Shown: positions 1 to 64,000 of the stretch, one piece after another
How the letters are laid out: each line of letters opens with the position of its first letter
How positions within the stretch are numbered: the stretch's first letter is position 1
DNA from: Solirubrobacteraceae bacterium
Lineage (GTDB): Bacteria > Actinomycetota > Thermoleophilia > Solirubrobacterales > Solirubrobacteraceae
Reading direction: 5' to 3'
DNA length: 64,000 nt
Assembly: GCA_030447785.1 (NCBI GenBank)
Contig: JAUJOF010000001.1
Location: 366,807 to 430,806, forward strand
Notes under the pieces: model-generated
Databases searched by the model: none
Told to the model about the DNA's origin: nothing
What the model saw: only the letters and a program-made list of their open reading frames with translations
Position numbers and translations under genes: made by a program

Positions 1-5
1 CGACG

Positions 6-1175
6 TCACTTGCGCGATGGCAGCGCCGCGGCCACCGCGCGGCGCACCTGCTCCACCGTCACCACCCCGCGCAGCACGCCGTCGGGATCGACGGCCATCA
101 GCGCGCCCTGGTGGCTGAGGCCCTCGCGGCTCAGCAGTTGCTCGACCGGCATGTCGGCGCGGACCCGCCAGCGCTCGACGTCGCCGTCCAGCAGCCCAGA
201 GACGGGGGTGGCGGGCCTTCCGGCCTCCACCTCCTGGTCGACCTCGGCCTGGCGGGCCAGGCCGAGGAAGCGCCCGGCCTCGTCGACGGTCGGAAAGAAG
301 TCCCAGCCATAGCGCAGGAAGAACGTCTCCCGGGCGTCGAGGGCGCTCGTCGCGCCGGGCATGGTCACCGGCTCGGCGTCCATGATGTCGGCGACCGTGA
401 CGCCGTCGAGGCTCTGGCTGAAGGTGGTGGAGAGCATCGCGCTGCGCGCCCCCTGGGTGATGAAGAAGCCCAGGATGCCCAGCCACACCGCGTTGAGCAG
501 GTCGCCGGTGGCCAGCCCGAGATAGACGCCCAGGCCCACCAGCAGCCAGCCGAAGCCCTGGCCGGTCCATGCCGAGGCGCGCGTGGCCTTGATGCGGTCG
601 CCGGTGACCCCCCACACGAGCGCCTTGGCCAGGCGCCCGCCGTCCAGGGGGAACGCGGGCAGCATGTTGAAGGCGAACAGCAGCACGTTGAAGGTCGCCA
701 GGAAGGCCAGCAGCGCCGGCACCGGCGACGCGCTGCCGGCCTCCTGGAGGGTCATGAGGGCGAGCACGTCGCCACCCCCGGCGGCCAGCACGCTCGCGCC
801 CGCGCAGGCCAGCGCTACCAACAGGGTCACCGCCGGGCCCGCCGCGGCCACGCGGAACTCCTCGCCGGGCGTCTGGGTGTCGCGGGTCATCTTGGCCAGG
901 CCGCCCAGCAGCCACAGGTCGATCCCGCTGATGCCGATCCCGTTGCGCTTGGCCACGACCGCGTGGCCAAGCTCGTGCAGGACCAGCGAGACGAAGAACA
1001 GCAGCGCGCTGATCACCGCCACCGTGTAGGCCTGCACCTCCGAGCCGCCCAGCTGAACGCGGAAGCGCTCGGACAGCAGGTAGATGAGCAGGAACAGCAC
1101 GATGAACCAGCTCGGGTTCACGCCGATGCGGATCCCGAAGAGGCGCACGAGCTGGATGGAGCCTCCGCCGAACAT
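6..1175 (-). CDS. Site-2-protease family (M50) zinc metalloprotease with CBS pair
   Basis: Polytopic membrane protein of 389 aa. The zinc motif HELGH lies at residues 67-71 and the second metal ligand region LDGG at about 177-180, both inside predicted membrane segments, as in S2P/SpoIVFB-like intramembrane proteases. After about residue 255 the chain becomes soluble and resembles a CBS pair, which in this subfamily is thought to sense nucleotides. Both ends are inside the window. It lies 9 bp downstream of the alpha/beta-hydrolase gene on the same strand and is probably co-transcribed with it. The substrate is unknown. Confidence 0.88.
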   Translation of the reverse strand: MFGGGSIQLVRLFGIRIGVNPSWFIVLFLLIYLLSERFRVQLGGSEVQAYTVAVISALLFFVSLVLHELGHAVVAKRNGIGISGIDLWLLGGLAKMTRDTQTPGEEFRVAAAGPAVTLLVALACAGASVLAAGGGDVLALMTLQEAGSASPVPALLAFLATFNVLLFAFNMLPAFPLDGGRLAKALVWGVTGDRIKATRASAWTGQGFGWLLVGLGVYLGLATGDLLNAVWLGILGFFITQGARSAMLSTTFSQSLDGVTVADIMDAEPVTMPGATSALDARETFFLRYGWDFFPTVDEAGRFLGLARQAEVDQEVEAGRPATPVSGLLDGDVERWRVRADMPVEQLLSREGLSHQGALMAVDPDGVLRGVVTVEQVRRAVAAALPSRK

Positions 1176-1184
1176 GGGCGTTGA

Positions 1185-2006
1185 TCATGGCAGGGGGGTC
1201 TGAACCGCTTCCCGGACCGTGCGCAGGAAGCCCCCGACCTCGGCGGCGGTGCGCTCGGGCTGCTCCTCGAAGACGAAGTGCCCGGCGTCCTCGAAGATCA
1301 GGAGGCGATGGTCGGGCAGGGCCCGGGCGAAGCGGTGGGCGCCGCTGACCGGCGTGAAGCGGTCCTTGGCGCCCCACAGCAGCAGTGTGGGGGCGGCCAG
1401 TTCGGGCACGCGCGGCTCGTAGGGCGCGAGCTTGTCGAAGTCGCCGGAGCGGTGGAGGGCCAGCACCGCGCGCCGGCGCGGCTCGTCGGCGACACCCTTC
1501 CAGCAGGCTTCCACCATGTCTGCGCTCGCCGCCGGGCAGGCGGCGCGCAACATGGACGAGAAGGTGCCATGCGTCATGTGGACGAGCATGCGCTCGCCCA
1601 TCGGACCGCGCAGCGTGTCGCCCAGCCCGTGCCAGCGCGCGTCGACGAAGAAGCCGGTGCACGAGAGCACCAGCGCACGAGGACGCAGGCCCACGTCCAG
1701 GGCCCAGCGCAGCGCGATGAGCCCGCCCCAGTCGTGCAGCACAAGCGCCTGTGGGTCCAGACCGGTGGCGGTGACGAAGGCGTCCAGCGCTCGCACGTGG
1801 GCCTCCCAGGTGCCCGCGCCGTCCTGCAGAGGCGAGTCGCCGAAGCCGGGCAGGTCGGGGGCGACGCCGCGCCAGCCCGCGCCGGCGATCGCCGGCAGCA
1901 CGTGGCGCCACATGTACGAAGAGCCCGGCCAGCCGTGCAGGCACAGGGCGACGGGGGCGTCGAGGTCTCCGGCTTCGCGCGCGTGGAGCACGGCCCCGTC
2001 CGTCAC
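1185..2006 (-). CDS. Alpha/beta-hydrolase, epoxide hydrolase / haloalkane dehalogenase-like
   Basis: 273 aa. It shows the HGWPG oxyanion segment near residue 24, a nucleophile elbow HDWGG with Asp at about 92, an acid in WGAKDRF and the C-terminal AGHF histidine. An Asp nucleophile followed by Trp is typical of epoxide hydrolases and haloalkane dehalogenases rather than esterases. The GTG start overlaps the aidB-like stop codon (GTGA), so the long ORF to 3155 in this frame is a shadow upstream of 2006. Translation is probably coupled to the dehydrogenase gene. Confidence 0.88.
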   Translation of the reverse strand: MTDGAVLHAREAGDLDAPVALCLHGWPGSSYMWRHVLPAIAGAGWRGVAPDLPGFGDSPLQDGAGTWEAHVRALDAFVTATGLDPQALVLHDWGGLIALRWALDVGLRPRALVLSCTGFFVDARWHGLGDTLRGPMGERMLVHMTHGTFSSMLRAACPAASADMVEACWKGVADEPRRRAVLALHRSGDFDKLAPYEPRVPELAAPTLLLWGAKDRFTPVSGAHRFARALPDHRLLIFEDAGHFVFEEQPERTAAEVGGFLRTVREAVQTPLP

Positions 2007-3685
2007 CCCTCTCCCGTGTGGCGCGCCGGGGCCCGCGCCGCACCCCCCTGCGGAGTGTGGCGCTCCAGGATGCTGCGGGTGTCGATGCCCGGGGGCAACG
2101 TGCCGTAGTTCAGGCCGCCGTGCCCCGCCAGGCGCGAGGCGCAGAAGGCGTCGCTCACCGCGGGCGGGGCGTAACGCACCAGCAGCGACCCCTGCAGGCC
2201 CAGTGCCATCAGCTCGACCACGCGGCGCGCGCGGTGCTCGATGGCCTCCGGGTCGGCGAACTCCTCGCGCAGGCGCGTGACGAAGGCGTCCAGGCGCGCG
2301 TCGGCGCCGCCCGCCTCGTCCAGCTCGGCGAAGAAGGCCTCGAGGGTCCGCTCGCCCGTGCGGCTCAGCGCGCGCAGCACGTCGAGCGCGTTGACGTTGC
2401 CCGAGCCCTCCCACACCGAGTTCAGCGGCGCCTCGCGGTACAGGCGTGGCATGCCCGACTCCTCGACGTAGCCGTTGCCCCCCAGGCACTCCAGGGCCTC
2501 GAAGGCAACGCCGGGGAAGCGCTTGCACACCCAGAACTTGCCCACCGCGGTGCCCAGGCGCTTGAGGTGGGCGGCGTCCTCGTCGTGGGGCGCCTCGTCG
2601 TAGGCGCGCGCCAGGCGCATGGCCAGCGCCGTGGCCGCCTCGCTCTCCACGGCCAGGTCGGCCAGCACGTTGGCCATCAGCGGCTGGTCGGCCAGCACCC
2701 GGCCGAAGGCGAAGCGGTGGGCAGCGTGCCAGGTGGCATTGGCCACGGCATGACGCATGCCGCCGGCGCTGCCGATGACGCAGTCCAGCCGGGTGTGGGC
2801 GACCATCTCGAGGATGGTGGCCACGCCGCGCCCGGGCTCGCCCACCACGCGCGCCCAGGTGCCGTCCAACTCGACCTCGCCCGAGGCATTGGAGCGGTTG
2901 CCCAGCTTGTCCTTGAGGCGCTGCAGGCGGAAGGTGTTGCGTGCGCCGTCGGGCAGGATGCGAGGCACCGCGAAGCACGACATCCCCTCGTCGGTCTGGG
3001 CGAGCACGAGGAAGAGGTCGCACATCGGTGCCGAGCAGAACCACTTGTGGCCGGTCAGGACGTACTCGCCGCCGGCGCCGTCGAGCGGCTCGGCCACGGT
3101 GGCGTTGGCGCGCACGTCGGAGCCGCCCTGCTTCTCGGTCATGGCCATGCCGCACCTAGCCGAGCCCTTCTCGTGCGCGGGTCGCAGCTCGCCGTCGTAG
3201 CCGCGGCTGGTCAACAGCGGCTCCCACTCGCCGGCCAGGTCGGGCTGGGCGCGCAGGGCAGGGACCGCGGCGAAGGTCATCGTGATGGGGCAGGCGAAGC
3301 CCCCCTCGGCCTGGGTGGCGGTGAGGTACATAGCGGTGCGCGCCGCGTGGGCGCCGGCGCGCCCGGTCGTCCAGGGAAGGCTGTGCAGCTCGTGACGCGC
3401 GCCCAGGGCCATGAGCTGGTGCCAGGCGGGGTGGAACTCCACCTCGTCGATGCGGTTGCCGTAGCGATCGTGGGTGCGCAGCCGCGGGGGGAACTCGTTG
3501 GCCTCCACACCCCAGTCCATCGGCTCGCCGCCCCACGCGGCGCCGACCTCCTCGCAGCGCTCGCGCGCCCAGCCGCCGCCCTCGCGCTCGAGCGCCTCGA
3601 CGAGCGACAGGTGATCGGTGAAGAGGTTGCGATCGGTCAGCGGCGGGGGCTGGTTGGTGACCGTGTGGGTGACCGTGGTGGCCAT
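2003..3685 (-). CDS. AidB-like acyl-CoA dehydrogenase family flavoprotein
   Basis: 560 aa, close to the length of the AidB branch (about 540 aa) and longer than classical acyl-CoA dehydrogenases (about 380 aa). The FAD-binding MTEKQGGSDVR segment and the C-terminal ECLGGNGYVE signature are visible. E. coli AidB belongs to the adaptive response to DNA alkylation; here only family membership is seen. The ATG at 3685 is preferred over the ORF start at 3817 because the extra 44 residues look like non-coding sequence. The gene follows a TetR gene on the same strand and overlaps the hydrolase gene. Confidence 0.88.
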   Translation of the reverse strand: MATTVTHTVTNQPPPLTDRNLFTDHLSLVEALEREGGGWARERCEEVGAAWGGEPMDWGVEANEFPPRLRTHDRYGNRIDEVEFHPAWHQLMALGARHELHSLPWTTGRAGAHAARTAMYLTATQAEGGFACPITMTFAAVPALRAQPDLAGEWEPLLTSRGYDGELRPAHEKGSARCGMAMTEKQGGSDVRANATVAEPLDGAGGEYVLTGHKWFCSAPMCDLFLVLAQTDEGMSCFAVPRILPDGARNTFRLQRLKDKLGNRSNASGEVELDGTWARVVGEPGRGVATILEMVAHTRLDCVIGSAGGMRHAVANATWHAAHRFAFGRVLADQPLMANVLADLAVESEAATALAMRLARAYDEAPHDEDAAHLKRLGTAVGKFWVCKRFPGVAFEALECLGGNGYVEESGMPRLYREAPLNSVWEGSGNVNALDVLRALSRTGERTLEAFFAELDEAGGADARLDAFVTRLREEFADPEAIEHRARRVVELMALGLQGSLLVRYAPPAVSDAFCASRLAGHGGLNYGTLPPGIDTRSILERHTPQGGAARAPARHTGEG

Positions 3686-3838
3686 GGTCCTAGTGGCCCT
3701 TCTCGCAACGATCGACCGCAAACAACGGGCGCCGATCACCGCCAGGCGGCGTCCTCGGTCGGGGCAATGGCCCCGCCATTGCACCCTCCCTGCGTCCTGG
3801 CATGGCGGCGCCGGCACCGCGTCGTTTCCGGCCGAACG

Positions 3839-4537
3839 TCACGAGAAGGACCACTGGGTGGGCTGCGCGATCGCGACTCGGGCTCCGGCAGCGCGGAGGG
3901 ACAGGTCGACGAGGGCACGGATCAGGTGATCGGGCGACACGGCTTCGTCGGTTCGCGCGAGCGGCCCGACGAGCGCCTCGCCGATCGCGCCGACCAGGGC
4001 TGCGGCGGTGAGGTCGACGTCCTGGGCTGGAAGGTGGCCGTCCGCGATGCCCTCTTCCAGGACGGCGGCGAAGCTCTCGGCGTAGGCGCGGCGGAACAGC
4101 AGGCGCTCGCCCTCCACCGCCGGGTCGGCGGGCTCGGCCAGCAGCGCGTAGGCCAGCCGCGGCGCGCGCAGCGCCCGCCGCGCGAAGGTCTCGACCCCGG
4201 CGGTGAGGCGCTCGAAGGGGGTGGGCCCTTCCACGATCGCTGGGCGATCGCCCAAGGGCTTCCCCCTGCTGACCGCCGCGCGCACCGCGTCCACCTCCCG
4301 CTGCGAGGCCCGCCGGAAGACCTCGGCGAACAGCTCCGCCTTGGAGGGGAAGTGGCGATACACGCTGCCGGTGGCCACGCCGGCCTCGCGGGCCACCGCG
4401 GCGATGGAGGCCGCGCCGAAGCCACCGCGAGCCATCAGCCGGGCCGCGGCGTCCAGGAGCTGCTCGCGCGTGCGGATCCTCCGCGCCTCGGTGCGCTGGG
4501 TGGTTCGGTAGGGCATCGCCGCCAAGAAGTGAACCAT
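3839..4537 (-). CDS. TetR/AcrR family transcriptional regulator
   Basis: 232 aa with a classical N-terminal HTH (ASIAAVAREAGVATGSVYRHF) and a divergent ligand-binding domain. It lies 153 bp upstream of the aidB-like gene on the same strand, so it may control itself and the dehydrogenase/hydrolase genes. The start at 4537 lies inside a TGAAC-N4-GTTCA palindrome; an alternative ATG at 4516 would remove seven residues (M-V-H-F-L-A-A). The effector is unknown. Confidence 0.85.
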   Translation of the reverse strand: MVHFLAAMPYRTTQRTEARRIRTREQLLDAAARLMARGGFGAASIAAVAREAGVATGSVYRHFPSKAELFAEVFRRASQREVDAVRAAVSRGKPLGDRPAIVEGPTPFERLTAGVETFARRALRAPRLAYALLAEPADPAVEGERLLFRRAYAESFAAVLEEGIADGHLPAQDVDLTAAALVGAIGEALVGPLARTDEAVSPDHLIRALVDLSLRAAGARVAIAQPTQWSFS

Positions 4538-4559
4538 CGTTCAAACCTTGTGGCAAGGT
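4530..4559 (-). promoter_or_regulatory. Two adjacent inverted repeats at the TetR gene start (candidate operator)
   Basis: TGAAC-CATC-GTTCA occupies 4530-4543 and covers the start codon. ACCTTG-TGG-CAAGGT follows at 4545-4559. Two perfect palindromes one base apart just upstream of a TetR gene fit an autoregulatory operator. No binding evidence exists. Confidence 0.5.
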
Positions 4560-4603
4560 CGCTGGAAGCGATGGACGCGATGGACGCCGGGTAGCACCGC
4601 GCC

Positions 4604-5365
4604 ATGCTGGCGGCCGCGACCGTGCTCCTGGTCGCGCTGGTCTCCCTGCTCATCACCCGGGTGGCGACCATCGCGCTGACCCTCACCGGCATGGCGCGCG
4701 ACGCCGCTCGCTTCCAGGCCCGCTCGGCGCTGTCGGGCACCGGGTTCACCACGACCGAGGCCGAGGCGGTCGTCAGCCACCCGGTGCGCCGGCGCATCGT
4801 GATGACCCTCATGCTCCTGGGCAGCGCCGGCCTGGTGACCACGATCGCCACGCTGATCCTGACCTTCGCCAGCGCCGACCGCGCGCAGGCCTTGGCCCGC
4901 CTGGGCGTCCTCATCGTCGCCTTGACAGGTCTTCTGTGGCTGTCGCGCAGAGCCTGGGTGGACCGGCGGCTGTCGGCGCTGATCGCTCGTCTGCTGCGCC
5001 GCTACACCGACCTCGAGGCAGCCGATTACGCCCAGCTGTTGCACATCGGCGGCGAGTGGGGGGTCGGGGAGGTGGCCGTCCGCGAGGGCGACTGGCTGGC
5101 GGACACCACGCTGGGGGACCTGCGCCTGCGCGAGGAGGGCGTGGTCGCGCTGGGCCTGGAGCTGCCGGGGGGCGAGTACCTCGGGGCGCCGAGCTTCGAG
5201 ACGGTGGTCCGCCCGGGCGCCACCCTGGTCCTCTACGGGCGCGCCGAGCGCCTGGCCGAGCTGGACGACCGGCCCGGGGGTGCGGCCGGCCAGCAGGCAC
5301 ACGAGCAGGCCGTCGCCGACGCGCGCCGCTCCTCCCAGGCCGAGCGCGAGCGCGCGGGGACCTGA
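4604..5365 (+). CDS. Membrane protein with C-terminal TrkA-C (RCK_C) domain
   Basis: 253 aa. The N-terminal 120 residues hold about three hydrophobic segments; the segment around residues 150-235 resembles a TrkA-C fold, found in potassium-channel regulators and transporters. The length fits a small membrane-bound TrkA-C protein rather than a full Trk or Kef transporter. It is divergent from the TetR gene (66 bp gap) and convergent with the BrkB-like gene. A TAGCAC hexamer lies 6 nt before the ATG. Confidence 0.72.
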   Translation: MLAAATVLLVALVSLLITRVATIALTLTGMARDAARFQARSALSGTGFTTTEAEAVVSHPVRRRIVMTLMLLGSAGLVTTIATLILTFASADRAQALARLGVLIVALTGLLWLSRRAWVDRRLSALIARLLRRYTDLEAADYAQLLHIGGEWGVGEVAVREGDWLADTTLGDLRLREEGVVALGLELPGGEYLGAPSFETVVRPGATLVLYGRAERLAELDDRPGGAAGQQAHEQAVADARRSSQAERERAGT

Positions 5366-5395
5366 CCGCCGGGCATCGCGGCGCCCGCCCGCCCG

Positions 5396-6382
5396 CTACG
5401 GGTCAGAGCCGCGCGGCTCGAGCGGCCGTCCGCCGCGGGTGCGCTCCTCGGGCTCGCCTCGACGCGCGGGCGGGTGGGTCACCAGGCCGCGCAGCGCGCC
5501 CACCAGCCGGCGCCCGAGGGGCTCGGCGTCTGGGTCGGCCTCCCCGGTCTGGTGGGGCAGCTGCTGGGCGAGCTCGGCGCCGAACAGGAACACGTTGGCG
5601 GTCAGCCAGACGAAGACCATGAAGGCCACCACCGTTCCCAGCGAGGCGTAGACGGCGCTGAGGTTGGCGAGGTTCCCCAGGTAGACGGCGAACAGCGCCT
5701 TGGTGCCCTCGAAGCCGACGGCCGCGAGGACACCGCCTGCCAGCGCGTGACGCAGGCGCACGTCCGTCGCGGGGATGAAGCGGAACAGCAGCGTGAAGGT
5801 CACCAGCCCCAGCACGGCCGGCAGCAGCCGGCCGAGCACGAGGACGGCATCGCCGATGGCCGCGCCCACCGAGCCCAGCTCCTCCTCGCTCACCTCGGAG
5901 ATCTCGCGCACCAGAAAGGTGAGGATCATCGAGGCGGCCACGACCACGCCGGCGACCAGGACCAGGACCACGTCGAGGGCCTTCCCGCGCAGGGGCGGCC
6001 GTGGGTCCTCGACGTTCCAGACGGTGTTGAGCGCGAAGCGCACGGCGCCCATCACGCCGCTGGACGAGAGGATGAGGACCACGAGGCCCACCGCGCCGGT
6101 CGCTCCGGCGCTCCGGGTGACGGTGCGCAGCAGCTGCTCGAGCTCGGCGCGCCCCTCGTCGACCCGGAGGGGCACCCTCCCGAGGATGGTTTCGATGATC
6201 TGCGAGCGGGCCGCCTCGTCGTCGAGGACCAGACCGGCCACCGCGACGAGCAGGATGGCCAGCGGGAAGAGCGCCAGCAGCGCGTAGTAGGAGATCGCCG
6301 CGGCCAGCTTCGGGCAGCCGTCGGCCAGGAACTCGGAGAACGCCCCCGCGAAGGTGGCACCGGCACGGCGCAGCTGGCGCAT
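5396..6382 (-). CDS. YihY/BrkB family inner-membrane protein
   Basis: 328 aa with about six membrane segments. The family pattern is clear (AAISYYALLALFPLAI near the N-terminus). It was once annotated as ribonuclease BN and is now regarded as a membrane protein of uncertain transport or envelope function. The C-terminal 45 residues are polar and probably cytoplasmic. TAGCAC lies 6 nt upstream of the ATG. The gene ends 30 bp from the convergent TrkA-C gene. Confidence 0.87.
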   Translation of the reverse strand: MRQLRRAGATFAGAFSEFLADGCPKLAAAISYYALLALFPLAILLVAVAGLVLDDEAARSQIIETILGRVPLRVDEGRAELEQLLRTVTRSAGATGAVGLVVLILSSSGVMGAVRFALNTVWNVEDPRPPLRGKALDVVLVLVAGVVVAASMILTFLVREISEVSEEELGSVGAAIGDAVLVLGRLLPAVLGLVTFTLLFRFIPATDVRLRHALAGGVLAAVGFEGTKALFAVYLGNLANLSAVYASLGTVVAFMVFVWLTANVFLFGAELAQQLPHQTGEADPDAEPLGRRLVGALRGLVTHPPARRGEPEERTRGGRPLEPRGSDP

Positions 6383-6451
6383 CCGACCGTGCTACCCGAC
6401 TCCCGTGCGGGATGTGACGCGCGCGGGCGTGTGTCCTCGCCCGCCGCGGCC

Positions 6452-7423
6452 CTACACGAGGCCCAGCCCCTGGACCGCGTCGCGCTCGTCGGTGAGCTCC
6501 TTGACGGTCGCGTCGATCCTGCCCTGGGCGAAGTCGGCGATCTCCAGGCCCTGCTCGATCTCGTAGGAGCCGTCCGAGCAGCGCACCGGGAAGCTCGACA
6601 CGATGCCCTCGGCCACGCCGTAGGAGCCGTCGGAGGGAACGGCCATGGAGCGCAGCCCGTCGGCGCCCAGCACCCAGTCGCGCACGTGGTCGATCGCGGC
6701 GTTGGCCGCGCTCGCGGCGCTGGAGGCCCCTCGCGCGTCGATGATCTCGGCGCCGCGCTTGCCCACGCGCGGGATGTACTCGTTCTCGTACCACTCCATG
6801 TCCACCTGGTCGACCGCGCGCCGGCCGGCGACCTTCGCGTTGAACAGGTCGGGGAACATCGTGGGGGAGTGGTTGCCCCACACCACGAGGTCCTGCACGT
6901 CGCCCACGCCAACGCCCAGCTTGCCGGCCAGCTGGGCGACCGCGCGATTCTCGTCCAGCCGCGTCATGGCCGTGATGCGCTCGGGCGGGATGTCGGGTGC
7001 GTTGGCGGCGGCGATCAGCGCGTTGGTGTTGGCCGGATTGCCGACCACCAGCACCCGCACGTCGTCGGCCGCGTGGGCGTTGATGGCCTCGCCCTGGGGC
7101 TTGAAGATCGCGCCGTTGGCCTCGAGCAGGTCGGCGCGCTCCATGCCCTTGGAGCGCGGGCGGGCGCCCACCAGCAGCGCGACGTCCACGCCGTCGAAGG
7201 CCTGCCCGGGGTCGTCGTGGATGTCCACGGACGCAAGCAGCGGGAAGGCGCAGTCGACCAGCTCGAGCGCGGTGCCCTCCGCGGCCTTGACCGCGTCGGG
7301 GATCTCCAGCAGGCGCAGCTCGATCTCCTCGTCGCCTCCGAGCATCTGCCCGGAGGCGAGGCGGAAGAGCAGGGCGTAGCCGATCTGGCCGGCGGCGCCG
7401 GTGACTGCGATTCGGGTGGCCAT
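6452..7423 (-). CDS. mdh: Malate dehydrogenase
   Basis: 323 aa. It oxidises malate to oxaloacetate with NAD in the TCA cycle. Visible features are the Rossmann motif [12 protein letters not shown], the catalytic histidine region WGNHSPT and the substrate-binding arginines of the cytosolic/actinobacterial MDH group. The ATG at 7423 shares one base with the isocitrate dehydrogenase stop codon (TGATG), so icd and mdh form a two-gene TCA operon. The ORF-track extension to 7864 is an artefact of the same open frame. Confidence 0.95.
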
Positions 7424-8642
7424 CAGGCGGTCATCTCCTCGTTCAGGTTCGCGTCGATCGCGTCCAGGAAGTCCTGGGTGGTCAGCCAGCCCTGGTCGCC
7501 GCCCACCAGCAGGGCGAGATCCTTGGTCATCGTTCCGCTCTCGACGGTCTGCACGCACACGCGCTCCAGGGTGGCGGCGAAGTCGCCGACCTGCGGCGTC
7601 TCGTCCAGGCGCCCGCGGTGTTGCAGGGCCCGCGTCCACGCGAAGATCGAAGCGATCGGGTTGGTCGAGGTCTCCTCGCCGCGCTGGTGTCGGCGGAAAT
7701 GGCGCGTGACCGTGCCGTGGGCCGCCTCGGCCTCCACGGTGTTGCCGTCGGGGGTCATGAGCACGCTGGTCATCAGCCCCAGCGACCCAAAGCCCTGCGC
7801 GACGGTGTCGGACTGCACGTCGCCGTCGTAGTTCTTGCACGCCCACACGTAGCCGCCCTCCCACTTCAGCGCGGCGGCCACCATGTCGTCGATCAGGCGG
7901 TGCTCGTAGGTGAGCCCGGCCGCCTCGAAGTCCTGCTTGAACTCGTCGTCGAACACCTCCTGGAAGATGTCCTTGAAGCGCCCGTCGTAGGTCTTCATGA
8001 TCGTGTTCTTGGTGGACATGTAGACCGGGAAGGCGCGCTCCAGCCCGTAGCGCATGGACGCGCGCGCGAAGTCGCGGATCGACTCGTCGAGGTTGTACAT
8101 GGCCATCGCCACGCCCCCGCCGGCGGGAAAGTCGAAGACCTCGAGCTCGATCGGCTGCCCCCGTCGCTGGGCGTGAAGGTCAGCATCAACTTGCCCTCCC
8201 CGGGGATCCTCGTGTCCGTCGCACGGTACTGGTCGCCGAAGGCGTGACGGCCGATGACGATCGGCTTGGTCCACCCGGGTACCAGCCGCGGCACGTTGGC
8301 CATCACGATCGGCTCGCGGAAGATGACCCCTCCGATGATGTTGCGGATCGTCCCGTTGGGCGAGCGCCACATCTTCTTCAGCTCGAACTCCTCCACCCGC
8401 GCCTCGTCAGGGGTGATCGTCGCGCACTTCACCCCGACCCCGTGCTCGCGGATCGCGTGGGCGGCGTCCACGGTCACCTGGTCGTCGGTCGCGTCGCGCT
8501 GCTCGATCCCGAGGTCGTAGTACTCGAGCTGGACGTCGAGGTGGGGCAGGATCAGCTTCTCCTTGATGAACGCCCAGATGATCCTGGTCATCTCGTCGCC
8601 GTCCAGCTCGACCACGGGGTTGTGCACCTTGATCTTCGCCAT
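7423..8642 (-). CDS. icd: NADP-dependent isocitrate dehydrogenase, one frameshift
   Basis: Two ORFs in different frames give one full-length eukaryotic-type NADP-IDH of about 406 aa. The N-terminal part (from [20 protein letters not shown]) runs to about 8160; the C-terminal part continues from a Gln-Pro-Ile-Glu stretch. Adding one G to the G5 run near 8158-8162 restores a continuous family-like sequence. Since mdh is intact and the rest is well conserved, an assembly error is more likely than a pseudogene. A TAGCAT hexamer 8 nt upstream fixes the start. Confidence 0.88.
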
Positions 8643-8650
8643 GGGCGGCG

Positions 8651-8656
8651 ATGCTA
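8651..8656 (-). promoter_or_regulatory. -10-like TAGCAT for icd-mdh
   Basis: TAGCAT 8 nt before the icd ATG with no Shine-Dalgarno between them, suggesting a leaderless mRNA. Confidence 0.5.
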
Positions 8657-8753
8657 TGGGAGAGGCGCCGTGGCGCGTCTGCGACGGCCCGACGGGCCGA
8701 TCAACGCCGACTGGGCGATCCTCGAGGCGGCTCGGCCATCGATCGTCCGGTGG

Positions 8754-9158
8754 TCACGCCGCTTCCTTCGGATGCCAGCCCCGCCCGCGCTTCTCGACCA
8801 GCCCGTCCTGCGCGAGGCCCGGCAGCACGCGGTAGAGATAGTTCTGCTGGATGCCCATCTGCTCGGCGATGTCGGGAATGGAGATGCCGGGGTTGGCCTT
8901 CACCAGGTCGAGGGCCTGGGTGGCGCGGGTCCCGCTGCCGCGGGGGCGCCCGCGGCGGCGGCCGTTGGAAGAGCCGGAGGAGGCGCGAGAGCGCCGGCCG
9001 CGCCCGGCGCCCGTGGCGCCGCCCGCCGAGGACCGCTCGCTCACACCGTCCAGAGCGGCCTTGGCGGCCTCGAGACGGTGGTACTCGTCCACCAGCGGCT
9101 TGAGCTCCTTCAGCCGGTCATTGATCTCACGCTTCTTGTCGTCCAGGAAATCAGTCAT
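8754..9158 (-). CDS. Coiled-coil / AT-hook / winged-helix protein, nucleoid-protein-like
   Basis: 134 aa in three parts. Residues 1-40 form a charged coiled coil (KKREINDRLKELKPLVDEYH). Residues 41-80 form a basic linker with an AT-hook-like core (RRRGRPRGSG). Residues 80-134 form a helix-turn-helix, winged-helix-like domain (ISIPDIAEQMGIQQNYLYRVL). Oligomerising helix plus linker plus DNA-binding tail recalls H-NS or Lsr2 by layout, not by homology I can see. It is monocistronic, with its own TAAGGT box. Confidence 0.65.
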   Translation of the reverse strand: MTDFLDDKKREINDRLKELKPLVDEYHRLEAAKAALDGVSERSSAGGATGAGRGRRSRASSGSSNGRRRGRPRGSGTRATQALDLVKANPGISIPDIAEQMGIQQNYLYRVLPGLAQDGLVEKRGRGWHPKEAA

Positions 9159-9165
9159 ATCAGTT

Positions 9166-9171
9166 ACCTTA
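9166..9171 (-). promoter_or_regulatory. -10-like TAAGGT for the coiled-coil/AT-hook gene
   Basis: Hexamer 7 nt before the ATG at 9158; no ribosome binding site is visible. Confidence 0.5.
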
Positions 9172-9183
9172 CACCACTCACAT

Positions 9184-9630
9184 TCACTTCTCCAACAGCT
9201 GCTTCAAACGTTGCAGGGAGGCGCTGGCTTCGCGCTCGGGCACACCGCCCACCAGCGCGCCCGAGGCTACCGAGCCCAGCGGCCCGAAGGGCGCCTTGAA
9301 CTCGTTGCGGTACTCGAAGTGCGTCCCGCCGCCGCCGCGTTCGTGCAGGCGGTTCTCGATCAGGGCCTTCGAGCGAGCCGGGCCCTTGCCCTTCCACCGC
9401 GCGAACCACGGTGCCTCGACCTCGTCGAGCCTCCACTTCACATGGAAGGTCAGACCGCGCAGGCACAGTGCCTGGTCCATGCGAAAGCCCGGGCGAAGCG
9501 GCCCGTCGTCGACGCGATCCACCCCACGGGCGATCGTGACCCACTCCGTCGTGCGCGCGGGGTCCATGGCGGCCTCCCACACCACCTCGGGCGGTGCGGC
9601 GATGTCGATCTGGGCGACGACGAGGGACAC
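9184..9630 (-). CDS. SRPBCC (START-like) family protein, copy 1
   Basis: 148 aa beginning with the beta-strand pattern IDIAAPPEVVWEAAMDPAR typical of polyketide-cyclase/CoxG-like SRPBCC proteins, a helix-grip fold that binds hydrophobic ligands. It is a paralog of the next gene upstream (9662-10108): same length and the same ending, SLQRLK.L(L/V)E. Start is GTG, set by TAGGGT 9 nt upstream. The ligand is unknown. Confidence 0.82.
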   Translation of the reverse strand: MSLVVAQIDIAAPPEVVWEAAMDPARTTEWVTIARGVDRVDDGPLRPGFRMDQALCLRGLTFHVKWRLDEVEAPWFARWKGKGPARSKALIENRLHERGGGGTHFEYRNEFKAPFGPLGSVASGALVGGVPEREASASLQRLKQLLEK

Positions 9631-9639
9631 GGCGAGTCC

Positions 9640-9645
9640 ACCCTA
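9640..9645 (-). promoter_or_regulatory. -10-like TAGGGT for SRPBCC copy 1
   Basis: 9 nt from the GTG at 9630. It suggests that copy 1 has its own promoter despite the 31-bp gap to copy 2. Confidence 0.45.
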
Positions 9646-9661
9646 CCCCCGGCTCGGTCCC

Positions 9662-10108
9662 TCAGCCCTCGACCAGGGCCTTCAGGCGCTGCAAGGAGGC
9701 GTCGGCCTCCTCGCGCGGCGCGTCGCCGGTCACCGCCCTGGCGGCCATCCTGCCCATCGGACCACCAGGGGCGTCGAAGCTGTTGGCGTAGAGGAAGCGC
9801 GTTCCGCCGTTGGCTCCCACCAGGCGGTACTCGGTCATGGCCGATGAGCCGGCGGGGCCGTCGCCCTCCCAGCGCACCATGCGCGGCGCATCGACCTCGG
9901 CGGCCGTCCACGCCACGGTGAACGATTGGCCACGCAGGGTCATCTCCTGCTCCATGGTGAACCCCCGCTCCAGCGGCCCGGCATCGGCGCGCTCGAGCGC
10001 GCGGTGGATCGTCACCCACTCGGCCAGGCGGCGGGGATTGGAGACGATCGCCCACACCTCCTCGGGCGGGGCGTCGATCTCGATGGTGGTCTCCACGCGG
10101 TCGGCCAT
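9662..10108 (-). CDS. SRPBCC family protein, copy 2
   Basis: 148 aa from MADRVETTIEIDAPPEEVW. Both copies share the WVTI.R signature and the terminal SLQRLK motif, so they arose by tandem duplication. The ATG at 10108 is chosen because the ORF-track extension upstream has no family match. The two differ enough in the ligand-cavity region that they may bind different molecules. Confidence 0.82.
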   Translation of the reverse strand: MADRVETTIEIDAPPEEVWAIVSNPRRLAEWVTIHRALERADAGPLERGFTMEQEMTLRGQSFTVAWTAAEVDAPRMVRWEGDGPAGSSAMTEYRLVGANGGTRFLYANSFDAPGGPMGRMAARAVTGDAPREEADASLQRLKALVEG

Positions 10109-10155
10109 GGGAGCGCCGTACCCGCCGTCCGGCCGGTCAAGCCGTCCGTGGCGCG

Positions 10156-11085
10156 TCAGCGCGCCGCGAGCTCCTCGTCGGCCTCCCACTCGCGCAGCGC
10201 GCGCTCCACGGCCCGGTCGAAGGAGCGCAGCCCCACCCCGAGGACGGGCCCCGCTTGCTCCTCGCGGGGCAGCAGGTCGGAGCCCAGCGAGCCCATGAGC
10301 GGCTCGATCAGGGCCGGGTCCTCACCGACGATCGCGGCGGCCACGCGGCTGGAGACCGCGGTGAGGCTCACGGGCAGCCCCACCGACGGGCGCCACACGA
10401 GCATGTGATGGCTGATGCGGTCGATCATCTCGCCGTAGCTGAGGATGTCGGGGCCCACCGCGTCGAGCGACCGCCCGCCCGCGACGGGTGAGGTCGCCGC
10501 GGCGGCCAGCAGCTCGGCCATGTCGCGGCCGTCGATGGGCTGGGTGCGAAAGCGCGTCCAGGGCGGCAGGGGCATGACCGGCACGCGCTCGACCAGGCGC
10601 ACCAGGAAGCGGAAGGAGCGCGAGCGCGCGCCGATCACGATCGAGGCGCGCAGTGCCACCGAGTCGGGCAGCGCGTCGAGCAGCACGTCCTCGACGGCCA
10701 GGCGGCTGGACAGGTGCGCCGAGACGCGCTCGCCCCCGGGGACCAGGCCGCCGAGGTAGACCACGCGTCCCACGCCGGCGGCCCGGGCGGCGTGCGCGAA
10801 GTGCTCGGCCGAGCGCCGCTCGGCGTCGGCGAACCCTCCGCCGCACGCCGAGGCACGCTCCATGGAGTGGATGAGGTAGTAGGCGACCTCGACGCCCTCC
10901 AGCGCGCGCTGGAGCCCTTCGCCGGTGAGCGCGTCGCCGGCCACCATGGCCACGTCGGGGGGGCCACCCCCGCCCTCGTCCGCTGCGCGGCGCGAGAGGC
11001 CGACGAGCTCGAGCCCGTCGCGCAGCAGGCGGGGGACCAGGGAGCCGCCCACCGAGCCCGTGACGCCGGTGACCAGGATGCGCAT
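10156..11085 (-). CDS. NAD(P)-binding Rossmann protein (atypical SDR / NmrA-like)
   Basis: 309 aa with an N-terminal dinucleotide motif MRILVTGVTGSVGG and YYLIHSM around residue 80, as in NAD(P)H-binding proteins related to DUF2867 fusions. An active-site YxxxK is not obvious, so catalysis is uncertain. Start at 11085 is chosen because Rossmann proteins begin at this point; an in-frame ATG lies at 11094. Only 22 bp separate it from the divergent hydroxy-acid oxidase gene. Confidence 0.75.
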   Translation of the reverse strand: MRILVTGVTGSVGGSLVPRLLRDGLELVGLSRRAADEGGGGPPDVAMVAGDALTGEGLQRALEGVEVAYYLIHSMERASACGGGFADAERRSAEHFAHAARAAGVGRVVYLGGLVPGGERVSAHLSSRLAVEDVLLDALPDSVALRASIVIGARSRSFRFLVRLVERVPVMPLPPWTRFRTQPIDGRDMAELLAAAATSPVAGGRSLDAVGPDILSYGEMIDRISHHMLVWRPSVGLPVSLTAVSSRVAAAIVGEDPALIEPLMGSLGSDLLPREEQAGPVLGVGLRSFDRAVERALREWEADEELAAR

Positions 11086-11093
11086 CGCGCGCA

Positions 11094-11099
11094 TAGGCT
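11094..11099 (+). promoter_or_regulatory. -10-like TAGGCT for the hydroxy-acid oxidase gene
   Basis: 8 nt before the ATG at 11108, inside the 22-bp divergent gap, so the rest of this promoter lies within the opposing gene. Confidence 0.45.
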
Positions 11100-11107
11100 G
11101 GCACGCC

Positions 11108-12160
11108 ATGGAGGTGGTGCGCCGCCTGGAGGCCGCCGCGCGCGAGCGCCTGGATCCCGCCGTCTTTGCCGTCTTCGCCGGCGGAGCGGGCGACGAGCAG
11201 ACGCTGGCGGAGAACGAGGAGGCGTGGCGGCGCGTGTGGGTACGCCCGCGCGGGCTGGTCGACGTGGCGCACGTGGACTCCTCGCTCACTCTGCTGGCCC
11301 ACGATCTGCGTACGCCGGTGCTGCTGGCGCCGGTCGCCGCCCACGCCCTCGTGCACCCCGAGGGCGAGCGCGCGACCGCCCGCGCGGCTGCCGCGGCGGG
11401 CACGCTGTTCATCCTCTCCACCCGCGCCACCACCGACCTGGCCGACGTGGCCGCCTCCGCGCCCGAGGGCGCGCGCTGGCTGCAGCTGTACGTCGAGCGC
11501 GACCGCTCGCGCACGGCCGCGGTGCTGGCCCGCGCGGCGGCTCACGGCTACGCCCGCATCGTGGTGACCATTGACTTACCGGTGGCCGGCCGGCGCGAGC
11601 GCGAGCTGCGCCACGGCGACGTGATCCTCCCCGAGGGCATCACCGTCGCCGACCATCTGGGCGGGACGGGGAGCGCGGAGACCAAGCCCCTGGGCGGCTG
11701 GGACGCGTCGCTGACCTGGGAGGACCTCTCCTGGGTACGCGAGGCGAGCGGCCTCCCGGTACTGGTCAAGGGCGTGCTGACCGCCGAGGACGCGCTGGCC
11801 GCAGAGCGCCACGGCGCCGAGGCCGTGATCGTCTCCAATCACGGGGGCCGCCAGCTCGACGGCTGCGTTCCCACCGCGGTGGCTCTGCGGGAGGTGGCCG
11901 ACGCGCTCTACGGCCGCCTGCCCGTGCTGGTCGACGGCGGCGTGCGCGACGGCGCCGACGTCCTGCGCGCGCTCGCACTGGGTGCGGACGCGGTGATGAT
12001 CGGCCGCCCATATGTCTGGGGGCTAGCCGCCGGGGGAGAGGAGGGCGTGCGGGCGGTGCTCGACGCCTTCACGCAGGACCTCCAGCGCGCGATGGCCCTG
12101 GCCGGCTGCCCCACCCTCGCCGACGTCGCCCCCGACCGGGTCCGCCTCGCCGGTTGGTGA
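11108..12160 (+). CDS. FMN-dependent alpha-hydroxy-acid oxidase/dehydrogenase (lactate oxidase-like)
   Basis: 350 aa TIM-barrel flavoenzyme. Family marks are visible: LLAPVAAHALVHPEGE, the LPVLVKGVLTAEDA strand, and the catalytic VSNHGGRQLDG loop with active-site His and Arg, followed by DGGVRDGADVLRALALGA. It probably oxidises lactate, glycolate or a related 2-hydroxy acid to the keto acid; the sequence alone does not settle the substrate or acceptor. The ORF start at 10925 is rejected because the first 61 codons are antisense to the Rossmann gene. Confidence 0.88.
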   Translation: MEVVRRLEAAARERLDPAVFAVFAGGAGDEQTLAENEEAWRRVWVRPRGLVDVAHVDSSLTLLAHDLRTPVLLAPVAAHALVHPEGERATARAAAAAGTLFILSTRATTDLADVAASAPEGARWLQLYVERDRSRTAAVLARAAAHGYARIVVTIDLPVAGRRERELRHGDVILPEGITVADHLGGTGSAETKPLGGWDASLTWEDLSWVREASGLPVLVKGVLTAEDALAAERHGAEAVIVSNHGGRQLDGCVPTAVALREVADALYGRLPVLVDGGVRDGADVLRALALGADAVMIGRPYVWGLAAGGEEGVRAVLDAFTQDLQRAMALAGCPTLADVAPDRVRLAGW

Positions 12161-12167
12161 CCGGCGA
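12147..12167 (+). terminator. GC-rich hairpin at the oxidase stop codon
   Basis: Perfect 8-bp stem (TCGCCGGT/ACCGGCGA) with a 5-nt loop that spans the TGA. There is no U-tract, which is common for terminators in high-GC genomes. Confidence 0.5.
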
Positions 12168-12215
12168 ATCATCCGCAACGTGCGGCTGGTGCGCCGCGCA
12201 GGGGGGTGAAATCTG

Positions 12216-12299
12216 GGTACGCGGTACCTCGTCGGTGGGAGCCCCCCGATTTCTGCGCCATTTGCGACGTGCCCCGACCGGGTTTCCCGCCATTTGCGA
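12216..12299 (+). promoter_or_regulatory. Palindrome and paired direct repeats upstream of the Cys-rich gene
   Basis: This 230-bp spacer holds GGTAC-GCG-GTACC at 12216-12228 and two exact copies of CGCCATTTGCGA at 12256-12267 and 12288-12299 (32-bp period, about three helical turns). Their AT-rich core stands out from the surroundings. They may be binding sites controlling the 79-aa Cys-rich protein gene. Confidence 0.4.
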
Positions 12300-12390
12300 G
12301 AAGGCCGTCGCCAGGGCTCTTGTACCTCCCTGTCCGGGCAGGGTTCAATGCCGCCCGGCCACGGCACTACCGCCACGACACAGGGAGCGC

Positions 12391-12630
12391 ATGACGAGCA
12401 TGGGGAAGGGACGGACCGCCGCGAAGAAGGTGAGCTGTGAGCAGTGCTACTTCCGCTGCAACCTGCTCTGTGCGCTGGAGCTCGACGAGCCGTGCACGAC
12501 TTTCCGCCCCGACCATCCCGAGGGTCTGCGCCCTCCGCGCCAGCTGCGCTTCACCTTCCGCCAGGAGCGCCGCTCGCGCGCCGCCTGGGCCTTCCCCTCC
12601 GCCCAGGAGCAGGCCGCGCTGCACGCCTGA
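12391..12630 (+). CDS. Small Cys-rich protein, possible zinc binder
   Basis: 79 aa. Five cysteines fall within 23 residues (CEQCYFRCNLLCALELDEPC), suggesting a metal knuckle; the rest is basic. I do not recognise a named family. Start at ATG 12391 is supported by AGGGAG four nt upstream, one of few clear Shine-Dalgarno sequences here; ATG 12400 is an alternative. The ORF-track start at 12154 is too far upstream. Confidence 0.6.
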   Translation: MTSMGKGRTAAKKVSCEQCYFRCNLLCALELDEPCTTFRPDHPEGLRPPRQLRFTFRQERRSRAAWAFPSAQEQAALHA

Positions 12631-12657
12631 GCGCGCGGCACCCGAGCGCGCGGCGGG

Positions 12658-12663
12658 TAGTCT
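12658..12663 (+). promoter_or_regulatory. -10-like TAGTCT for the MBL hydrolase gene
   Basis: Six nt before the GTG at 12670, the tightest spacing in the set and fitting a leaderless transcript. Confidence 0.5.
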
Positions 12664-12669
12664 CCGCCC

Positions 12670-13422
12670 GTGCGCATCACGGTGCTGGGCAAGTCACCCT
12701 CCTGGTCAGACGCGGGCGGCGCGTGCAGCGGGTACCTGGTGGAGGAGGCCGGCACCGCGCTGGTGCTGGAGTGCGGCAACGGTGTGTTCGGCAAGCTGCG
12801 CGAGCACCGGCGCTATGGGGAGATCGACGCGGTGGTGATCTCTCACCTGCACGCCGACCACTTCCTCGATCTCGTGCCCTTCTCCTACGCGCTGAGCTAC
12901 GGGCCGGGCGCCGGCGGGGCGCGCCCCGCGCTGCACCTGCCGCCCGGCGGGCGAGCCGGGCTGCGCCGCGTCGTGGGCACCTGGGGGCCGGAGGAGCTGG
13001 TGGAGGGGGCGTTCACCGTCCGCGAGTACGATCCCGGCGAGACGCTGGAGATCGGTCCCCTACGGGTGCGCTTCACTCCCGTGCCGCATTTCACGGTCAC
13101 CCACGCGGTGCAGGTCAGCGACCGCGCGGGCGCGCGCTTCACCTTCGGCGCCGACACCGGTCCCTCCGACGACCTGGTCGCCTTCGCGGCCGGCACCGAT
13201 CTGCTCATGCTCGAGGCCACCGTCGCCGAGCCCGACGCCGAGCCCCGCGGCCATCTCACGCCCGCCGAGGCCGGCGAGCACGCCGCCCGCGCCGGGGCGC
13301 GGCGCCTGGTGGTCACCCACCTCACCGACGAGGCCGACCCGGCCTGGGCGCTGCGCGAGGCCCGGGGCGCCTACGACGGACCCGTCGAGCTGGCCGCCGA
13401 GAGCGCGGTCTACGAGCTCTAA
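12670..13422 (+). CDS. MBL-fold metallo-hydrolase (RNase Z-like branch)
   Basis: 250 aa with the metal motif SHLHADHFLD at about residues 57-66, a second histidine in PHFTVTH, an Asp in FGADTGPSDD and a C-terminal VVTHLTDEAD. The GADTGPSDDLVAFAAGTDLL stretch resembles RNase Z-like and phosphodiesterase-like MBL proteins. There is no exosite arm as in tRNase Z, so RNA processing is not implied. Substrate unknown. Confidence 0.83.
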   Translation: MRITVLGKSPSWSDAGGACSGYLVEEAGTALVLECGNGVFGKLREHRRYGEIDAVVISHLHADHFLDLVPFSYALSYGPGAGGARPALHLPPGGRAGLRRVVGTWGPEELVEGAFTVREYDPGETLEIGPLRVRFTPVPHFTVTHAVQVSDRAGARFTFGADTGPSDDLVAFAAGTDLLMLEATVAEPDAEPRGHLTPAEAGEHAARAGARRLVVTHLTDEADPAWALREARGAYDGPVELAAESAVYEL

Positions 13423-13476
13423 GGGCCTATCCCGCTAGGGATCGCACGCCAAGGCGGCCGATCCGCGGCGCCTGGC

Positions 13477-13731
13477 GCCACCCGCGGTGCTCGCCGGTGC
13501 TCTGCACCGACTGCGCCCGCGTGCGGCGATCCGGCGCACACCACTCCCTTGACGGCCGCCACCCGCCGCGCCCACACCACTCCCTTCGGTCGTGCCACGG
13601 ATCGACCACCTCGCCGCGCGTCCCTACCGAGATAGGCAGCTCGACGGTGCGTCGGCGGGCGCCCGGCCGTGGATGCCGGGCGCCGCGCGGAGCGCAGTCG
13701 ATGCAGAGCATCGGCGAGCATCACGCGTGGC
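13477..13731. repeat. 40-bp inverted repeat pair with internal hairpins, 175-bp centre
   Basis: Arm 1 (13477-13516) and the reverse complement of arm 2 (13692-13731) match at 35 of 40 positions. Each arm holds a 6-bp hairpin with a 3-nt loop: CGGTGC-TCT-GCACCG in arm 1 and CGATGC-AGA-GCATCG in arm 2. The differences between arms preserve both stems. The centre has two copies of CACACCACTCCCTT (13537-13550, 13573-13586). I see no supported gene between the arms; the minus ORF 13427-13711 simply reads through the repeat. Confidence 0.7.
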
Positions 13732-14554
13732 GATGACGGCGTGCCGGACGTTTCGGACGGGCGCGACAGGTCGCGCCCAGCAGGCGCTCGACCTCGGCCA
13801 GGAAGCGCTGCGCGATCGCGATGGCCGCCGCTCCATCGGCCATGGGTCGCGGACCCTTGCCGTAGTCCACGGCGATGCGCTGCTCGTGCAGCTTCGCGGC
13901 CTCCTCGACGACCGCGCCTTCGAGCCGGCCGGTGGCGACCGGCTGCTCGCGCAGCAGGTGCCAGGTGCCGTGATGGGTGCGCGCGAAGCGGTCCTCCTCG
14001 CTGAGGGCCGCGCGGCCGGCCTCGAAGGTCGCGTAGTAGGACAGCGAGACGGCCGTCTTGGGATCCTCGTACTGCTGGGCCCGCCGTGCCCGACCCAGGC
14101 GGTCGCGCGCCTCCTCGAGGTGCTCGCGTGTGCGCTCTCTCATGCCGTCCGGGCGGTCGGTGGCCGGCACCGCGTCCACCGCGACGGGCCGGCGCTCGTG
14201 GAGCACGACGCGGTCGCGGTCCACCTCCAGCATGAAGAAGGCCTCGACGCGCCGGCGCTGGCGTATCCAGCTCTCTTCGACGACATGGGTCTGCAACGTC
14301 AAGGGCGGGTCCCCGCGCTTCTCGCCCCCCTCCCGCCGCGCGAGCTCGGTCACGGCGCGGAGATCCGTGCCGTCGGCCACAACGATCAGCAGGTCGACGT
14401 CCGAGTCCTCGCGCGGCGGCTCGCCCCGCGCGCGGGACCCGAACAGCCACACCGCGAGCAGTTCCTCGTCGAGGCGCTCGGCCAGCACGGCGATCAGGCG
14501 GTCGATCGCCCGCTGCTCGGCGGCCAATAGGGACGTCTGCTCGAGCATGGCCAT
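13721..14554 (-). CDS. Fused MNT nucleotidyltransferase and HEPN (UPF0332-like) protein
   Basis: 277 aa. The N-terminal third is a minimal nucleotidyltransferase with LFGSRARGE at about 40 and DSDVDLLIVV at about 52-61. The C-terminal part (about 150-265) matches the HEPN/UPF0332 pattern: SYYATFEAGRAAL, then THHGTWHLL, then DYG. The two domains usually come as separate genes of HepT-MntA (type VII) toxin-antitoxin pairs; here one chain carries both. A TACAGT box lies 8 nt upstream. Toxin, antitoxin or solitary enzyme activity cannot be told apart from sequence. Confidence 0.78.
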   Translation of the reverse strand: MAMLEQTSLLAAEQRAIDRLIAVLAERLDEELLAVWLFGSRARGEPPREDSDVDLLIVVADGTDLRAVTELARREGGEKRGDPPLTLQTHVVEESWIRQRRRVEAFFMLEVDRDRVVLHERRPVAVDAVPATDRPDGMRERTREHLEEARDRLGRARRAQQYEDPKTAVSLSYYATFEAGRAALSEEDRFARTHHGTWHLLREQPVATGRLEGAVVEEAAKLHEQRIAVDYGKGPRPMADGAAAIAIAQRFLAEVERLLGATCRARPKRPARRHRHA

Positions 14555-14562
14555 CGCCGCGG

Positions 14563-14568
14563 ACTGTA
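14563..14568 (-). promoter_or_regulatory. -10-like TACAGT for the MNT-HEPN gene
   Basis: 8 nt before the ATG at 14554. Confidence 0.45.
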
Positions 14569-14591
14569 CGCGGTGCTATGACTGGCCCGCC

Positions 14592-15140
14592 ATGGCCTCG
14601 CAGCGTCGCAACCTCGAGCTCAAGGCCGTCGACCGCGACCCCGAACGCACGCTGGGCGCCGCGCTCGCGCTGGGCGCGAAGGAGCACGGCGTGCTGCGCC
14701 AGCGCGACACCTACTTCCACGCCGTGCAGGGCCGGCTCAAGCTGCGCGAGGCGCCACCCGAGCCGGCCGAGCTCATCGCCTATGCGCGCGCCGACCGCAG
14801 CGGGCCGTCGGTCAGCCACTGTCGCGTGGTCCCGGTGGCCGACCCCATCGCCCTGGCCGAGGCGCTCGTCGACGTCCTCGGGGTGCGCGCGGTGGTGGAG
14901 AAGACGCGGCGTCTGCTGCTCTGGAGAACGGTGCGCATCCACCTCGATCGCGTCGCCGGTCTTGGCGACTTCGTCGAGCTCGAGGCCGTCGCCGCCTCGC
15001 CCGGCGGCCTGACCGCCGAGCAGGTCAGGATCGACGAGGCGCGGACGCGGCTGGGGCTGACCGACGACCTGCTGGTCGCCCGCGGCTATGCGGATCTGCT
15101 CCCCCGGGGCAGCGGGGCGTGGCCCATCCACCCCGCGTAG
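14592..15140 (+). CDS. CYTH-domain protein (class IV adenylate cyclase / triphosphatase-like)
   Basis: 182 aa. It begins RNLELKAVDRDPE, the ELK variant of the ExExK motif, with later charged strands (RDTYFHAVQGRLKLRE, VVEKTRRLLLW, RIHLDRVAGLGDFVELEAV) in the order expected for a CYTH tunnel. CYTH enzymes act on triphosphate substrates (cyclase, thiamine triphosphatase or tripolyphosphatase). The start at 14592 is the only one in frame near the conserved N-terminus. Divergent from the MNT-HEPN gene with a 37-bp gap. Confidence 0.8.
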   Translation: MASQRRNLELKAVDRDPERTLGAALALGAKEHGVLRQRDTYFHAVQGRLKLREAPPEPAELIAYARADRSGPSVSHCRVVPVADPIALAEALVDVLGVRAVVEKTRRLLLWRTVRIHLDRVAGLGDFVELEAVAASPGGLTAEQVRIDEARTRLGLTDDLLVARGYADLLPRGSGAWPIHPA

Positions 15141-15220
15141 CCGCGGGCCGGCGGCGCGGCGTCGGCCACCGGGGCGCCCCTCTCGTAGCCTTGTGTGCTA
15201 CGCAGTTCTACAGTGGTGGC

Positions 15221-15472
15221 GTGTCGGGAGAGGTCTCCGTCCGCGACCTGCGCAATCACACAGCCGATGTCGTCGCCGCGGTCCGAGCCGGCCAACGTCT
15301 CTCGTTGACCGTCAACCGGGTCCCCGTCGCCGACATCGTGCCCCACGAGGCCACGCGCAGCCCGTGGGTCCCCGCGGCGGTCCTGCGGGAGATCATGGCC
15401 GAGACCGGAGCAGACTCAGGGCTCCTGGACGACCTGGCCGACGTGCGTGGGGCACTCGTCGAGGAGCTGTGA
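15221..15472 (+). CDS. Phd/YefM-type antitoxin (VapB-like)
   Basis: 83 aa from a GTG start: EVSVRDLRNHTADVVAAVRAGQRLSLTVNRVPVADIVP is the DNA-binding half of Phd/YefM antitoxins, and the short acidic C-terminal tail should bind the toxin. Its stop overlaps the toxin start (GTGA), the classic order antitoxin then toxin. Confidence 0.85.
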   Translation: MSGEVSVRDLRNHTADVVAAVRAGQRLSLTVNRVPVADIVPHEATRSPWVPAAVLREIMAETGADSGLLDDLADVRGALVEEL

Positions 15473-15853
15473 GCCGTGCCGTTGCAGACACGTCCGTCTT
15501 CATGGCTCGGGAGGCTGGCCGCCCGCTTGGCGACCTGCCCAGCGAGATCGCGGGTCTCCGTCGTCACCGCCGCCGAGCTGGAGCTCGGAGTTCTTCGCGC
15601 GGCAGATGCACGAACACGAGGGCGAAGGCTCGCCACGCTCTCCAGGGTGCGCGGCGCCTTTCCCTTGCTCTCGGTGGACGATGCGACCGCGTCCTGCTTC
15701 GCGCAGCTCGCCGACACCCAGGCGCGCGCCGGGCGCAGGCTCCGCCGTCACGATGCCTGGATCGCCGCCACCGCCCTGCGCCACGGGGTCGCGGTCGTCA
15801 CCCAGGACGCCGACTTCACGTCGTTCCCGGCGGTGGAGGTCATCCGGGTCTGA
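15469..15853 (+). CDS. PIN-domain toxin (VapC-like), frameshifted by one base
   Basis: The N-terminal piece (VSRAVADTSVFMARE, PIN Asp present) and the C-terminal piece (VSVVTAAELELGV ... HDAWIAATALRHGVAVVTQDADF) lie in different frames. Removing one G from GCGGG near 15553 joins them into a normal PIN RNase of about 127 aa with all acidic residues. It is either a recent null mutation or an assembly error; loss of a toxin is plausible biologically, so both remain open. Confidence 0.75.
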
Positions 15854-15999
15854 GCGCTGGCCGTCGCGGCTTCCAGGAGTAGGCGACGGAGGCTTGCGCG
15901 GGGTGGGAGTAGCCGGAACGTAGTCCTCGCTGCAACCCAGCGGGCACGGGCGACCGGAGACGCCCGAGTGAGCCGGTGTGCGTGCGGTGGCACGTCCGC

Positions 16000-16270
16000 T
16001 GAAGGTGCTTCACGGAGCCGGGGCCCGTAGACCCCGGTGACGCTCCTCCAGGCGGTTGCACGAAGCGAGGCGCTTTCCACCGTCGCGTTCCCGAAGACAG
16101 CGACGTGCGCGACATCGATGAGGCGCACCGACGAATCTGCCGGCGCGGGGGCTGCCACATGACCAGCGCCACATTGACCCCGATCGCTCTCCGAGAGCCC
16201 GAGATCGACGAGCTGCCCGCGGCTCAGCACGCCGTGCTGGCGCGCCGCGAGCGCTTGCGAAGGGTGGTCG
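16000..16270 (-). pseudogene. Possible decayed AbiEi/DUF559-type gene fragment
   Basis: The minus strand encodes ALAARQHGVLSRGQLVDLGLSE, which resembles the N-terminal wing of AbiEi-like antitoxins, and a later AWRSVTGVYG piece like their GVY motif. No continuous frame links them to a full-length protein. The surrounding 765 bp (15854-16618) otherwise has no gene I can support, only repeats. Confidence 0.3.
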
Positions 16271-16277
16271 ACGACGG

Positions 16278-16392
16278 GCTGGGCGGTTTCTGTTCGCATA
16301 CCGACGACAATCCGCCCAGCGCCGCGATCGCGCCCCCCTCCCACCGGCCGCTGGGCGGCTTTGCGTCGCATAGCGAGCACAATCCGCCCAGC
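16278..16392. repeat. Two tandem copies of a GCTGGGCGG...CCGCCCAGC hairpin element
   Basis: Copy 1 is 16278-16320 and copy 2 is 16350-16392. In both, identical 9-bp arms enclose a 25-nt loop with a shared TCGCATA-CGA-CACAA-type pattern. This looks like a REP-type palindrome. Confidence 0.6.
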
Positions 16393-16439
16393 GCCTCAAC
16401 CAGGTTCCCCTCACCGCCGCCGGTCGCCGGTATCCCAGC

Positions 16440-16547
16440 CCCCGCGGCGCAGACCGGGCGGTCGGGAGCTCCGGTCTCGAGACCGCCTTCGGGGCCCCTG
16501 TTCTGTGCTGACCCCGCGGCGGAGACCGGGCGGCCGGGAGCTCCGGT
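16440..16547. repeat. Pair of about 36-bp direct repeats
   Basis: 16440-16475 and 16512-16547 differ at about three positions and share AGACCGGGCGG-CGGGAGCTCCGGT. The period is 72 bp, the same as that of the hairpin copies just upstream. Confidence 0.55.
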
Positions 16548-16583
16548 TCCCTGTCCCGCCGATCGGCCTCGAGCAAGGCACTT

Positions 16584-16614
16584 CCCGTGTAACACTGATC
16601 CGGTGCTACACGGG
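16584..16614 (+). promoter_or_regulatory. Inverted-repeat operator before the CopG/RHH antitoxin gene
   Basis: CCCGTGTAACAC and GTGCTACACGGG are complementary at 11 of 12 positions around a 7-bp spacer, ending 4 bp before the ATG. RHH antitoxins bind such sites to autoregulate their operon. Confidence 0.6.
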
Positions 16615-16618
16615 CCGC

Positions 16619-16855
16619 ATGGCGAACCTCACGCTCACCCTCGACGACGACACCCTCCGTCGCGCGCGCATTCGCGCTCTCGAGCAGGGCACATCGGTCA
16701 ACGCGCTGGTGCGTGACTACCTCGAGCGCTACGCCGGCGAGTCGGCCGCGGCGGAGGGCCTGCGCTCCTTCCTCGCCGCGACGGAGCGCAGTGGCGCGGG
16801 CAGCGGGCCCGAAGGCAGGAGCTGGACCCGCGACGAGCTGTATGACCGCAGGTAG
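16619..16855 (+). CDS. Ribbon-helix-helix antitoxin (VapB/FitA-like)
   Basis: 78 aa beginning MANLTLTLDDDTLRRARIRALEQG, a clear RHH strand and helix pair, followed by SVNALVRDYLERYAG and a tail ending in WTRDELYDRR that would contact a PIN toxin. The toxin gene after it (overlapping by 14 bp) is broken, so this may be an orphan antitoxin. Confidence 0.83.
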   Translation: MANLTLTLDDDTLRRARIRALEQGTSVNALVRDYLERYAGESAAAEGLRSFLAATERSGAGSGPEGRSWTRDELYDRR

Positions 16856-17086
16856 GGCCTTCGCCGACACCAACGTGCTCGTTCTACGCAAGCGACGAGG
16901 ACGCCCCGCGCAAGCGCGCGACGGCCCGTGAGTTGCTCGCGACCTTCTCCCCAGGCGACCTCGTGCTCTGGGACGCGCTCATCGTGGAGGCCGCCCCGCG
17001 TGGGCTGATGCGACCGCCTGCTCACCGAGGACCTCGCAGACGGGTCCACGATCCGCGGCGTGCGCATCGAGAACCCGTTCGCCTGA
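16842..17086 (+). pseudogene. VapC PIN-toxin remnant
   Basis: Three pieces of a PIN toxin survive in different frames: FADTNVLV, then YASDEDAPRKRATARELLA directly joined to LWDALIVEAA, then CDRLLTEDLADG...IRGVRIENPF. Roughly 60-70 middle residues are missing and at least two frameshifts are present. An internal deletion cannot be a simple base-calling error, so this is a genuine pseudogene. Confidence 0.75.
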
Positions 17087-17103
17087 CCCCCTCCTGGGGG
17101 CAG

Positions 17104-17109
17104 TACGCT
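17104..17109 (+). promoter_or_regulatory. -10-like TACGCT for hsp20-lon
   Basis: Six nt before the hsp20 ATG. No CIRCE or HAIR-type heat-shock repeat was noticed nearby. Confidence 0.45.
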
Positions 17110-17115
17110 CACCCC

Positions 17116-17567
17116 ATGGGTAGCGAGCGTGACCTCTTCGCCAACTTCGAGCGCATGCGCCGCGACATGGACGAGCTGTTCGGCGACGTCTTCGACCGCG
17201 GGGGGCTGGCCGTGCGCCGCCACGCCTTCTCCCCGGCCGTGGACGTCTTCTACGCCGACGGCCCGCCCCGCGCGGTGGTGCACGCCGAGCTGGCGGGTAT
17301 CGACCCCGACGAGCTGAGCCTGGAGATCGAGGGCCGCGAGCTGGTCCTCGCCGGCCACCGCAAGGCCGCGCGCGCCGAGGGGCGCGTGTACCAGCAGCTG
17401 GAGATCGAGCACGGACCCTTTCGCCGGCGCATCTCGCTGGGCGCCGACGTGCTGGCCGACCAGGCCAAGGCCACCTACCACGACGGCATCCTGCGCGTCG
17501 AGCTGCCCCTCGTACCGCCCGAGCGACGCTCGCGCTCGGTGCCGATCGAGAGTCCGGGGGACGAGCG

Positions 17568-17571
<4 letters not shown>
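17116..17571 (+). CDS. Small heat-shock protein, Hsp20/alpha-crystallin family
   Basis: 151 aa. The alpha-crystallin domain spans about residues 40-140 (SPAVDVFYADGPPRAVVHAELAGIDPDELSLEIEGRELVL) and ends with the GILRVELPL strand. It is an ATP-independent holdase that keeps unfolding proteins soluble. The stop overlaps the lon TTG start (TTGA), linking holdase and protease synthesis. Confidence 0.93.
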
Positions 17572-20039
<2,468 letters not shown>

Positions 20040-20044
20040 GGGAA

Positions 20045-20524
20045 ATGGCAGCGAAGCGCAAGGCGGCGAAGAAGGCCGCAGCGGGTGCGGGGTCGACGGT
20101 CGCGAATGCGCGGGCGAACCCCTACGTGTCCCGCTTCATCGAGGACGAGGACCTGCGCGACAACGTGCGCGTGGCCTTCGAGTCGGCACGTGACGCCTAC
20201 GACCGGCTGAGCAACGGCAAGACCGCCGGCAAGACCGTCCTGGACGACAAGAAGTTCCAGAAGGACCTGCAGCGCTCGGCCTCGGCCCTGCGCGAGGTCG
20301 GCGACTCCCTGCGCGGCAAGAAGCGGCGCAAGAAGGCCAAGCGCGGCGGCATGGGCCTGGGCAAGCTGCTCCTGGTCACCGTGGTCGGCGGGGCGGTCGC
20401 CCTGGCCGTCAGCGAGGACCTGCGCAACAAGGTGCTCGACATGCTCTTCGGGGCCGAGGAGGAGTTCGACTACACCTCGACGACCTCGCCCACGGGCGCC
20501 CCGCCCGCGGCGCCGGTCTCCTAG
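20045..20524 (+). CDS. Conserved single-span membrane protein downstream of lon
   Basis: 159 aa. It has a basic Ala/Lys-rich start, a helical middle (SRFIEDEDLRDNVRVAFESARDAYDRL) and one likely membrane segment (GKLLLVTVVGGAVALAV) at about 110-130, then an acidic, Thr/Pro-rich tail. No named family recognised; the arrangement recalls YtxH-like envelope proteins. Start is supported by GAGGG 3-4 nt upstream. Confidence 0.65.
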   Translation: MAAKRKAAKKAAAGAGSTVANARANPYVSRFIEDEDLRDNVRVAFESARDAYDRLSNGKTAGKTVLDDKKFQKDLQRSASALREVGDSLRGKKRRKKAKRGGMGLGKLLLVTVVGGAVALAVSEDLRNKVLDMLFGAEEEFDYTSTTSPTGAPPAAPVS

Positions 20525-20536
20525 GGGACGTGTTCC

Positions 20537-20560
20537 GGAGGGCGCCCGAAGGCGCCCTCC
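20537..20560 (+). terminator. Strong hairpin terminator after the hsp20-lon cluster
   Basis: Perfect 10-bp stem GGAGGGCGCC/GGCGCCCTCC with a CGAA tetraloop, 12 bp after the stop codon. It lies between convergent genes and could serve both strands. No long U-tract. Confidence 0.75.
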
Positions 20561-20617
20561 GTCTCGTCTGGGCTGCGCTTCGCGGGAAGGCAGCGCGTCC
20601 CGTGACTCCCCGGGCGC

Positions 20618-21004
20618 CTACCCCGCCGACGTCGGGCCTGCGCTCTTCTCGGGGCGAAAGCGCGTGGCGATGGTGATGAGCAGGTGGGCCACGCCGAGCA
20701 CGATGAACACCGCGGTCGGCGCTCCCTCGTCGGAGAAGGCGAACAGGAAGGGCGTGGCCACCAGCAGGGCGGCCAGCGCGAAGTCCAAGACGAGGTGCAC
20801 CGAGATGGGGATGGAGTCGATCGCCGAGGTCGGTCCCTCGGTGGCCGCCGCGACGACCAGCACCACCACCCCGGCCACGATGGACACCGCGGTCGCCGCA
20901 CTGGCCTGGTAGCTGAACAGGAAGGGCGCGGCGATGAGGAACGCGCCCGCGAGATACTCGATGGCCCCGTGCACGAAGACGGGGATGGGACCCTGGCGCA
21001 GCAT
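20618..21004 (-). CDS. Four-helix membrane protein with internal repeat (SPW-like)
   Basis: 128 aa. Two similar halves, each with a long helix, an A(A/T)PFLF turn and a second helix, resemble SPW/DUF308-like small membrane proteins. The ATG at 21004 is chosen over the ORF start at 21091 because a TAGGGT box lies 7 nt upstream and the extra residues are low-complexity. Function unknown. Confidence 0.7.
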   Translation of the reverse strand: MLRQGPIPVFVHGAIEYLAGAFLIAAPFLFSYQASAATAVSIVAGVVVLVVAAATEGPTSAIDSIPISVHLVLDFALAALLVATPFLFAFSDEGAPTAVFIVLGVAHLLITIATRFRPEKSAGPTSAG

Positions 21005-21011
21005 GTCCAGG

Positions 21012-21017
21012 ACCCTA
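21012..21017 (-). promoter_or_regulatory. -10-like TAGGGT for the four-helix membrane protein gene
   Basis: 7 nt before the ATG at 21004. Its first three bases are also the TAG stop of the small ORF 21015-21146. Confidence 0.45.
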
Positions 21018-21146
21018 CCCGGCCCGCCAGCCAAACAGCTTGGGCATGCGCGCCAGCGTGCGCAGGACCCCGCGCCGAGGCAGGCGGCCACGCCGCACGA
21101 GCGTGGGCGTGACCGGTGGGCGGGTGAAGCCGTGTGACGCGGTCAC
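21015..21146 (-). CDS. Candidate 43-aa basic peptide coupled to glyS
   Basis: Too short for the ORF track. GTG at 21146 overlaps the glyS stop as GTGA, the coupling style used by many gene pairs here. The product is strongly basic (LVRRGRLPRRGVLRTLARMPK) and ends at 21015. It could be a genuine small protein or chance; no homology is visible to me. Confidence 0.35.
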   Translation of the reverse strand: MTASHGFTRPPVTPTLVRRGRLPRRGVLRTLARMPKLFGWRAG

Positions 21147-22540
21147 GCGGGCGGCGGCTTGGGCGAGCGCCACGGCCGGGCCAGGCGGCCGGCCAGCTCG
21201 GCGGGGAGCGCGTCGATCGCCACGCGCTCCTGGGCCAGGGTGTCGCGGTCGCGCACCGTGACCGTGCGGTCCTCCAGCGACTGATGGTCGACGGTCACGC
21301 AGTAGGGCGTGCCGATCTCGTCCTGGCGGCGATAGCGCCTGCCGATGGAACCGCCCTCGTCGTACTCGCTCTGGAGCACGCCGCGCAGCGCGGCGACGAC
21401 CTCGCGGGCCAGCTCGGGCTGGCCGTCCTTGCGTACGAGGGGCAGGACGGCGGCCTTCACGGGGGCCAGGCGGGGATGGAGCTTGAGCACCGTGCGCTGC
21501 TCCCCCGCGCCTGCACCGGGGCCGCCGGACGCGGCCTCGGTGATCTCCTCCTCGTCGTAGGCGTCGACCAGGAAGGCCAGCGTGGCGCGGTCGGCGCCCG
21601 CCGCGGGCTCGATCACGTGGGGGACGTAGCGCTCCTTGGTGGCCTGGTCGAAGTACTCGAGCTTCTCGCCGGAGAACTCGCTGTGCTGGGTGAGGTCGAA
21701 GTCGCCGCGGTTGGCGATTCCCTCCAGCTCCGACCAGCCGATGGGGAAGAGGTACTCCACGTCGGCGGTCCCGCTCGAGTAGTGGCTGAGCTCGTCGGGA
21801 TCGTGGTCGCGCAGGCGCAGGTTGCCCTCCCGGATGCCCAGCTCGACGTACCAGTCGAAGCGCACCCGCCGCCAGAAGGCGTACCAGTCCCCGGCCTCGG
21901 CGGGCGGGACGAAGAACTCCATCTCCATCTGCTCGAACTCGCGCGTGCGAAAGATGAAGTTGCGCGCGGTGATCTCGTTGCGAAACGACTTGCCGACCTG
22001 CGCGATGCCGAAGGGCGGCCGCTTGCGGCTGAACTGCAGGACGTTCTTGAAGTTGACGAAGATGCCCTGTGCGGTCTCGGGGCGAAGGTAGGCCACCGAA
22101 CCCGAGTCGCGCACGGGGCCGACCGTGGTCTCGAACATGAGGTTGAACTGGCGCGCCTGGGTGAGATCGCACTCGGGTCCCTCGCCCGGGGGCTTGGAGG
22201 GCTTGCGCGGACACTCGAGCTCGGGGAGGTGGTCGGCGCGGAAGCGCGCGCCGCAGGTGCGGCAGTCGACCAGCGGATCGGTGAAGTTGCTCAGGTGCCC
22301 GCTGGCCTCCCAGGTGCGCGGGTGCTGGATGATCGCCGAGTCCAGGGCGACGATGTCGTCGCGGTCCTGGAGCATCGCGCGCCACCACTCCTCCTTGACG
22401 TTGCGCTTGAGCAAGACCCCGTAGTGGCCGTAGTCGTAGGTCGAGCCCTGTCCACCGTAGATCTCGGAGGTGGGGAAGACGAAGCCCCGGCGCTTGCACA
22501 GGGCGACGATCTTCTCCATGGTGACCACGTCGGATGCCAC
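21143..22540 (-). CDS. glyS: Glycyl-tRNA synthetase, alpha2 class II type
   Basis: 465 aa, the usual size of single-chain GlyRS. Visible motifs include FPTSEIYGGQGSTYDYGHYG near the N-terminus, motif 2 SFRNEITARNFIFRTREFEQMEMEFF and the C-terminal anticodon-binding domain with LARPWRSPKPPP at the end. It charges tRNA-Gly. GTG at 22540 is preferred because a TATCGT box lies 8 nt upstream; ATG 22519 is an alternative. Confidence 0.94.
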   Translation of the reverse strand: MASDVVTMEKIVALCKRRGFVFPTSEIYGGQGSTYDYGHYGVLLKRNVKEEWWRAMLQDRDDIVALDSAIIQHPRTWEASGHLSNFTDPLVDCRTCGARFRADHLPELECPRKPSKPPGEGPECDLTQARQFNLMFETTVGPVRDSGSVAYLRPETAQGIFVNFKNVLQFSRKRPPFGIAQVGKSFRNEITARNFIFRTREFEQMEMEFFVPPAEAGDWYAFWRRVRFDWYVELGIREGNLRLRDHDPDELSHYSSGTADVEYLFPIGWSELEGIANRGDFDLTQHSEFSGEKLEYFDQATKERYVPHVIEPAAGADRATLAFLVDAYDEEEITEAASGGPGAGAGEQRTVLKLHPRLAPVKAAVLPLVRKDGQPELAREVVAALRGVLQSEYDEGGSIGRRYRRQDEIGTPYCVTVDHQSLEDRTVTVRDRDTLAQERVAIDALPAELAGRLARPWRSPKPPPA

Positions 22541-22554
22541 GGCATCCGACGATA
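22531..22554 (-). promoter_or_regulatory. glyS -10-like box and perfect palindrome over the start codon
   Basis: TATCGT at 22549-22554 is followed by CGGATGCC-GT-GGCATCCG (22531-22548), an 18-bp perfect palindrome containing the GTG start. If transcription begins just downstream, the mRNA 5' end would fold over its own start codon. Confidence 0.5.
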
Positions 22555-22585
22555 TAGCGGATGGGGACAGCTCCCGGCTGCGCCG

Positions 22586-22616
22586 GTGCCACGACGAGCG
22601 CCGCTCGTCATGGCAC
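22586..22616 (+). promoter_or_regulatory. 31-bp imperfect palindrome upstream of the FmdB-like gene
   Basis: GTGCCA-C-GACGAGCG-C-CGCTCGTC-A-TGGCAC: 14 paired positions with one mismatch, ending 3 bp before the TATACT box, in the -35 zone of the gene and between divergent genes. Most likely an operator. Confidence 0.5.
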
Positions 22617-22619
22617 TCC

Positions 22620-22625
22620 TATACT
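22620..22625 (+). promoter_or_regulatory. -10-like TATACT for the FmdB-like gene
   Basis: Close to the sigma-70 consensus, 10 nt before the ATG at 22636. Confidence 0.55.
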
Positions 22626-22635
22626 GAGAGTGCCT

Positions 22636-23001
22636 ATGCCGATCTACGAGTACCGCCGCCCCGACGGGACCACCTTCGAGGTCAGGCAGCGCATCACCGA
22701 GGATGCGCTCACGACCGACCCCGACAGCGGCGTACCCGTGGAGCGCGTGATGCACCCCATCGCCGTCCACTTCAAGGGCAAGGGCTTCTACAACACCGAC
22801 TACGGCACCAAGAAGCGCGCGCGCGAGATGGAGAGCTCCGCCAGCGAGGGCGCCGACAAGCAGGACGCCAAGAAGGCCGAGAAGAAGGACGGGGACAAGG
22901 GATCGGCGAGCCCCTCCTCCTCCTCCTCCTCCTCGTCCTCGGGCGGCGGCGACGGCAAGGCCGCGAAGGCCTCGTCGTCGCCGTCCAAGCAGAGCGGCTG
23001 A
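22636..23001 (+). CDS. FmdB-like protein lacking the zinc-ribbon cysteines
   Basis: 121 aa. The start MPIYEYRRPDGTTFEV and the later HFKGKGFYNTDYG match the FmdB/zinc-ribbon family closely, but the four cysteines expected (YRC..CG ... CP.CG) are absent: Arg, Asp and Ser occupy those places. The C-terminal half is Lys/Glu-rich, then nine consecutive serines encoded mostly by a TCC repeat. The metal site appears lost, so any DNA- or protein-binding role must be metal independent. Confidence 0.75.
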   Translation: MPIYEYRRPDGTTFEVRQRITEDALTTDPDSGVPVERVMHPIAVHFKGKGFYNTDYGTKKRAREMESSASEGADKQDAKKAEKKDGDKGSASPSSSSSSSSSGGGDGKAAKASSSPSKQSG

Positions 23002-23002
23002 C

Positions 23003-23341
23003 TCACGCGGCGCCGTAGCGGAAGGAGATGCGCGCGCCGCCTTCGCCCGTGCAGTCGTAGTTCGTGTCCCCGCCGCCGGCCTGCGAGGGACGGCAGGAGA
23101 AGCCGGCGACCTCGTAGGCCTGGCGGCCCTGGCCGACCGCTCCGGCGATGACCCTCTCGGCCTCCGCGCAGACGATCCGCTCGGCGCGGATCCGCGTCGC
23201 CCGGTGCCCGGGTAGTTGAAGGGCCGCGCAGCCGGCACCGCCCAGCTCGGTGGGGTCCGTGATCTCGGGTTCCTCGTCCCCGCCGCACGCGGCCGGGAGC
23301 ACGAGGACGGCCGTCAGGAGGAAGGGCAGCGATCGGCGCAC
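23003..23341 (-). CDS. Small secreted lipoprotein
   Basis: 112 aa from GTG. MRRSLPFLLTAVLVLPAACGG is a lipoprotein signal with lipobox LPAAC (Cys19). The mature part has four further cysteines, possibly two disulfides, and no family I recognise. It lies 9 bp after the LCP gene, so it may act in the cell wall alongside it. Converges with the FmdB-like gene with a 1-bp gap. Confidence 0.7.
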   Translation of the reverse strand: MRRSLPFLLTAVLVLPAACGGDEEPEITDPTELGGAGCAALQLPGHRATRIRAERIVCAEAERVIAGAVGQGRQAYEVAGFSCRPSQAGGGDTNYDCTGEGGARISFRYGAA

Positions 23342-23350
23342 GACCGTGCC

Positions 23351-24385
23351 CTACCCGTCCAGGAAGCGCTCGACGGCCCGCTCCTTGAGCTCGGTCGGTA
23401 CGTTGCCGTCCGGCGTTCCCAGCACACGCGTCTGGGGATCGCCGGCGAACATCAGCGCGAGGAAGGCCCCCAGCAGGGTGGGGCCGCTCATGTCCGAGCG
23501 CACGGCCTGAGGTGCCTCCCAGGCGATCAGCGGCAGGCGCAGGAGGGCCGTCGGGGTGATCAACTGGTCCTTCATCTCGCCGATGATCTCCTGCTGGCGC
23601 CGCGCGCGGGCGAGATCGTTCTCGTTGGGGCGGCACTCGTTCTTACGCGTGCGCGCGAGTGCCAGCGCCTCCTCGCCGCTGAGCTCGGTGGGCTCGCCGG
23701 CCCGGACCCGCACCGTCACCCCGCCGTTGGCGTCCCCGCCGTTGATCCGGCCGACCACGCACCCGCCCTCATAGGTCAGGCCGCCCATCGCGTCGATGAG
23801 CTGGGGGAAGTCCTCGAAGCTCGCGAGGATGACGTGGTCGATCTCCACGCCCGTGTAGCTCTCGACGGTCTGGACTGCCAGGTTGGGTCCGCCGATGAGG
23901 AAGGCGGCGTTGATCTTCTGGGTGCCGCGCCCGGGGATCTGCACCAGCGTGTCGCGCGCGATCGACAGCCGCGCGTTGGCCCCGCCGCCCATGCGCATCA
24001 GCATGATGGTGTCGCTGTTGGCCGGGCCCGTCGTGGTCGAGCCCGGCTCGGCGTTCCGGGCGCTGCGCTGGTCGGAGCCCAGCACCAGCACGTTGGTGGC
24101 CTCGAAGGGCGGGAAGCCCCCGGCGCCCAGCGCGTCATCGACCTCTCGGTCGACCGAGAAGGACTCGATCTGCGCGCTGACCAGGAAGATCAGCAGCGAC
24201 ACGGTCAGCCACGCCGCGACGGCGATCCCCAGCCACTTGACCACGCGTCCCACGCCGATGCGCCGCCCGCCGGGACGGCGAGGGGTGCGCGCTCGGTCGG
24301 GCACGTCGCCGCCTCCCCCGCGGCGGCCCAGCAGGCCTCGGCGTGAGTGGTAGACCGTGTACTCGGGTGGGGGACTCTCGGGCAT
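23351..24385 (-). CDS. LytR-CpsA-Psr (LCP) family cell-wall ligase
   Basis: 344 aa: a cytoplasmic basic N-terminus, one membrane anchor at about 50-70, then the LCP domain with NVLVLGSDQR, SDTIMLMRM, the arginine-rich SIARDTLVQIPG and KINAAFLIGGP motifs. LCP enzymes attach glycopolymers (teichoic acid or arabinogalactan) to peptidoglycan or proteins. Start at 24385 leaves a normal-length N-terminus; no -10-like box was found close by. Confidence 0.9.
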   Translation of the reverse strand: MPESPPPEYTVYHSRRGLLGRRGGGGDVPDRARTPRRPGGRRIGVGRVVKWLGIAVAAWLTVSLLIFLVSAQIESFSVDREVDDALGAGGFPPFEATNVLVLGSDQRSARNAEPGSTTTGPANSDTIMLMRMGGGANARLSIARDTLVQIPGRGTQKINAAFLIGGPNLAVQTVESYTGVEIDHVILASFEDFPQLIDAMGGLTYEGGCVVGRINGGDANGGVTVRVRAGEPTELSGEEALALARTRKNECRPNENDLARARRQQEIIGEMKDQLITPTALLRLPLIAWEAPQAVRSDMSGPTLLGAFLALMFAGDPQTRVLGTPDGNVPTELKERAVERFLDG

Positions 24386-24431
24386 GGGCGGGAGCGGGCG
24401 GCCGTGCCGGTGGGCGGCCGAGGGCGCACTC

Positions 24432-24437
24432 TAAGGT
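24432..24437 (+). promoter_or_regulatory. -10-like TAAGGT for the ROK kinase gene
   Basis: 7 nt before the ATG at 24445; the same hexamer precedes the gene at 9158. Confidence 0.5.
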
Positions 24438-24444
24438 GGCCGCC

Positions 24445-25449
24445 ATGACGACCGGCTGCGTGATCGGCGTCGACCTCGGTGGCACCAAGCTGCTGGCCGG
24501 TGCGGTCGACGGGGACCTCATCGTCCGCCACCGCGCCCACCGGACGGTCGGCGGGCTCGAGCAGGCGGCGCTGCTGGACACCGTCGTGGACGCCGTGCGA
24601 GAGGCGATCCTGGCCGCCGCACCCGACGCCCCGGTGCTCGGCGTGGGCTTTGGCATCCCCTCGCTGGTCGATCGCGCTACGGGCACCTCGCTGCACTCGG
24701 TGCACCTGCCGCTGGAGGACGTGCCCTTCCGCGACCTGATGGCCGAGCGCCTCGACGTGCCGGTCTTCGTGGACAACGACGCGACCGCCGCGATTCTGGC
24801 CGAGTGGCGCTTCGGTGCGGCGCGGGGTGCGGCCGACGCGGTGCTGCTCACGCTGGGCACGGGCATCGGCGGCGGTCTCGTCGTCGGCGGGCGGATCGTG
24901 CGCGGCGCGCGCGGCATGGCCGCGGAGCTGGGGCATGTCCCGGTGGAGCGCGACGGGCCCGCCTGCGGCCCGGGCTGTCCCGCGCGCGGGTGCCTGGAGG
25001 CGGTGGCCTCGGGTACCGCGCTGGCGCGGGAGGCGCTGGCGGCCGCGCGGGGGCACCCGCGCAGCGGGTTGGGTCGGGCGCTGGCCGGGGGTTTGGAGAT
25101 CACCGGCGCCCTCTGCGTCGAGCTGGCCCACGACGGCGACGCCGCGGCGCGGGCCGTGGTGGCGGAGGTGGGCCGCCGGCTGGGCGTGGGGATCGCCGGG
25201 CTGGCCAATGTCTTCGATCCCGAGATCGTCGTGGTGGGCGGTGGCGTGATGGCCGCCGGCGAGCTCCTGCTCGGCCCGGCCCGGGAGGTCGCCGCGGCGC
25301 GCGCGCTGCCGCCGCTGGGCTCGCTCGTGCGCGTGGAGCCGGCGCGCTTCGGCGCGGAGTCGGGCATGGTCGGCGCTGCGGCGCTGGCGCTAGAGGGTCT
25401 CGGGCGCCTGCCCGCCGGGGAGCCCGCGGAGCTGGGAGGCGGGGGGTGA
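24445..25449 (+). CDS. ROK family sugar kinase (glucokinase-like)
   Basis: 334 aa. The ATP motif IGVDLGGTK at about 7-15, the active-site DNDATAAILAEW with catalytic Asp, and the ROK zinc site GHVP...CGPGC...GCLEAVASG are all visible. ROK kinases phosphorylate glucose, mannose, N-acetylmannosamine or similar sugars; specificity is not fixed by what I can see. No N-terminal HTH, so it is a kinase, not a ROK repressor. Overlaps rsmI (GTGA). Confidence 0.88.
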   Translation: MTTGCVIGVDLGGTKLLAGAVDGDLIVRHRAHRTVGGLEQAALLDTVVDAVREAILAAAPDAPVLGVGFGIPSLVDRATGTSLHSVHLPLEDVPFRDLMAERLDVPVFVDNDATAAILAEWRFGAARGAADAVLLTLGTGIGGGLVVGGRIVRGARGMAAELGHVPVERDGPACGPGCPARGCLEAVASGTALAREALAAARGHPRSGLGRALAGGLEITGALCVELAHDGDAAARAVVAEVGRRLGVGIAGLANVFDPEIVVVGGGVMAAGELLLGPAREVAAARALPPLGSLVRVEPARFGAESGMVGAAALALEGLGRLPAGEPAELGGGG

Positions 25450-26285
25450 TCCCCACGGGGACGGTGGCCCGCGGCCGTCTCATCGTATGCCCCACGCCGA
25501 TCGGCAACCTGGAGGATGTGACCCTGCGCGTGCTCGCCTCGCTGCGCGAGGCCCATGTGGTGGCCTGCGAGGACACGCGGCGGACCCGAGTGCTGCTGGA
25601 GCGCTACGGCGTGAACGCGTCGCTGATCTCCTACCACGAGCACAACGAGCGCGAGCGCACGCCGCAGCTGCTGGAGCGCATGCGCGAGGGGACGGTGGTC
25701 GCCCTCGTCAGCGATGCGGGGATGCCGCTCGTGAGCGATCCGGGCTTCGTGCTCGTGCGCGCCTGTGCGCTGGCCGGGCTCGGCGTGGAGGTGCTGCCCG
25801 GCCCCAGCGCGCCGGTGGCCGCGCTGGTGGCCAGTGCGCTGCCCGCCGAGACCTGGCGGTTCGTGGGCTTCCTGCCCCGGCGGGCGCGCGACCTCGTGGC
25901 GGTCCTGGACGGGGCCGAGACCGTGGTGGCCTTCGAGGCGCCCGGACGGGTCGGCGCGTCGCTGCGCGCGCTGGCCGAGGCGGACCCCCAGCGCGAGGTC
26001 GCGGTCTGCCGCGAGCTGACCAAGGTCCACGAGGAGGTCGTGCGGGGTACCGCCGGCGAGCTGGCCGCACGCTACGAGGCGCAGGCGCCGCGCGGCGAGG
26101 TGGTGCTGGTGGTGGCGGGCGCGGCAGCGTCGAGTCCCGAGGCAGCCTCGCAGGCCGCCGCCGTCGACGCGCTGCGCCGCCTCGTCGAGGCCGGCGCGCG
26201 AGCCCGCCCCGCGGCGGGCGTCGTCGCCGAGCTGACCGGGGTGCGGGCCAACACGCTGTACCGGGCGCTGACCGAAGGGGAGTGA
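25446..26285 (+). CDS. rsmI: 16S rRNA 2'-O-ribose C1402 methyltransferase RsmI
   Basis: 279 aa. The N-terminus LIVCPTPIGNLEDVTLRVL and the motifs CEDTRRTRVLLERYG, LVSDAGMPLVSDPGF and PGPSAPVAALVASALP are the hallmark of RsmI. It uses SAM to methylate C1402 in the ribosomal decoding centre. The GTG start overlapping the ROK stop is preferred; the longer ORF upstream is the ROK shadow. Confidence 0.93.
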   Translation: MIPTGTVARGRLIVCPTPIGNLEDVTLRVLASLREAHVVACEDTRRTRVLLERYGVNASLISYHEHNERERTPQLLERMREGTVVALVSDAGMPLVSDPGFVLVRACALAGLGVEVLPGPSAPVAALVASALPAETWRFVGFLPRRARDLVAVLDGAETVVAFEAPGRVGASLRALAEADPQREVAVCRELTKVHEEVVRGTAGELAARYEAQAPRGEVVLVVAGAAASSPEAASQAAAVDALRRLVEAGARARPAAGVVAELTGVRANTLYRALTEGE

Positions 26286-26376
26286 GGGGCGCCCGGGGAG
26301 CGGGTGAATCGTCAGGTCTTCGCGCAGCGGAGGTGTCGAATCCACGCGGATCGGCGGTCCCGGCGCCGAGGGACCG

Positions 26377-26382
26377 TAGGTT
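26377..26382 (+). promoter_or_regulatory. -10-like TAGGTT for the M23 peptidase gene
   Basis: Six nt before the GTG at 26389. Confidence 0.5.
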
Positions 26383-26388
26383 CTCGAC

Positions 26389-27285
26389 GTGTCCCCGCGC
26401 CATCTCGCCGTCGCCGTTGTCCTCTCCGCGCTGGCGGTCGCGCTGGCCTTGCCGCCGACGGCCGGCGCCGCGGCGTGGCGCTGGCCGCTCGAGGGCCGGG
26501 TCGCCCGCGAGTTCCGCGTCGGCGCGAACCCCTACGCGGGCGGTCAGCACCGCGGCGTGGATCTCGCCGCGCCGCTGCGCACCCCGGTGCGGGCGGTCTG
26601 CCCGGGTCCGGTGCGCTTCTCCGGACGGGTGGGCGACAGCGGCCTGGTGGTCAGCGTGCTCTGCGGCGAGCTGATCGCCAGCTACCTGCATCTCGGCGAG
26701 ATCGCGGTGCGCCGCGGGGAGCATGTGTTCACGGGCCGCCGGCTGGGCGCGGTGGGCAGGACAGGGGACCCTCCGCCTGGCCCTGCCCACCTTCATCTCG
26801 GCGCGCGCGAGGCGGCCACCGGCCGCTACCGCGATCCGCTCGAGCTGCTGGGTGGTCGCGGCGCGCCACCCGGCGCACCGGTGGTGGGCGGCCCACGCGG
26901 AGCGAGGCCCCGTCCCGTTCCCAGCCCTGCCCCGCTCGGCCGCGCGCCCGCGCCGGTCCGCGCGCCCGCTCCCGGTTTCGCGCCCGCGCCCGGCCTTGCG
27001 CCGGCGCCCGGTTTCGCGCCGGCGCCCGGTTTCGCGCCGGCGCCCGGTCTTGCGCCCGCGCCCGTCATCGCCGTCCCGCCCCCGGACGTTCCCGCGCCCG
27101 ACCGCCCCGTTCCCCTCGCCGCCTGGCTCGGGCTCGTGCTCTTCGCCGCGGGGGTGCCGCTCGGCGGGCTGGTCCGCCGCTCACGCTGGGCGCGGAGCCG
27201 CGGCGGCTGGCGCGGTCAGCCGCTGAGCAGCGCTGCGACGTCGCGCGCGCAGCCCGCTCGGGGCGCCCCAGCGCCCCGCCGGTAG
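26389..27285 (+). CDS. Secreted M23-family peptidoglycan endopeptidase with C-terminal anchor
   Basis: 298 aa. A signal peptide (about 1-28) precedes a LytM/M23 domain with HRGVDLA and HLHLG metal-ligand motifs. A Pro/Ala-rich stalk with five AP-A-P-G-(F/L) hexapeptides follows, then a membrane segment (LAAWLGLVLFAAGVPLGG) and a basic tail. It should cut peptidoglycan cross-bridges while tethered to the membrane. The TAG stop forms part of the metG -10-like box. Confidence 0.87.
   Translation: MSPRHLAVAVVLSALAVALALPPTAGAAAWRWPLEGRVAREFRVGANPYAGGQHRGVDLAAPLRTPVRAVCPGPVRFSGRVGDSGLVVSVLCGELIASYLHLGEIAVRRGEHVFTGRRLGAVGRTGDPPPGPAHLHLGAREAATGRYRDPLELLGGRGAPPGAPVVGGPRGARPRPVPSPAPLGRAPAPVRAPAPGFAPAPGLAPAPGFAPAPGFAPAPGLAPAPVIAVPPPDVPAPDRPVPLAAWLGLVLFAAGVPLGGLVRRSRWARSRGGWRGQPLSSAATSRAQPARGAPAPRR
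26970..27063 (+). repeat. 18-bp tandem repeats coding the APAPGF/L stalk
   Basis: About five units of CCCGGTTTCGCGCCGGCG with few changes, inside the M23 peptidase gene. The near identity suggests slippage-driven length variation of the stalk. Confidence 0.7.
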
Positions 27286-27288
27286 CCT
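27283..27288 (+). promoter_or_regulatory. -10-like TAGCCT for the metG operon
   Basis: Starts with the TAG stop codon of the M23 gene; 9 nt from the metG ATG. Confidence 0.5.
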
Positions 27289-27297
27289 CCGGGGCGC

Positions 27298-28830
27298 ATG
27301 GCCTTCTATGTCACCACGCCGATCTACTACGTCAACGCGGCGCCCCACCTGGGCCACGCGTACACCACGATCGCCGCCGACGTGCTGGCCCGCCACATGC
27401 GCCAGCGCGGCGAGGACGTCTTCTTCCTCACCGGCACCGACGAGCACGGCGAGCCGGTCGCTCTGGCCGCCGAGCGCGAGGGCATCACCCCGCGCGAGCT
27501 GGGTGATCGCAACGTGGAGCACTTCAGGGCTCTCCTGCCCCAGCTCGGCGTCACCAACGACTTCTTCATCCGCACCTCCGACCCCGAGCACGAGCGCCGC
27601 GTGCAGGAGGTGCTCCAGCGGGTGCACGACAACGGGCACGTCTACAAGGGCACCTACGAGGGCTGGTACTGCCCCCGCTGCGCCGACTTCAAGTCCGACC
27701 AGGAGGCGGGGGAGGACCACCGCTGCCCGATCCACCAGATCCCGCTCGACCGTGAGCGCGAGGACAACTGGTTCTTTCGCCTGTCGGCCTTCCAGGAGGA
27801 CCTCGAGCGCCTGCTGGCCGAGGACAGCGACTTCGTGCTCCCGCGCCACTTCCGCAACGAGGCGCGCGCGTTCGTGGCTCAGGGCCTGCACGACGTCTCG
27901 CTGACCCGCGCGCGGCTGAAGTGGGGCATCTCCGTCCCCTGGGATCCCGACCAGGTCTTCTATGTGTGGTTCGACGCGCTGCTCAACTACGTCACCGCGC
28001 TGGCCTTCGCGCGCGAGGGCGACGACCTCACCGAGCGCTTCTGGCCGGCCACCTTCCACCTCATCGGCAAGGACATTCTCAAGTTCCACACGGTGTACTG
28101 GCCGGCCCTGCTGCTGGCCGCGGGCCTGCCCGTGCCCCAGCACGTCTTCGTCCACGGCTTCCTGCTCATGCGCGACTCGTCCGGCGTCGAGCACAAGATG
28201 AGCAAGTCGTTGGGCAACGTCCTCGACCCCTTCGAGGTGCTGGCCACCTACGGCGCCGACCCGCTGCGCTTCTACGTGCTGCGCGAGGTGTCCTTCGGGC
28301 AGGACGGCGGAGTGTCCACCGCCGGCTTCGCCGCGCGCTACGAGGGCGAGCTGGCCAACGAGCTGGGCAACCTGGCCAGCCGCGTCACCGCGATGCTCGC
28401 CCGCTACCGCGACGGCGAGGTCCCCCGGGCCGGGCTCGACCCCGAGCTGCGCGAGGAGATCGACGCCACCGCGGGCCAGGTCTGCGCGCACCTCGACGGC
28501 GCCCAGCTCACGCCGGCTCTCGACGCGGCCTGGCAGCCCGTGCGCCGGCTGAACCGCTACGTGGAGGAGCGCGCGCCGTGGGCGCTGGCCAAGGACCCCC
28601 AGCGCGCCGGTGAGCTCGACCGGACGCTGGCCTCGCTGGCCGAGGGCCTGCGCGTCGTGGCCATCGTGCTGGCGCCGTGGCTGCCCGACACGATGGACCG
28701 CCTGCTCGACGCGCTGGGCGCGCAGGATCGCACGCTGGCCAGCGCGCGCTACGGCGCCGAGGTGCCCGGCCGGGTCGAGCGCCTCGCGCCGCTGTTTCCC
28801 AAGGTCGACCTCGACACCGCCGCGGCGTGA
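27298..28830 (+). CDS. metG: Methionyl-tRNA synthetase
   Basis: 510 aa, the short form without the C-terminal dimerisation domain. It has the HLGH signature in YVNAAPHLGHAYTT, TGTDEHGEP, a two-cysteine knuckle (WYCPRCADF) and KMSKS at about 300. It charges initiator and elongator tRNA-Met. First gene of a run in which tatD, rsmA, ispE and a PAP2 gene each overlap the previous stop by GTGA. Confidence 0.95.
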   Translation: MAFYVTTPIYYVNAAPHLGHAYTTIAADVLARHMRQRGEDVFFLTGTDEHGEPVALAAEREGITPRELGDRNVEHFRALLPQLGVTNDFFIRTSDPEHERRVQEVLQRVHDNGHVYKGTYEGWYCPRCADFKSDQEAGEDHRCPIHQIPLDREREDNWFFRLSAFQEDLERLLAEDSDFVLPRHFRNEARAFVAQGLHDVSLTRARLKWGISVPWDPDQVFYVWFDALLNYVTALAFAREGDDLTERFWPATFHLIGKDILKFHTVYWPALLLAAGLPVPQHVFVHGFLLMRDSSGVEHKMSKSLGNVLDPFEVLATYGADPLRFYVLREVSFGQDGGVSTAGFAARYEGELANELGNLASRVTAMLARYRDGEVPRAGLDPELREEIDATAGQVCAHLDGAQLTPALDAAWQPVRRLNRYVEERAPWALAKDPQRAGELDRTLASLAEGLRVVAIVLAPWLPDTMDRLLDALGAQDRTLASARYGAEVPGRVERLAPLFPKVDLDTAAA

Positions 28831-29576
28831 TCGACAGCCACACGCACCTGGACAGCTGCGCGGGGGACGACCGCGAGCTGGTCACCGCCGCCGAGGCCGC
28901 GGGCGTGCACCGCATCCTCACCGTGGGCACCGAGGGCGCGTCCTGTCGCGCCGCGCTGGGCGCCACCGAGGCCTTCGGGCAGGTCCGCGCCGCCATCGGG
29001 CGCCACCCCAACGAGGCCACGGGCTTCGACGACGAGGACCTGGCCGAGCTGCGTGCGCTGGCGGCCCACCCCGGCTGCGCGGCCATCGGCGAGACCGGCC
29101 TGGACTTCCACCGCGACCGGACCCCGCCCGACGACCAGCGCCGCGCCTTCGCCGCGCAGATCGCCCTGGCCCGCGAGACGGGCAAGCCCCTGGTCATCCA
29201 CACCCGCGCCGCCGACGACGACACCATCGCCACGCTGGCCGAGCGCGCGGGCGGTGTGACGGTGATCCTGCACTGCTTCTCGATGGCCGAGCGCCTCGAG
29301 CAGTGCCTCGACCACGGCTGGTGGATCTCCTTCGCGGGCAACGTCACCTACCCCAGCGCCGGCGACCTGGCCGCCGCGGCCCAGCGGGTCCCCGCCGAGC
29401 GCCTCCTGGTGGAGACCGATGCGCCCTACCTCACCGCTCAGCCCGTGCGCAGGGAGCGCAACCAGCCCGCCTACGTGGTGCACACCGCGCGCTTCCTGGC
29501 CGAGCGGCGCGGGGTGGCCTACGAGGAACTGGAGGCGACCGTCGAGCGCAACGCCGCCGGCCTGTTCGGGTGGTGA
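28827..29576 (+). CDS. tatD: TatD family metal-dependent hydrolase / DNase
   Basis: 249 aa. IDSHTHLD opens the barrel, GETGLDFHRDRTPPDDQRRAF and PLVIHTRAADDD carry metal ligands, and LLVETDAPYL is the third motif. TatD proteins are nucleases involved in DNA repair or RNA quality control. The order metG-tatD-rsmA-ispE is widespread in Gram-positive bacteria. Confidence 0.92.
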   Translation: MIDSHTHLDSCAGDDRELVTAAEAAGVHRILTVGTEGASCRAALGATEAFGQVRAAIGRHPNEATGFDDEDLAELRALAAHPGCAAIGETGLDFHRDRTPPDDQRRAFAAQIALARETGKPLVIHTRAADDDTIATLAERAGGVTVILHCFSMAERLEQCLDHGWWISFAGNVTYPSAGDLAAAAQRVPAERLLVETDAPYLTAQPVRRERNQPAYVVHTARFLAERRGVAYEELEATVERNAAGLFGW

Positions 29577-30409
29577 GGGCGCCGGTCGAGCTCCCCGCCC
29601 AGCCCTCGCTGCGGCGCATGGCCCGATTCGGCGTGCGACCCAGGCGCCACCTGGGTCAGAACTTCCTCGTCGACTCGAACATCCTGGGAGTGATCGAGCG
29701 CGCCGCGGTGCTCGCGCCCGGCGACGTCGTCCTGGAGATCGGCGGGGGGCTCGGGGTGCTCTCCGAGCACCTCGCCGCCCGGGTCGACCACGTGCACGTG
29801 GTCGAGCTCGACCGCGCGCTGGAGGCCCCGCTGCGCGAGGCGCTCGATCCCTTCGCCGAGCGGGCCACCCTGCACGTGGCCGACGCGATGGAGCTCGACC
29901 TGCCGGCGCTCGCCCCGGCGCCGACCAAGGTCGTGGCCAACCTGCCCTACGGGATCGCCGCGGGCGCGCTGCTGCGCACGGTGGAGGAGCTGCCGGGTGT
30001 CGAGCGCTGGGTGGGGATGGTCCAGCGCGAGGTGGGCGAGCGCTTCGCCGCCGCGCCCGCCACGCCCGCCTACGGCGTGCCCTCCGTCCTGGCCCAGTTG
30101 AGCTGCACCGTCCGCGTCCTTCGTCCCATCGCGCGCACCGTCTTCCATCCCGTCCCCAACGTCGACTCGGTGCTGCTGGGGATGGAGCGGGTGCGCGCCG
30201 GCGCCGATCCGGCCCTGGCCCGCCTCGTGCGCCACGCCTTCGCCCACCGGCGCAAGGCGCTCGCGCGTTCGCTCTCCCTCGCGCCGGGGGCGCCGCGCGA
30301 CGTGCGCGACCGCGTGCGGGCCGCCCTGGAGGCGCTCGGTCTCCCGCCCGACGCGCGCGCCGAGCGCCTGTCCCCCGAGAGCTTCCGTGCCCTGGCCGAG
30401 GCGCTGTGA
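29573..30409 (+). CDS. rsmA: 16S rRNA dimethyladenosine transferase RsmA/KsgA
   Basis: 278 aa. RRHLGQNFLVDSNIL is the conserved start, VLEIGGGLGVLSEHL the SAM motif and NLPYGIA the catalytic NLPY. It dimethylates A1518 and A1519 during 30S maturation. Start is GTG overlapping the tatD stop; the next in-frame ATG would remove part of the N-terminal arm. Confidence 0.95.
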   Translation: MRAPVELPAQPSLRRMARFGVRPRRHLGQNFLVDSNILGVIERAAVLAPGDVVLEIGGGLGVLSEHLAARVDHVHVVELDRALEAPLREALDPFAERATLHVADAMELDLPALAPAPTKVVANLPYGIAAGALLRTVEELPGVERWVGMVQREVGERFAAAPATPAYGVPSVLAQLSCTVRVLRPIARTVFHPVPNVDSVLLGMERVRAGADPALARLVRHAFAHRRKALARSLSLAPGAPRDVRDRVRAALEALGLPPDARAERLSPESFRALAEAL

Positions 30410-31302
30410 CCGCCCTCGTCGCTCTCGCACCGGCCAAGGTCAACCTGTGCCTGTTCGTCGGCCCGGTGCGCGCCGACGGGCGCCACGAGCTCGTGACCGT
30501 CTTCGACACCCTCGACCTGGCCGACGACGTGCGCCTCGAGCCCGCCGCGGACTCGCACGACGAGGTCGTGTGCCCGGGCGTGGAGGGCCCCAACCTGGCG
30601 CGCGCCGCGCTGCACGCGTGGCGCGCGCGCAGCGGCTGGGACGGCGCCCCGGCGCGCCTGACCATCACCAAGCGCATTCCCGTCGCGGGCGGCATGGCGG
30701 GAGGGTCGGCCGACGCCGCGGCGGCGCTGCGTCTGGCCGCGGCGGCCGCCGGGATCGACGATCCCGCGCTGCTCGAGGAGATCGCCGGCGGCCTGGGCGC
30801 GGACGTGCCCGCCCAGGTGCGCGGCGGTCGCGTCCTGGCCACGGGCGCCGGCGAGATCCTGCGTCCGCTCCCCGGACCGGGCGAGCCCTACGGCGTGCTC
30901 GTCGTACCCGTCGAGGCGCGGCTGAGCGCGGGCGCCGTCTACGCGGAGGCCGACCGCCTCGGGACGGTGCGCGACGCGGAGGGACTGGCCGCCGCGCGGG
31001 GGGCCGTCGAGGAGGAGGTGGGGATCCCCGCGCCCGGGCTCCTCGCCTCGGGCCTCGTGGCCAACGACCTCGAGGTCCCAGCGCGCGTTCTCTGCCCCGC
31101 CATCGACGGCGCCCTGGAACGGGTCCGCGCGGCCGGGGCCGATCACGCCCTGGTCGCGGGCTCGGGTCCCACCGTGCTCGGGCTCTTCCTGGGTGCCGAC
31201 GGCCCGCGGCGCGCCCGCGCAGCGGCCCCATCGGTGCCGGGGGCCCTCGCCGCCGCGCCGCTGCCCGCGGGGGCGGGAGCGCCGCGTCCGGCGCCCGCGT
31301 GA
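30406..31302 (+). CDS. ispE: 4-diphosphocytidyl-2-C-methyl-D-erythritol kinase
   Basis: 298 aa GHMP kinase. It has ALAPAKVNLCLFVGP at the N-terminus, the ATP loop PVAGGMAGGSADAAAALR and the C-terminal VAGSGPTVLGLF. It catalyses the ATP-dependent step of the MEP isoprenoid pathway, so this organism probably makes isoprenoids by that route. The C-terminal 35 residues are Ala/Pro-rich and not conserved. Confidence 0.93.
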   Translation: MTALVALAPAKVNLCLFVGPVRADGRHELVTVFDTLDLADDVRLEPAADSHDEVVCPGVEGPNLARAALHAWRARSGWDGAPARLTITKRIPVAGGMAGGSADAAAALRLAAAAAGIDDPALLEEIAGGLGADVPAQVRGGRVLATGAGEILRPLPGPGEPYGVLVVPVEARLSAGAVYAEADRLGTVRDAEGLAAARGAVEEEVGIPAPGLLASGLVANDLEVPARVLCPAIDGALERVRAAGADHALVAGSGPTVLGLFLGADGPRRARAAAPSVPGALAAAPLPAGAGAPRPAPA

Positions 31303-31910
31303 GCGCCCCGGGCGGGCCCCGAATGGCTTTGGGCGCCGTCGCCGCGCTGGGGGCCCTTCCTCGTCCTGCTGGTGGCCTCGCCGGGCGGACCCACGTCCCG
31401 CTCGATCTGGCGGTGCAGGCCGCCGTCGAGGACCTGCGCGCCCCCGCTCTCGTGGCGGTGGCGCGGGTGGCCACCGAGGCCGGCGCCTCGTGGACCACCG
31501 GGCCGGCCGCCCTCGTCGCCGTCGTGGCGCTCCGGCGCCGGGGGCGACCCACGACGGCCCGGGTGATCGCGGCCGGGTGGATCATCACCTTCGTCGGGGT
31601 GCAGTCGGCCAAGCTCGCGCTGGGCCGGGGGCGGCCGCAGCTCGCGGAGGTCCTGATCGACCTCGGCTCCTATCCGTCCGGACACGCCGCCTACGTGATC
31701 ACCTGGGTGGCGATCGCCGTCGCCTTCGGGCGCGGACGGCCCGCCGTGGTGGTCGCGGCGGGCGTCGTGGCGATCCTCGTGGGCCTCACCCGCCTGTACC
31801 TGCGCGCGCACTGGCTGTCGGACGTCCTGGGCGGCTGGGGGCTGGGCGCCGCTATCTTCGCCCTCTGCGCCCTGGCGGGCGCGGCGTTTCCCGCATGCGC
31901 GAGGATGTGA
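31299..31910 (+). CDS. PAP2 superfamily membrane phosphatase
   Basis: 203 aa, several membrane segments. The phosphatase motifs are KLALGRGRPQ, YPSGHAAY and a final RLYLRAHWLSDVLGG, so it is a lipid phosphatase, perhaps of undecaprenyl or phosphatidate substrates. The first membrane segment looks damaged: between about 31350 and 31375 the hydrophobic run GPFLVLLVA lies in another frame, suggesting two compensating single-base errors. Otherwise complete. Confidence 0.82.
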   Translation: MSAPGGPRMALGAVAALGALPRPAGGLAGRTHVPLDLAVQAAVEDLRAPALVAVARVATEAGASWTTGPAALVAVVALRRRGRPTTARVIAAGWIITFVGVQSAKLALGRGRPQLAEVLIDLGSYPSGHAAYVITWVAIAVAFGRGRPAVVVAAGVVAILVGLTRLYLRAHWLSDVLGGWGLGAAIFALCALAGAAFPACARM

Positions 31911-31929
31911 CGCCCCGGATCGATCGCCC

Positions 31930-32153
31930 GTGAGCAACGAGCTCATCTCCTACATCGTCGCCGCCGTGTGCGGCCTGCTTGTCGTCGGCGCCTTCGCCTG
32001 GTTCATCCTGCTGCCCGCGTGGCACAGCTACTGGAAGCTGCGCGACCGCATCGCGGCCTGCTTCCTCGCGCTGTACGTGCTGCTGGCGCTGCTGACGGTG
32101 GGGGCGGCGGGGGTGTGGCGGTGATCTACTTCTGGGACACCATCGCGGGCTGA
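31930..32153 (+). CDS. Small two-helix membrane protein, probably frameshifted near its end
   Basis: The ORF from GTG 31930 gives 64 aa and stops at 32124, just as another frame continues VAVIYFWDTIAG to a stop at 32153. One extra G in the G-rich stretch around 32105-32115 would join them into a 74-aa protein whose second helix ends naturally. Family unknown; follows the PAP2 gene by 19 bp. Confidence 0.55.
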
Positions 32154-32172
32154 TCGCGGCCTGATCGCGGAC

Positions 32173-32209
32173 GCCCTCGCCGCGCCTGGCCGGCATCCCG
32201 GGCGAGGGC
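32173..32209 (+). terminator. Hairpin after the 27-32 kb operon
   Basis: GCCCTCGC and GCGAGGGC, 8-bp stem with a 21-nt loop, 20 bp after the small membrane protein. Weak because of the long loop; the rest of 32154-32383 shows no gene. Confidence 0.4.
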
Positions 32210-32370
32210 CGTGCAAGAGCACTGTCCCTCGCCGGAGTGCCCCCAGGCATCGACGATGACGTGCGCGCTCAGCCCGCGATCGTGGTGGCTCCCCGCCATT
32301 CTCGCGTCGTTGCGCCCCTTGGCGGCACCCTCTTTCGCCGCTGAGGCCCGCCGCCGCGCCCGCCTCCCGG

Positions 32371-32376
32371 TAGCCT
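32371..32376 (+). promoter_or_regulatory. -10-like TAGCCT for the PucR-type regulator gene
   Basis: 7 nt before the ATG at 32384. Confidence 0.5.
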
Positions 32377-32383
32377 TTTCGCC

Positions 32384-33613
32384 ATGTCCACTCCGGCCGA
32401 GGGCACGGCCGGCCCCGACGCCTCTCCGCGCTCGATGCCGTCACGGAGGCGGTGGCGTCGGGCGCCGGGTTGCCCGACGTGGTGCGCCGCGGCGCGCGCG
32501 CTCGACGCGACCCTGGTGCTCAGCGATCGTGCCGGCGCGGTGGTGGCCGTGGCCGCCCGGTCGCCCGCCGACGAGCGGGCCGTGGTGGCCGGGGGCGAGG
32601 GGATCGAGGAGCTCGAGCTGCGGCTGGCCGACGACCTCGTGGGCCGGTTGCACATGCGCGCGCGTTCCGAGGCGCCGGTCGGCGTGGTGCGCCTGGTGGC
32701 CACGCTCGTGGCCGGCGAGGTCGAGCGCCTGCGCGCGCCGGCGCGGGCCTCCCAGGAGGCGGCCGCGGAGTTCCTGCGCTCGCTGTTGGACCGCGAGCTG
32801 CCCGACCGCGACGCGGTGCTTGCGCGCGCGGGCGAGCTGGGCGTCGCACTAGAGGAGGGCGGGAGCGTCGTGGTCGCCCGCGCGCACGCTCATGCGCCCA
32901 CCGATGACGGCTGGCGCGCCCGCGTGCTGGCGGCCGCTGAGCGCGGCGCGCGCGGGGCGGCTCCCGACGCGCTCGCCGCCGCCCTCCAGATCAGCGCCTC
33001 CGCGGGCGTCGAGATCGTCCTGCTGCTGCCGGGCGCCGACGACGCCCGCGCCGCGCGCGCGGCCGAGGGCGTGCTGCGCGAACTGCAGGCCGGCCTGCCC
33101 GGGCATACCTTCGCCGTGGGCCGCAGCCGCGTGGCCGAGGACGCCGCCGAGCTCGCCCGCGCCGGCGCCGAGGCGCTGCTGGCCGCCAACGTGGCCGAGG
33201 GTGCGACCAGCGGCGTGCTGGCCTTCGAGGAGACCGGCGCCTACCGCCTCCTGCTGCCCGCCATGAGCGAGGATCCCGCCGAGCTGAAGCGCTTCTACGC
33301 CGACACGATCGCGCCGCTGGCCGCCTACGACACCCAGTACGAGACCGACCTGGTGCGCACCGTCGAGGCCTACCTGGACAACGACGCCAACGTCGCCGCC
33401 ACCGCCCAGACCCTCTACACCCACCGCCACACGATCCGCTACCGCCTGGAGCGGGTGCGCGAGCTGTCGGGTCTGGACATGGGCTCGACCGACGGCCGCG
33501 AGCGCCTCTCGCTGGGCCTCAAGGCCATGCGCGTCCTCGGCGTCCACCGCCCGGGCGGGCCGGCCACCGAGGCCGGCGTGAGCGCGGGGCGCGTTCCGCC
33601 GCGGCCCCCGTAG
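32384..33613 (+). CDS. PucR/CdaR-type transcriptional regulator
   Basis: 409 aa. The C-terminal 70 residues hold the PucR HTH (TVEAYLDNDANVAATAQTLYTHRHTIRYRLERV), preceded by a GGDEF-like degenerate domain. Residues 14-40 look out of frame: between 32423 and 32500 the alternative frame reads ALDAVTEAVASGAGLPDVVRR, a normal helix leading into the RALDATLVL strand. Two small indels would restore this. PucR proteins activate purine or other metabolite genes; the neighbouring phosphorylase is a possible target. Confidence 0.82.
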   Translation: MSTPAEGTAGPDASPRSMPSRRRWRRAPGCPTWCAAARALDATLVLSDRAGAVVAVAARSPADERAVVAGGEGIEELELRLADDLVGRLHMRARSEAPVGVVRLVATLVAGEVERLRAPARASQEAAAEFLRSLLDRELPDRDAVLARAGELGVALEEGGSVVVARAHAHAPTDDGWRARVLAAAERGARGAAPDALAAALQISASAGVEIVLLLPGADDARAARAAEGVLRELQAGLPGHTFAVGRSRVAEDAAELARAGAEALLAANVAEGATSGVLAFEETGAYRLLLPAMSEDPAELKRFYADTIAPLAAYDTQYETDLVRTVEAYLDNDANVAATAQTLYTHRHTIRYRLERVRELSGLDMGSTDGRERLSLGLKAMRVLGVHRPGGPATEAGVSAGRVPPRPP

Positions 33614-33616
33614 GAT
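33611..33616 (+). promoter_or_regulatory. -10-like TAGGAT for the nucleoside phosphorylase gene
   Basis: 10 nt before the ATG at 33627; its TAG is also the PucR-type gene stop. Confidence 0.45.
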
Positions 33617-33626
33617 CCGCCGCGCG

Positions 33627-34413
33627 ATGGCGCTGGGCATCTTCACCGGGTCGGGCACCTACACGCTGCCGAGCATGGACGCGGGCGAGCCCCACTGGGT
33701 GGACACCCCTTCGGCCGCGCGCTGCTGACCGAGGGGCGCCTCGGGGGTGGACGTCGTGCACTGCTCCCGCCACCGCCCCAACCACGAGCTGCTGTCCAGC
33801 CAGGTCACCCACCAGGCCAACATCTGGGCCCTGCGCGAGGCCGGTGTGCGCGGAATCCTCGCGGCGACCGTCTGCGGCGCGGTGGACCCCGAGGTGGAGC
33901 TCGGCGGCCTCGTGGTCTTCGACGATCTGCACTTCGTGGCCAACCGCCTGCCCGACGGGTCGGCGTGCACCCTGCACACCGAGCCCGGGGGCCGGGCGCG
34001 GACACTGGATCTTCGACCGCCCCTTCAGCCAGCCGCTGCGCGAGGCGCTGCTGGGCGGGGCCCGGGAGGCGGGCCACGCCGTGCGCGACGGCGGCTGCTA
34101 CGGCCACGTGGACGGCCCGCGCTTCAACACCCGGGCCGAGATCCGGGGCCTGGCCACCTGCGGGGTGACCGCGGTCTCCCAGACCGCCGGCCCCGAGACC
34201 ACGCTGGCCGGGGAGGCCGAGATCCCCTTACGCGCTGATCGGCTACGCCACCGACTACGCCAACGGGGTATACGACGAGCCCACGGCGATCGAGGAGCTC
34301 CGCGCCTGATCCAGGCCAGCGGCGACACCCTGGCCACGACGCTGCAGGCCGCGGTGGGCAAGGTCGACGAGGACACCCTGGAGCCCGTGGGCACCCACTT
34401 CCGCTGGGACTGA
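33627..34413 (+). CDS. S-methyl-5'-thioadenosine / purine nucleoside phosphorylase, five indels
   Basis: Segments in three frames join to a full-length MTAP/PNP of about 261 aa: MALGIFTGSGTYTLPS, VVHCSRHRPNHELLSSQVTHQANIWALR, GHVDGPRFNTRAEI, TAGPETTLAGEAEIPYALIGYATDYANG, then LIQASGDTLATTL. Indels needed: plus C at 33706-33709, minus G at 33743-33747, minus G at 33987-33991, minus T at 34228, plus C at about 34305. Every site is a short homopolymer. With active-site residues all present, sequence error is likely, but true decay cannot be excluded. Confidence 0.75.
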
Positions 34414-34456
34414 TCCGGCGCGATTGGCCCTCAGGCCCCCGGGGCAGCACGCGGCC

Positions 34457-34817
34457 ATGGAGCGCGACGACAAGTTATTGAGAGAAGAGTCCGCCGCGGC
34501 CGCCGAGGAGGCCGGCAAGATCGGCGGCGAGCCGGGCGTCGAACCCGGCTACGAGCACGACCCCGACCGCCCCGGCGTCCTCGAGGACGAGGCCATGGCC
34601 CCCGTCTACGAGGCCGGCGGCGGCGAGGCCGAGGGCTTCGAGCAGGCCGAGGCGATGCTCGAGGAGCGCGCCACCAACCCCCCGCGGCCCCAGTCCGATG
34701 GCTCACGCGGGCGAGGTCGACGAGGAGGCCCAGGCCGTCGAGGGAGCCGGCGACCTCTACGCCGAGCCCGATCACCTCGGGGCGCCAGAGGTGCCGGAGG
34801 ACGAGCGCAGCGACTAG
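34457..34817 (+). CDS. Acidic low-complexity protein, frameshifted by one base
   Basis: About 119 aa after removing one C from the C6 run near 34683. The N-terminal half (ERDDKLLREESAAAAEEAGKIGG, GYEHDPDRPGVLEDEAMAPVYEAGGGEAEGFEQAE) and C-terminal half (GEVDEEAQAVEGAGDLYAEPDHLGAPEV) are both acidic and disorder-prone. No named family. The tRNA-Gln gene follows 25 bp later. Confidence 0.55.
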
Positions 34818-34842
34818 CCTGTTGGGGGGCCATTCCGGCCGT

Positions 34843-34917
34843 TGGGGAGTGGTGTAATTGGCAGCACGGCAGCCTTTGGAGCTGTTTCAAGTTCCGGTTC
34901 GAGTCCGGACTCCCCAG
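34843..34917 (+). tRNA. tRNA-Gln (anticodon TTG)
   Basis: 75 nt cloverleaf: acceptor TGGGGAG/CTCCCCA, D arm GTGT-AATTGGCA-GCAC, anticodon stem GCAGC/GCTGT with loop CTTTGGA (anticodon TTG, reads CAA/CAG), T arm TCCGG-TTCGAGT-CCGGA, discriminator G. The variable loop is slightly long (about 7 nt). CCA is not encoded. An HNH endonuclease gene starts 34 bp downstream. Confidence 0.92.
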
Positions 34918-34951
34918 TGGGTTCGTCCGGCGCGGCTGCGAACATACGTTT

Positions 34952-35707
34952 GTGCCGCCGCGTTACACCGAACAGGAAGCTCACGACGCGGTTGCTGCGT
35001 CGCTGAGCTGGGCCGAGTCGCTGCGGCGACTCGGCATGTGCCACACCGGTGGCGCACGCCTGATCCTTCGGAAGTACGTCGCCATATGGGGCATCTCGAT
35101 CGACCATTTCGATCCCCGAGCGGCTCAGCGCGCCGCGCTGCGACCGGAGCCGGTTCCCCTCGACGAGGTCCTGGTCGAGCACTCGACCTACGCGCGGCAC
35201 GCCATCAAGCGACGGCTCTTCGCTGAGGGACTCAAGGAACGCGCGTGTGAGCTCTGCGGCCAGGGCGACGTGTGGCGAGGGCGGCCGATGGGCCTCATCC
35301 TCGACCACGTCAACGGCGTTCGCACCGACAACCGCCTCGAGAATCTCCGGATCGTCTGCCCCAACTGCAACGCGACACTCGATACGCACTGCGGCCGACG
35401 GCTCAAGCTCGGCGACGTCAAGCGTGAGTGCAAACGATGCGGCACGTCGTTCGAGGCGCGCGACAGGCGCCAGCGCTACTGCTCCCGCGACTGCGGGCAG
35501 CGCCACGAGCGCACCGGGCGCGCGAACCCGGGGGCTCGGCGTGTGGAGCGGCCTCCCTACGCCCATCTCATCTCCGAGGTTGCGACCCTGGGCTGGTCGG
35601 CCACCGGCCGGAGATACGGCGTCTCCGACAACGCCATCCGCAAGTGGGTCCGCGCCTACGAGGCTGCTACCAGCGTCGCCGCGGACGCTCCCGAAAGCGG
35701 GGAGTGA
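34952..35707 (+). CDS. HNH endonuclease with additional zinc finger and HTH
   Basis: 251 aa from GTG. Residues 1-55 form an HTH-like helix set. The HNH core reads CELCGQGDVWRGRPMGLILDHVNGVRTDNRLENLRIVCPNCN, with zinc pairs CELC and CPNC. A second finger CKRCGTSFEARDRRQRYCSRDC follows, then a C-terminal GWSATGRRYGVSDNAIRKW HTH. This layout is common for free-standing HNH homing-type nucleases. The site just after tRNA-Gln suggests it arrived by insertion. Confidence 0.85.
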   Translation: MPPRYTEQEAHDAVAASLSWAESLRRLGMCHTGGARLILRKYVAIWGISIDHFDPRAAQRAALRPEPVPLDEVLVEHSTYARHAIKRRLFAEGLKERACELCGQGDVWRGRPMGLILDHVNGVRTDNRLENLRIVCPNCNATLDTHCGRRLKLGDVKRECKRCGTSFEARDRRQRYCSRDCGQRHERTGRANPGARRVERPPYAHLISEVATLGWSATGRRYGVSDNAIRKWVRAYEAATSVAADAPESGE

Positions 35708-36104
35708 GCACCGCGCGAGATCGCGGCGTAGTCTGGGGCACGGCGTCAGTGCTCGGCGCTCGGGTTGCTCTGCTGGGGAGGGCGAGACCCTCAGGCCACG
35801 CAGCATGCCGGGAGCTCACCGGGCCATACGTGACCGCCAGCTTGGTGTCCGTTGTTGGTCACGGGAGCGCGGCTACGGCAGCAGCTCGGCCAGATCGCGC
35901 GGACTGGCGCAGATAGGGCCCCTTGACCGGGCATCTGAGCGGGCGGGGGTTGCGGGACACCACGCCGCTCATCGCCTCAGGGCGGTCGGCGCCAGCGCCC
36001 TGTCCAGTGGGGTTTCCCCTTACGAGCGGGTCCCGGCTAGCGCAATCGTTGCGGCTGGCGCACCAAAGCGCTGCAGCGCGCCGGGCACGCCGCGATGTCG
36101 CTAG
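35708..36104. other. 397-bp stretch with no gene seen
   Basis: Between the HNH gene and a convergent small membrane protein gene. Six-frame reading gives only low-complexity, poorly coding frames. I see no promoter, tRNA or strong hairpin beyond a weak CCGCG/CGCGG stem at the start. Confidence 0.4.
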
Positions 36105-36355
36105 TTACCTACTTCGCGGCTTTGACCGACGCGTCGTGTCTCCTCGTTCGGAGATGGCCCACAGTACGCCGCCTGCGATGAGGCCAATGAGCGCCACGGC
36201 CCGCCTTCAGCGCCCTGTGCGACCCCGCCTGCTGAGAGCGTGATCATCGCCGCGACGCTCCACGCCAGCGCCGGCCCCTTCTTTCCGCGGATGAACATAT
36301 CCCAGAAGACGAAGGCGACCGCGATCACCACTACCGCCAGAAAGACCCATCCCAT
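36105..36355 (-). CDS. Small two-helix membrane protein, one frameshift
   Basis: Start MGWVFLAVVVIAVAFVFWD (helix 1). The annotated frame loses hydrophobicity after about residue 55, while another frame gives VALIGLIAGGVLWAISERGDTTRR, a second helix with a positive tail, ending at 36105. Adding one G near 36185 joins them to 83 aa. TAGCGT lies 8 nt upstream. Function unknown. Confidence 0.5.
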
Positions 36356-36363
36356 TTAGTGCG

Positions 36364-36369
36364 ACGCTA
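36364..36369 (-). promoter_or_regulatory. -10-like TAGCGT for the small membrane protein gene
   Basis: 8 nt before the ATG at 36355. Confidence 0.45.
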
Positions 36370-36506
36370 TCCGACTGCTTCGGGCGGGATGCCTTGGCCA
36401 GTGTTGCAAGCGCCGTTCCCCTTAACGGACGCTGCCGGAGCGCCAATCGTCCCAAGCAGGGTCAATCGGGGTCCGCGCCCCGATCCCGACAGCGAGCCCG
36501 CCAACG

Positions 36507-37176
36507 CTAGAGCTCGTCGAGGTCTCGGAGCAGCTTGAACTGCTTCTCAAACAGCCGATTCTGCTCGTCGCGGAGTCGCTTGATCTCGGTGAGCTGCGAG
36601 TCGATCAGCGCGCCCATGACGTCGAGCCGGGTCTGCTGTTCAGGTCCGCCCCGCCCGGCTATGTCCGTTTGGCGTTCCACGATGCGCGCCAACTCGAGCG
36701 CAGCCTCGCCCTGGCGATCCATGACGGCCTGCTGCTCCCGGTCGAGGGCTTCCCCGGCTGCCGCCTTTTCCTGTGCTGTCGAGCTCGGATTGCTGAGTCG
36801 AGTACAGCGATCGACCCAACGAGTATTCCCAGCACGAGCGCAGCGACGCCAACGAGGTGGGTTGGTCGCACGTCGCGAGGCAGTTTCGCGAGCCACGGCG
36901 TGAGGAAGACGACAGCGTCCCGACGCTGACGATCATGACGGCGCTCGCCACCACGATGCAGTGGAAGCCGGTGGGCTCGCCGGTGATGGCGCCGGCGATC
37001 GCTACGACTTCCGCGTAGAGCAGAAAACAACCGAGGCACACGATCCCGAAGACAACCCGGCTGTAGTGGCGGCCGGGTGTCGCCGGTGGGCGTAGCCGCT
37101 CGGTTAGCAGCGCCCCGAACATCAAGGCTGGGAGCAAGGCTGCAGCGATCTGGAAGAACGCTCGATCGTCTTCCAT
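36507..37176 (-). CDS. Membrane protein with C-terminal coiled coil, two frameshifts
   Basis: Three frames combine to about 223 aa. They give two N-terminal helices (FFQIAAALLPALMFGALL, VVFGIVCLGCFLLYAEVVAIAGAI), then HCIVVASAVMIVSVGTL, then VVFLTPWLAK and a further helix (LVGVAALVLGILVGSIAVL), then a long coiled coil (EALDREQQAVMDRQGEAALELARIVERQ ... EIKRLRDEQNRLFEKQFKLLRDLDEL). One base is missing near 36913 and one near 36790. No named family recognised. Confidence 0.5.
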
Positions 37177-37276
37177 CGGTAAGAGCTTGACAGCCGCCGC
37201 GGCGCTGAGTCTGGTGTCACACCGTCCTGGGCACCCGCCGACCCTGGCCGTCGCCGCTCGCTGCTCCCTGCCCGAG

Positions 37277-37536
37277 CCCTATGGCCGGCCTCCAGCGGCC
37301 GGAATTCGAAGCCGACCTAATCCGTGAGCGAACCACCGCCGGACTTGCCGCCGCGCGCCCGCGGCCGCCGGGGTGGGCGCAAGCCCGCGCTAACGCCCGC
37401 CAAGATCAACGCCGCCCCGCCAGATGCACGCCGCCCGTCAGCACACCGTCAACGAGATCGCCCAAGCCCTCGGCGTCAGCCGCGCGAGCGTCTATAGCGC
37501 GCTCGCCAAGCCTTCCGAGCCACCGGCGAGCGGATA
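37277..37536 (+). pseudogene. Serine recombinase (resolvase/invertase) C-terminal remnant
   Basis: Pieces in three frames: EFEADLIRERTTAGLAAAR, then GRRGGRKPALTPAKINAA, then RQMHAARQHTVNEIAQALGVSRASVYSALAK, the linker and C-terminal HTH of small resolvases. The catalytic N-terminal domain is absent. A dead piece of a mobile element; flanking sequence 37177-37276 and 37537-37606 holds nothing else I can identify. Confidence 0.7.
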
Positions 37537-37606
37537 GCGCCACCGAGATCGCAGGAGAGGGTCGCGCTAGGTCCGTCCCAGGCCAGCGTCTCCTGCTATA
37601 GGAACG

Positions 37607-38206
37607 TCAGGACCCTCTCTCGGTATCCTGAGCAGGAGGCTCGTCGAGCCGTCCGCGCGAGTTGTGGCGCCGCATGTCGTCGACGAGGTCGTCGATGAGG
37701 TGTTCGACCTCCGATCGCACGGACTGACCGTCGGCGAGCCGCACGACGCCACGGAATCCGCGCGCGAGATCGTCGGACTGCTCGTAGACGACGAGCGGCA
37801 GCGGAAGTCGGCTCCGCGGCTTGACCTCGCGGTCAGCGCGCGCCGGGTCGGTGTCGTCGAGCAGGTCAATCCCACGATCCGCACCCTCGATTTCGATCCA
37901 CGCGCTGGCGACGTACTCGCTCCGCTCGGGATGCTCGTTCAGGATCTCCAACGTCAAGACGTAGTCGAGCGGCAGGTCAGCGCGCGCGAACAGCACGCCC
38001 TCAGCTGGCGACGGAAAACGGGTTAGCCGGTGCCCGAACTCAACTCGCATCCGCGTCTGCTCGCGCTGCTTATCGCGCTGACGCTGCCACGCCAATGCCT
38101 GCTCGGCCAAGTCGTTCGCTCGCCCGCTCCGACGAAGCCCTAGCGCGGCGACCACGAACGCGCCGCCAGCAATGATGACGGAGATGGTCTCGGTCGCCAG
38201 GCTCAC
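37607..38206 (-). CDS. Hypothetical membrane-anchored protein
   Basis: 199 aa from GTG 38206 (SLATETISVIIAGGAFVVAALGLRR is a single N-terminal anchor, followed by a short coiled coil and a soluble domain with many Asp and Arg). The ORF start at 38425 is rejected because the 73 residues before the anchor look like noise. No family recognised; composition is less GC-biased than core genes, in keeping with an accessory region. Confidence 0.5.
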   Translation of the reverse strand: MSLATETISVIIAGGAFVVAALGLRRSGRANDLAEQALAWQRQRDKQREQTRMRVEFGHRLTRFPSPAEGVLFARADLPLDYVLTLEILNEHPERSEYVASAWIEIEGADRGIDLLDDTDPARADREVKPRSRLPLPLVVYEQSDDLARGFRGVVRLADGQSVRSEVEHLIDDLVDDMRRHNSRGRLDEPPAQDTERGS

Positions 38207-38421
38207 TCGGGGAAGGTTGCCATCCGGGTAAGACGCGGGGGTGTCTAACCAACGAGCTCCCACTCGGCCGCGACTCTTCACGGACACCGCCCGATGGCAG
38301 AACCCGATCCTTGCGGCCGGGGTTTTGGCCCGCATGGGCGGGCAGCAAAGGATGCCTCGGCGGTAATGGTCCACGCCGGCGCCGCCACGGCTCGACCGGC
38401 CAAGGTCGGCCGCACGAGGCG

Positions 38422-39307
38422 TCACGACGACGAAGCAACCACGATCTTGCGAGTGAGCTCAACAGCGGGACGGAGCACCTCGTTGTAGAACGCGGGCGCC
38501 AGTGCGAAGTGCGTCTGCGCGTCCATCACGGGCACGAGCTCCTCGGGCTTGTCACCCTTGCCGCGATAGATGATGGCTCGCTCTCCGTGCAGTTCTGACG
38601 GCCGGCGTCGTTGGTGCGTGAAGCCGTTGCGCTCCTGCTTGATGAAGCCGAACAGCTCGTTCTCCGCGAGGGCTCGAAGGTCGCTCCACTCGGCACGGTC
38701 CTGATAGGCCGTGTCAAGCTCGCTCAGGCTTCCACGGCCGAAAGAGGGCTGTCGGCGATCCCCCCGACGGGTGGTCTCGACAGGCAGCCCAGCTCGGCAG
38801 CGCAAAAGTATGGCGAGGCGGTCACAGGCGGCTATCCCACGATACAGCGCCGAGTCCACCATCTGGGCCGCGAACCATCGCGACAGGATCCTGCTGCCCG
38901 CGATTTGCTGGTGGGGGCGCTCAAAGAGCTCAGCCGCGTTCGGCGGCTCGACGGCGTACCTCTGAGCGACGACGACTACCTCCGCTGGCCACGGCATAGC
39001 GTCGAACTGCTCGTCACCTGACCCCTTCACGGTCGGGGCGTCGCCCCGCTCGCGCTTGATCACGTAGTCGCGAAGGAGCGTCAGCGCCAGTAGCGCTTCG
39101 AACCGGTACTCGTCGATGAGCAGGTGCAGTGTCTGTTAGCGCGTCGATGTACGTCCGATGCAAGTCGGGGTCCGCAATGCCCTGGAGCTCGTTCTCCGGG
39201 TACTCCATGACTAGGTCGGAAAAGCCCTCGTAGTCAGGCAACGCGTAGTCTTGATGTTCCGCGTCGCGAGCGTCGGCAATCGCCTGAGCATCGATCTCGA
39301 AGGGCAC
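38422..39307 (-). CDS. HEPN-like hypothetical protein, one frameshift
   Basis: About 294 aa if one base is removed near 39130, joining MPFEIDAQAIADARDAEHQDYALPD...ALTDT to HLLIDEYRFEALLALTLLRDYVIKRERGDAP and on. The C-terminal half contains AENELFGFIKQERNGFTHQRR: RNGFTH fits the R-x4-H RNase motif of HEPN domains. This weak signal suggests an RNA-targeting or dimerising HEPN protein. Start is GTG, with TAGCCT 6 nt upstream. Confidence 0.5.
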
Positions 39308-39313
39308 GGCCAG

Positions 39314-39319
39314 AGGCTA
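39314..39319 (-). promoter_or_regulatory. -10-like TAGCCT for the HEPN-like gene
   Basis: Overlaps the first base of the divergent gene's ATG at 39319, so the two divergent starts are only 11 bp apart. Confidence 0.5.
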
Positions 39320-39642
39320 TGGGCCACCGAGTTCCGCTGACGCTGGTCGCTTACGCTGGCCTCACGCTGGCGCCGTTCGTGGTTGCCGTCGCTCGCGGTG
39401 AGTGGAATGCCGCCATCACTGCGACCGCGGTCCTGGTGGCCGTTTTGCTCATCTTCCTGCTGCGGGGAAGCCGCGTCGCGTGGTGGTGCGCCGTTGCTTT
39501 GGAGTTCGCCCACCTGGTAGCGAATGTTGTGGATCCGCCTCCATGGTGGACCTGCGCCTTGTCTGTGCTGGCGTTCGCGACGCTCATCGCTCCACCGACC
39601 CGCCGCTACGTGCGCGAGGCCCCGACCGGGCGCGCCCGGTGA
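39319..39642 (+). CDS. Small four-helix membrane protein
   Basis: 107 aa with about four hydrophobic segments (VPLTLVAYAGLTLAPFVVAVA, ATAVLVAVLLIFLLRG, VAWWCAVALEFAHLVANVV, ALSVLAFATLIA). No conserved motif identified. Divergent from the HEPN-like gene with an 11-bp gap, so they may share control. Confidence 0.55.
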   Translation: MGHRVPLTLVAYAGLTLAPFVVAVARGEWNAAITATAVLVAVLLIFLLRGSRVAWWCAVALEFAHLVANVVDPPPWWTCALSVLAFATLIAPPTRRYVREAPTGRAR

Positions 39643-39785
39643 GCGATCGCTGGCCGGAACACCCGAGAGCGGTCGTCATGGACCCGCCGATGGACGATGG
39701 CCTTGGCTCATCGTGACGCACGTCGCGGGCTCTCAGCTACCGGCCGTACCGCCCCCTCCCTCTCGGCCGGTGGAGCGACAAGGCG

Positions 39786-39819
39786 GGTTCGGCCGGCGCC
39801 GCTGCGCGCCGGCCGAACC
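39786..39819 (-). terminator. 14-bp perfect-stem hairpin after the rhodanese gene
   Basis: GGTTCGGCCGGCGC / GCGCCGGCCGAACC with a 6-nt loop, beginning 9 bp beyond the rhodanese stop. No U-tract. Confidence 0.75.
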
Positions 39820-39828
39820 GCTGGTGGC

Positions 39829-40170
39829 CTATGCCGCGGTGACGGCGCCGGACTCGGTCGGCAGGCCGGCGGCGACCCAGTCCTCCTTGCCCTCGACGTA
39901 CTCGCGCACGTTGGTGTACCCGAGCCTCTCGAGCTTGGCGGCCGCGACGCCCGAGTTCTTGCAGGGCGTGTTGGCGCAGTAGGTGACGATCGCCGCGTCC
40001 TTGTCGGCCAGCAGCTTGGGCGCCTGGGCGTCGATGTCGTCGTGTGGGATGTTGATCGCGCCCGGAATGTGCTCCTGGTCGAAGTACACGGCGGGGAGGG
40101 CCTCGACGACGATGACGTCGCCGTGGTCGACGAGCTGCTTGAGCTCCTCGCGGGTGATGCTGGTGGGCAT
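39829..40170 (-). CDS. Single-domain rhodanese (sulfurtransferase)
   Basis: 113 aa. HIPGAINIPHDDID and the active-site loop TYCANTPCKNSG with Cys65 are clear; the loop continues into a second cysteine at 70. Rhodaneses move sulfane sulfur and help handle sulfide, cyanide or arsenate. It has a strong AGGAGG ribosome site 5 nt before the ATG, unlike most genes here, and a leader of about 30 nt or more, so it is not leaderless. Divergent from a TetR gene with paired operators. Confidence 0.88.
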   Translation of the reverse strand: MPTSITREELKQLVDHGDVIVVEALPAVYFDQEHIPGAINIPHDDIDAQAPKLLADKDAAIVTYCANTPCKNSGVAAAKLERLGYTNVREYVEGKEDWVAAGLPTESGAVTAA

Positions 40171-40205
40171 GTGTGCCTCCTGACGCTCGTGGTGATTCGG
40201 GAATA

Positions 40206-40263
40206 CGGACCGTTGGTCCGCTTCAGGCGGCCCAACGTAGCACAGAATCGGACCTATGGTCCG
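40206..40263. promoter_or_regulatory. Paired TetR operators between the rhodanese and TetR genes
   Basis: Two copies of CGGACC-NNN-GGTCCG: 40206-40220 (spacer GTT) and 40249-40263 (spacer TAT), centres 43 bp apart. The second contains TATGGT, a candidate -10 for tetR. The first sits upstream of the rhodanese start. This layout fits one repressor controlling both promoters. Confidence 0.7.
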
Positions 40264-40301
40264 CTTGTGGCACACTGCTCGTCGTGCCCCGGACCGAGTC
40301 G

Positions 40302-40909
40302 ATGTCCCCGATGAGCCGTGTAGAGCTGCCGGTCGTCGGCGAGCCGGCACCCGAGCGGGCCGACGCCTCGCGAAATCGTCAGAAGATCCTCGAGGCGGCG
40401 CGGCGCCTGTTCGCTCAGCGCGGTCTGGCCGAGGTGACGATGGAGACCGTCGCCGGCGAGGCCGGCGTGGGCAAGGGACGGTCTTTCGGCGGTTCGGCGA
40501 CCGCGGCGCGCTACTGGAGGCGCTGCTCGACGAGCAGGAACGCGAGCTGCAGGAGCGACTCTTGCGCGGGCCACCGCCGCTCGGCCCCGGCGCGCCCGCC
40601 CGCGATCGCCTGACCGCCTTCCTCGACGCGCTCCTTGACCTCTGGGAGCAGCACGGCAAGCTGGTGCTGGCGTCAGAGACCTCCGCCCCTGGGGCGCGCT
40701 ACCGCACGGGCGCCTATGCCGCCTGGCATCAGCACACCATGCTCCTGCTCGCCGAGTGTCGCCCCGACGCCGACGCCTCCCTCGACGCCCACCTGCTGCT
40801 CGCAGCGCTCGACGCCCAGCTGCTGACGCACCTTCGCGAAGAGGCAGCGGTCGACCACAAGCGCCTCGCGCGCGGCCTTCGCGAGCTCGCCACAAGGCTC
40901 AGCGCGTAG
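40302..40909 (+). CDS. TetR family regulator, one frameshift
   Basis: The N-terminal HTH half (NRQKILEAARRLFAQRGLAEVTMETVAGEAGVGKG) and C-terminal half (VFRRFGDRGALLEALLDEQERELQERLL onward) are in different frames. One extra G in AAGGGAC near 40481 gives GKGTVFRRFG, the expected HTH end, and 202 aa. It is likely the repressor for the palindromes upstream. Start ATG 40302 or 40311, or GTG 40284; not decided. Confidence 0.8.
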
Positions 40910-41023
40910 ACCCCCGCCGTCGGCCCAACATGCCCGCCACCGACCGGCTGAGCCCTCCCGGTGAGGGATCGGCAACGGGACACCGCCGGCTGCTCTGCGG
41001 TCGCCTGATGGCGCCCTGCGGCT

Positions 41024-41548
41024 TCAGTGGGTAGCAGCAGGCCATAGGCCGCGAGCGACGGCGCATCTTTCACGGCGCCTGCCCTGACCATCGCTACCCA
41101 CTCGTCGTCGGCCACGCGCAGCGTGCGCATGTCCTGCTCCTCGGCCGTACGGCCCACTTCGCCGAGCGTGAGGTCGGTTGCCAACCACACGTCGAAGCCC
41201 TGGGTCGAGTACCCGTAGGCCTCGTAGAGGTGGCCGAGGTGACGCAGTGCTCCGGCACGCAACCCCGTCTCCTCCTCGAGTTCCGCCCGCGCGAGCTCCC
41301 CGGGCTCGACGGTCGAATCGTCCTCCCAAGAGCCCTGTGGGAACTCCCCACAGGCGCTGACCGACGGGGTAGCGAAACTGCTCGACGAGCCACAGCCCGC
41401 GATCGTCCTTCGGGATGATCAGCGCGAAATCCGGCTTCTCAACGACGCCGAAGACGCCCCGCGAGCCGTCCGCCCGCTCGATGTCGTCCTCGCGCACGCG
41501 CATCCACCGGTTCTCGTAGACGGTCCTGCTCGCGAGGCGTCGGATCAT
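41024..41548 (-). CDS. NUDIX hydrolase (ADP-ribose pyrophosphatase-like), frameshifted
   Basis: MIRRLASRTVYENRWMRVREDDI opens the ADPRase-type beta sheet. Removing one G near 41342 gives WEFPQGSWEDDSTVEPGELARAELEEETGLRAG, a NUDIX box in which the usual Arg before Glu is Ala. The frame then runs to SLAAYGLLL; a further one-base change is needed to use the stop at 41024. Such enzymes clean up ADP-ribose or similar nucleotides. Confidence 0.7.
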   Translation of the reverse strand: MIRRLASRTVYENRWMRVREDDIERADGSRGVFGVVEKPDFALIIPKDDRGLWLVEQFRYPVGQRLWGVPTGLLGGRFDRRARGARAGGTRGGDGVACRSTASPRPPLRGLRVLDPGLRRVVGNRPHARRSGPYGRGAGHAHAARGRRRVGSDGQGRRRERCAVARGLWPAATH

Positions 41549-41743
41549 CGATCCAGTGTGATTTCGCGCTGGCACATCTGTCTACCTCGCTCGGACGCCA
41601 TCGCGGGCGCGGTCATGCCGAGCACGCGCCTGCAAGAACGCCCGCACGGGCGCCGACAAGCCGATCGGCTTGCGGGAGGCCGCTCCATGCCGGCCGCGAC
41701 GGTCGGGACCGACGCATGGCTCTGTGCTGGTAATACGACGCCT

Positions 41744-42134
41744 ATGGAGCACTTCCGCGCAGCCGGCCTCGAGCCTTTCGAGAACCAATGGCACTTCTCA
41801 CACGCCGTGGCGGCCCGAGGGCTGTTGCTGCTCTCCGGAGTCACCGGAACCGACGTCGACGGAAGTGTGCCAAGTGACCCGGCCCGAGCAGTTCGAGCAA
41901 GCGTTCGTTTATCTGGGCCTGTATCTCGAGGCGGCTGGCGCGTCGCTCGAGGACGTCGTCGAGTTGACGAGCTACCACGTCGACCTGCGCCAGCACCTAA
42001 ACGTCTTCATGGCAGCTAAGGACCGCCACCTGGTCGCGCCGTACCCGGCCTGGTCGGCGGTCGGCGTCGCGCAGCTGATCACCGAAGGCGCTTTGGTGGA
42101 AATCCGCGTGATCGCCGTCGACCCCAGAAGGTGA
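41744..42134 (+). CDS. RidA/YjgF family enamine deaminase, one frameshift
   Basis: The N-terminal piece (ENQWHFSHAVAARGLLLLSGVTGTDVDGSVP) and the C-terminal piece (EQFEQAFVYLGLYLEAAGASLEDVVELTSYHVDL ... YPAWSAVGVAQLITEGALVEIRVIA) are joined by removing one base near 41870-41885, giving about 129 aa. The catalytic-site Arg near the C-terminus (VEIRVIAVD) is present. RidA hydrolyses reactive enamine/imine intermediates. Confidence 0.8.
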
Positions 42135-42178
42135 GCGCCGATCAAGGATCGTCCTGGGGCGCGCGTCAGCGGCTGTAG

Positions 42179-43054
42179 TTAGGCGCCGCGGGACTCGGCG
42201 AGGCGTCGCAGCCAGTATCGGAACCAGTCGGCACCGTAAGGGACGTAGACGCGAGTTGGCACTCCGCGAGTCCGGAGATCGTGGAGCACCTCGGGGCGCA
42301 CGCCGAGCAGTTGCTCGACCGGCACGGGCCCGTGCGCGAGGAGCAAGGCCTCGCGCAGCCGGGCGTCGTGAGTGGCCATCGTCCATGCCGTGTTGCGTTC
42401 GGCTAGACGGAACGCCAGTTGCAGAAATGCGACGTCGGTCGGCTCTCCGTAGGGATGGGCGCCGGTGGCCTCCACGTAGGCGCCCTTGACGAGCCGGACG
42501 TGCACGCCGGCCTCGACCAACGCGTCCGCGTCAGCGGGCGAGCGCAGCAGGTTCGCTTGGACTGTGGCTCCGAGCCGGTCGGCCAGGCCGCGCGCGGCGA
42601 CCTCGACGACGCACGCCAGGACGGCGTCGGTGTGCGCTGCCTCCTCGGCCCCGACCTGCACCCGCCGGCCGGCCGACAAGGCGCTCGCAATGGCCGCGAG
42701 GCGCTCCGCGACGGCCGACGAGTCCGTGACCAGCGCCAGATGCGAGAGATCGACCGACAGCCAGGCGTCCGCCGGGGGTGGCGGCAGGGCGCGGGCGAGA
42801 TCGAGGTAGTCCTCGAGCACATGATCGGCGGCTGCCGGGTCGCTGACGCGCTCGCCGAAGATGTCGACACTGACCCCGTGCCGCTGCTCGAGCAACCTCG
42901 CGGCGGTGTCGAGTGCGTCGGTGCCTGTCCGGCCCGCCACGTAGCGCGAGGCGGCACGCCAGGCGGCCGCTTCGCCGCCCGGCGCGCGCTTGACCGTGCG
43001 CTCCAGCCGCTCGCTGGTCGCAAGTCGAAACAGCGCTATGCGGTCGAGCCCCAT
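42179..43054 (-). CDS. Proline dehydrogenase
   Basis: 291 aa, the size of monofunctional PRODH. The FAD-barrel motifs WLSVDLSHLALV, VRLVKGAYVEATGAHPYGE and the C-terminal VYVPYGADWFRYWLRRLAE with the proline-binding Arg pair are present. It oxidises proline to pyrroline-5-carboxylate; no P5C dehydrogenase is in the window. Confidence 0.9.
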   Translation of the reverse strand: MGLDRIALFRLATSERLERTVKRAPGGEAAAWRAASRYVAGRTGTDALDTAARLLEQRHGVSVDIFGERVSDPAAADHVLEDYLDLARALPPPPADAWLSVDLSHLALVTDSSAVAERLAAIASALSAGRRVQVGAEEAAHTDAVLACVVEVAARGLADRLGATVQANLLRSPADADALVEAGVHVRLVKGAYVEATGAHPYGEPTDVAFLQLAFRLAERNTAWTMATHDARLREALLLAHGPVPVEQLLGVRPEVLHDLRTRGVPTRVYVPYGADWFRYWLRRLAESRGA

Positions 43055-43149
43055 GAGCTCATGCTGTCAGCGACCCCGTCGGTGCGCCTGTCCCACAGCC
43101 GGATCCCCTTGCGGGCCGGCGGGTCGGGGTTGACATCAGTGGGTGTGCG

Positions 43150-43155
43150 TACGGT
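43150..43155 (+). promoter_or_regulatory. -10-like TACGGT for the DUF4160-DUF2442 pair
   Basis: Six nt before the GTG at 43162. TTGACA occurs at 43130-43135, but the 14-bp spacing is too short for a standard sigma-70 pair. Confidence 0.4.
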
Positions 43156-43161
43156 TCCCCG

Positions 43162-43425
43162 GTGCCTCGGGTCAGCTCCTTCTACGGCATCGCGATCTAC
43201 ATGTATTGGAACGAGGCGCACCATGCGCGGCCACACTTTCACGCCCGATATGCGGGCGAGGCCGCATCGATCGACCTCGTCGGCGAGTTGATCGCAGGCT
43301 CGTTGCCGCGGCGCGCGCTCGTGCTCGTCGCCGAGTGGGCCGACGCGCACCGCGAGGAACTGGAGGCCAACTGGCACCGCGACCACCGCGACGAACCGCT
43401 GCTGCCGATCGATCCCCTTCCATAG
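43162..43425 (+). CDS. DUF4160 protein (toxin-like partner of DUF2442)
   Basis: 87 aa: PRVSSFYGIAIYMYWNEAHHARPHFHARYAGEAASIDL is the DUF4160 core with its H-x-P-H-F-H histidines. DUF4160 genes are usually followed by DUF2442 and the pair is suspected to be a toxin-antitoxin system; activity is not shown here. Start GTG 43162. Confidence 0.82.
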   Translation: MPRVSSFYGIAIYMYWNEAHHARPHFHARYAGEAASIDLVGELIAGSLPRRALVLVAEWADAHREELEANWHRDHRDEPLLPIDPLP

Positions 43426-43428
43426 AAT
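43423..43428 (+). promoter_or_regulatory. -10-like TAGAAT for the DUF2442 gene
   Basis: 7 nt before the GTG at 43436; begins with the DUF4160 stop TAG. Confidence 0.45.
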
Positions 43429-43435
43429 CGCCCAT

Positions 43436-43975
43436 GTGGAGCCGCTGGTGGACATTGTCGCGGTCGAGGTCACCGATGAGTACCGGCTGCGTCTGAGCTT
43501 CTCCGACGGAACGACCGGAGAGGTCGACTTCGGGGAGCGCGAATGGCGCGGAGTCTTCGCACCGTTGGCCGATCCGAGCTACTTCGCGCAAGTGACGGTC
43601 GACCCCGCTGCGGGCACGATCACCTGGCCCAACGGCACAGACATGGCGCCGGAGCCTCTGTATGAAGAGGCTCGCCGTCACCTCGCTCACGCGAGGCCCG
43701 CGAAGGAGCTGAGTACCGCGCCCGGCGAGCAAGCCGTCCGCCCCGGTCGAATCCTGTCCAGCGGTCGCCGCGGCCGTCGAGCGGTGGCGTGGCCACCGCC
43801 CGCGACCGGGCGCTCGCATACCCGGCAGCGGCCGAGCAACAGCCAAGACCGTCCCGCAGGATCCGCTTACGCGACGCCCAGACCGACCGCGCCGGCGCGT
43901 TTGGGCACCGCCGTTCGGCTGTCACAGGACCAGCGCGACGAGTCGGCGCCAAGACGATCTGCACGACCACGATAG
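43436..43975 (+). CDS. DUF2442 protein with unusual C-terminal extension
   Basis: The first 90 residues (EVTDEYRLRLSFSDGTTGEVDFGERE ... PAAGTITWPNGTDMAPEPLYEEA) are a complete DUF2442. The ORF then runs another 90 low-complexity residues. A normal DUF2442 ends near 43710, so the extension is probably read-through after a missed base or random open frame. The true end is uncertain. Confidence 0.7.
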   Translation: MEPLVDIVAVEVTDEYRLRLSFSDGTTGEVDFGEREWRGVFAPLADPSYFAQVTVDPAAGTITWPNGTDMAPEPLYEEARRHLAHARPAKELSTAPGEQAVRPGRILSSGRRGRRAVAWPPPATGRSHTRQRPSNSQDRPAGSAYATPRPTAPARLGTAVRLSQDQRDESAPRRSARPR

Positions 43976-44040
43976 GACTGATGCCATCGGCTCGGCGACG
44001 TCGTCCCCGCCCCGCACCGCGCCGCCCGCCGCACCCGTCC

Positions 44041-44046
44041 TACCAT
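44041..44046 (+). promoter_or_regulatory. -10-like TACCAT for glmU
   Basis: 7 nt before the GTG at 44054. Confidence 0.5.
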
Positions 44047-44053
44047 CCCCCCG

Positions 44054-45442
44054 GTGAAGGCGCCGACCGTCGTCGTCATGGCCGCCGGCCGTGGCACCCG
44101 CATGCGCAGTCGCGTGCCCAAGGTGCTGCACGACCTGTGCGGGCGGCCGCTGGGGCTGTGGCCCGTGGAGGCGGCGCGGCAGGCGGGGGCGGGGAAGGTC
44201 GTCGTGGTCGGCGGGCCCGACCGGGCGCTCGAACCACACCTGCCCGCCGGCGCGGTGCTCGCCGTGCAGGAGCGCGCCGACGGCACGGGCGGGGCGGTGC
44301 GCGCGGCGATGCCCCACGCCGACGACGACGCGCCGGTGATCGTGCTGTCGGGTGACGTGCCGCTGGTCACCGCGGGCACGATCCAGGGGCTGGCCGCTGC
44401 GCACGAGAACGGGAGCGCGGCGGCGACCATGCTGACCATGGAGCTGCCCGACGCTACGGGCTACGGGCGCGTCGTGCGAAACGCGGAGGGCGACGGTGTC
44501 GAGTGCGTCATCGAGACCAAGGCGCCCGGTGACGCGACCCCCGAGCAGCTGGGCATCCGTGAGGTCAACGCGGGCGTCTACGTCTTCGCGCCGGGCCCCC
44601 TGCGCGCCGCGCTCGACACGCTGGACGCCGACAACGCCCAGGGCGAGCTGTATCTCCCCGGCGTCGTGCCTGCGCTGCGCGAGGCGGGCCACCCCGTCGC
44701 CGCCCACCGCGTCGACGACGTCACCCTGACCATCGGCGTCAACGACCGCGTACAGCTCGCGCAGGTCCGCGTGGTCGCCCAGGGGCGCATCATCGAGCGC
44801 CTGATGCTCGACGGGGTGACCTTCACCGACCCCTCCAGCGCGAGCATCGACGTCGACGTGGCCCTGGGGGCGGACACCGTGGTCGAGCCCGGCTGCGTCA
44901 TGCGTGGGAGCACGGCGGCGGGGGAAGGCTGTCGCATAGGACCCCACGCCACGCTGATCGATGCGCGGCTGGGCAGCGATGTGACGGTCATCCACTCACA
45001 CCTGGTCGAGTGCGAGCTGCACGACGGCGCCACCGTCGGACCCTTCGCCTACCTGCGCCCCGGCGCCGTCCTGCGTGCGCGGGCCAAGGCGGGCACCTTC
45101 GTGGAGATCAAGAACTCGGACATCGGCCAGGGCTCCAAGGTCCCGCACCTGTCCTACGTGGGCGATGCCGACATCGGACCGGGCGCCAACCTGGGTGCGG
45201 CCACCATCACCGCCAACTACGACGGGCGGCGCAAGCACCGCACGACGATCGGCGCGGGCGTGCGCACGAGCGTCGACACCACCCTGGTCGCGCCCGTCGC
45301 GCTGGGCGAGGGTGCCTACACCGCGGCCGGTTCGGTGATCACCCACGATGTGCCCGCGGGAGCGCTGGGCGTGGCACGCGAGCGCCAGCGCAACGTCGAG
45401 GGCTACGCGCAGCGCAAGGACCGCGAGGAGGAGGGCTCGTGA
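44054..45442 (+). CDS. glmU: Bifunctional UDP-GlcNAc pyrophosphorylase / GlcN-1-P acetyltransferase
   Basis: 462 aa. The N-terminal uridyltransferase shows MAAGRGTRMRSRVPKVLH and the DVPLV metal site. The C-terminal left-handed beta-helix shows hexapeptide repeats and the acetyltransferase segment NYDGRRKHRTTIG. It makes UDP-GlcNAc for peptidoglycan. The glmU-prs order is common in Gram-positive bacteria. Confidence 0.95.
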   Translation: MKAPTVVVMAAGRGTRMRSRVPKVLHDLCGRPLGLWPVEAARQAGAGKVVVVGGPDRALEPHLPAGAVLAVQERADGTGGAVRAAMPHADDDAPVIVLSGDVPLVTAGTIQGLAAAHENGSAAATMLTMELPDATGYGRVVRNAEGDGVECVIETKAPGDATPEQLGIREVNAGVYVFAPGPLRAALDTLDADNAQGELYLPGVVPALREAGHPVAAHRVDDVTLTIGVNDRVQLAQVRVVAQGRIIERLMLDGVTFTDPSSASIDVDVALGADTVVEPGCVMRGSTAAGEGCRIGPHATLIDARLGSDVTVIHSHLVECELHDGATVGPFAYLRPGAVLRARAKAGTFVEIKNSDIGQGSKVPHLSYVGDADIGPGANLGAATITANYDGRRKHRTTIGAGVRTSVDTTLVAPVALGEGAYTAAGSVITHDVPAGALGVARERQRNVEGYAQRKDREEEGS

Positions 45443-45479
45443 CGCCGCTTTCGGTCACGACGGCGTCCCCGCCCCGCCG

Positions 45480-45485
45480 TAGACT
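45480..45485 (+). promoter_or_regulatory. -10-like TAGACT for prs
   Basis: 10 nt before the ATG at 45496. Confidence 0.45.
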
Positions 45486-45495
45486 CGACTCCGCG

Positions 45496-46510
<1,015 letters not shown>

Positions 46511-46564
46511 CCTTCGGCCCGTGAACGCTGGGCGGATGGGGGTCGCGACAGTCCGCGCGACAGT

Positions 46565-46740
46565 TCAGCCGGTGCCGGCGCTGAGGTAGGCGTCGAGGGG
46601 TCGGCCGCGTCGGTACGTTGCCGGGCACGAGGTGGCTTTAGTGGTCGAGGGTGAACGCCACGGTGGCGTGGCCCATGTAGGTGCTGAGGGCCTTCGCGTT
46701 GAAGCTCGCGGCGATCGCGAGGCTGGCGAAGGGTTGTCGC
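46565..46740 (-). pseudogene. Tyrosine recombinase (phage integrase) C-terminal remnant
   Basis: The minus strand reads NAKALSTYMGHATVAFTLDH-stop-SHLVPG, then LDAYLSAGTG and a stop at 46565. This is the catalytic end of a phage-type integrase: the GH.. histidine survives, but the nucleophilic tyrosine codon is TAA, and a frameshift follows. The upstream part of the gene is missing. Its orientation toward the nearby repeat is typical for an integrase beside its att site. Confidence 0.72.
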
Positions 46741-46821
46741 TCACAGGCTGCCTTCGCGCTACTTCTTCGACGGGCGAGCGGGTAAGTGGGAACGCGCCCG
46801 GCCACTACCTAAGGATCACCC

Positions 46822-46893
46822 GTGAACACACGCACCATCTCGATCATCGCGCTCGTCCTGGTCGTCATCGTCCTCATCATCCTGCTGACCTGA
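46822..46893 (+). CDS. Candidate 23-aa hydrophobic peptide
   Basis: Too short for the ORF track. GTG at 46822 is preceded by TAAGGAT at good ribosome-site spacing; the product is NTRTI followed by an unbroken run of Ile, Leu and Val to the stop (one membrane helix). It lies inside the att-flanked segment. No homology search was possible. Confidence 0.45.
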   Translation: MNTRTISIIALVLVVIVLIILLT

Positions 46894-47153
46894 TCGCGGC
46901 CCGGGATCCACGCAACCCAAGCCCATCCCGCGTCGATCCGGGTCGCAGGCGCGACGGCTGCGAGCAACCCCCGTGCCGCCTGCACAGGGTGGTTGCCCCA
47001 ATGCAGGGCGGGGTGTCCCGTGGCACCCAAGAAACGAGATGGCCCCCGGGTGCGCGACAGTCGACCCCTGAACCCAGCGGTCGTGAGCGGTCGCCGGGCG
47101 GTCGAATCCCAGCGTGCCATCGGTACTCTGCCCGCCGTGCCGCGCCCTTCGAG

Positions 47154-47170
47154 GAACCAGCTGTTCTGAC
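47154..47170 (+). repeat. att-like direct repeat, copy 2
   Basis: Second exact copy of the 17-bp prs 3' end, 642 bp after copy 1; again preceded by CGAG. Confidence 0.6.
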
Positions 47171-48351
47171 GTGACCGACCCGCGGAGCGGTCTTCGAGCA
47201 GACGAGGAACGGGGCGGGGAGGTCGCAAGGCCGCGCGGAGCGCGGCGGGCGTCGTTTCTCCTCGTGGTGGGCGCCACCGCGGACGCGGGGGAGGGGGAGG
47301 TCGCGGCGGTGATCCCCGGGGCAGAGGTGGTCGAGCTCGTCCCGCCGGCGACTCCGCTCCGCTGGTGGCCGCGCGCCACGCGGGGGAGGAGATCGACCCC
47401 GCCGCGCTGGTGGCCAGGGCGCAGAACGCGGCGAGCGCCGGAGATGGGCAGGACACCGATCCCCAGCGCCCGTGGGAGGACGATGAGCTCTTGGTGGCCG
47501 CTGTCGCCCACGGCGGCCTGCTCGCGCCGTTGACGCTCCGCTACGCCACGCGCGACCTCGCCTCGGAGCTGCAGGCCGCGGTCGTCGTCGCCGCGCCGGC
47601 CCGCGCGGGCGCGCTGAACGCCGCCCGCCTCACCGTGGAGGCCGCCCGCGGGGGCGGGCTGGCGGTCGCGGCGCTCGTCCTCACCGGCTGGCCCGACCCG
47701 CCGTCGCGCGTGCAGCTCGACGAGCGCGTGCTCCTGCACGAGCTCACCGACCTACCGGTCCTCACCCTCACCCCGGGGGCGCCCCCGCCGGACTGGGACG
47801 TCGCCGACTGGGCCACGGCCGACGCGGGCGCCCCGCCCGCGGGCGCCCGCGTGACGCTCGAGCCCTACATCGCCTGGGAGGGTGAGGCGCCCGGGGACCC
47901 TCGCCACGCCCCCCGCCCGCGGCTGATGGACACGCTGGAGGAGGTGGTGGCCACCGAAGGCCCGGTCCTGGCCGCTCGCGCCTACGCGGTGGTCAACCGC
48001 GCCGCCGGCGGCAGGAAGCTGACCTCGGTGGCCCGCGCCCCGCTGTCCAGCGCGATGTACTGGCTGGCCAAGGAGCGGCGCATCGCGCTGACCGCCAAGG
48101 ACGAGATCCCCTGGCAGGACGACGACGTGGCCCGCGCGCTCGACGCGCCCGCCGTACGCGTGCGCGAACTGGGTCCCCGCGAGCTGATCGAGGTCCCCCT
48201 CGACGAGGTGGCCGAGCTCATGCGCCGCCTGCGTCCCGCCCATGGCGAGGACCCGGCCGCCCTCAAGCGCGCCGTCCTGGGCGCCTACGGCCTGCGCCGG
48301 CTCACCGCGCGCGCCGACGCCTACCTGGAGACCGCCCTCGCCCTGCTCTGA
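47171..48351 (+). CDS. BioD-like (dethiobiotin synthetase-like) protein, P-loop degenerate, one frameshift
   Basis: About 393 aa if one base is added near 47358. The BioD-like middle (AVAHGGLLAPLTLRYATRDLASELQAAVVVAA ... VAALVLTGWP) is clear. The N-terminal ATP loop expected as GTDTGVGKT reads VGATADAGEGE, with no GKT. A C-terminal 170-residue region (MDTLEEVVATEGPVLAARAYAVVNRAAGG onward) is winged-helix-like and unassigned. Start GTG 47171 touches the att-like repeat, so the original start may have been altered by insertion. Confidence 0.6.
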
Positions 48352-48367
48352 TCGTTCGGGGGAAGCC

Positions 48368-48682
48368 TCACCCCCCGCCACGCAGCACGAACCCGCGCTC
48401 GGCCAGCGCCTCGAGGTCGTCCTCGAAGGCGGCGAAGTCGCGCGCCAGCAGGTGGTCGACGGGCACGCCGGTAGGGCCGCGCCGGCGCAGCCAGCGCCGC
48501 AGCACCGCGTCGCCCACCCGCTCGGCCGCCTCCTCGGTCAGCGTCAGCAGGATGCGCAGCTGCGGGCGGTGGTCGAGCTCCCCGGTGATGATCTCCAGCG
48601 GGTCGGCGTCCAGGACCGCGCACAGCTCCTCGTCGCTGAGCCCCAGGCGCTGCATGAGCCAGACCGCCGGGGAGTCCATCAC
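48368..48682 (-). CDS. Hypothetical protein, possibly MbcA/ParS-like
   Basis: 104 aa. An N-terminal helix pair (LGLSDEELCAVLDADPLEIITGELDHRPQLRILLTLTE) and C-terminal AVLRRWLRRRGPTGVPVDHLLARDFAAFEDDLEAL loosely recall DUF2384 antitoxins, in which a WL...P..L pattern follows an HTH. The ATG overlaps the DUF4235 stop (ATGA). No toxin gene is adjacent, so a stand-alone regulator is equally possible. Confidence 0.45.
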   Translation of the reverse strand: MMDSPAVWLMQRLGLSDEELCAVLDADPLEIITGELDHRPQLRILLTLTEEAAERVGDAVLRRWLRRRGPTGVPVDHLLARDFAAFEDDLEALAERGFVLRGGG

Positions 48683-48954
48683 TCAGGGTCGGGGTGCTCC
48701 TCGCCGGGCCACACGCCGGTCAGCCCGGCCCAAGCCGTGGCCAGGCCGCGGTTCACGAAGGCACGGGTGACCGCGAGGATCGCGCCCTGCATGGCGGTGG
48801 CGAACAGCAGCCGGGGCACGGTGGTGTTGCGCGTGGTGGCCTCGGGCGGCTCCTCGTCAGAGATGACGCCCCAGATCTTGTTGAAGATCTGGCGGGCCGC
48901 GATGCCCGAGAGCAGGCCGATGACGATGCCGAAGGGCTTGAAGATGACGCTCAT
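48679..48954 (-). CDS. DUF4235 membrane protein
   Basis: 91 aa. IFKPFGIVIGLLSGIAARQIFNKIW ... EPPEATTRNTTVPRLLFATAMQGAILAVTRAFVNRGLA is the family pattern, with two hydrophobic helices. Widespread in Actinobacteria, function unknown. The long minus ORF 48679-50802 is a shadow of the GH2 gene upstream of 48954. Confidence 0.85.
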   Translation of the reverse strand: MSVIFKPFGIVIGLLSGIAARQIFNKIWGVISDEEPPEATTRNTTVPRLLFATAMQGAILAVTRAFVNRGLATAWAGLTGVWPGEEHPDPE

Positions 48955-49001
48955 CGGACTCCTGTCCCTACCCATCCGGCGCCTGGATCCGAACGCTCGT
49001 C

Positions 49002-49007
49002 TACCCT
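49002..49007 (+). promoter_or_regulatory. -10-like TACCCT for the GH2 gene
   Basis: 10 nt before the ATG at 49018. Confidence 0.5.
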
Positions 49008-49017
49008 TCCGCGCGCC

Positions 49018-50901
49018 ATGACGCGCCCACCCTTCCTGCTCGTCCTCGTGATCGTCCTCGCCGCCCTGGTGGCCGCCCCGGCGGCTCAGGCCCAGACGGC
49101 CGAGCGGCCCGACCGCCAAGCGCTCTACCACAACGGCCCGAACACCCGCTACATGCTCGACGGCGAGTGGCTGTTCCGCCTCGACGAGGCCGGCGTGGGG
49201 CTCGACCAGCGCTTCTTCGACGGCACCTCGCGAGCGGGCTGGACACCCACCACGGTGCCCAACGCCTGGAACGCCACCGACCAGTCCACCGCCTCCATGA
49301 CCGGCACCGTGGGCTGGTATCGCAAGGACTTCCGCCTGCCCTCCGGGGCAAAGCGCTTCGACTGGGTGGTGCGCTTCGAGTCGGTCAACTACCGCACGCG
49401 TGTGTGGCTCAACGGCGAGGAGATCGGCTCCAACACCGGCGCCTACCTGCCCTTCGAGCTGCGCCTGCGCGACGACGACCTCAGGCGCGGGGGCACCAAC
49501 CGCCTGGTGGTGCGCATCGATAACCGCCGGCTGCCCACCGACTTCCCGCCCTCGGGGCAGCTCGAGGACGGCACCCCGGCCGGCGGGTGGTGGAACTACG
49601 GGGGGATTCTGCGCGAGGTCTACCTGCGCCGCGTGGACCACGTCGATGTCTCCAGCGTCCGGGTGCGCCCCAAGCTGCGCTCGAACGGCGACGCCGACGT
49701 GCAGATGCGCGTGGTGGTGCGCAACCACGACTCGTCGACCCGCGACGTGGGCGTCCGCGGCTTCTTCGCCGGGCGCAGCCTCTCGCTGGGCAGCGCACGG
49801 ATCGGGACGCGCTCGTTGCGCTCCTTCACGCGCACCCTGCGCGTGCGCGACCCGAAGCTGTGGTCGCCCACCGACCCCAACCTCTACAACGCCACCTTTC
49901 GCGTCAGCACGCTGGGGGCCGAGCGCGTGCGCTGGCAGATGCGCACCGGCATCCGTGAGATCGAGGTCGACCGCGGGCGCCTGCTGCTCAACGGCAAGCG
50001 GGTGGACTTCCGCGGAGTCGGACTGCACGAGGACGACCTCCAGAAGGGCTTTGCCATCGACAACGTCGACCGGCGGGAGATCGTGCGCAACGTGCAGGAG
50101 CTGGGGGCGACCCTGATGCGCGCCCACTATCCGCTGCACCCCTACCTGCACGAGCTGGCCGACCGCAAGGGGGTCATGGTGTGGTCGGAGATCCCCGTCT
50201 ACCACATCAAGACCGAGTACCTCAGGCAGGCCAAGGTGCGCCGCCTGGCCGCCCAGGAGCTGGAGAAGAACATCCGCGAGAACATCAACCACCCCTCCAT
50301 CGTGGCGTGGTCGGTGGGTAACGAGCTGTCCTCGCGCCCCGGCCCGGAGCAGGGCGAGTACCTGCGTCGCGCGGCCACCAGCGCCCGGCGGATGGACCCC
50401 ACCCGGCCGGTGGGCTACGCCTTCGCCGCCTACCCGTCGGCGGGCTGCCAGGAGGAGTACGCCCCGCTGGACATCATCGGCATCAACGACTACTTCGGCT
50501 GGTATCCCGGGCCCAACGGCCAGATCGCCGACCGCGAGCTGCTCAGCGAGTACCTCGACCAGGCCCGCGCCTGTTACCCCGACAAGGCCATCGCCATCAC
50601 CGAGTTCGGCGCGGAGGCCAACCGCAGCGGGCCGGTGGAGGAGCGGGGGACCTTCGAGTTCCAGCAGGACTTCATCAACTACCACCTGGGCGTCTTCGCC
50701 ACGAAGCCGTGGTTGAGCGGCGCCACCTACTGGGCGATGCAGGAGTTCCGCGTGCGCCCCAACTGGGAGGGCGGCAACCCGCGCCCCAACCCACCCATCC
50801 ACGAGAAGGGCGTGCTGCGCTTCGACGGCACACGCAAGCCGGCCTGGTCCGACCTGCAGCGCTCCTTCTCGGCCACCCAGCAGTTCGGCCTCCCGCGCTA
50901 G
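49018..50901 (+). CDS. Secreted glycoside hydrolase family 2 (beta-glucuronidase-like)
   Basis: 627 aa. A Sec signal (about 1-26, ending AAQA) is followed by the GH2 sugar-binding jelly roll, an immunoglobulin-like domain, and a barrel with acid/base Glu436 in SVGNELS and nucleophile Glu529 in ITEFGAEA. Sequence order resembles beta-glucuronidase/galactosidase. No transporter, regulator or other polysaccharide gene is nearby, so this single enzyme may release sugar from extracellular glycans or plant glucuronides. Confidence 0.9.
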   Translation: MTRPPFLLVLVIVLAALVAAPAAQAQTAERPDRQALYHNGPNTRYMLDGEWLFRLDEAGVGLDQRFFDGTSRAGWTPTTVPNAWNATDQSTASMTGTVGWYRKDFRLPSGAKRFDWVVRFESVNYRTRVWLNGEEIGSNTGAYLPFELRLRDDDLRRGGTNRLVVRIDNRRLPTDFPPSGQLEDGTPAGGWWNYGGILREVYLRRVDHVDVSSVRVRPKLRSNGDADVQMRVVVRNHDSSTRDVGVRGFFAGRSLSLGSARIGTRSLRSFTRTLRVRDPKLWSPTDPNLYNATFRVSTLGAERVRWQMRTGIREIEVDRGRLLLNGKRVDFRGVGLHEDDLQKGFAIDNVDRREIVRNVQELGATLMRAHYPLHPYLHELADRKGVMVWSEIPVYHIKTEYLRQAKVRRLAAQELEKNIRENINHPSIVAWSVGNELSSRPGPEQGEYLRRAATSARRMDPTRPVGYAFAAYPSAGCQEEYAPLDIIGINDYFGWYPGPNGQIADRELLSEYLDQARACYPDKAIAITEFGAEANRSGPVEERGTFEFQQDFINYHLGVFATKPWLSGATYWAMQEFRVRPNWEGGNPRPNPPIHEKGVLRFDGTRKPAWSDLQRSFSATQQFGLPR

Positions 50902-50904
50902 CTA

Positions 50905-50992
50905 CGGGTGCCGGAGGCGGCCAGCGGGTGGCGGAGCGGCCAGATGGCCGCGGAGCCGGGTCCCGCGCGAGGTCACCGCCGGAGGCGGGCCC
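50905..50992. repeat. GGTGCCGGAGGCGGCC hairpin-rich element, copy 1
   Basis: GGGTGCCGGAGGCGGCC begins this spacer and GCCGGAGGCGGGCCCCC ends it. The same flanking words bracket a shorter hairpin at 60713-60760. Between GH2 and bL25, with no gene. Confidence 0.5.
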
Positions 50993-51051
50993 CCAGGTCG
51001 CGATAGCGACACATCCTCCCGCGCGCCGGGCCGCGCGCCGCGGCCCTTCGC

Positions 51052-51057
51052 TACCCT
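51052..51057 (+). promoter_or_regulatory. -10-like TACCCT for rplY-pth
   Basis: 12 nt before the ATG at 51070. Confidence 0.45.
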
Positions 51058-51069
51058 CCCCCGTCGGCC

Positions 51070-51774
51070 ATGGCCTCCCGGACCGCCACCAAGCTCGAGC
51101 TGCAGCTGCGCGACCCCTCCGGGGGCTCGCGCGCGGCCCGCCGCCTGCGCCGCACCGGCGCGGTGCCCGGCGTGCTCTACGGCGACGCGCGCGAGCCGGT
51201 CTCCTTCCAGGTCGACGCCCGCGTGCTGCGCCACGCCCTGGCCGCCCGCGGCGCGGTGCTCGAGCTGGCCCTCGACGGCGCGACCCAGCCCGCCGTGCTC
51301 AAGGATGCCCAGATCGATCCGGTGCGCGGCGGCACGCTGCACGTCGACTTCCTGCGCGTGCGCCTGGACGAGACGATCCAGGCCACCGTCTTCCTGGAGC
51401 TGACCGGCGCGGACCAGGCCCCGGGGGTCATCGAGGGCGGGGTGCTCGACCAGGTGACCCACGAGCTGAACGTCGAGGCGCTGCCCGGCGACCTGCCCGA
51501 GTCGGTCTCCCACGACGTCTCGGGCCTGCAGATCAACGAGACCGTCACCCTCCAAGCCGTCCGCGCCCCCTCGGGCGTCACCCTCCTCGACGACCTCGAG
51601 GAGACGGTGGTCGCCAGCCTCACGCCGCCCAACGTCGATGCGGACGCCGAGGAGGAGGAGATCGAGGCCGAGACGGAGGTCGTCGGCGAGGTCGGTGAGG
51701 GTGCCGGCGAGCTCGAGGGCTCCGAGGCGGACGCGGGGGCGGGCGACGTCCCCACCGATCGCTCCGGCGAGTAG
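51070..51774 (+). CDS. rplY: 50S ribosomal protein bL25, TL5/CTC long form
   Basis: 234 aa. L25 domain (LELQLRDPSGGSRAARRLRRTGAVPGVLYG), then the CTC C-terminal domain (FLRVRLDETIQATVFLELTG ... ALPGDLPESVSHDVSGL), then an acidic Glu/Ala-rich tail. It binds 5S rRNA. The gene pair with pth is very common. Confidence 0.93.
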   Translation: MASRTATKLELQLRDPSGGSRAARRLRRTGAVPGVLYGDAREPVSFQVDARVLRHALAARGAVLELALDGATQPAVLKDAQIDPVRGGTLHVDFLRVRLDETIQATVFLELTGADQAPGVIEGGVLDQVTHELNVEALPGDLPESVSHDVSGLQINETVTLQAVRAPSGVTLLDDLEETVVASLTPPNVDADAEEEEIEAETEVVGEVGEGAGELEGSEADAGAGDVPTDRSGE

Positions 51775-51785
51775 GCCGAGCAGGC

Positions 51786-52376
51786 GTGCGCCTGCGCCGC
51801 GGCGGCGGGGCGAAGGCCCCCGCCCCGGTCGACTGGCTGGTCGTGGGCCTGGGCAACCCCGGGCCGCGCTACGCGGGCACGCGCCACAACGTCGGCTTCC
51901 TGGTCGCCGACGCCTTGGCTGCGCGCTGGGAGCTGCCCCGCCCGCGCAAGGCCTTCCAGGGGCTGGTGGCCGATGGGCGCACGGGGCCGGGCGGGCCGCG
52001 CGTCGCGGTCCTGTGGCCCCAGACCTACATGAACGAGGCCGGGCGCTCTGCGGGCCCGGCGCGCGGCGCGCTGCGGGTGCCCGCCCTCGAGCAGGTGCTC
52101 GTCCTCCACGACGAGATCGACCTGCCCTTCGGGGAGGTGCGCACCCGCGTCGGTGGCGGCCTGGCCGGGCACAACGGCCTCAAGTCGCTGCGCGCCGAAC
52201 TGGGCGACCCGGGCTTCGGGCGGGTGCGCATCGGCGTGGGGCGCCCAGACTCCACCGACCCGGAGATCGTGGCCGCCTACGTGTTGGGGCGCTTCAGCGA
52301 GCCCCGCGAGGAGGTAGCCGCGCTCGTGGAGCGGGCAGGCGACGCCGCCGAGCGTGTGGTGCTCGGCGGCGCCTGA
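51786..52376 (+). CDS. pth: Peptidyl-tRNA hydrolase
   Basis: 196 aa from GTG. WLVVGLGNPGPRYAGTRHNVGF carries the catalytic His region, PQTYMNEAGRSAG the substrate-binding Asn and LVLHDEIDLPFGEVRTRVGGGLAGHNGLKSL the Asp. It recycles tRNA from dropped-off peptidyl-tRNA. The stop is 5 bp from the convergent ferritin-like gene. Confidence 0.95.
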   Translation: MRLRRGGGAKAPAPVDWLVVGLGNPGPRYAGTRHNVGFLVADALAARWELPRPRKAFQGLVADGRTGPGGPRVAVLWPQTYMNEAGRSAGPARGALRVPALEQVLVLHDEIDLPFGEVRTRVGGGLAGHNGLKSLRAELGDPGFGRVRIGVGRPDSTDPEIVAAYVLGRFSEPREEVAALVERAGDAAERVVLGGA

Positions 52377-52381
52377 CCGGC

Positions 52382-53194
52382 CTACGAGGGGGCGCGGGTG
52401 TTGACGAAGCCCGGGTTGGGCGTGCGCTGCCTGACCGTGTCGAAGTCGTAGAAGCGACCCGGCTTCTCGCCCTCCGCGCCGAAGCCGAAGCCGGCGGCCT
52501 GCAACTGGGTCACCGCCCCGCGGATGTCGAAGAAGCCCCGCTGGCCGGTGGTCGGCAGGTCGGGGCGCTCCTCGCGTCCGGTGAAGCGGATGAAGGCCCG
52601 GTCGTTACCGGTGCCACCCAGCGACTGCAGCGCCAGCGCGCGGTGCACCGCCTCGGTGCCCATGAACTCCGCGGCGAAGCGCGCGAAGCGCGAGTTGGCG
52701 ATGCCGCCGGCACGCGCGAACACCGTGGTGCCCAGCAGGTAGGCGTTGATGAAGATCTGGTCTCCCACCGCGAGCGTGGTGAAGAACTCGTCGCGGCTGG
52801 AGAAGACGCGGTCGGGCACCCAGATGCGCTTCGTGGCCGGGCTTCCGCCGACGGCATCGGAGACCAGCACGTCGTAGTGGATGAGCTCCTCGCGCGAGGC
52901 GGCCTGGATGTTCCTTCTCTCCACGCCGCGGAACTGCACGCCGGGGGCCTCGAGGCCGACGGTGTTCACGATCGTGGCCAGCACCTCCGCGGTGGCCGCG
53001 ACGTTGAGGATGTTCTGCGGCGTGTTGGGCGTGTCGGAGCGGATCTGGGCGTCAGCCTGGTCGGTCCAGGCGAGCATGCCCATCGTGCCGAACGCCGCGG
53101 CGGCACCGGCGACGACCTGGCGACGCGTGGCCGCCGGCTTGTCGGCGTGAGCGCTGTCGATGGTCTCGTAGACGTGGTTGAGGACTTCGGACAC
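52382..53194 (-). CDS. Ferritin-like domain protein with Tat-type signal
   Basis: 270 aa. TRRQVVAGAAAAFGTMGMLAW near residues 23-43 looks like a twin-arginine signal. The rest resembles secreted ferritin-like (Rds/dessication-related) proteins: AATAEVLATIVNTV, REELIHYDVLV, GTEAVHRALA. GTG at 53194 is preferred because GGGAGG lies 5 nt upstream; TTG 53197 is the ORF-track start. Metal binding is not proven by clear E-x-x-H pairs. Confidence 0.75.
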   Translation of the reverse strand: MSEVLNHVYETIDSAHADKPAATRRQVVAGAAAAFGTMGMLAWTDQADAQIRSDTPNTPQNILNVAATAEVLATIVNTVGLEAPGVQFRGVERRNIQAASREELIHYDVLVSDAVGGSPATKRIWVPDRVFSSRDEFFTTLAVGDQIFINAYLLGTTVFARAGGIANSRFARFAAEFMGTEAVHRALALQSLGGTGNDRAFIRFTGREERPDLPTTGQRGFFDIRGAVTQLQAAGFGFGAEGEKPGRFYDFDTVRQRTPNPGFVNTRAPS

Positions 53195-53282
53195 CAATGC
53201 CTCCCTAGGTGGATTCGCCCGTCCGGGGACGGGTCTCTGGAGGGCTGGTGCGTATGTCTCCCGTCTCCCGGATCACTCGGCC

Positions 53283-53288
53283 TAGACT
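53283..53288 (+). promoter_or_regulatory. -10-like TAGACT for mfd
   Basis: 16 nt before the ATG at 53305; same hexamer as for prs. Confidence 0.4.
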
Positions 53289-53304
53289 CCGCCGCCGCCT
53301 CACC

Positions 53305-56300
53305 ATGTCGCTGCGCCCCCTCCTCGCCCATCTCGACGACACGCCCGACGGGGCCACGCTGGCCCGCGAGGGCGGGCGTGCCTTCGTCTCGGCCAGCCTG
53401 CGCCCCTACCTGATCGCGGCGCTGGTCGATGGCGTCGACTCACCCGCCTACGCCGGGCGCCCCGTGCTCGTGGTGGCCGGCGACGATCGTCAGGCACGGG
53501 ATCTCGCCGCGGACCTGCGCGCCTGGCTGGCGCCCCGGCCGGTGCGCTTCTACCCCAGCCGGGGGGTCGCCTACGAGTCTCACCTGGCGCCGCCTCCCCA
53601 CCTCGTCGGCCTGCGGGTCGCGGCGCTGGACGCGCTCATGCGCGACGAGCCCGAGGGCGAGGCGCCGGTGGTTGTGGTCTCCGCGGTGGCCCTCAGCGAG
53701 AAGGTGCCCGACCCGGAGCTGCGCCCGCGCTCGCTGGGCCTGGCCGTCGGCGATCTGGTCGACCTCGACGAGCTGGCCGGCGAGCTGGTGGCCGCCGGCT
53801 ACGAGCGCGTGGAGCAGGTCACCGATCGCGGCCAGTTCGCGGTGCGCGGAGGGATCGTCGACCTCTTCGGGGCCACCGAGGACCGCGCCATCCGCGCCGA
53901 GCTGTTCGACATCGAGGTCGAGTCGCTGCGCTGGTTCTCCACCTTCACCCAGCGCTCGCTGGGCGAGGCCAGTGAGGTGGAGATCGCTCCGGCGGCCGAG
54001 CTGGCACCCCAGTACCGGGAGCTCGCGGAGATCGCGGCCGGCGACGACGAGGAGCGTACCGACATCGCCGAGCTGCTGCCCGTCGACCGCTTTGGCTCCT
54101 TCCTGGACCTGGCCGGCGACGCCGCCGTGGTGCTGGCCTCCGAGGAGGACGTCGAGCCCGCCCTGCGCGACCACTGGCAGGACGTCTGCGCGGCCTTTCA
54201 CGACACCGACGCCCACCACCTCTACGTGCCCCCCGGGGAGGTCTCCCGGGCGCTGGACGCGCGCGCCGCGGTGCGCTTGAGCGCCATCGCCGCCGACCAG
54301 CCGCTCGAGTTCCGCGCCCAGGCGGCTGACACGGCGGCGCGCTCGCTCAAGGAGGCCGAACCCGAGCTGGAGAAGCTCGTGCGCTCGGGCTATCGCACCG
54401 TGGTCACCTGGCCGCGCAAGGGGGAGGGCGACCGCGCCGCCTACAACCTCGCGCGCGTCAAGGCCGAGTGGCTGGGCTCCGGCAATGGATCGGCGCCCGG
54501 CCCCGACCGCGTGCGCTTCGCCGCCGCCGCCCTGCGCGACGGCTTCGTGGCCGGCGGGCTGAAGCTCGCGGTCATCCCCGAGCACCGCCTGTTTCGCCGC
54601 CGGCGCGCCGAGCCGTCCGGGCCGGAGGTCGGTGGCCGCCGTCGCGGGGCGCTTCGCTCCTTCGCCGACCTGCGCACGGGCGACATCGTGGTACACGAGG
54701 ACCACGGCATCGCGCGCTTCGCGGGCTTCGACACGCGTACCGTGGCGGGCACCACACGCGACTACCTCCAGCTGCAGTTCCAGGGCGAGGACAAGGTCTA
54801 CATGCCCGTCGACCAGCTGGCCAAGATCAGCCGCTACGTCGGGGCGGGGGGCGCCCACCCGCCGTTGAGCAGGCTGGGCGGCAAGAGCTGGGAGACCATG
54901 AAGGCCCGCGCGCGGCGCGCGGCGCAGGAGCTGGCCGGCGAGCTGCTCAACCTCTACGCCGAGCGCAAACGGCGCGCCGGCACCGCCTTCGAGCCCGACG
55001 GCGACTGGCAGCGCGACTTCGAGGGGCGCTTTCCCTACACCGAGACGCCCGACCAGGCGGAGGCCATCGAGCTGGTCAAAGCCGACATGGAGACCCCCCG
55101 GCCCATGGACCGCCTGATCTGCGGCGACGTGGGCTACGGGAAGACGGAGGTCGCCCTGCGCGCGACCTTCAAGGCGGTGGCCGAGGGCAGGCAGGTGCTG
55201 ATGCTGGTGCCCACCACGATCCTGGCCCAGCAGCACTTCGGCACCTTCTCCGAGCGCCTGGCCGACTGGCCCATTCGCGTCGAGCACGTCAGCCGCTTCC
55301 GCTCGGTCGCCCAGCAGCGGGCGGCCGTGGAGGCCTTCGCCTCCGGGGCCGCCGACATCCTCGTGGGCACCCACCGCCTGCTCTCGCGCGACGTGCGCGC
55401 CAAGGAGCTGGGGTTGATCATCGTCGACGAGGAACAGCGCTTCGGGGTCAAGCAGAAGGAGCTGCTGCGCCAGCTCAAGCTCAAGGTGGACGTGATCTCC
55501 ATGAGTGCCACGCCGATCCCTCGCACCCTGCAGATGTCGCTGGCCGGCGTGCGTGACATCTCGGTCATCGAGACGCCGCCGGAGGGCCGCCGACCGGTCA
55601 AGACCTACGTGGGCGAGTACGACGAGGAGCTCGTCCGCCAGGCGCTCGAGCGCGAGCACCGCCGCGGGGGCCAGGCCTTCTTCCTGCACAACCGCGTGGA
55701 GACCATCGACGAGACGGCCGAGCGCCTGCGGGGGCTCCTCCCCGACCTGCGCTTCGAGGTGGCCCACGGCCAGCTCGACGAGCAGGAGCTCGAGGCGCGC
55801 ATGCTGGCCTTCCTGCGCGGCGAGGCCGACGTCCTGGTGGCCACGAGCATCATCGAGTCGGGCATCGACATCCCCTCGGCCAACACGCTGATCGTCGACA
55901 GCGCCGACCGCTTCGGCCTGGCCCAGCTCTACCAGATCCGCGGACGGGTGGGCCGCTCGCGTGACCGCGGCTACGCCTACCTGCTCTATCCCAGCGCCGC
56001 GACGCTCACCCCCGAGGCCGCCCAGCGCCTGAGTGCCTTGAGCGACTACACCGAGCTGGGCGCGGGCTTCAGGATCGCCATGCGCGACCTCGAGCTGCGC
56101 GGGGCGGGCTCGCTGCTGGGCGACGAGCAGTCCGGCCACGTGGCCGCGCTGGGCTTCGAGCTGTACCTGCAGATGCTCGACGAGGCCGTGCGTTCGCGCT
56201 CAGGGGAGGGCGAGGCCCAAGCCGACGCGCCCGAGCCCGTGCGCTTGGACGTCAACGTCGACGCCTACGTGCCCGCCGAGTACATCCCCTACGAGCAGGC

Positions 56301-56676
56301 CAAGATCGACGTGCACCGGCGCATCGCGGGGGCGGTCGAGGTGGCCGAGTTGGGGCTGCTGCGCGAGGAGCTCGAGGACCGCTTCGGGTCCGTGCCCGAT
56401 CCCCTGAGCAACCTGCTCGACCTCCAGCAGGCGCGCATCAAGTTCGGCCAGGCGGGCGCGCAGGCCGTCACGTTCCGCCAGGGGCGCCTGGCCGTGACGC
56501 CGATCGAGCTGGATTCCCGGCGGGCCAGGGCGCTGCGCGAGCGCATCCCCGGCGCGCTCTACGAGTCGGGGCGCAGCCAGTTCTCGGTACGGGTGCCCGA
56601 CGACCCCCAGCAGCGCTTCCCGGCGGTGGTACAGGCGGCCGACGCGCTGCTGGCCACGACCCGCGAGGCGGCCTGA
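53305..56676 (+). CDS. mfd: Transcription-repair coupling factor Mfd
   Basis: 1123 aa: UvrB-like N-terminal part, RNA-polymerase-interacting CarD-like domain (RTGDIVVHEDHGIARFAGF), then a RecG-like motor with Walker A GDVGYGKT (607-614), DEEQ (708-711), and the C-terminal TRCF domain. It removes stalled RNA polymerase at lesions and recruits UvrA. Start ATG 53305; the ORF-track start at 53209 adds a poor prefix. Confidence 0.96.
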   Translation: MSLRPLLAHLDDTPDGATLAREGGRAFVSASLRPYLIAALVDGVDSPAYAGRPVLVVAGDDRQARDLAADLRAWLAPRPVRFYPSRGVAYESHLAPPPHLVGLRVAALDALMRDEPEGEAPVVVVSAVALSEKVPDPELRPRSLGLAVGDLVDLDELAGELVAAGYERVEQVTDRGQFAVRGGIVDLFGATEDRAIRAELFDIEVESLRWFSTFTQRSLGEASEVEIAPAAELAPQYRELAEIAAGDDEERTDIAELLPVDRFGSFLDLAGDAAVVLASEEDVEPALRDHWQDVCAAFHDTDAHHLYVPPGEVSRALDARAAVRLSAIAADQPLEFRAQAADTAARSLKEAEPELEKLVRSGYRTVVTWPRKGEGDRAAYNLARVKAEWLGSGNGSAPGPDRVRFAAAALRDGFVAGGLKLAVIPEHRLFRRRRAEPSGPEVGGRRRGALRSFADLRTGDIVVHEDHGIARFAGFDTRTVAGTTRDYLQLQFQGEDKVYMPVDQLAKISRYVGAGGAHPPLSRLGGKSWETMKARARRAAQELAGELLNLYAERKRRAGTAFEPDGDWQRDFEGRFPYTETPDQAEAIELVKADMETPRPMDRLICGDVGYGKTEVALRATFKAVAEGRQVLMLVPTTILAQQHFGTFSERLADWPIRVEHVSRFRSVAQQRAAVEAFASGAADILVGTHRLLSRDVRAKELGLIIVDEEQRFGVKQKELLRQLKLKVDVISMSATPIPRTLQMSLAGVRDISVIETPPEGRRPVKTYVGEYDEELVRQALEREHRRGGQAFFLHNRVETIDETAERLRGLLPDLRFEVAHGQLDEQELEARMLAFLRGEADVLVATSIIESGIDIPSANTLIVDSADRFGLAQLYQIRGRVGRSRDRGYAYLLYPSAATLTPEAAQRLSALSDYTELGAGFRIAMRDLELRGAGSLLGDEQSGHVAALGFELYLQMLDEAVRSRSGEGEAQADAPEPVRLDVNVDAYVPAEYIPYEQAKIDVHRRIAGAVEVAELGLLREELEDRFGSVPDPLSNLLDLQQARIKFGQAGAQAVTFRQGRLAVTPIELDSRRARALRERIPGALYESGRSQFSVRVPDDPQQRFPAVVQAADALLATTREAA

Positions 56677-56738
56677 CGGCCCTCGCGCCGCGTGTTAGGG
56701 CATGTTGAAGCACCCCATGGCGCGCGGGGGTGGTCGTC

Positions 56739-56744
56739 TACCCT
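56739..56744 (+). promoter_or_regulatory. -10-like TACCCT for the PPIase lipoprotein gene
   Basis: 10 nt before the ATG at 56755. Confidence 0.5.
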
Positions 56745-56754
56745 CGCGTCACCC

Positions 56755-58200
56755 ATGAACGGATTTCGCGCGCTCCTACCCGCCTGCGCCGTCGCGCTCA
56801 CGGCTCTCGCCCTGTCGGCCTGTGGCAACGCCATCCCCGGCAACGCCGTGGCCACCGTCGAGGACGAGGGGCCGATCACCAAGCAGCGCTTCGACAAGTG
56901 GATGCGGATCGCCGCGGCCTCGTTGCGTCCTCCGGCCCCCGAGGGCCAGAAGCAGCCGCCCGTGGTGGTGCCCACCCCGCCCGACTTCACCGACTGCGTG
57001 CGCCAGCTGCGCGGGCAGGCGCCCACGCCCCAGGGCCAGCGCCCCACGCCCGACGATCAGCTGCGCCAGCAGTGCCGGCAACAATACGACGCGCTGCGCG
57101 ACGAGGTGATGCAGTTCCTGCTGTCCGCCCAGTGGATCGAGGGCGAGGCCCAGGAGCAGGGCGTGCAGGTCTCCCAGCGGGAGATCGACCAGCAGTTCGC
57201 CCAGGAGCGCGACGCCTCCTTCCAGGCCGAGAAGGACTACCGCCAGTTCCTGCGCGACTTCGGCTACTCCGAGGAGGACCTCAAGTTCCGGGTGCGCCTC
57301 ACGGTCCTCCAGCAGAAGATCGTCGAGAAGCTCACGAAGGGCAACGAGGTCACCAACGAGCAGATCCGCCAGTACTACCAGCGCAACCGCCGGCAGTTCT
57401 CCCAGCCCGAGCGCCGCGACCTGCGTGTCGTGCTCACCGAGGAGCGCAGCGAGGCCCAGGAGGCCAAGCAGGCGCTCCAGGACGGCGAGTCGTTCAGCTC
57501 GGTGGCCAAGGAATACTCCATCGATCCGGCCACCAAGGGCGAGGGCGGCGTGCTGCTGGCCCAGGCGCGCGAGAGCCTGGAGCAGAGCCTGGGGGAGGCG
57601 GTGTTCAGCGCCCAGGAGGGCGAGCTGAGCGGCCCCGTGGAGACCCAGTTCGGCTGGTACGTCTTCAAGGTCCAGCGGGTGATCCCGGCCGAGCAGCAGC
57701 CCGTCGAGCAGGCCGCCGACAGCATCCGCCAGCTGCTCACCCAGCGGCGCAGCCAGGAGACCCTCCAGCGCTTCGTCGAGGAGTACATGAAGCGCTGGAA
57801 GGAGCGCACCAACTGCCGCGAGGGCTTCGTCGTCCAGAGTTGCTCCGGCGCGCCGGAGGAGCCCGAGGGCGGGCAGGCCCCGCCGGGTGCGGCCCCCGAC
57901 GGCCAGCCCCAGCCCGTCCCGCCCGGGGGCGGCGCCCCGCAGCAGGTGCCGCCGGGCGGCGGCGCAGCGCCCCAGCAGGTGCCCGTGCCTCCGCAGGGTG
58001 GGCCGCCGGGCGGCGGCGCAGCGCCCCAGCCGGTGCCCGTCCCGCCGCAACAGGCGGCGCCCGGCGGGGAGAGCCCCGCCCGGCGGGTAGAAGGCCCCTG
58101 GACGCCGGACGCTCCAGCGGCCGCCGGAGACCCTCGGGGATCGCCTCCGGCGGGCCATCGACCAACGGCTTCGCCGTCGGTGCCCGCCGCCTCCGCTTAG
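56755..58200 (+). CDS. PrsA/SurA-like peptidyl-prolyl isomerase lipoprotein
   Basis: 481 aa. Signal with lipobox LSAC (about residue 23), a SurA-N-like helical region, and a parvulin domain (about 225-325: LRVVLTEERSEAQEAKQALQDGESFSSVAKEYSIDPATKGEGGVLL ... LSGPVETQFGWYVFKV). A long Pro/Gly/Gln tail follows, with repeated PPGGGAP. It probably folds exported proteins outside the membrane. The last 35 residues overlap a hairpin and may result from a missed stop near 58089. Confidence 0.83.
   Translation: MNGFRALLPACAVALTALALSACGNAIPGNAVATVEDEGPITKQRFDKWMRIAAASLRPPAPEGQKQPPVVVPTPPDFTDCVRQLRGQAPTPQGQRPTPDDQLRQQCRQQYDALRDEVMQFLLSAQWIEGEAQEQGVQVSQREIDQQFAQERDASFQAEKDYRQFLRDFGYSEEDLKFRVRLTVLQQKIVEKLTKGNEVTNEQIRQYYQRNRRQFSQPERRDLRVVLTEERSEAQEAKQALQDGESFSSVAKEYSIDPATKGEGGVLLAQARESLEQSLGEAVFSAQEGELSGPVETQFGWYVFKVQRVIPAEQQPVEQAADSIRQLLTQRRSQETLQRFVEEYMKRWKERTNCREGFVVQSCSGAPEEPEGGQAPPGAAPDGQPQPVPPGGGAPQQVPPGGGAAPQQVPVPPQGGPPGGGAAPQPVPVPPQQAAPGGESPARRVEGPWTPDAPAAAGDPRGSPPAGHRPTASPSVPAASA
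58121..58153 (+). terminator. CCGCCGGAG/CTCCGGCGG hairpin near the lipoprotein gene end
   Basis: 9-bp stem with a 15-nt loop, inside the annotated reading frame. It would be a sensible terminator if the gene actually ended near 58089. Confidence 0.35.
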
Positions 58201-58203
58201 GAT
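58198..58203 (+). promoter_or_regulatory. -10-like TAGGAT for mazG-eno
   Basis: Starts with the lipoprotein-gene stop TAG; 8 nt before the GTG at 58212. Confidence 0.45.
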
Positions 58204-58211
58204 GGGTCGCC

Positions 58212-60337
<2,126 letters not shown>

Positions 60338-60402
60338 GGCAACCGCTCGCCCATGCGTCCACGCGGGGAGGGGAGCTCCTCGGCGCGGCGAACTGCGCCC
60401 CG

Positions 60403-60705
60403 ATGGCCCCTTCTCCCCGCGTGCGCTGGGACCGCGTCGGCCGCTTGGCGCTGCTGTTCGTCCTCGCGCTGCTGCTCTATCTGTACATCGGACCCCTGTC
60501 CTCGCTGGCCACCACCTGGCACGCCTCCAAGGAGCGCCAGACGCGGGTGGCCGAGCTCGAGGAAGTCCAGGCACGCCTGCGGGCCCGCCGCGACGAGCTG
60601 CGCGACCCCCGCGCGCTGGAGCGCGAGGCGCGCGAGCTGGGCATGGTCCGCCCGGGAGAGCGCTCCTATGTCGTGGAGGGCCTCCCCGGCGCGGGCGAGC
60701 GCTAG
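60403..60705 (+). CDS. ftsB: Cell-division protein FtsB / DivIC-type septum initiator
   Basis: 100 aa: short cytoplasmic start, one membrane helix (LALLFVLALLLYLYIGPLS) and a periplasmic coiled coil (KERQTRVAELEEVQARLRARRDELRDPRALEREARELGMVRPGERSYVV). It forms the FtsB-FtsL-FtsQ bridge in the divisome. It follows eno by 65 bp; no -10-like box is seen, so it may be read from the mazG-eno promoter. Confidence 0.88.
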   Translation: MAPSPRVRWDRVGRLALLFVLALLLYLYIGPLSSLATTWHASKERQTRVAELEEVQARLRARRDELRDPRALEREARELGMVRPGERSYVVEGLPGAGER

Positions 60706-60712
60706 CGGCGTA

Positions 60713-60760
60713 GGGGTGCCGGAGGCGGCCGAAATGGCCGCCGGAGGTGGGCCCCCCGGG
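60713..60760 (+). terminator. GGCGGCC-GAAAT-GGCCGCC hairpin in a shared repeat (copy 2)
   Basis: 7-bp stem at 60724-60742 inside GGGGTGCCGGAGGCGGCC ... GCCGGAGGTGGGCCCCC. Flanking words match 50905-50992. Just after ftsB, so a likely terminator. Confidence 0.55.
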
Positions 60761-60764
60761 GCGT

Positions 60765-60770
60765 TACCCT
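60765..60770 (+). promoter_or_regulatory. -10-like TACCCT for the 108-aa protein gene
   Basis: 8 nt before the ATG at 60779. Confidence 0.5.
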
Positions 60771-60778
60771 CGCCCGCG

Positions 60779-61105
60779 ATGGCGGGCTTCGAGACGGCGC
60801 TGCAGCAGTGGCGGGAGGGGGAGCGGCGCGCCGCCGGGGCCAGCCCCGAGGAGCGCCACGCCGTCGAGCTGGTCATCGACCGCGTCGTCGCCCAGCTGCG
60901 TCGCAAGCTGGGCGGCGCGTTCACCGTCGACGAGCTGGTCGCCCTCTACGAGCGCGAGGGCACGGGCTGGACGCTGGACATCGCCGTCCGGGCCGCTCCC
61001 GACCAGCCGCGCGCCTGGGACGGGCGCACCGTCGGCGACGCGGCCTTCCACCGCTACCTGCGCGAGGCCGTGGACTACGCGGGCGGCCGCCGGCTGTCGG
61101 CCTAG
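60779..61105 (+). CDS. Conserved hypothetical protein, 108 aa
   Basis: Amphipathic helices throughout (FETALQQWREGERRAAGASPEERHAVELVIDRVVAQLRRKLGGAFTVDELVALYEREGTGW), no membrane segment, no metal motif. I do not recognise a named family. The stop codon overlaps the convergent GNAT stop within CTAG. Confidence 0.6.
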   Translation: MAGFETALQQWREGERRAAGASPEERHAVELVIDRVVAQLRRKLGGAFTVDELVALYEREGTGWTLDIAVRAAPDQPRAWDGRTVGDAAFHRYLREAVDYAGGRRLSA

Positions 61106-61893
61106 GTCGCCGCCGGGCGGCGGTCGAAGATGCGCAGCCGCCCGACCGGGTCGAAGCCCAGGCGGGCGTAGAGTTCCTTGGGCCAGTCCTGGTCGTCGGC
61201 CACGATGAACAGCAGCTCGGGCTCGAGCGCCTGCGCGGCGAGCAGCGCCGCGGTGACCACCGCGCGCCCGTGACCACGCCCGCGCGCCGCGGAAAGCACC
61301 ACCACGTCTTCGATCTGCGCCACGCCGTGGCGGTGCCACAGCTTGCAGTAGGCGATCACGCGCCCGTCGCCCGCGCCGTCGCGCACGAAGAAGCAGCGTT
61401 CGCTGCCTGCCGCCGCCGAGAAACGGCGGTGGTGCTCGAGCAGCTGGCGGCGGGGCTCAGCCTGGTGGCCCCACCGCTGCCCGCAGACGTACGCCTCCAC
61501 CGCCGGCAGGATGTCGCCCAGCGTTCCCTCGCCCACCGCCTCCACGCCGGCCACGCGGTCGGGCGGGCGGCGGTGGGCCATGACGACCTCGGTCTCATAA
61601 ACCCAGCCGGCGCGGGCGAAGGAGCGGGTGAGCTCCCGCCAGGCAGACTCGTCGTCGACGATCAAACGGCGATGGGCGAGCCCGGCGAGCACCCGGTCGG
61701 TCTCCGCCATCGCCGTCTCGGCGTCCAGCGCGTCGCCCGGGGCCCACAGCAGGTTCTGGTCATAGACCAGCGGGAGGGCGGGCTGCAGGTAGGCCCGGCC
61801 CCAACCGAGATCCTCCACGCGCGCCGCGACGGCGGCTTGTCCCTCCCGCTCGAAGGCCAGCGCGCGGGCGTAGTCAGTCGTCGTCGCCGGCAC
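61102..61893 (-). CDS. GNAT family N-acetyltransferase
   Basis: 263 aa. The acetyl-CoA motif VLSAARGRGHGRAVVTAAL and the following LLFIVADDQDWPKELYARLGFDPVGR strand-helix are typical of GNAT. An N-terminal half of about 120 residues with no clear motif may be a degenerate second GNAT domain. The GTG start lies 20 bp inside the upstream gene. Substrate unknown. Confidence 0.83.
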   Translation of the reverse strand: MPATTTDYARALAFEREGQAAVAARVEDLGWGRAYLQPALPLVYDQNLLWAPGDALDAETAMAETDRVLAGLAHRRLIVDDESAWRELTRSFARAGWVYETEVVMAHRRPPDRVAGVEAVGEGTLGDILPAVEAYVCGQRWGHQAEPRRQLLEHHRRFSAAAGSERCFFVRDGAGDGRVIAYCKLWHRHGVAQIEDVVVLSAARGRGHGRAVVTAALLAAQALEPELLFIVADDQDWPKELYARLGFDPVGRLRIFDRRPAAT

Positions 61894-62449
61894 TGGCCCG
61901 GCGGATGACGATCCGGTCCTCCTCGACGGTGACCTCGACCGGACGGTGACCCGCCCAGTGCTCGGCGTAGGTGGGGTCGTCGGCCACGGCGGGATCGAGC
62001 CACAGACCGTACCCCTCCTCGCCGTGGTCGAAGGTGCCCTCCAGGGGGCCGGCGGCCGCGCGGCGCCCGCGTCCGCGACCGCCGCGGCGCCCGCGCCGGC
62101 GCGGGCGCTCCTCGCCGTCCTCGGAATCGGGGTCGGCGTCGGCGTCGCGGTCGGCGGCGAGAGCCTCCTCCTCCTCCTCCTCCTCCTTGCGGCGCCTGGC
62201 CTCGGCCTGTTCGAGCTCGACCGCGATCGCGGCGTCGTCCTCGGCGCGCAGGTCGATCTCGTCGTCGAAGTCGGTCATGCGGGGCGTGGAGCCGGCGTCG
62301 CCCTCCGGCTCCAGGTCGTTCTCGCGCTTGAAGGCCTCGATCTGCTGGACGGTCACCTCGAGCTGGTGGGCGATCCAGGCGTCGGTGCGCCCTTGGGTGA
62401 CCCAGGTGCGGATCTGGTTGAACTGCGGGCGTAGGGAGCGTCGTGCCAT
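61874..62449 (-). CDS. HTH, acidic and RG-rich protein divergent from csrA
   Basis: 191 aa. An N-terminal helix-turn-helix-like segment (FNQIRTWVTQGRTDAWIAHQLEVTVQQIEAF) leads into a Glu run (EEEEEEE, GAG/GAA repeats), a basic RG-rich stretch (RRRGRRGGRGRGRR) and a compact C-terminal domain. The RG stretch could bind RNA. Start MARRSLRPQF at 62449 follows a TAGGTT box; the ORF-track MHPP extension is not needed. Family not recognised. Confidence 0.6.
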   Translation of the reverse strand: MARRSLRPQFNQIRTWVTQGRTDAWIAHQLEVTVQQIEAFKRENDLEPEGDAGSTPRMTDFDDEIDLRAEDDAAIAVELEQAEARRRKEEEEEEEALAADRDADADPDSEDGEERPRRRGRRGGRGRGRRAAAGPLEGTFDHGEEGYGLWLDPAVADDPTYAEHWAGHRPVEVTVEEDRIVIRRASAGDDD

Positions 62450-62459
62450 AGGGGGGTGC

Positions 62460-62476
62460 AACCTATCTCATAGGTT
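62460..62476. promoter_or_regulatory. Symmetric AACCTAT-CTC-ATAGGTT element, candidate bidirectional promoter
   Basis: 7-bp arms, 3-bp centre. Each strand carries TAGGTT: the minus-strand copy (62465-62460) lies 10 nt from the HTH/RG gene ATG; the plus-strand copy (62471-62476) points toward csrA with a leader of about 90 nt. Confidence 0.6.
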
Positions 62477-62571
62477 CGTCCGACCCGCCGCGTCCGGACG
62501 TTTGCCATCGGTTGCTCCGGGGCACGCGCTGTGCGAAGGTCCGTATCCGCCCAACAAGGAGGTTGAGCACA

Positions 62572-62883
62572 TTGCTCGTCCTGACACGCAAGTCCAACCA
62601 GAGCATCATGATCGGCGATGACATCGAGATCACCGTACTGTCGGTCATGGGCGAGAAGGTCCGCATCGGGATCCAGGCGCCGCGCGAGGTTCCGGTCTTC
62701 CGCAAGGAGGTCTACCTGGAGATCCAGGAGGAGCGAGACGCGGACCCTCTCGAGGCCGCCCCGGCTCGCCAGCAGCGCGCCGGGCGCGGCCCGTCGAGTG
62801 AGGAGGTCCGCGGTCCTGCGACCGACGGCGCGTCGGCTCGTGCCGAGGTCGACGAGGCCCTGCGCCGCCTGCGCGCTCCGTAG
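62572..62883 (+). CDS. csrA: Carbon storage regulator CsrA with C-terminal extension
   Basis: 103 aa: [53 protein letters not shown] is the whole CsrA RNA-binding fold, then about 45 extra polar residues. CsrA binds GGA sites near ribosome binding sites. Start TTG 62572 follows AAGGAGG by 9 nt; that site contains GGA, so autorepression is plausible. No flagellar or fliW gene lies nearby. Confidence 0.9.
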
Positions 62884-62889
62884 GAGCGT

Positions 62890-63129
62890 TCAGCCCATCA
62901 CCCACAGCAGCGCCTGGAACATCAGCACCGTGACCAGCACGGCGGTGCCCAGCAGCGCTGCCGTGAGCGCCACGAAACGCAGGGTGCTGCGTTGTTGCTC
63001 GCGCATCCTGGCGCGCTCGCGGGAGCGCTTGGCCGCCTCCCGACGCAGCGCGTCGCGGCGTGCCTCGTCCTGACGCTGCTCCTCGACGAAGTCCTGCTCG
63101 AAGGAGGCGATGCTCTGGCGCATTCGCAT
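62890..63129 (-). CDS. Small coiled-coil and single-helix membrane protein
   Basis: 79 aa. A strongly charged N-terminal coiled coil (EQDFVEEQRQDEARRDALRREAAKRSRERARMREQQR) precedes one membrane helix (LRFVALTAALLGTAVLVTVLMFQALLWV). Function unknown. An ATG at 63123 is an alternative start. Confidence 0.6.
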   Translation of the reverse strand: MRMRQSIASFEQDFVEEQRQDEARRDALRREAAKRSRERARMREQQRSTLRFVALTAALLGTAVLVTVLMFQALLWVMG

Positions 63130-63138
63130 GCGCGCCGT

Positions 63139-63144
63139 AGTTTA
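63139..63144 (-). promoter_or_regulatory. -10-like TAAACT for the coiled-coil membrane protein gene
   Basis: 9 nt before the ATG at 63129. Confidence 0.45.
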
Positions 63145-63177
63145 CCGTCGAGTTATGCCCACTGGCTGTGAGCCCAC

Positions 63178-63978
63178 TCAGCGCGGGCGCAGCGCGCCGA
63201 GCACCAGCCCGGCGAGCATCCCGACCAGGCCTCCCACCGCGGTGGCCACCGGGCTGGCGAAGTCGACCACCACGGCCAGCACCACGAGCATGGCGGCCAG
63301 CACGCCGGTGCCCAGCAGGTCGGCCTCGTCCTCCCCGCCGTCGCGCCGGCGTGCGCGCACCACGGGCAGAGCCCAGGCGGCCAGCAGGGCCAGCGCGCCG
63401 CCTCCGCCGCCCAGCGTCAGCCCGGCGCCCAGCGCCGAGGCCGCGGCGTTGCCGGCCATGCCCGCGACGAAGAAGAGCACCAGCACCAGCAGGGAGCCGT
63501 GGCGGCGCTCGAGCAGCCAGCCGAAGACGGCCACCGCCAGCAGCGTGGTGAACTGGGCCACGACGCTGCTGTAGGTGAACAGCGAGGTGACCAGACGCCA
63601 GCCCTCGCCGGAGACCCCCAGGTCGGTCAGCGGCGTGAGGCCGAGCGTCTGGGCCAGCAGGATCTCCGCCTGGAACAGCACGAGGAACACCAGGCCGGCG
63701 ATGACCAGGGCGATGGTGGCCAGCGGACGCGCGGTCTCGTCGCCACGGATTCCGGGGATCTCCCCTGCCCGCAGCCGGCTCAGGCGCGGGGAGTCGCGCT
63801 GTCGGCGCCGGCGGCGCAGGCGCGGCTGGCGAATCTTGGCCGGCCCGTCGGCCCCGCGCTCGATCTTGGGAGCGCGCTTGCGCAGCCGCTTGCCGCAGTA
63901 CGGGCACTCGGTGACGTAGGGGCTGACCTCCGAACCACAGCTCTTGCAGATCACGAAGAGGTCCGGACGGCTTGACAC
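63178..63978 (-). CDS. Zinc-ribbon plus rhomboid-like membrane protein, probably not a protease
   Basis: 266 aa from GTG 63978 (TAGAAT lies 7 nt upstream, so this is preferred to GTG 63984). CKSCG...CPYCG is a zinc ribbon; a basic linker follows; then about six membrane segments with a rhomboid-like layout (LVTSLFTYSSVVAQFTTLLAVAVFGWLLERRHG). The catalytic GxSG serine position is Gly-rich and no serine or histidine dyad is evident, so this looks like a rhomboid pseudoprotease. Confidence 0.75.
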   Translation of the reverse strand: MSSRPDLFVICKSCGSEVSPYVTECPYCGKRLRKRAPKIERGADGPAKIRQPRLRRRRRQRDSPRLSRLRAGEIPGIRGDETARPLATIALVIAGLVFLVLFQAEILLAQTLGLTPLTDLGVSGEGWRLVTSLFTYSSVVAQFTTLLAVAVFGWLLERRHGSLLVLVLFFVAGMAGNAAASALGAGLTLGGGGGALALLAAWALPVVRARRRDGGEDEADLLGTGVLAAMLVVLAVVVDFASPVATAVGGLVGMLAGLVLGALRPR

Positions 63979-63985
63979 CCGCACG

Positions 63986-63991
63986 ATTCTA
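63986..63991 (-). promoter_or_regulatory. -10-like TAGAAT for the rhomboid-like gene
   Basis: 7 nt before the GTG at 63978. Confidence 0.5.
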
Positions 63992-64000
63992 GTCGGCGGA

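Follow-up and report, generated by a model that had tools for sequence, protein, structure and literature searches.

Locus and feature map

The window, a stretch of 64,000 nucleotides from a Solirubrobacteraceae genome, contains an inverted repeat whose two arms, each 41 nt, were placed by a repeat search at 13476–13516 and 13692–13732. The arms are complementary at 36/41 positions (88%) and lie 175 nt apart, in agreement with the 35/40 identity and 175-bp spacing given in an earlier note on this DNA. Arm 1 contains CGGTGC-TCT-GCACCG and arm 2 contains CGATGC-AGA-GCATCG, hairpins that differ by one compensated pair (CGGTGC/GCACCG vs CGATGC/GCATCG); the sequences of both arms bear out the G–C and A–T exchange that the note had described. 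The direct repeat that it saw in the centre at a 36-bp period is also present, and measures 17 nt (16/17 identical, with CACACCACTCCCTT exact within it) rather than 14 bp. When positions 13450–13760 were used as a query against the organism's own genome (3.3 Mb, 41 contigs), 29 matches were returned, with E values down to 1e-42 excluding self, and a single strand of the inverted-repeat segment folds better than 100 of 100 shuffles (z −5.6). These many genomic recurrences, together with a fold better than all shuffles, exclude chance for the repeat segment.

The locus almost certainly consists of two adjacent, degraded miniature inverted-repeat elements (MITEs) that belong to two families and lie in opposite orientation:

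13420–13422, no strand: TAA, the probable left target-site copy (TNA) of element A, from matching triplets at other family A copies
13423–13635, plus strand: copy of MITE family A, from BLAST against own-genome copies on C22, C34 (three), C21 (360 kb), C16 and C37 and a divergent copy on C39
13471–13532, plus strand: hairpin core of element A (arm 1), with CGGTGC-TCT-GCACCG inside; 76.7 bits with covariance model R1, whose training set included this copy
13534–13586, plus strand: 36-bp tandem duplication with CACACCACTCCCTT in the right arm of element A, from the repeat search and copy alignment
13643–13761, minus strand: copy of MITE family B, inverted relative to A, from BLAST to C24 (94.5 kb and 82.5 kb), C37 (35.7 kb) and C39 (70.1 and 310.7 kb)
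13677–13737, minus strand: hairpin core of element B (arm 2), CGATGC-TCT-GCATCG; 64.4 bits with R1, whose training set also included this copy

The appearance of a single long inverted repeat arises because the oppositely oriented neighbours A and B share a central core, which is all that the two families have in common; their ends differ. Independent copies of a structured repeat, one of the two readings offered by the earlier note, is thus the correct description of the arms.

Its remark that no gene explains the repeat holds nearly throughout, the exception being an open reading frame on the minus strand (13721–14554) whose last codons and stop fall within MITE B. This frame encodes a single polypeptide with a nucleotidyltransferase and a HEPN domain; such a pair usually makes up the two genes of a toxin–antitoxin system. 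On the other side lies a metallo-beta-lactamase-fold gene (12670–13422, plus strand) that is conserved in 36 of the 41 genomes searched, and its stop codon TAA coincides with the probable target triplet of MITE A. Beside the metallo-beta-lactamase gene of a same-genus relative (G001) the element is absent and the adjoining gene is also different, so this locus is not a clean empty site.

Family A and the state of the window copies

The genome holds seven clear copies of family A besides the window copy, and one divergent copy. Family A copies span TWA-GGGCCTATCCCGCTAGGGA to CCGAGATAGACCC-TWA, and in six of the seven that are legible we read, by eye, the same triplet (TTA or TAA) at left and right. 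As a single strand, a family A copy folds by pairing from its ends to the loop. The 36-bp unit that is duplicated in the window is present once in other copies of the same subtype. The earlier note had called for a search for further copies and for flanking target duplications, and both were found, the latter around other copies of the family; the element is neither unique nor absent from relatives, the outcome which that note had named as its refutation.

In the window, element A retains only its left terminal repeat (GGGCCTATCCCGCTAGGGA, intact), the right end being cut after CCGAGATAG where the canonical end is CCGAGATAGACCC-TWA. Both ends of element B, canonically TNA-GAACTCGTCCGGAAACAG and CGTTTTCGGACGGGTTC-TNA, are eroded. 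The inner ends of the two copies are gone and the target duplication is illegible at both. Because A lacks its right end and B lacks both, the window copies are probably immobile.

Architecture of the wider element set

The two families belong to a wider set in which the hairpin core sits at the exact middle, the flanks are TNA and the terminal repeats are unrelated. Among 90 distinct core elements, 47 carry TNA-flanked terminal repeats with at least 13/20 matching positions around the core; at random centres drawn from these loci the figure is 6 of 2334. Identical TNA triplets occur on both sides of 27 elements, mostly TTA/TTA or TAA/TAA. Well-delimited elements measure 155–162 bp, and their core is centred to within about 2 bp; one element with an insertion (L009) deviates, and in some rows of the element table the automatically chosen ends are wrong. 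The element of a Proteobacteria MAG (G356) is longer, at roughly 0.3 kb as read by eye. For much of their length, many elements form a foldback free of gaps. The set has the general traits of MITEs: a size of ~158 bp, no coding capacity, 4–39 copies in several genomes, terminal inverted repeats and a target duplication. Element length clusters at 157–159 bp across phyla, close to 15 helical turns of B-DNA.

Structure of the shared core

In an alignment of 29 cores (A1), 13 of 18 pairs have changed on both sides, with a covariation score that no shuffle reached. A second alignment of 32 cores, none of them actinobacterial (A4), gives three stems and two internal loops with 91.5% of cells pairing; 14 of its 17 pairs are double-changed and it has 127 double-changed cells against 39 in shuffles (reached by 0 of 500), where the structure was drawn from A4 itself, which makes the slid control partly circular, and where the copies, as in A1, are related and the counted changes are thus not independent of one another. 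Across the changing stems, both internal loops (GCGTT/GCCTTG and CTCG/CCTNCG) retain their sequence. Selection on structure, which the earlier note had offered as one reading of the two arms, is supported across families by this covariation; the single pair of arms is insufficient for it.

Covarying helices and two internal loops of constant sequence would also fit a spreading repeat that acts as a structured RNA gene or as an mRNA element, with selection on the transcript of one strand. Some cores carry a TTCG loop, and other MITEs are transcribed into stem–loops (PMC10969869). Selection of this kind predicts an excess of G·U, whereas the mismatches comprise 11 G·T and 10 A·C (10:8 among distinct stems), small counts whose near equality does not point to selection on a single RNA strand. 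In addition, neither the window nor elements from other phyla gave a relevant match in Rfam, even at E ≤ 1, and every family is a TIR/TSD element. We consider the RNA reading quite unlikely and favour, on this pattern of substitutions, a constraint that acts on DNA or on both strands; the data thus lean away from the expressed RNA that the earlier note had proposed to look for.

Compensation could also come about in ordinary MITEs with an unselected core, by template switching between the arms. This quasi-palindrome correction, a mechanism known from the mutagenesis literature, copies the mutation of one arm into the other, and foldbacks such as these elements are its classic substrate. It should erase mismatches, yet the two internal loops stay unpaired across families and phyla, and loops that are kept while stems change are the opposite of its outcome. 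Template switching is therefore an unlikely explanation. The leading, although unproven, account is that the shared core would be a functional DNA hairpin with exchangeable ends.

Probable partner transposons

An orphan family A end in the own genome lies directly behind a 139-aa transposase remnant; the IS fragment of this genome ends in GGGATAGGCCC-TTA. The remnant matches the IS5 family model NF033580 at E 7.5e-28, under the curated cut-off, and scores over the cut-offs of PF13586 and PF01609; longer transposases of IS5 type are present in relatives. An intact 940-bp IS5-family element (L172) in genome G034 has a TAA duplication and the ends GGACCTATCCCGGTTGGG/GGACCTATCCCGGTAGGG. Family A-type ends (GGNCCTATCCCGGTWGGG) are shared with IS5-family transposons and were located at the transposases of L171, L172, L173, L176 and L179. 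Judged by these ends, family A is, or was, likely moved by an IS5-family transposase. In G356, the core-bearing element has the ends GGGTCTGGACTCAATTACCG and GGGTCTGAACCCAATTACCG, which agree with those of a PF01609 transposon in that genome (L306). Partner transposons were identified for these two families only; the PF01609 search yielded no partner transposon in 3 of 9 genomes, and matching IS5-type ends were not found for family B or the remaining families.

The core model has no significant match in the partner transposons L155, L171–L179 and L306, and the element interior is therefore not inherited from them. By the same search of these transposons, the elements do not have the parent-derived interior of a MITE formed by deletion of an IS.

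The many genomic copies of an imperfect hairpin, with some bases unpaired, also recall integron-like attC sites or REP/REPIN palindromes. Such sites would hardly account for transposon-type terminal repeats with 3-bp target duplications, or for ends that differ per family and match DDE transposons. The constant end boxes of attC (GTTRRRY / RYYYAAC) are lacking and the outer stems vary between families, while no constant GTAG or CGTC tag stands at the hairpin foot in alignments A1, A2 and A4. We regard an attC or REP/REPIN origin as extremely improbable.

We are fairly confident that the window holds a degraded MITE pair from a wider set of ~158-bp foldbacks, with a shared DNA hairpin core and exchangeable ends that fit resident IS5-family transposases. 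These transposases would move the elements in trans by recognising their ends, which would be adapted to the transposase that happens to be resident. The core, in turn, would be an old module that does not come from the partner transposons and is retained as a DNA hairpin, either as a cruciform or as a single-stranded foldback. It may aid the element, for example through juxtaposition of the two ends or binding of a host protein.

Distribution and kinship of the core

A scan of the genome collection with an exact core pattern returned many hits, the majority of which are not elements. MITE-like elements with the core occur in Thermoleophilaceae and other actinobacterial MAGs, in Saprospiraceae and another Bacteroidetes MAG, in Sandaracinaceae (Myxococcota), in a Phycisphaerae MAG and in a Proteobacteria MAG. 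Covariance model R1 counts 4 to 39 copies in each of seven genomes with MITE-like elements, and zero in two genomes (Hymenobacter and Bradyrhizobium) whose pattern hit had been judged a chance one. Pattern hits in Streptomyces, Sorangium, Hymenobacter, Bradyrhizobium and others lie mostly in one recurring gene-like context, and none of those tested is a MITE. In the class of the window organism, 19 of 299 genomes are core-positive; elsewhere few genomes carry the core (for G352, 1/297 in its phylum; for G356, 1/385 in its class; for G355, 3/343 in its phylum), with filters that lose weak matches. A plasmid collection searched with family A and a Bacteroidota element gave no match, and no core was found in viral contigs.

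With an actinobacteria-only core model, the cores of other phyla score 18–30 bits and chance pattern hits 21–34 bits. Because these scores are no better than those of chance hits, kinship across phyla rests on architecture and on flanking positions outside the search pattern; as the non-actinobacterial families were found through the exact pattern, it is these positions that provide an unbiased test. Each of the five non-actinobacterial lineages, as well as the actinobacterial L056, has a GCGT 13 bases upstream, compared with 0 of 43 distinct other hits. Together with the placement of the core at the middle of elements that resemble one another in size and flanks, this GCGT makes shared ancestry or a common functional motif, in our judgement, more likely than coincidence. 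Two elements, from a Planctomycetota bin (L339) and a Sandaracinaceae (Myxococcota) bin (L090), are 87% identical end to end, a likeness that suggests horizontal transfer or else binning error or contamination. On balance, we give about even odds to a MITE superfamily in at least five phyla, with one functional DNA hairpin core, two conserved loops and ends swapped to parasitise IS5-type transposons.

Relation to known elements

The interiors of bacterial MITEs are usually considered meaningless, the elements being taken for decayed insertion sequences. IS-derived examples such as QMITE2 of Coxiella measure 50–500 bp, have terminal inverted repeats, direct repeats and a foldback structure but no open reading frame, and are thought to be mobilised by an IS transposase (PMC10969869). 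The elements described here share all of these structural traits, size range included. They differ in their interior, which is no leftover of a decayed IS: it is absent from the two partner transposons found, and is common to families with unrelated ends and across phyla. With IS5-family insertion sequences (NF033580, PF13586/PF01609) family A shares its ends and TNA target, and the G356 family shares the ends of a local element; unlike these, the elements carry no transposase gene, and the IS lack the core. REP/REPIN sequences (PMC3116915, PMC3733652) are likewise dispersed, non-autonomous, imperfect hairpins, whereas the present elements are 158 bp long, have TIRs and a TNA duplication in place of the GTAG or CGTC tag, and are linked to DDE rather than Y1 transposases.

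An analogy may be drawn with the CORE-SINE, V-SINE and Deu superfamilies of animals (PMC6887750, PMC3272025), which are also non-autonomous, with a conserved central domain and ends swapped per partner; the elements here are bacterial, palindromic and dependent on DNA transposons, and are unrelated to them by descent. A literature search by core sequence and theme, with most subscription papers outside its coverage, returned no description of such a core. If the proposed reading is correct, a non-coding interior whose structure, and in part whose sequence, is conserved between families with different ends in five phyla would serve mobility or the host. The superfamily would be a bacterial counterpart of CORE-SINEs and would imply a conserved factor which recognises the core in trans, so that what recognises it becomes a directly testable question.

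A further core type occurs at L290, L297 and L299, with a wholly different central stem (for example ACGTGGC-GAT-GCCACG) and GCGTCCT flanking the loop on both sides; L297 has family A-like ends (GGGCCTAGCCCGGTAGGG).
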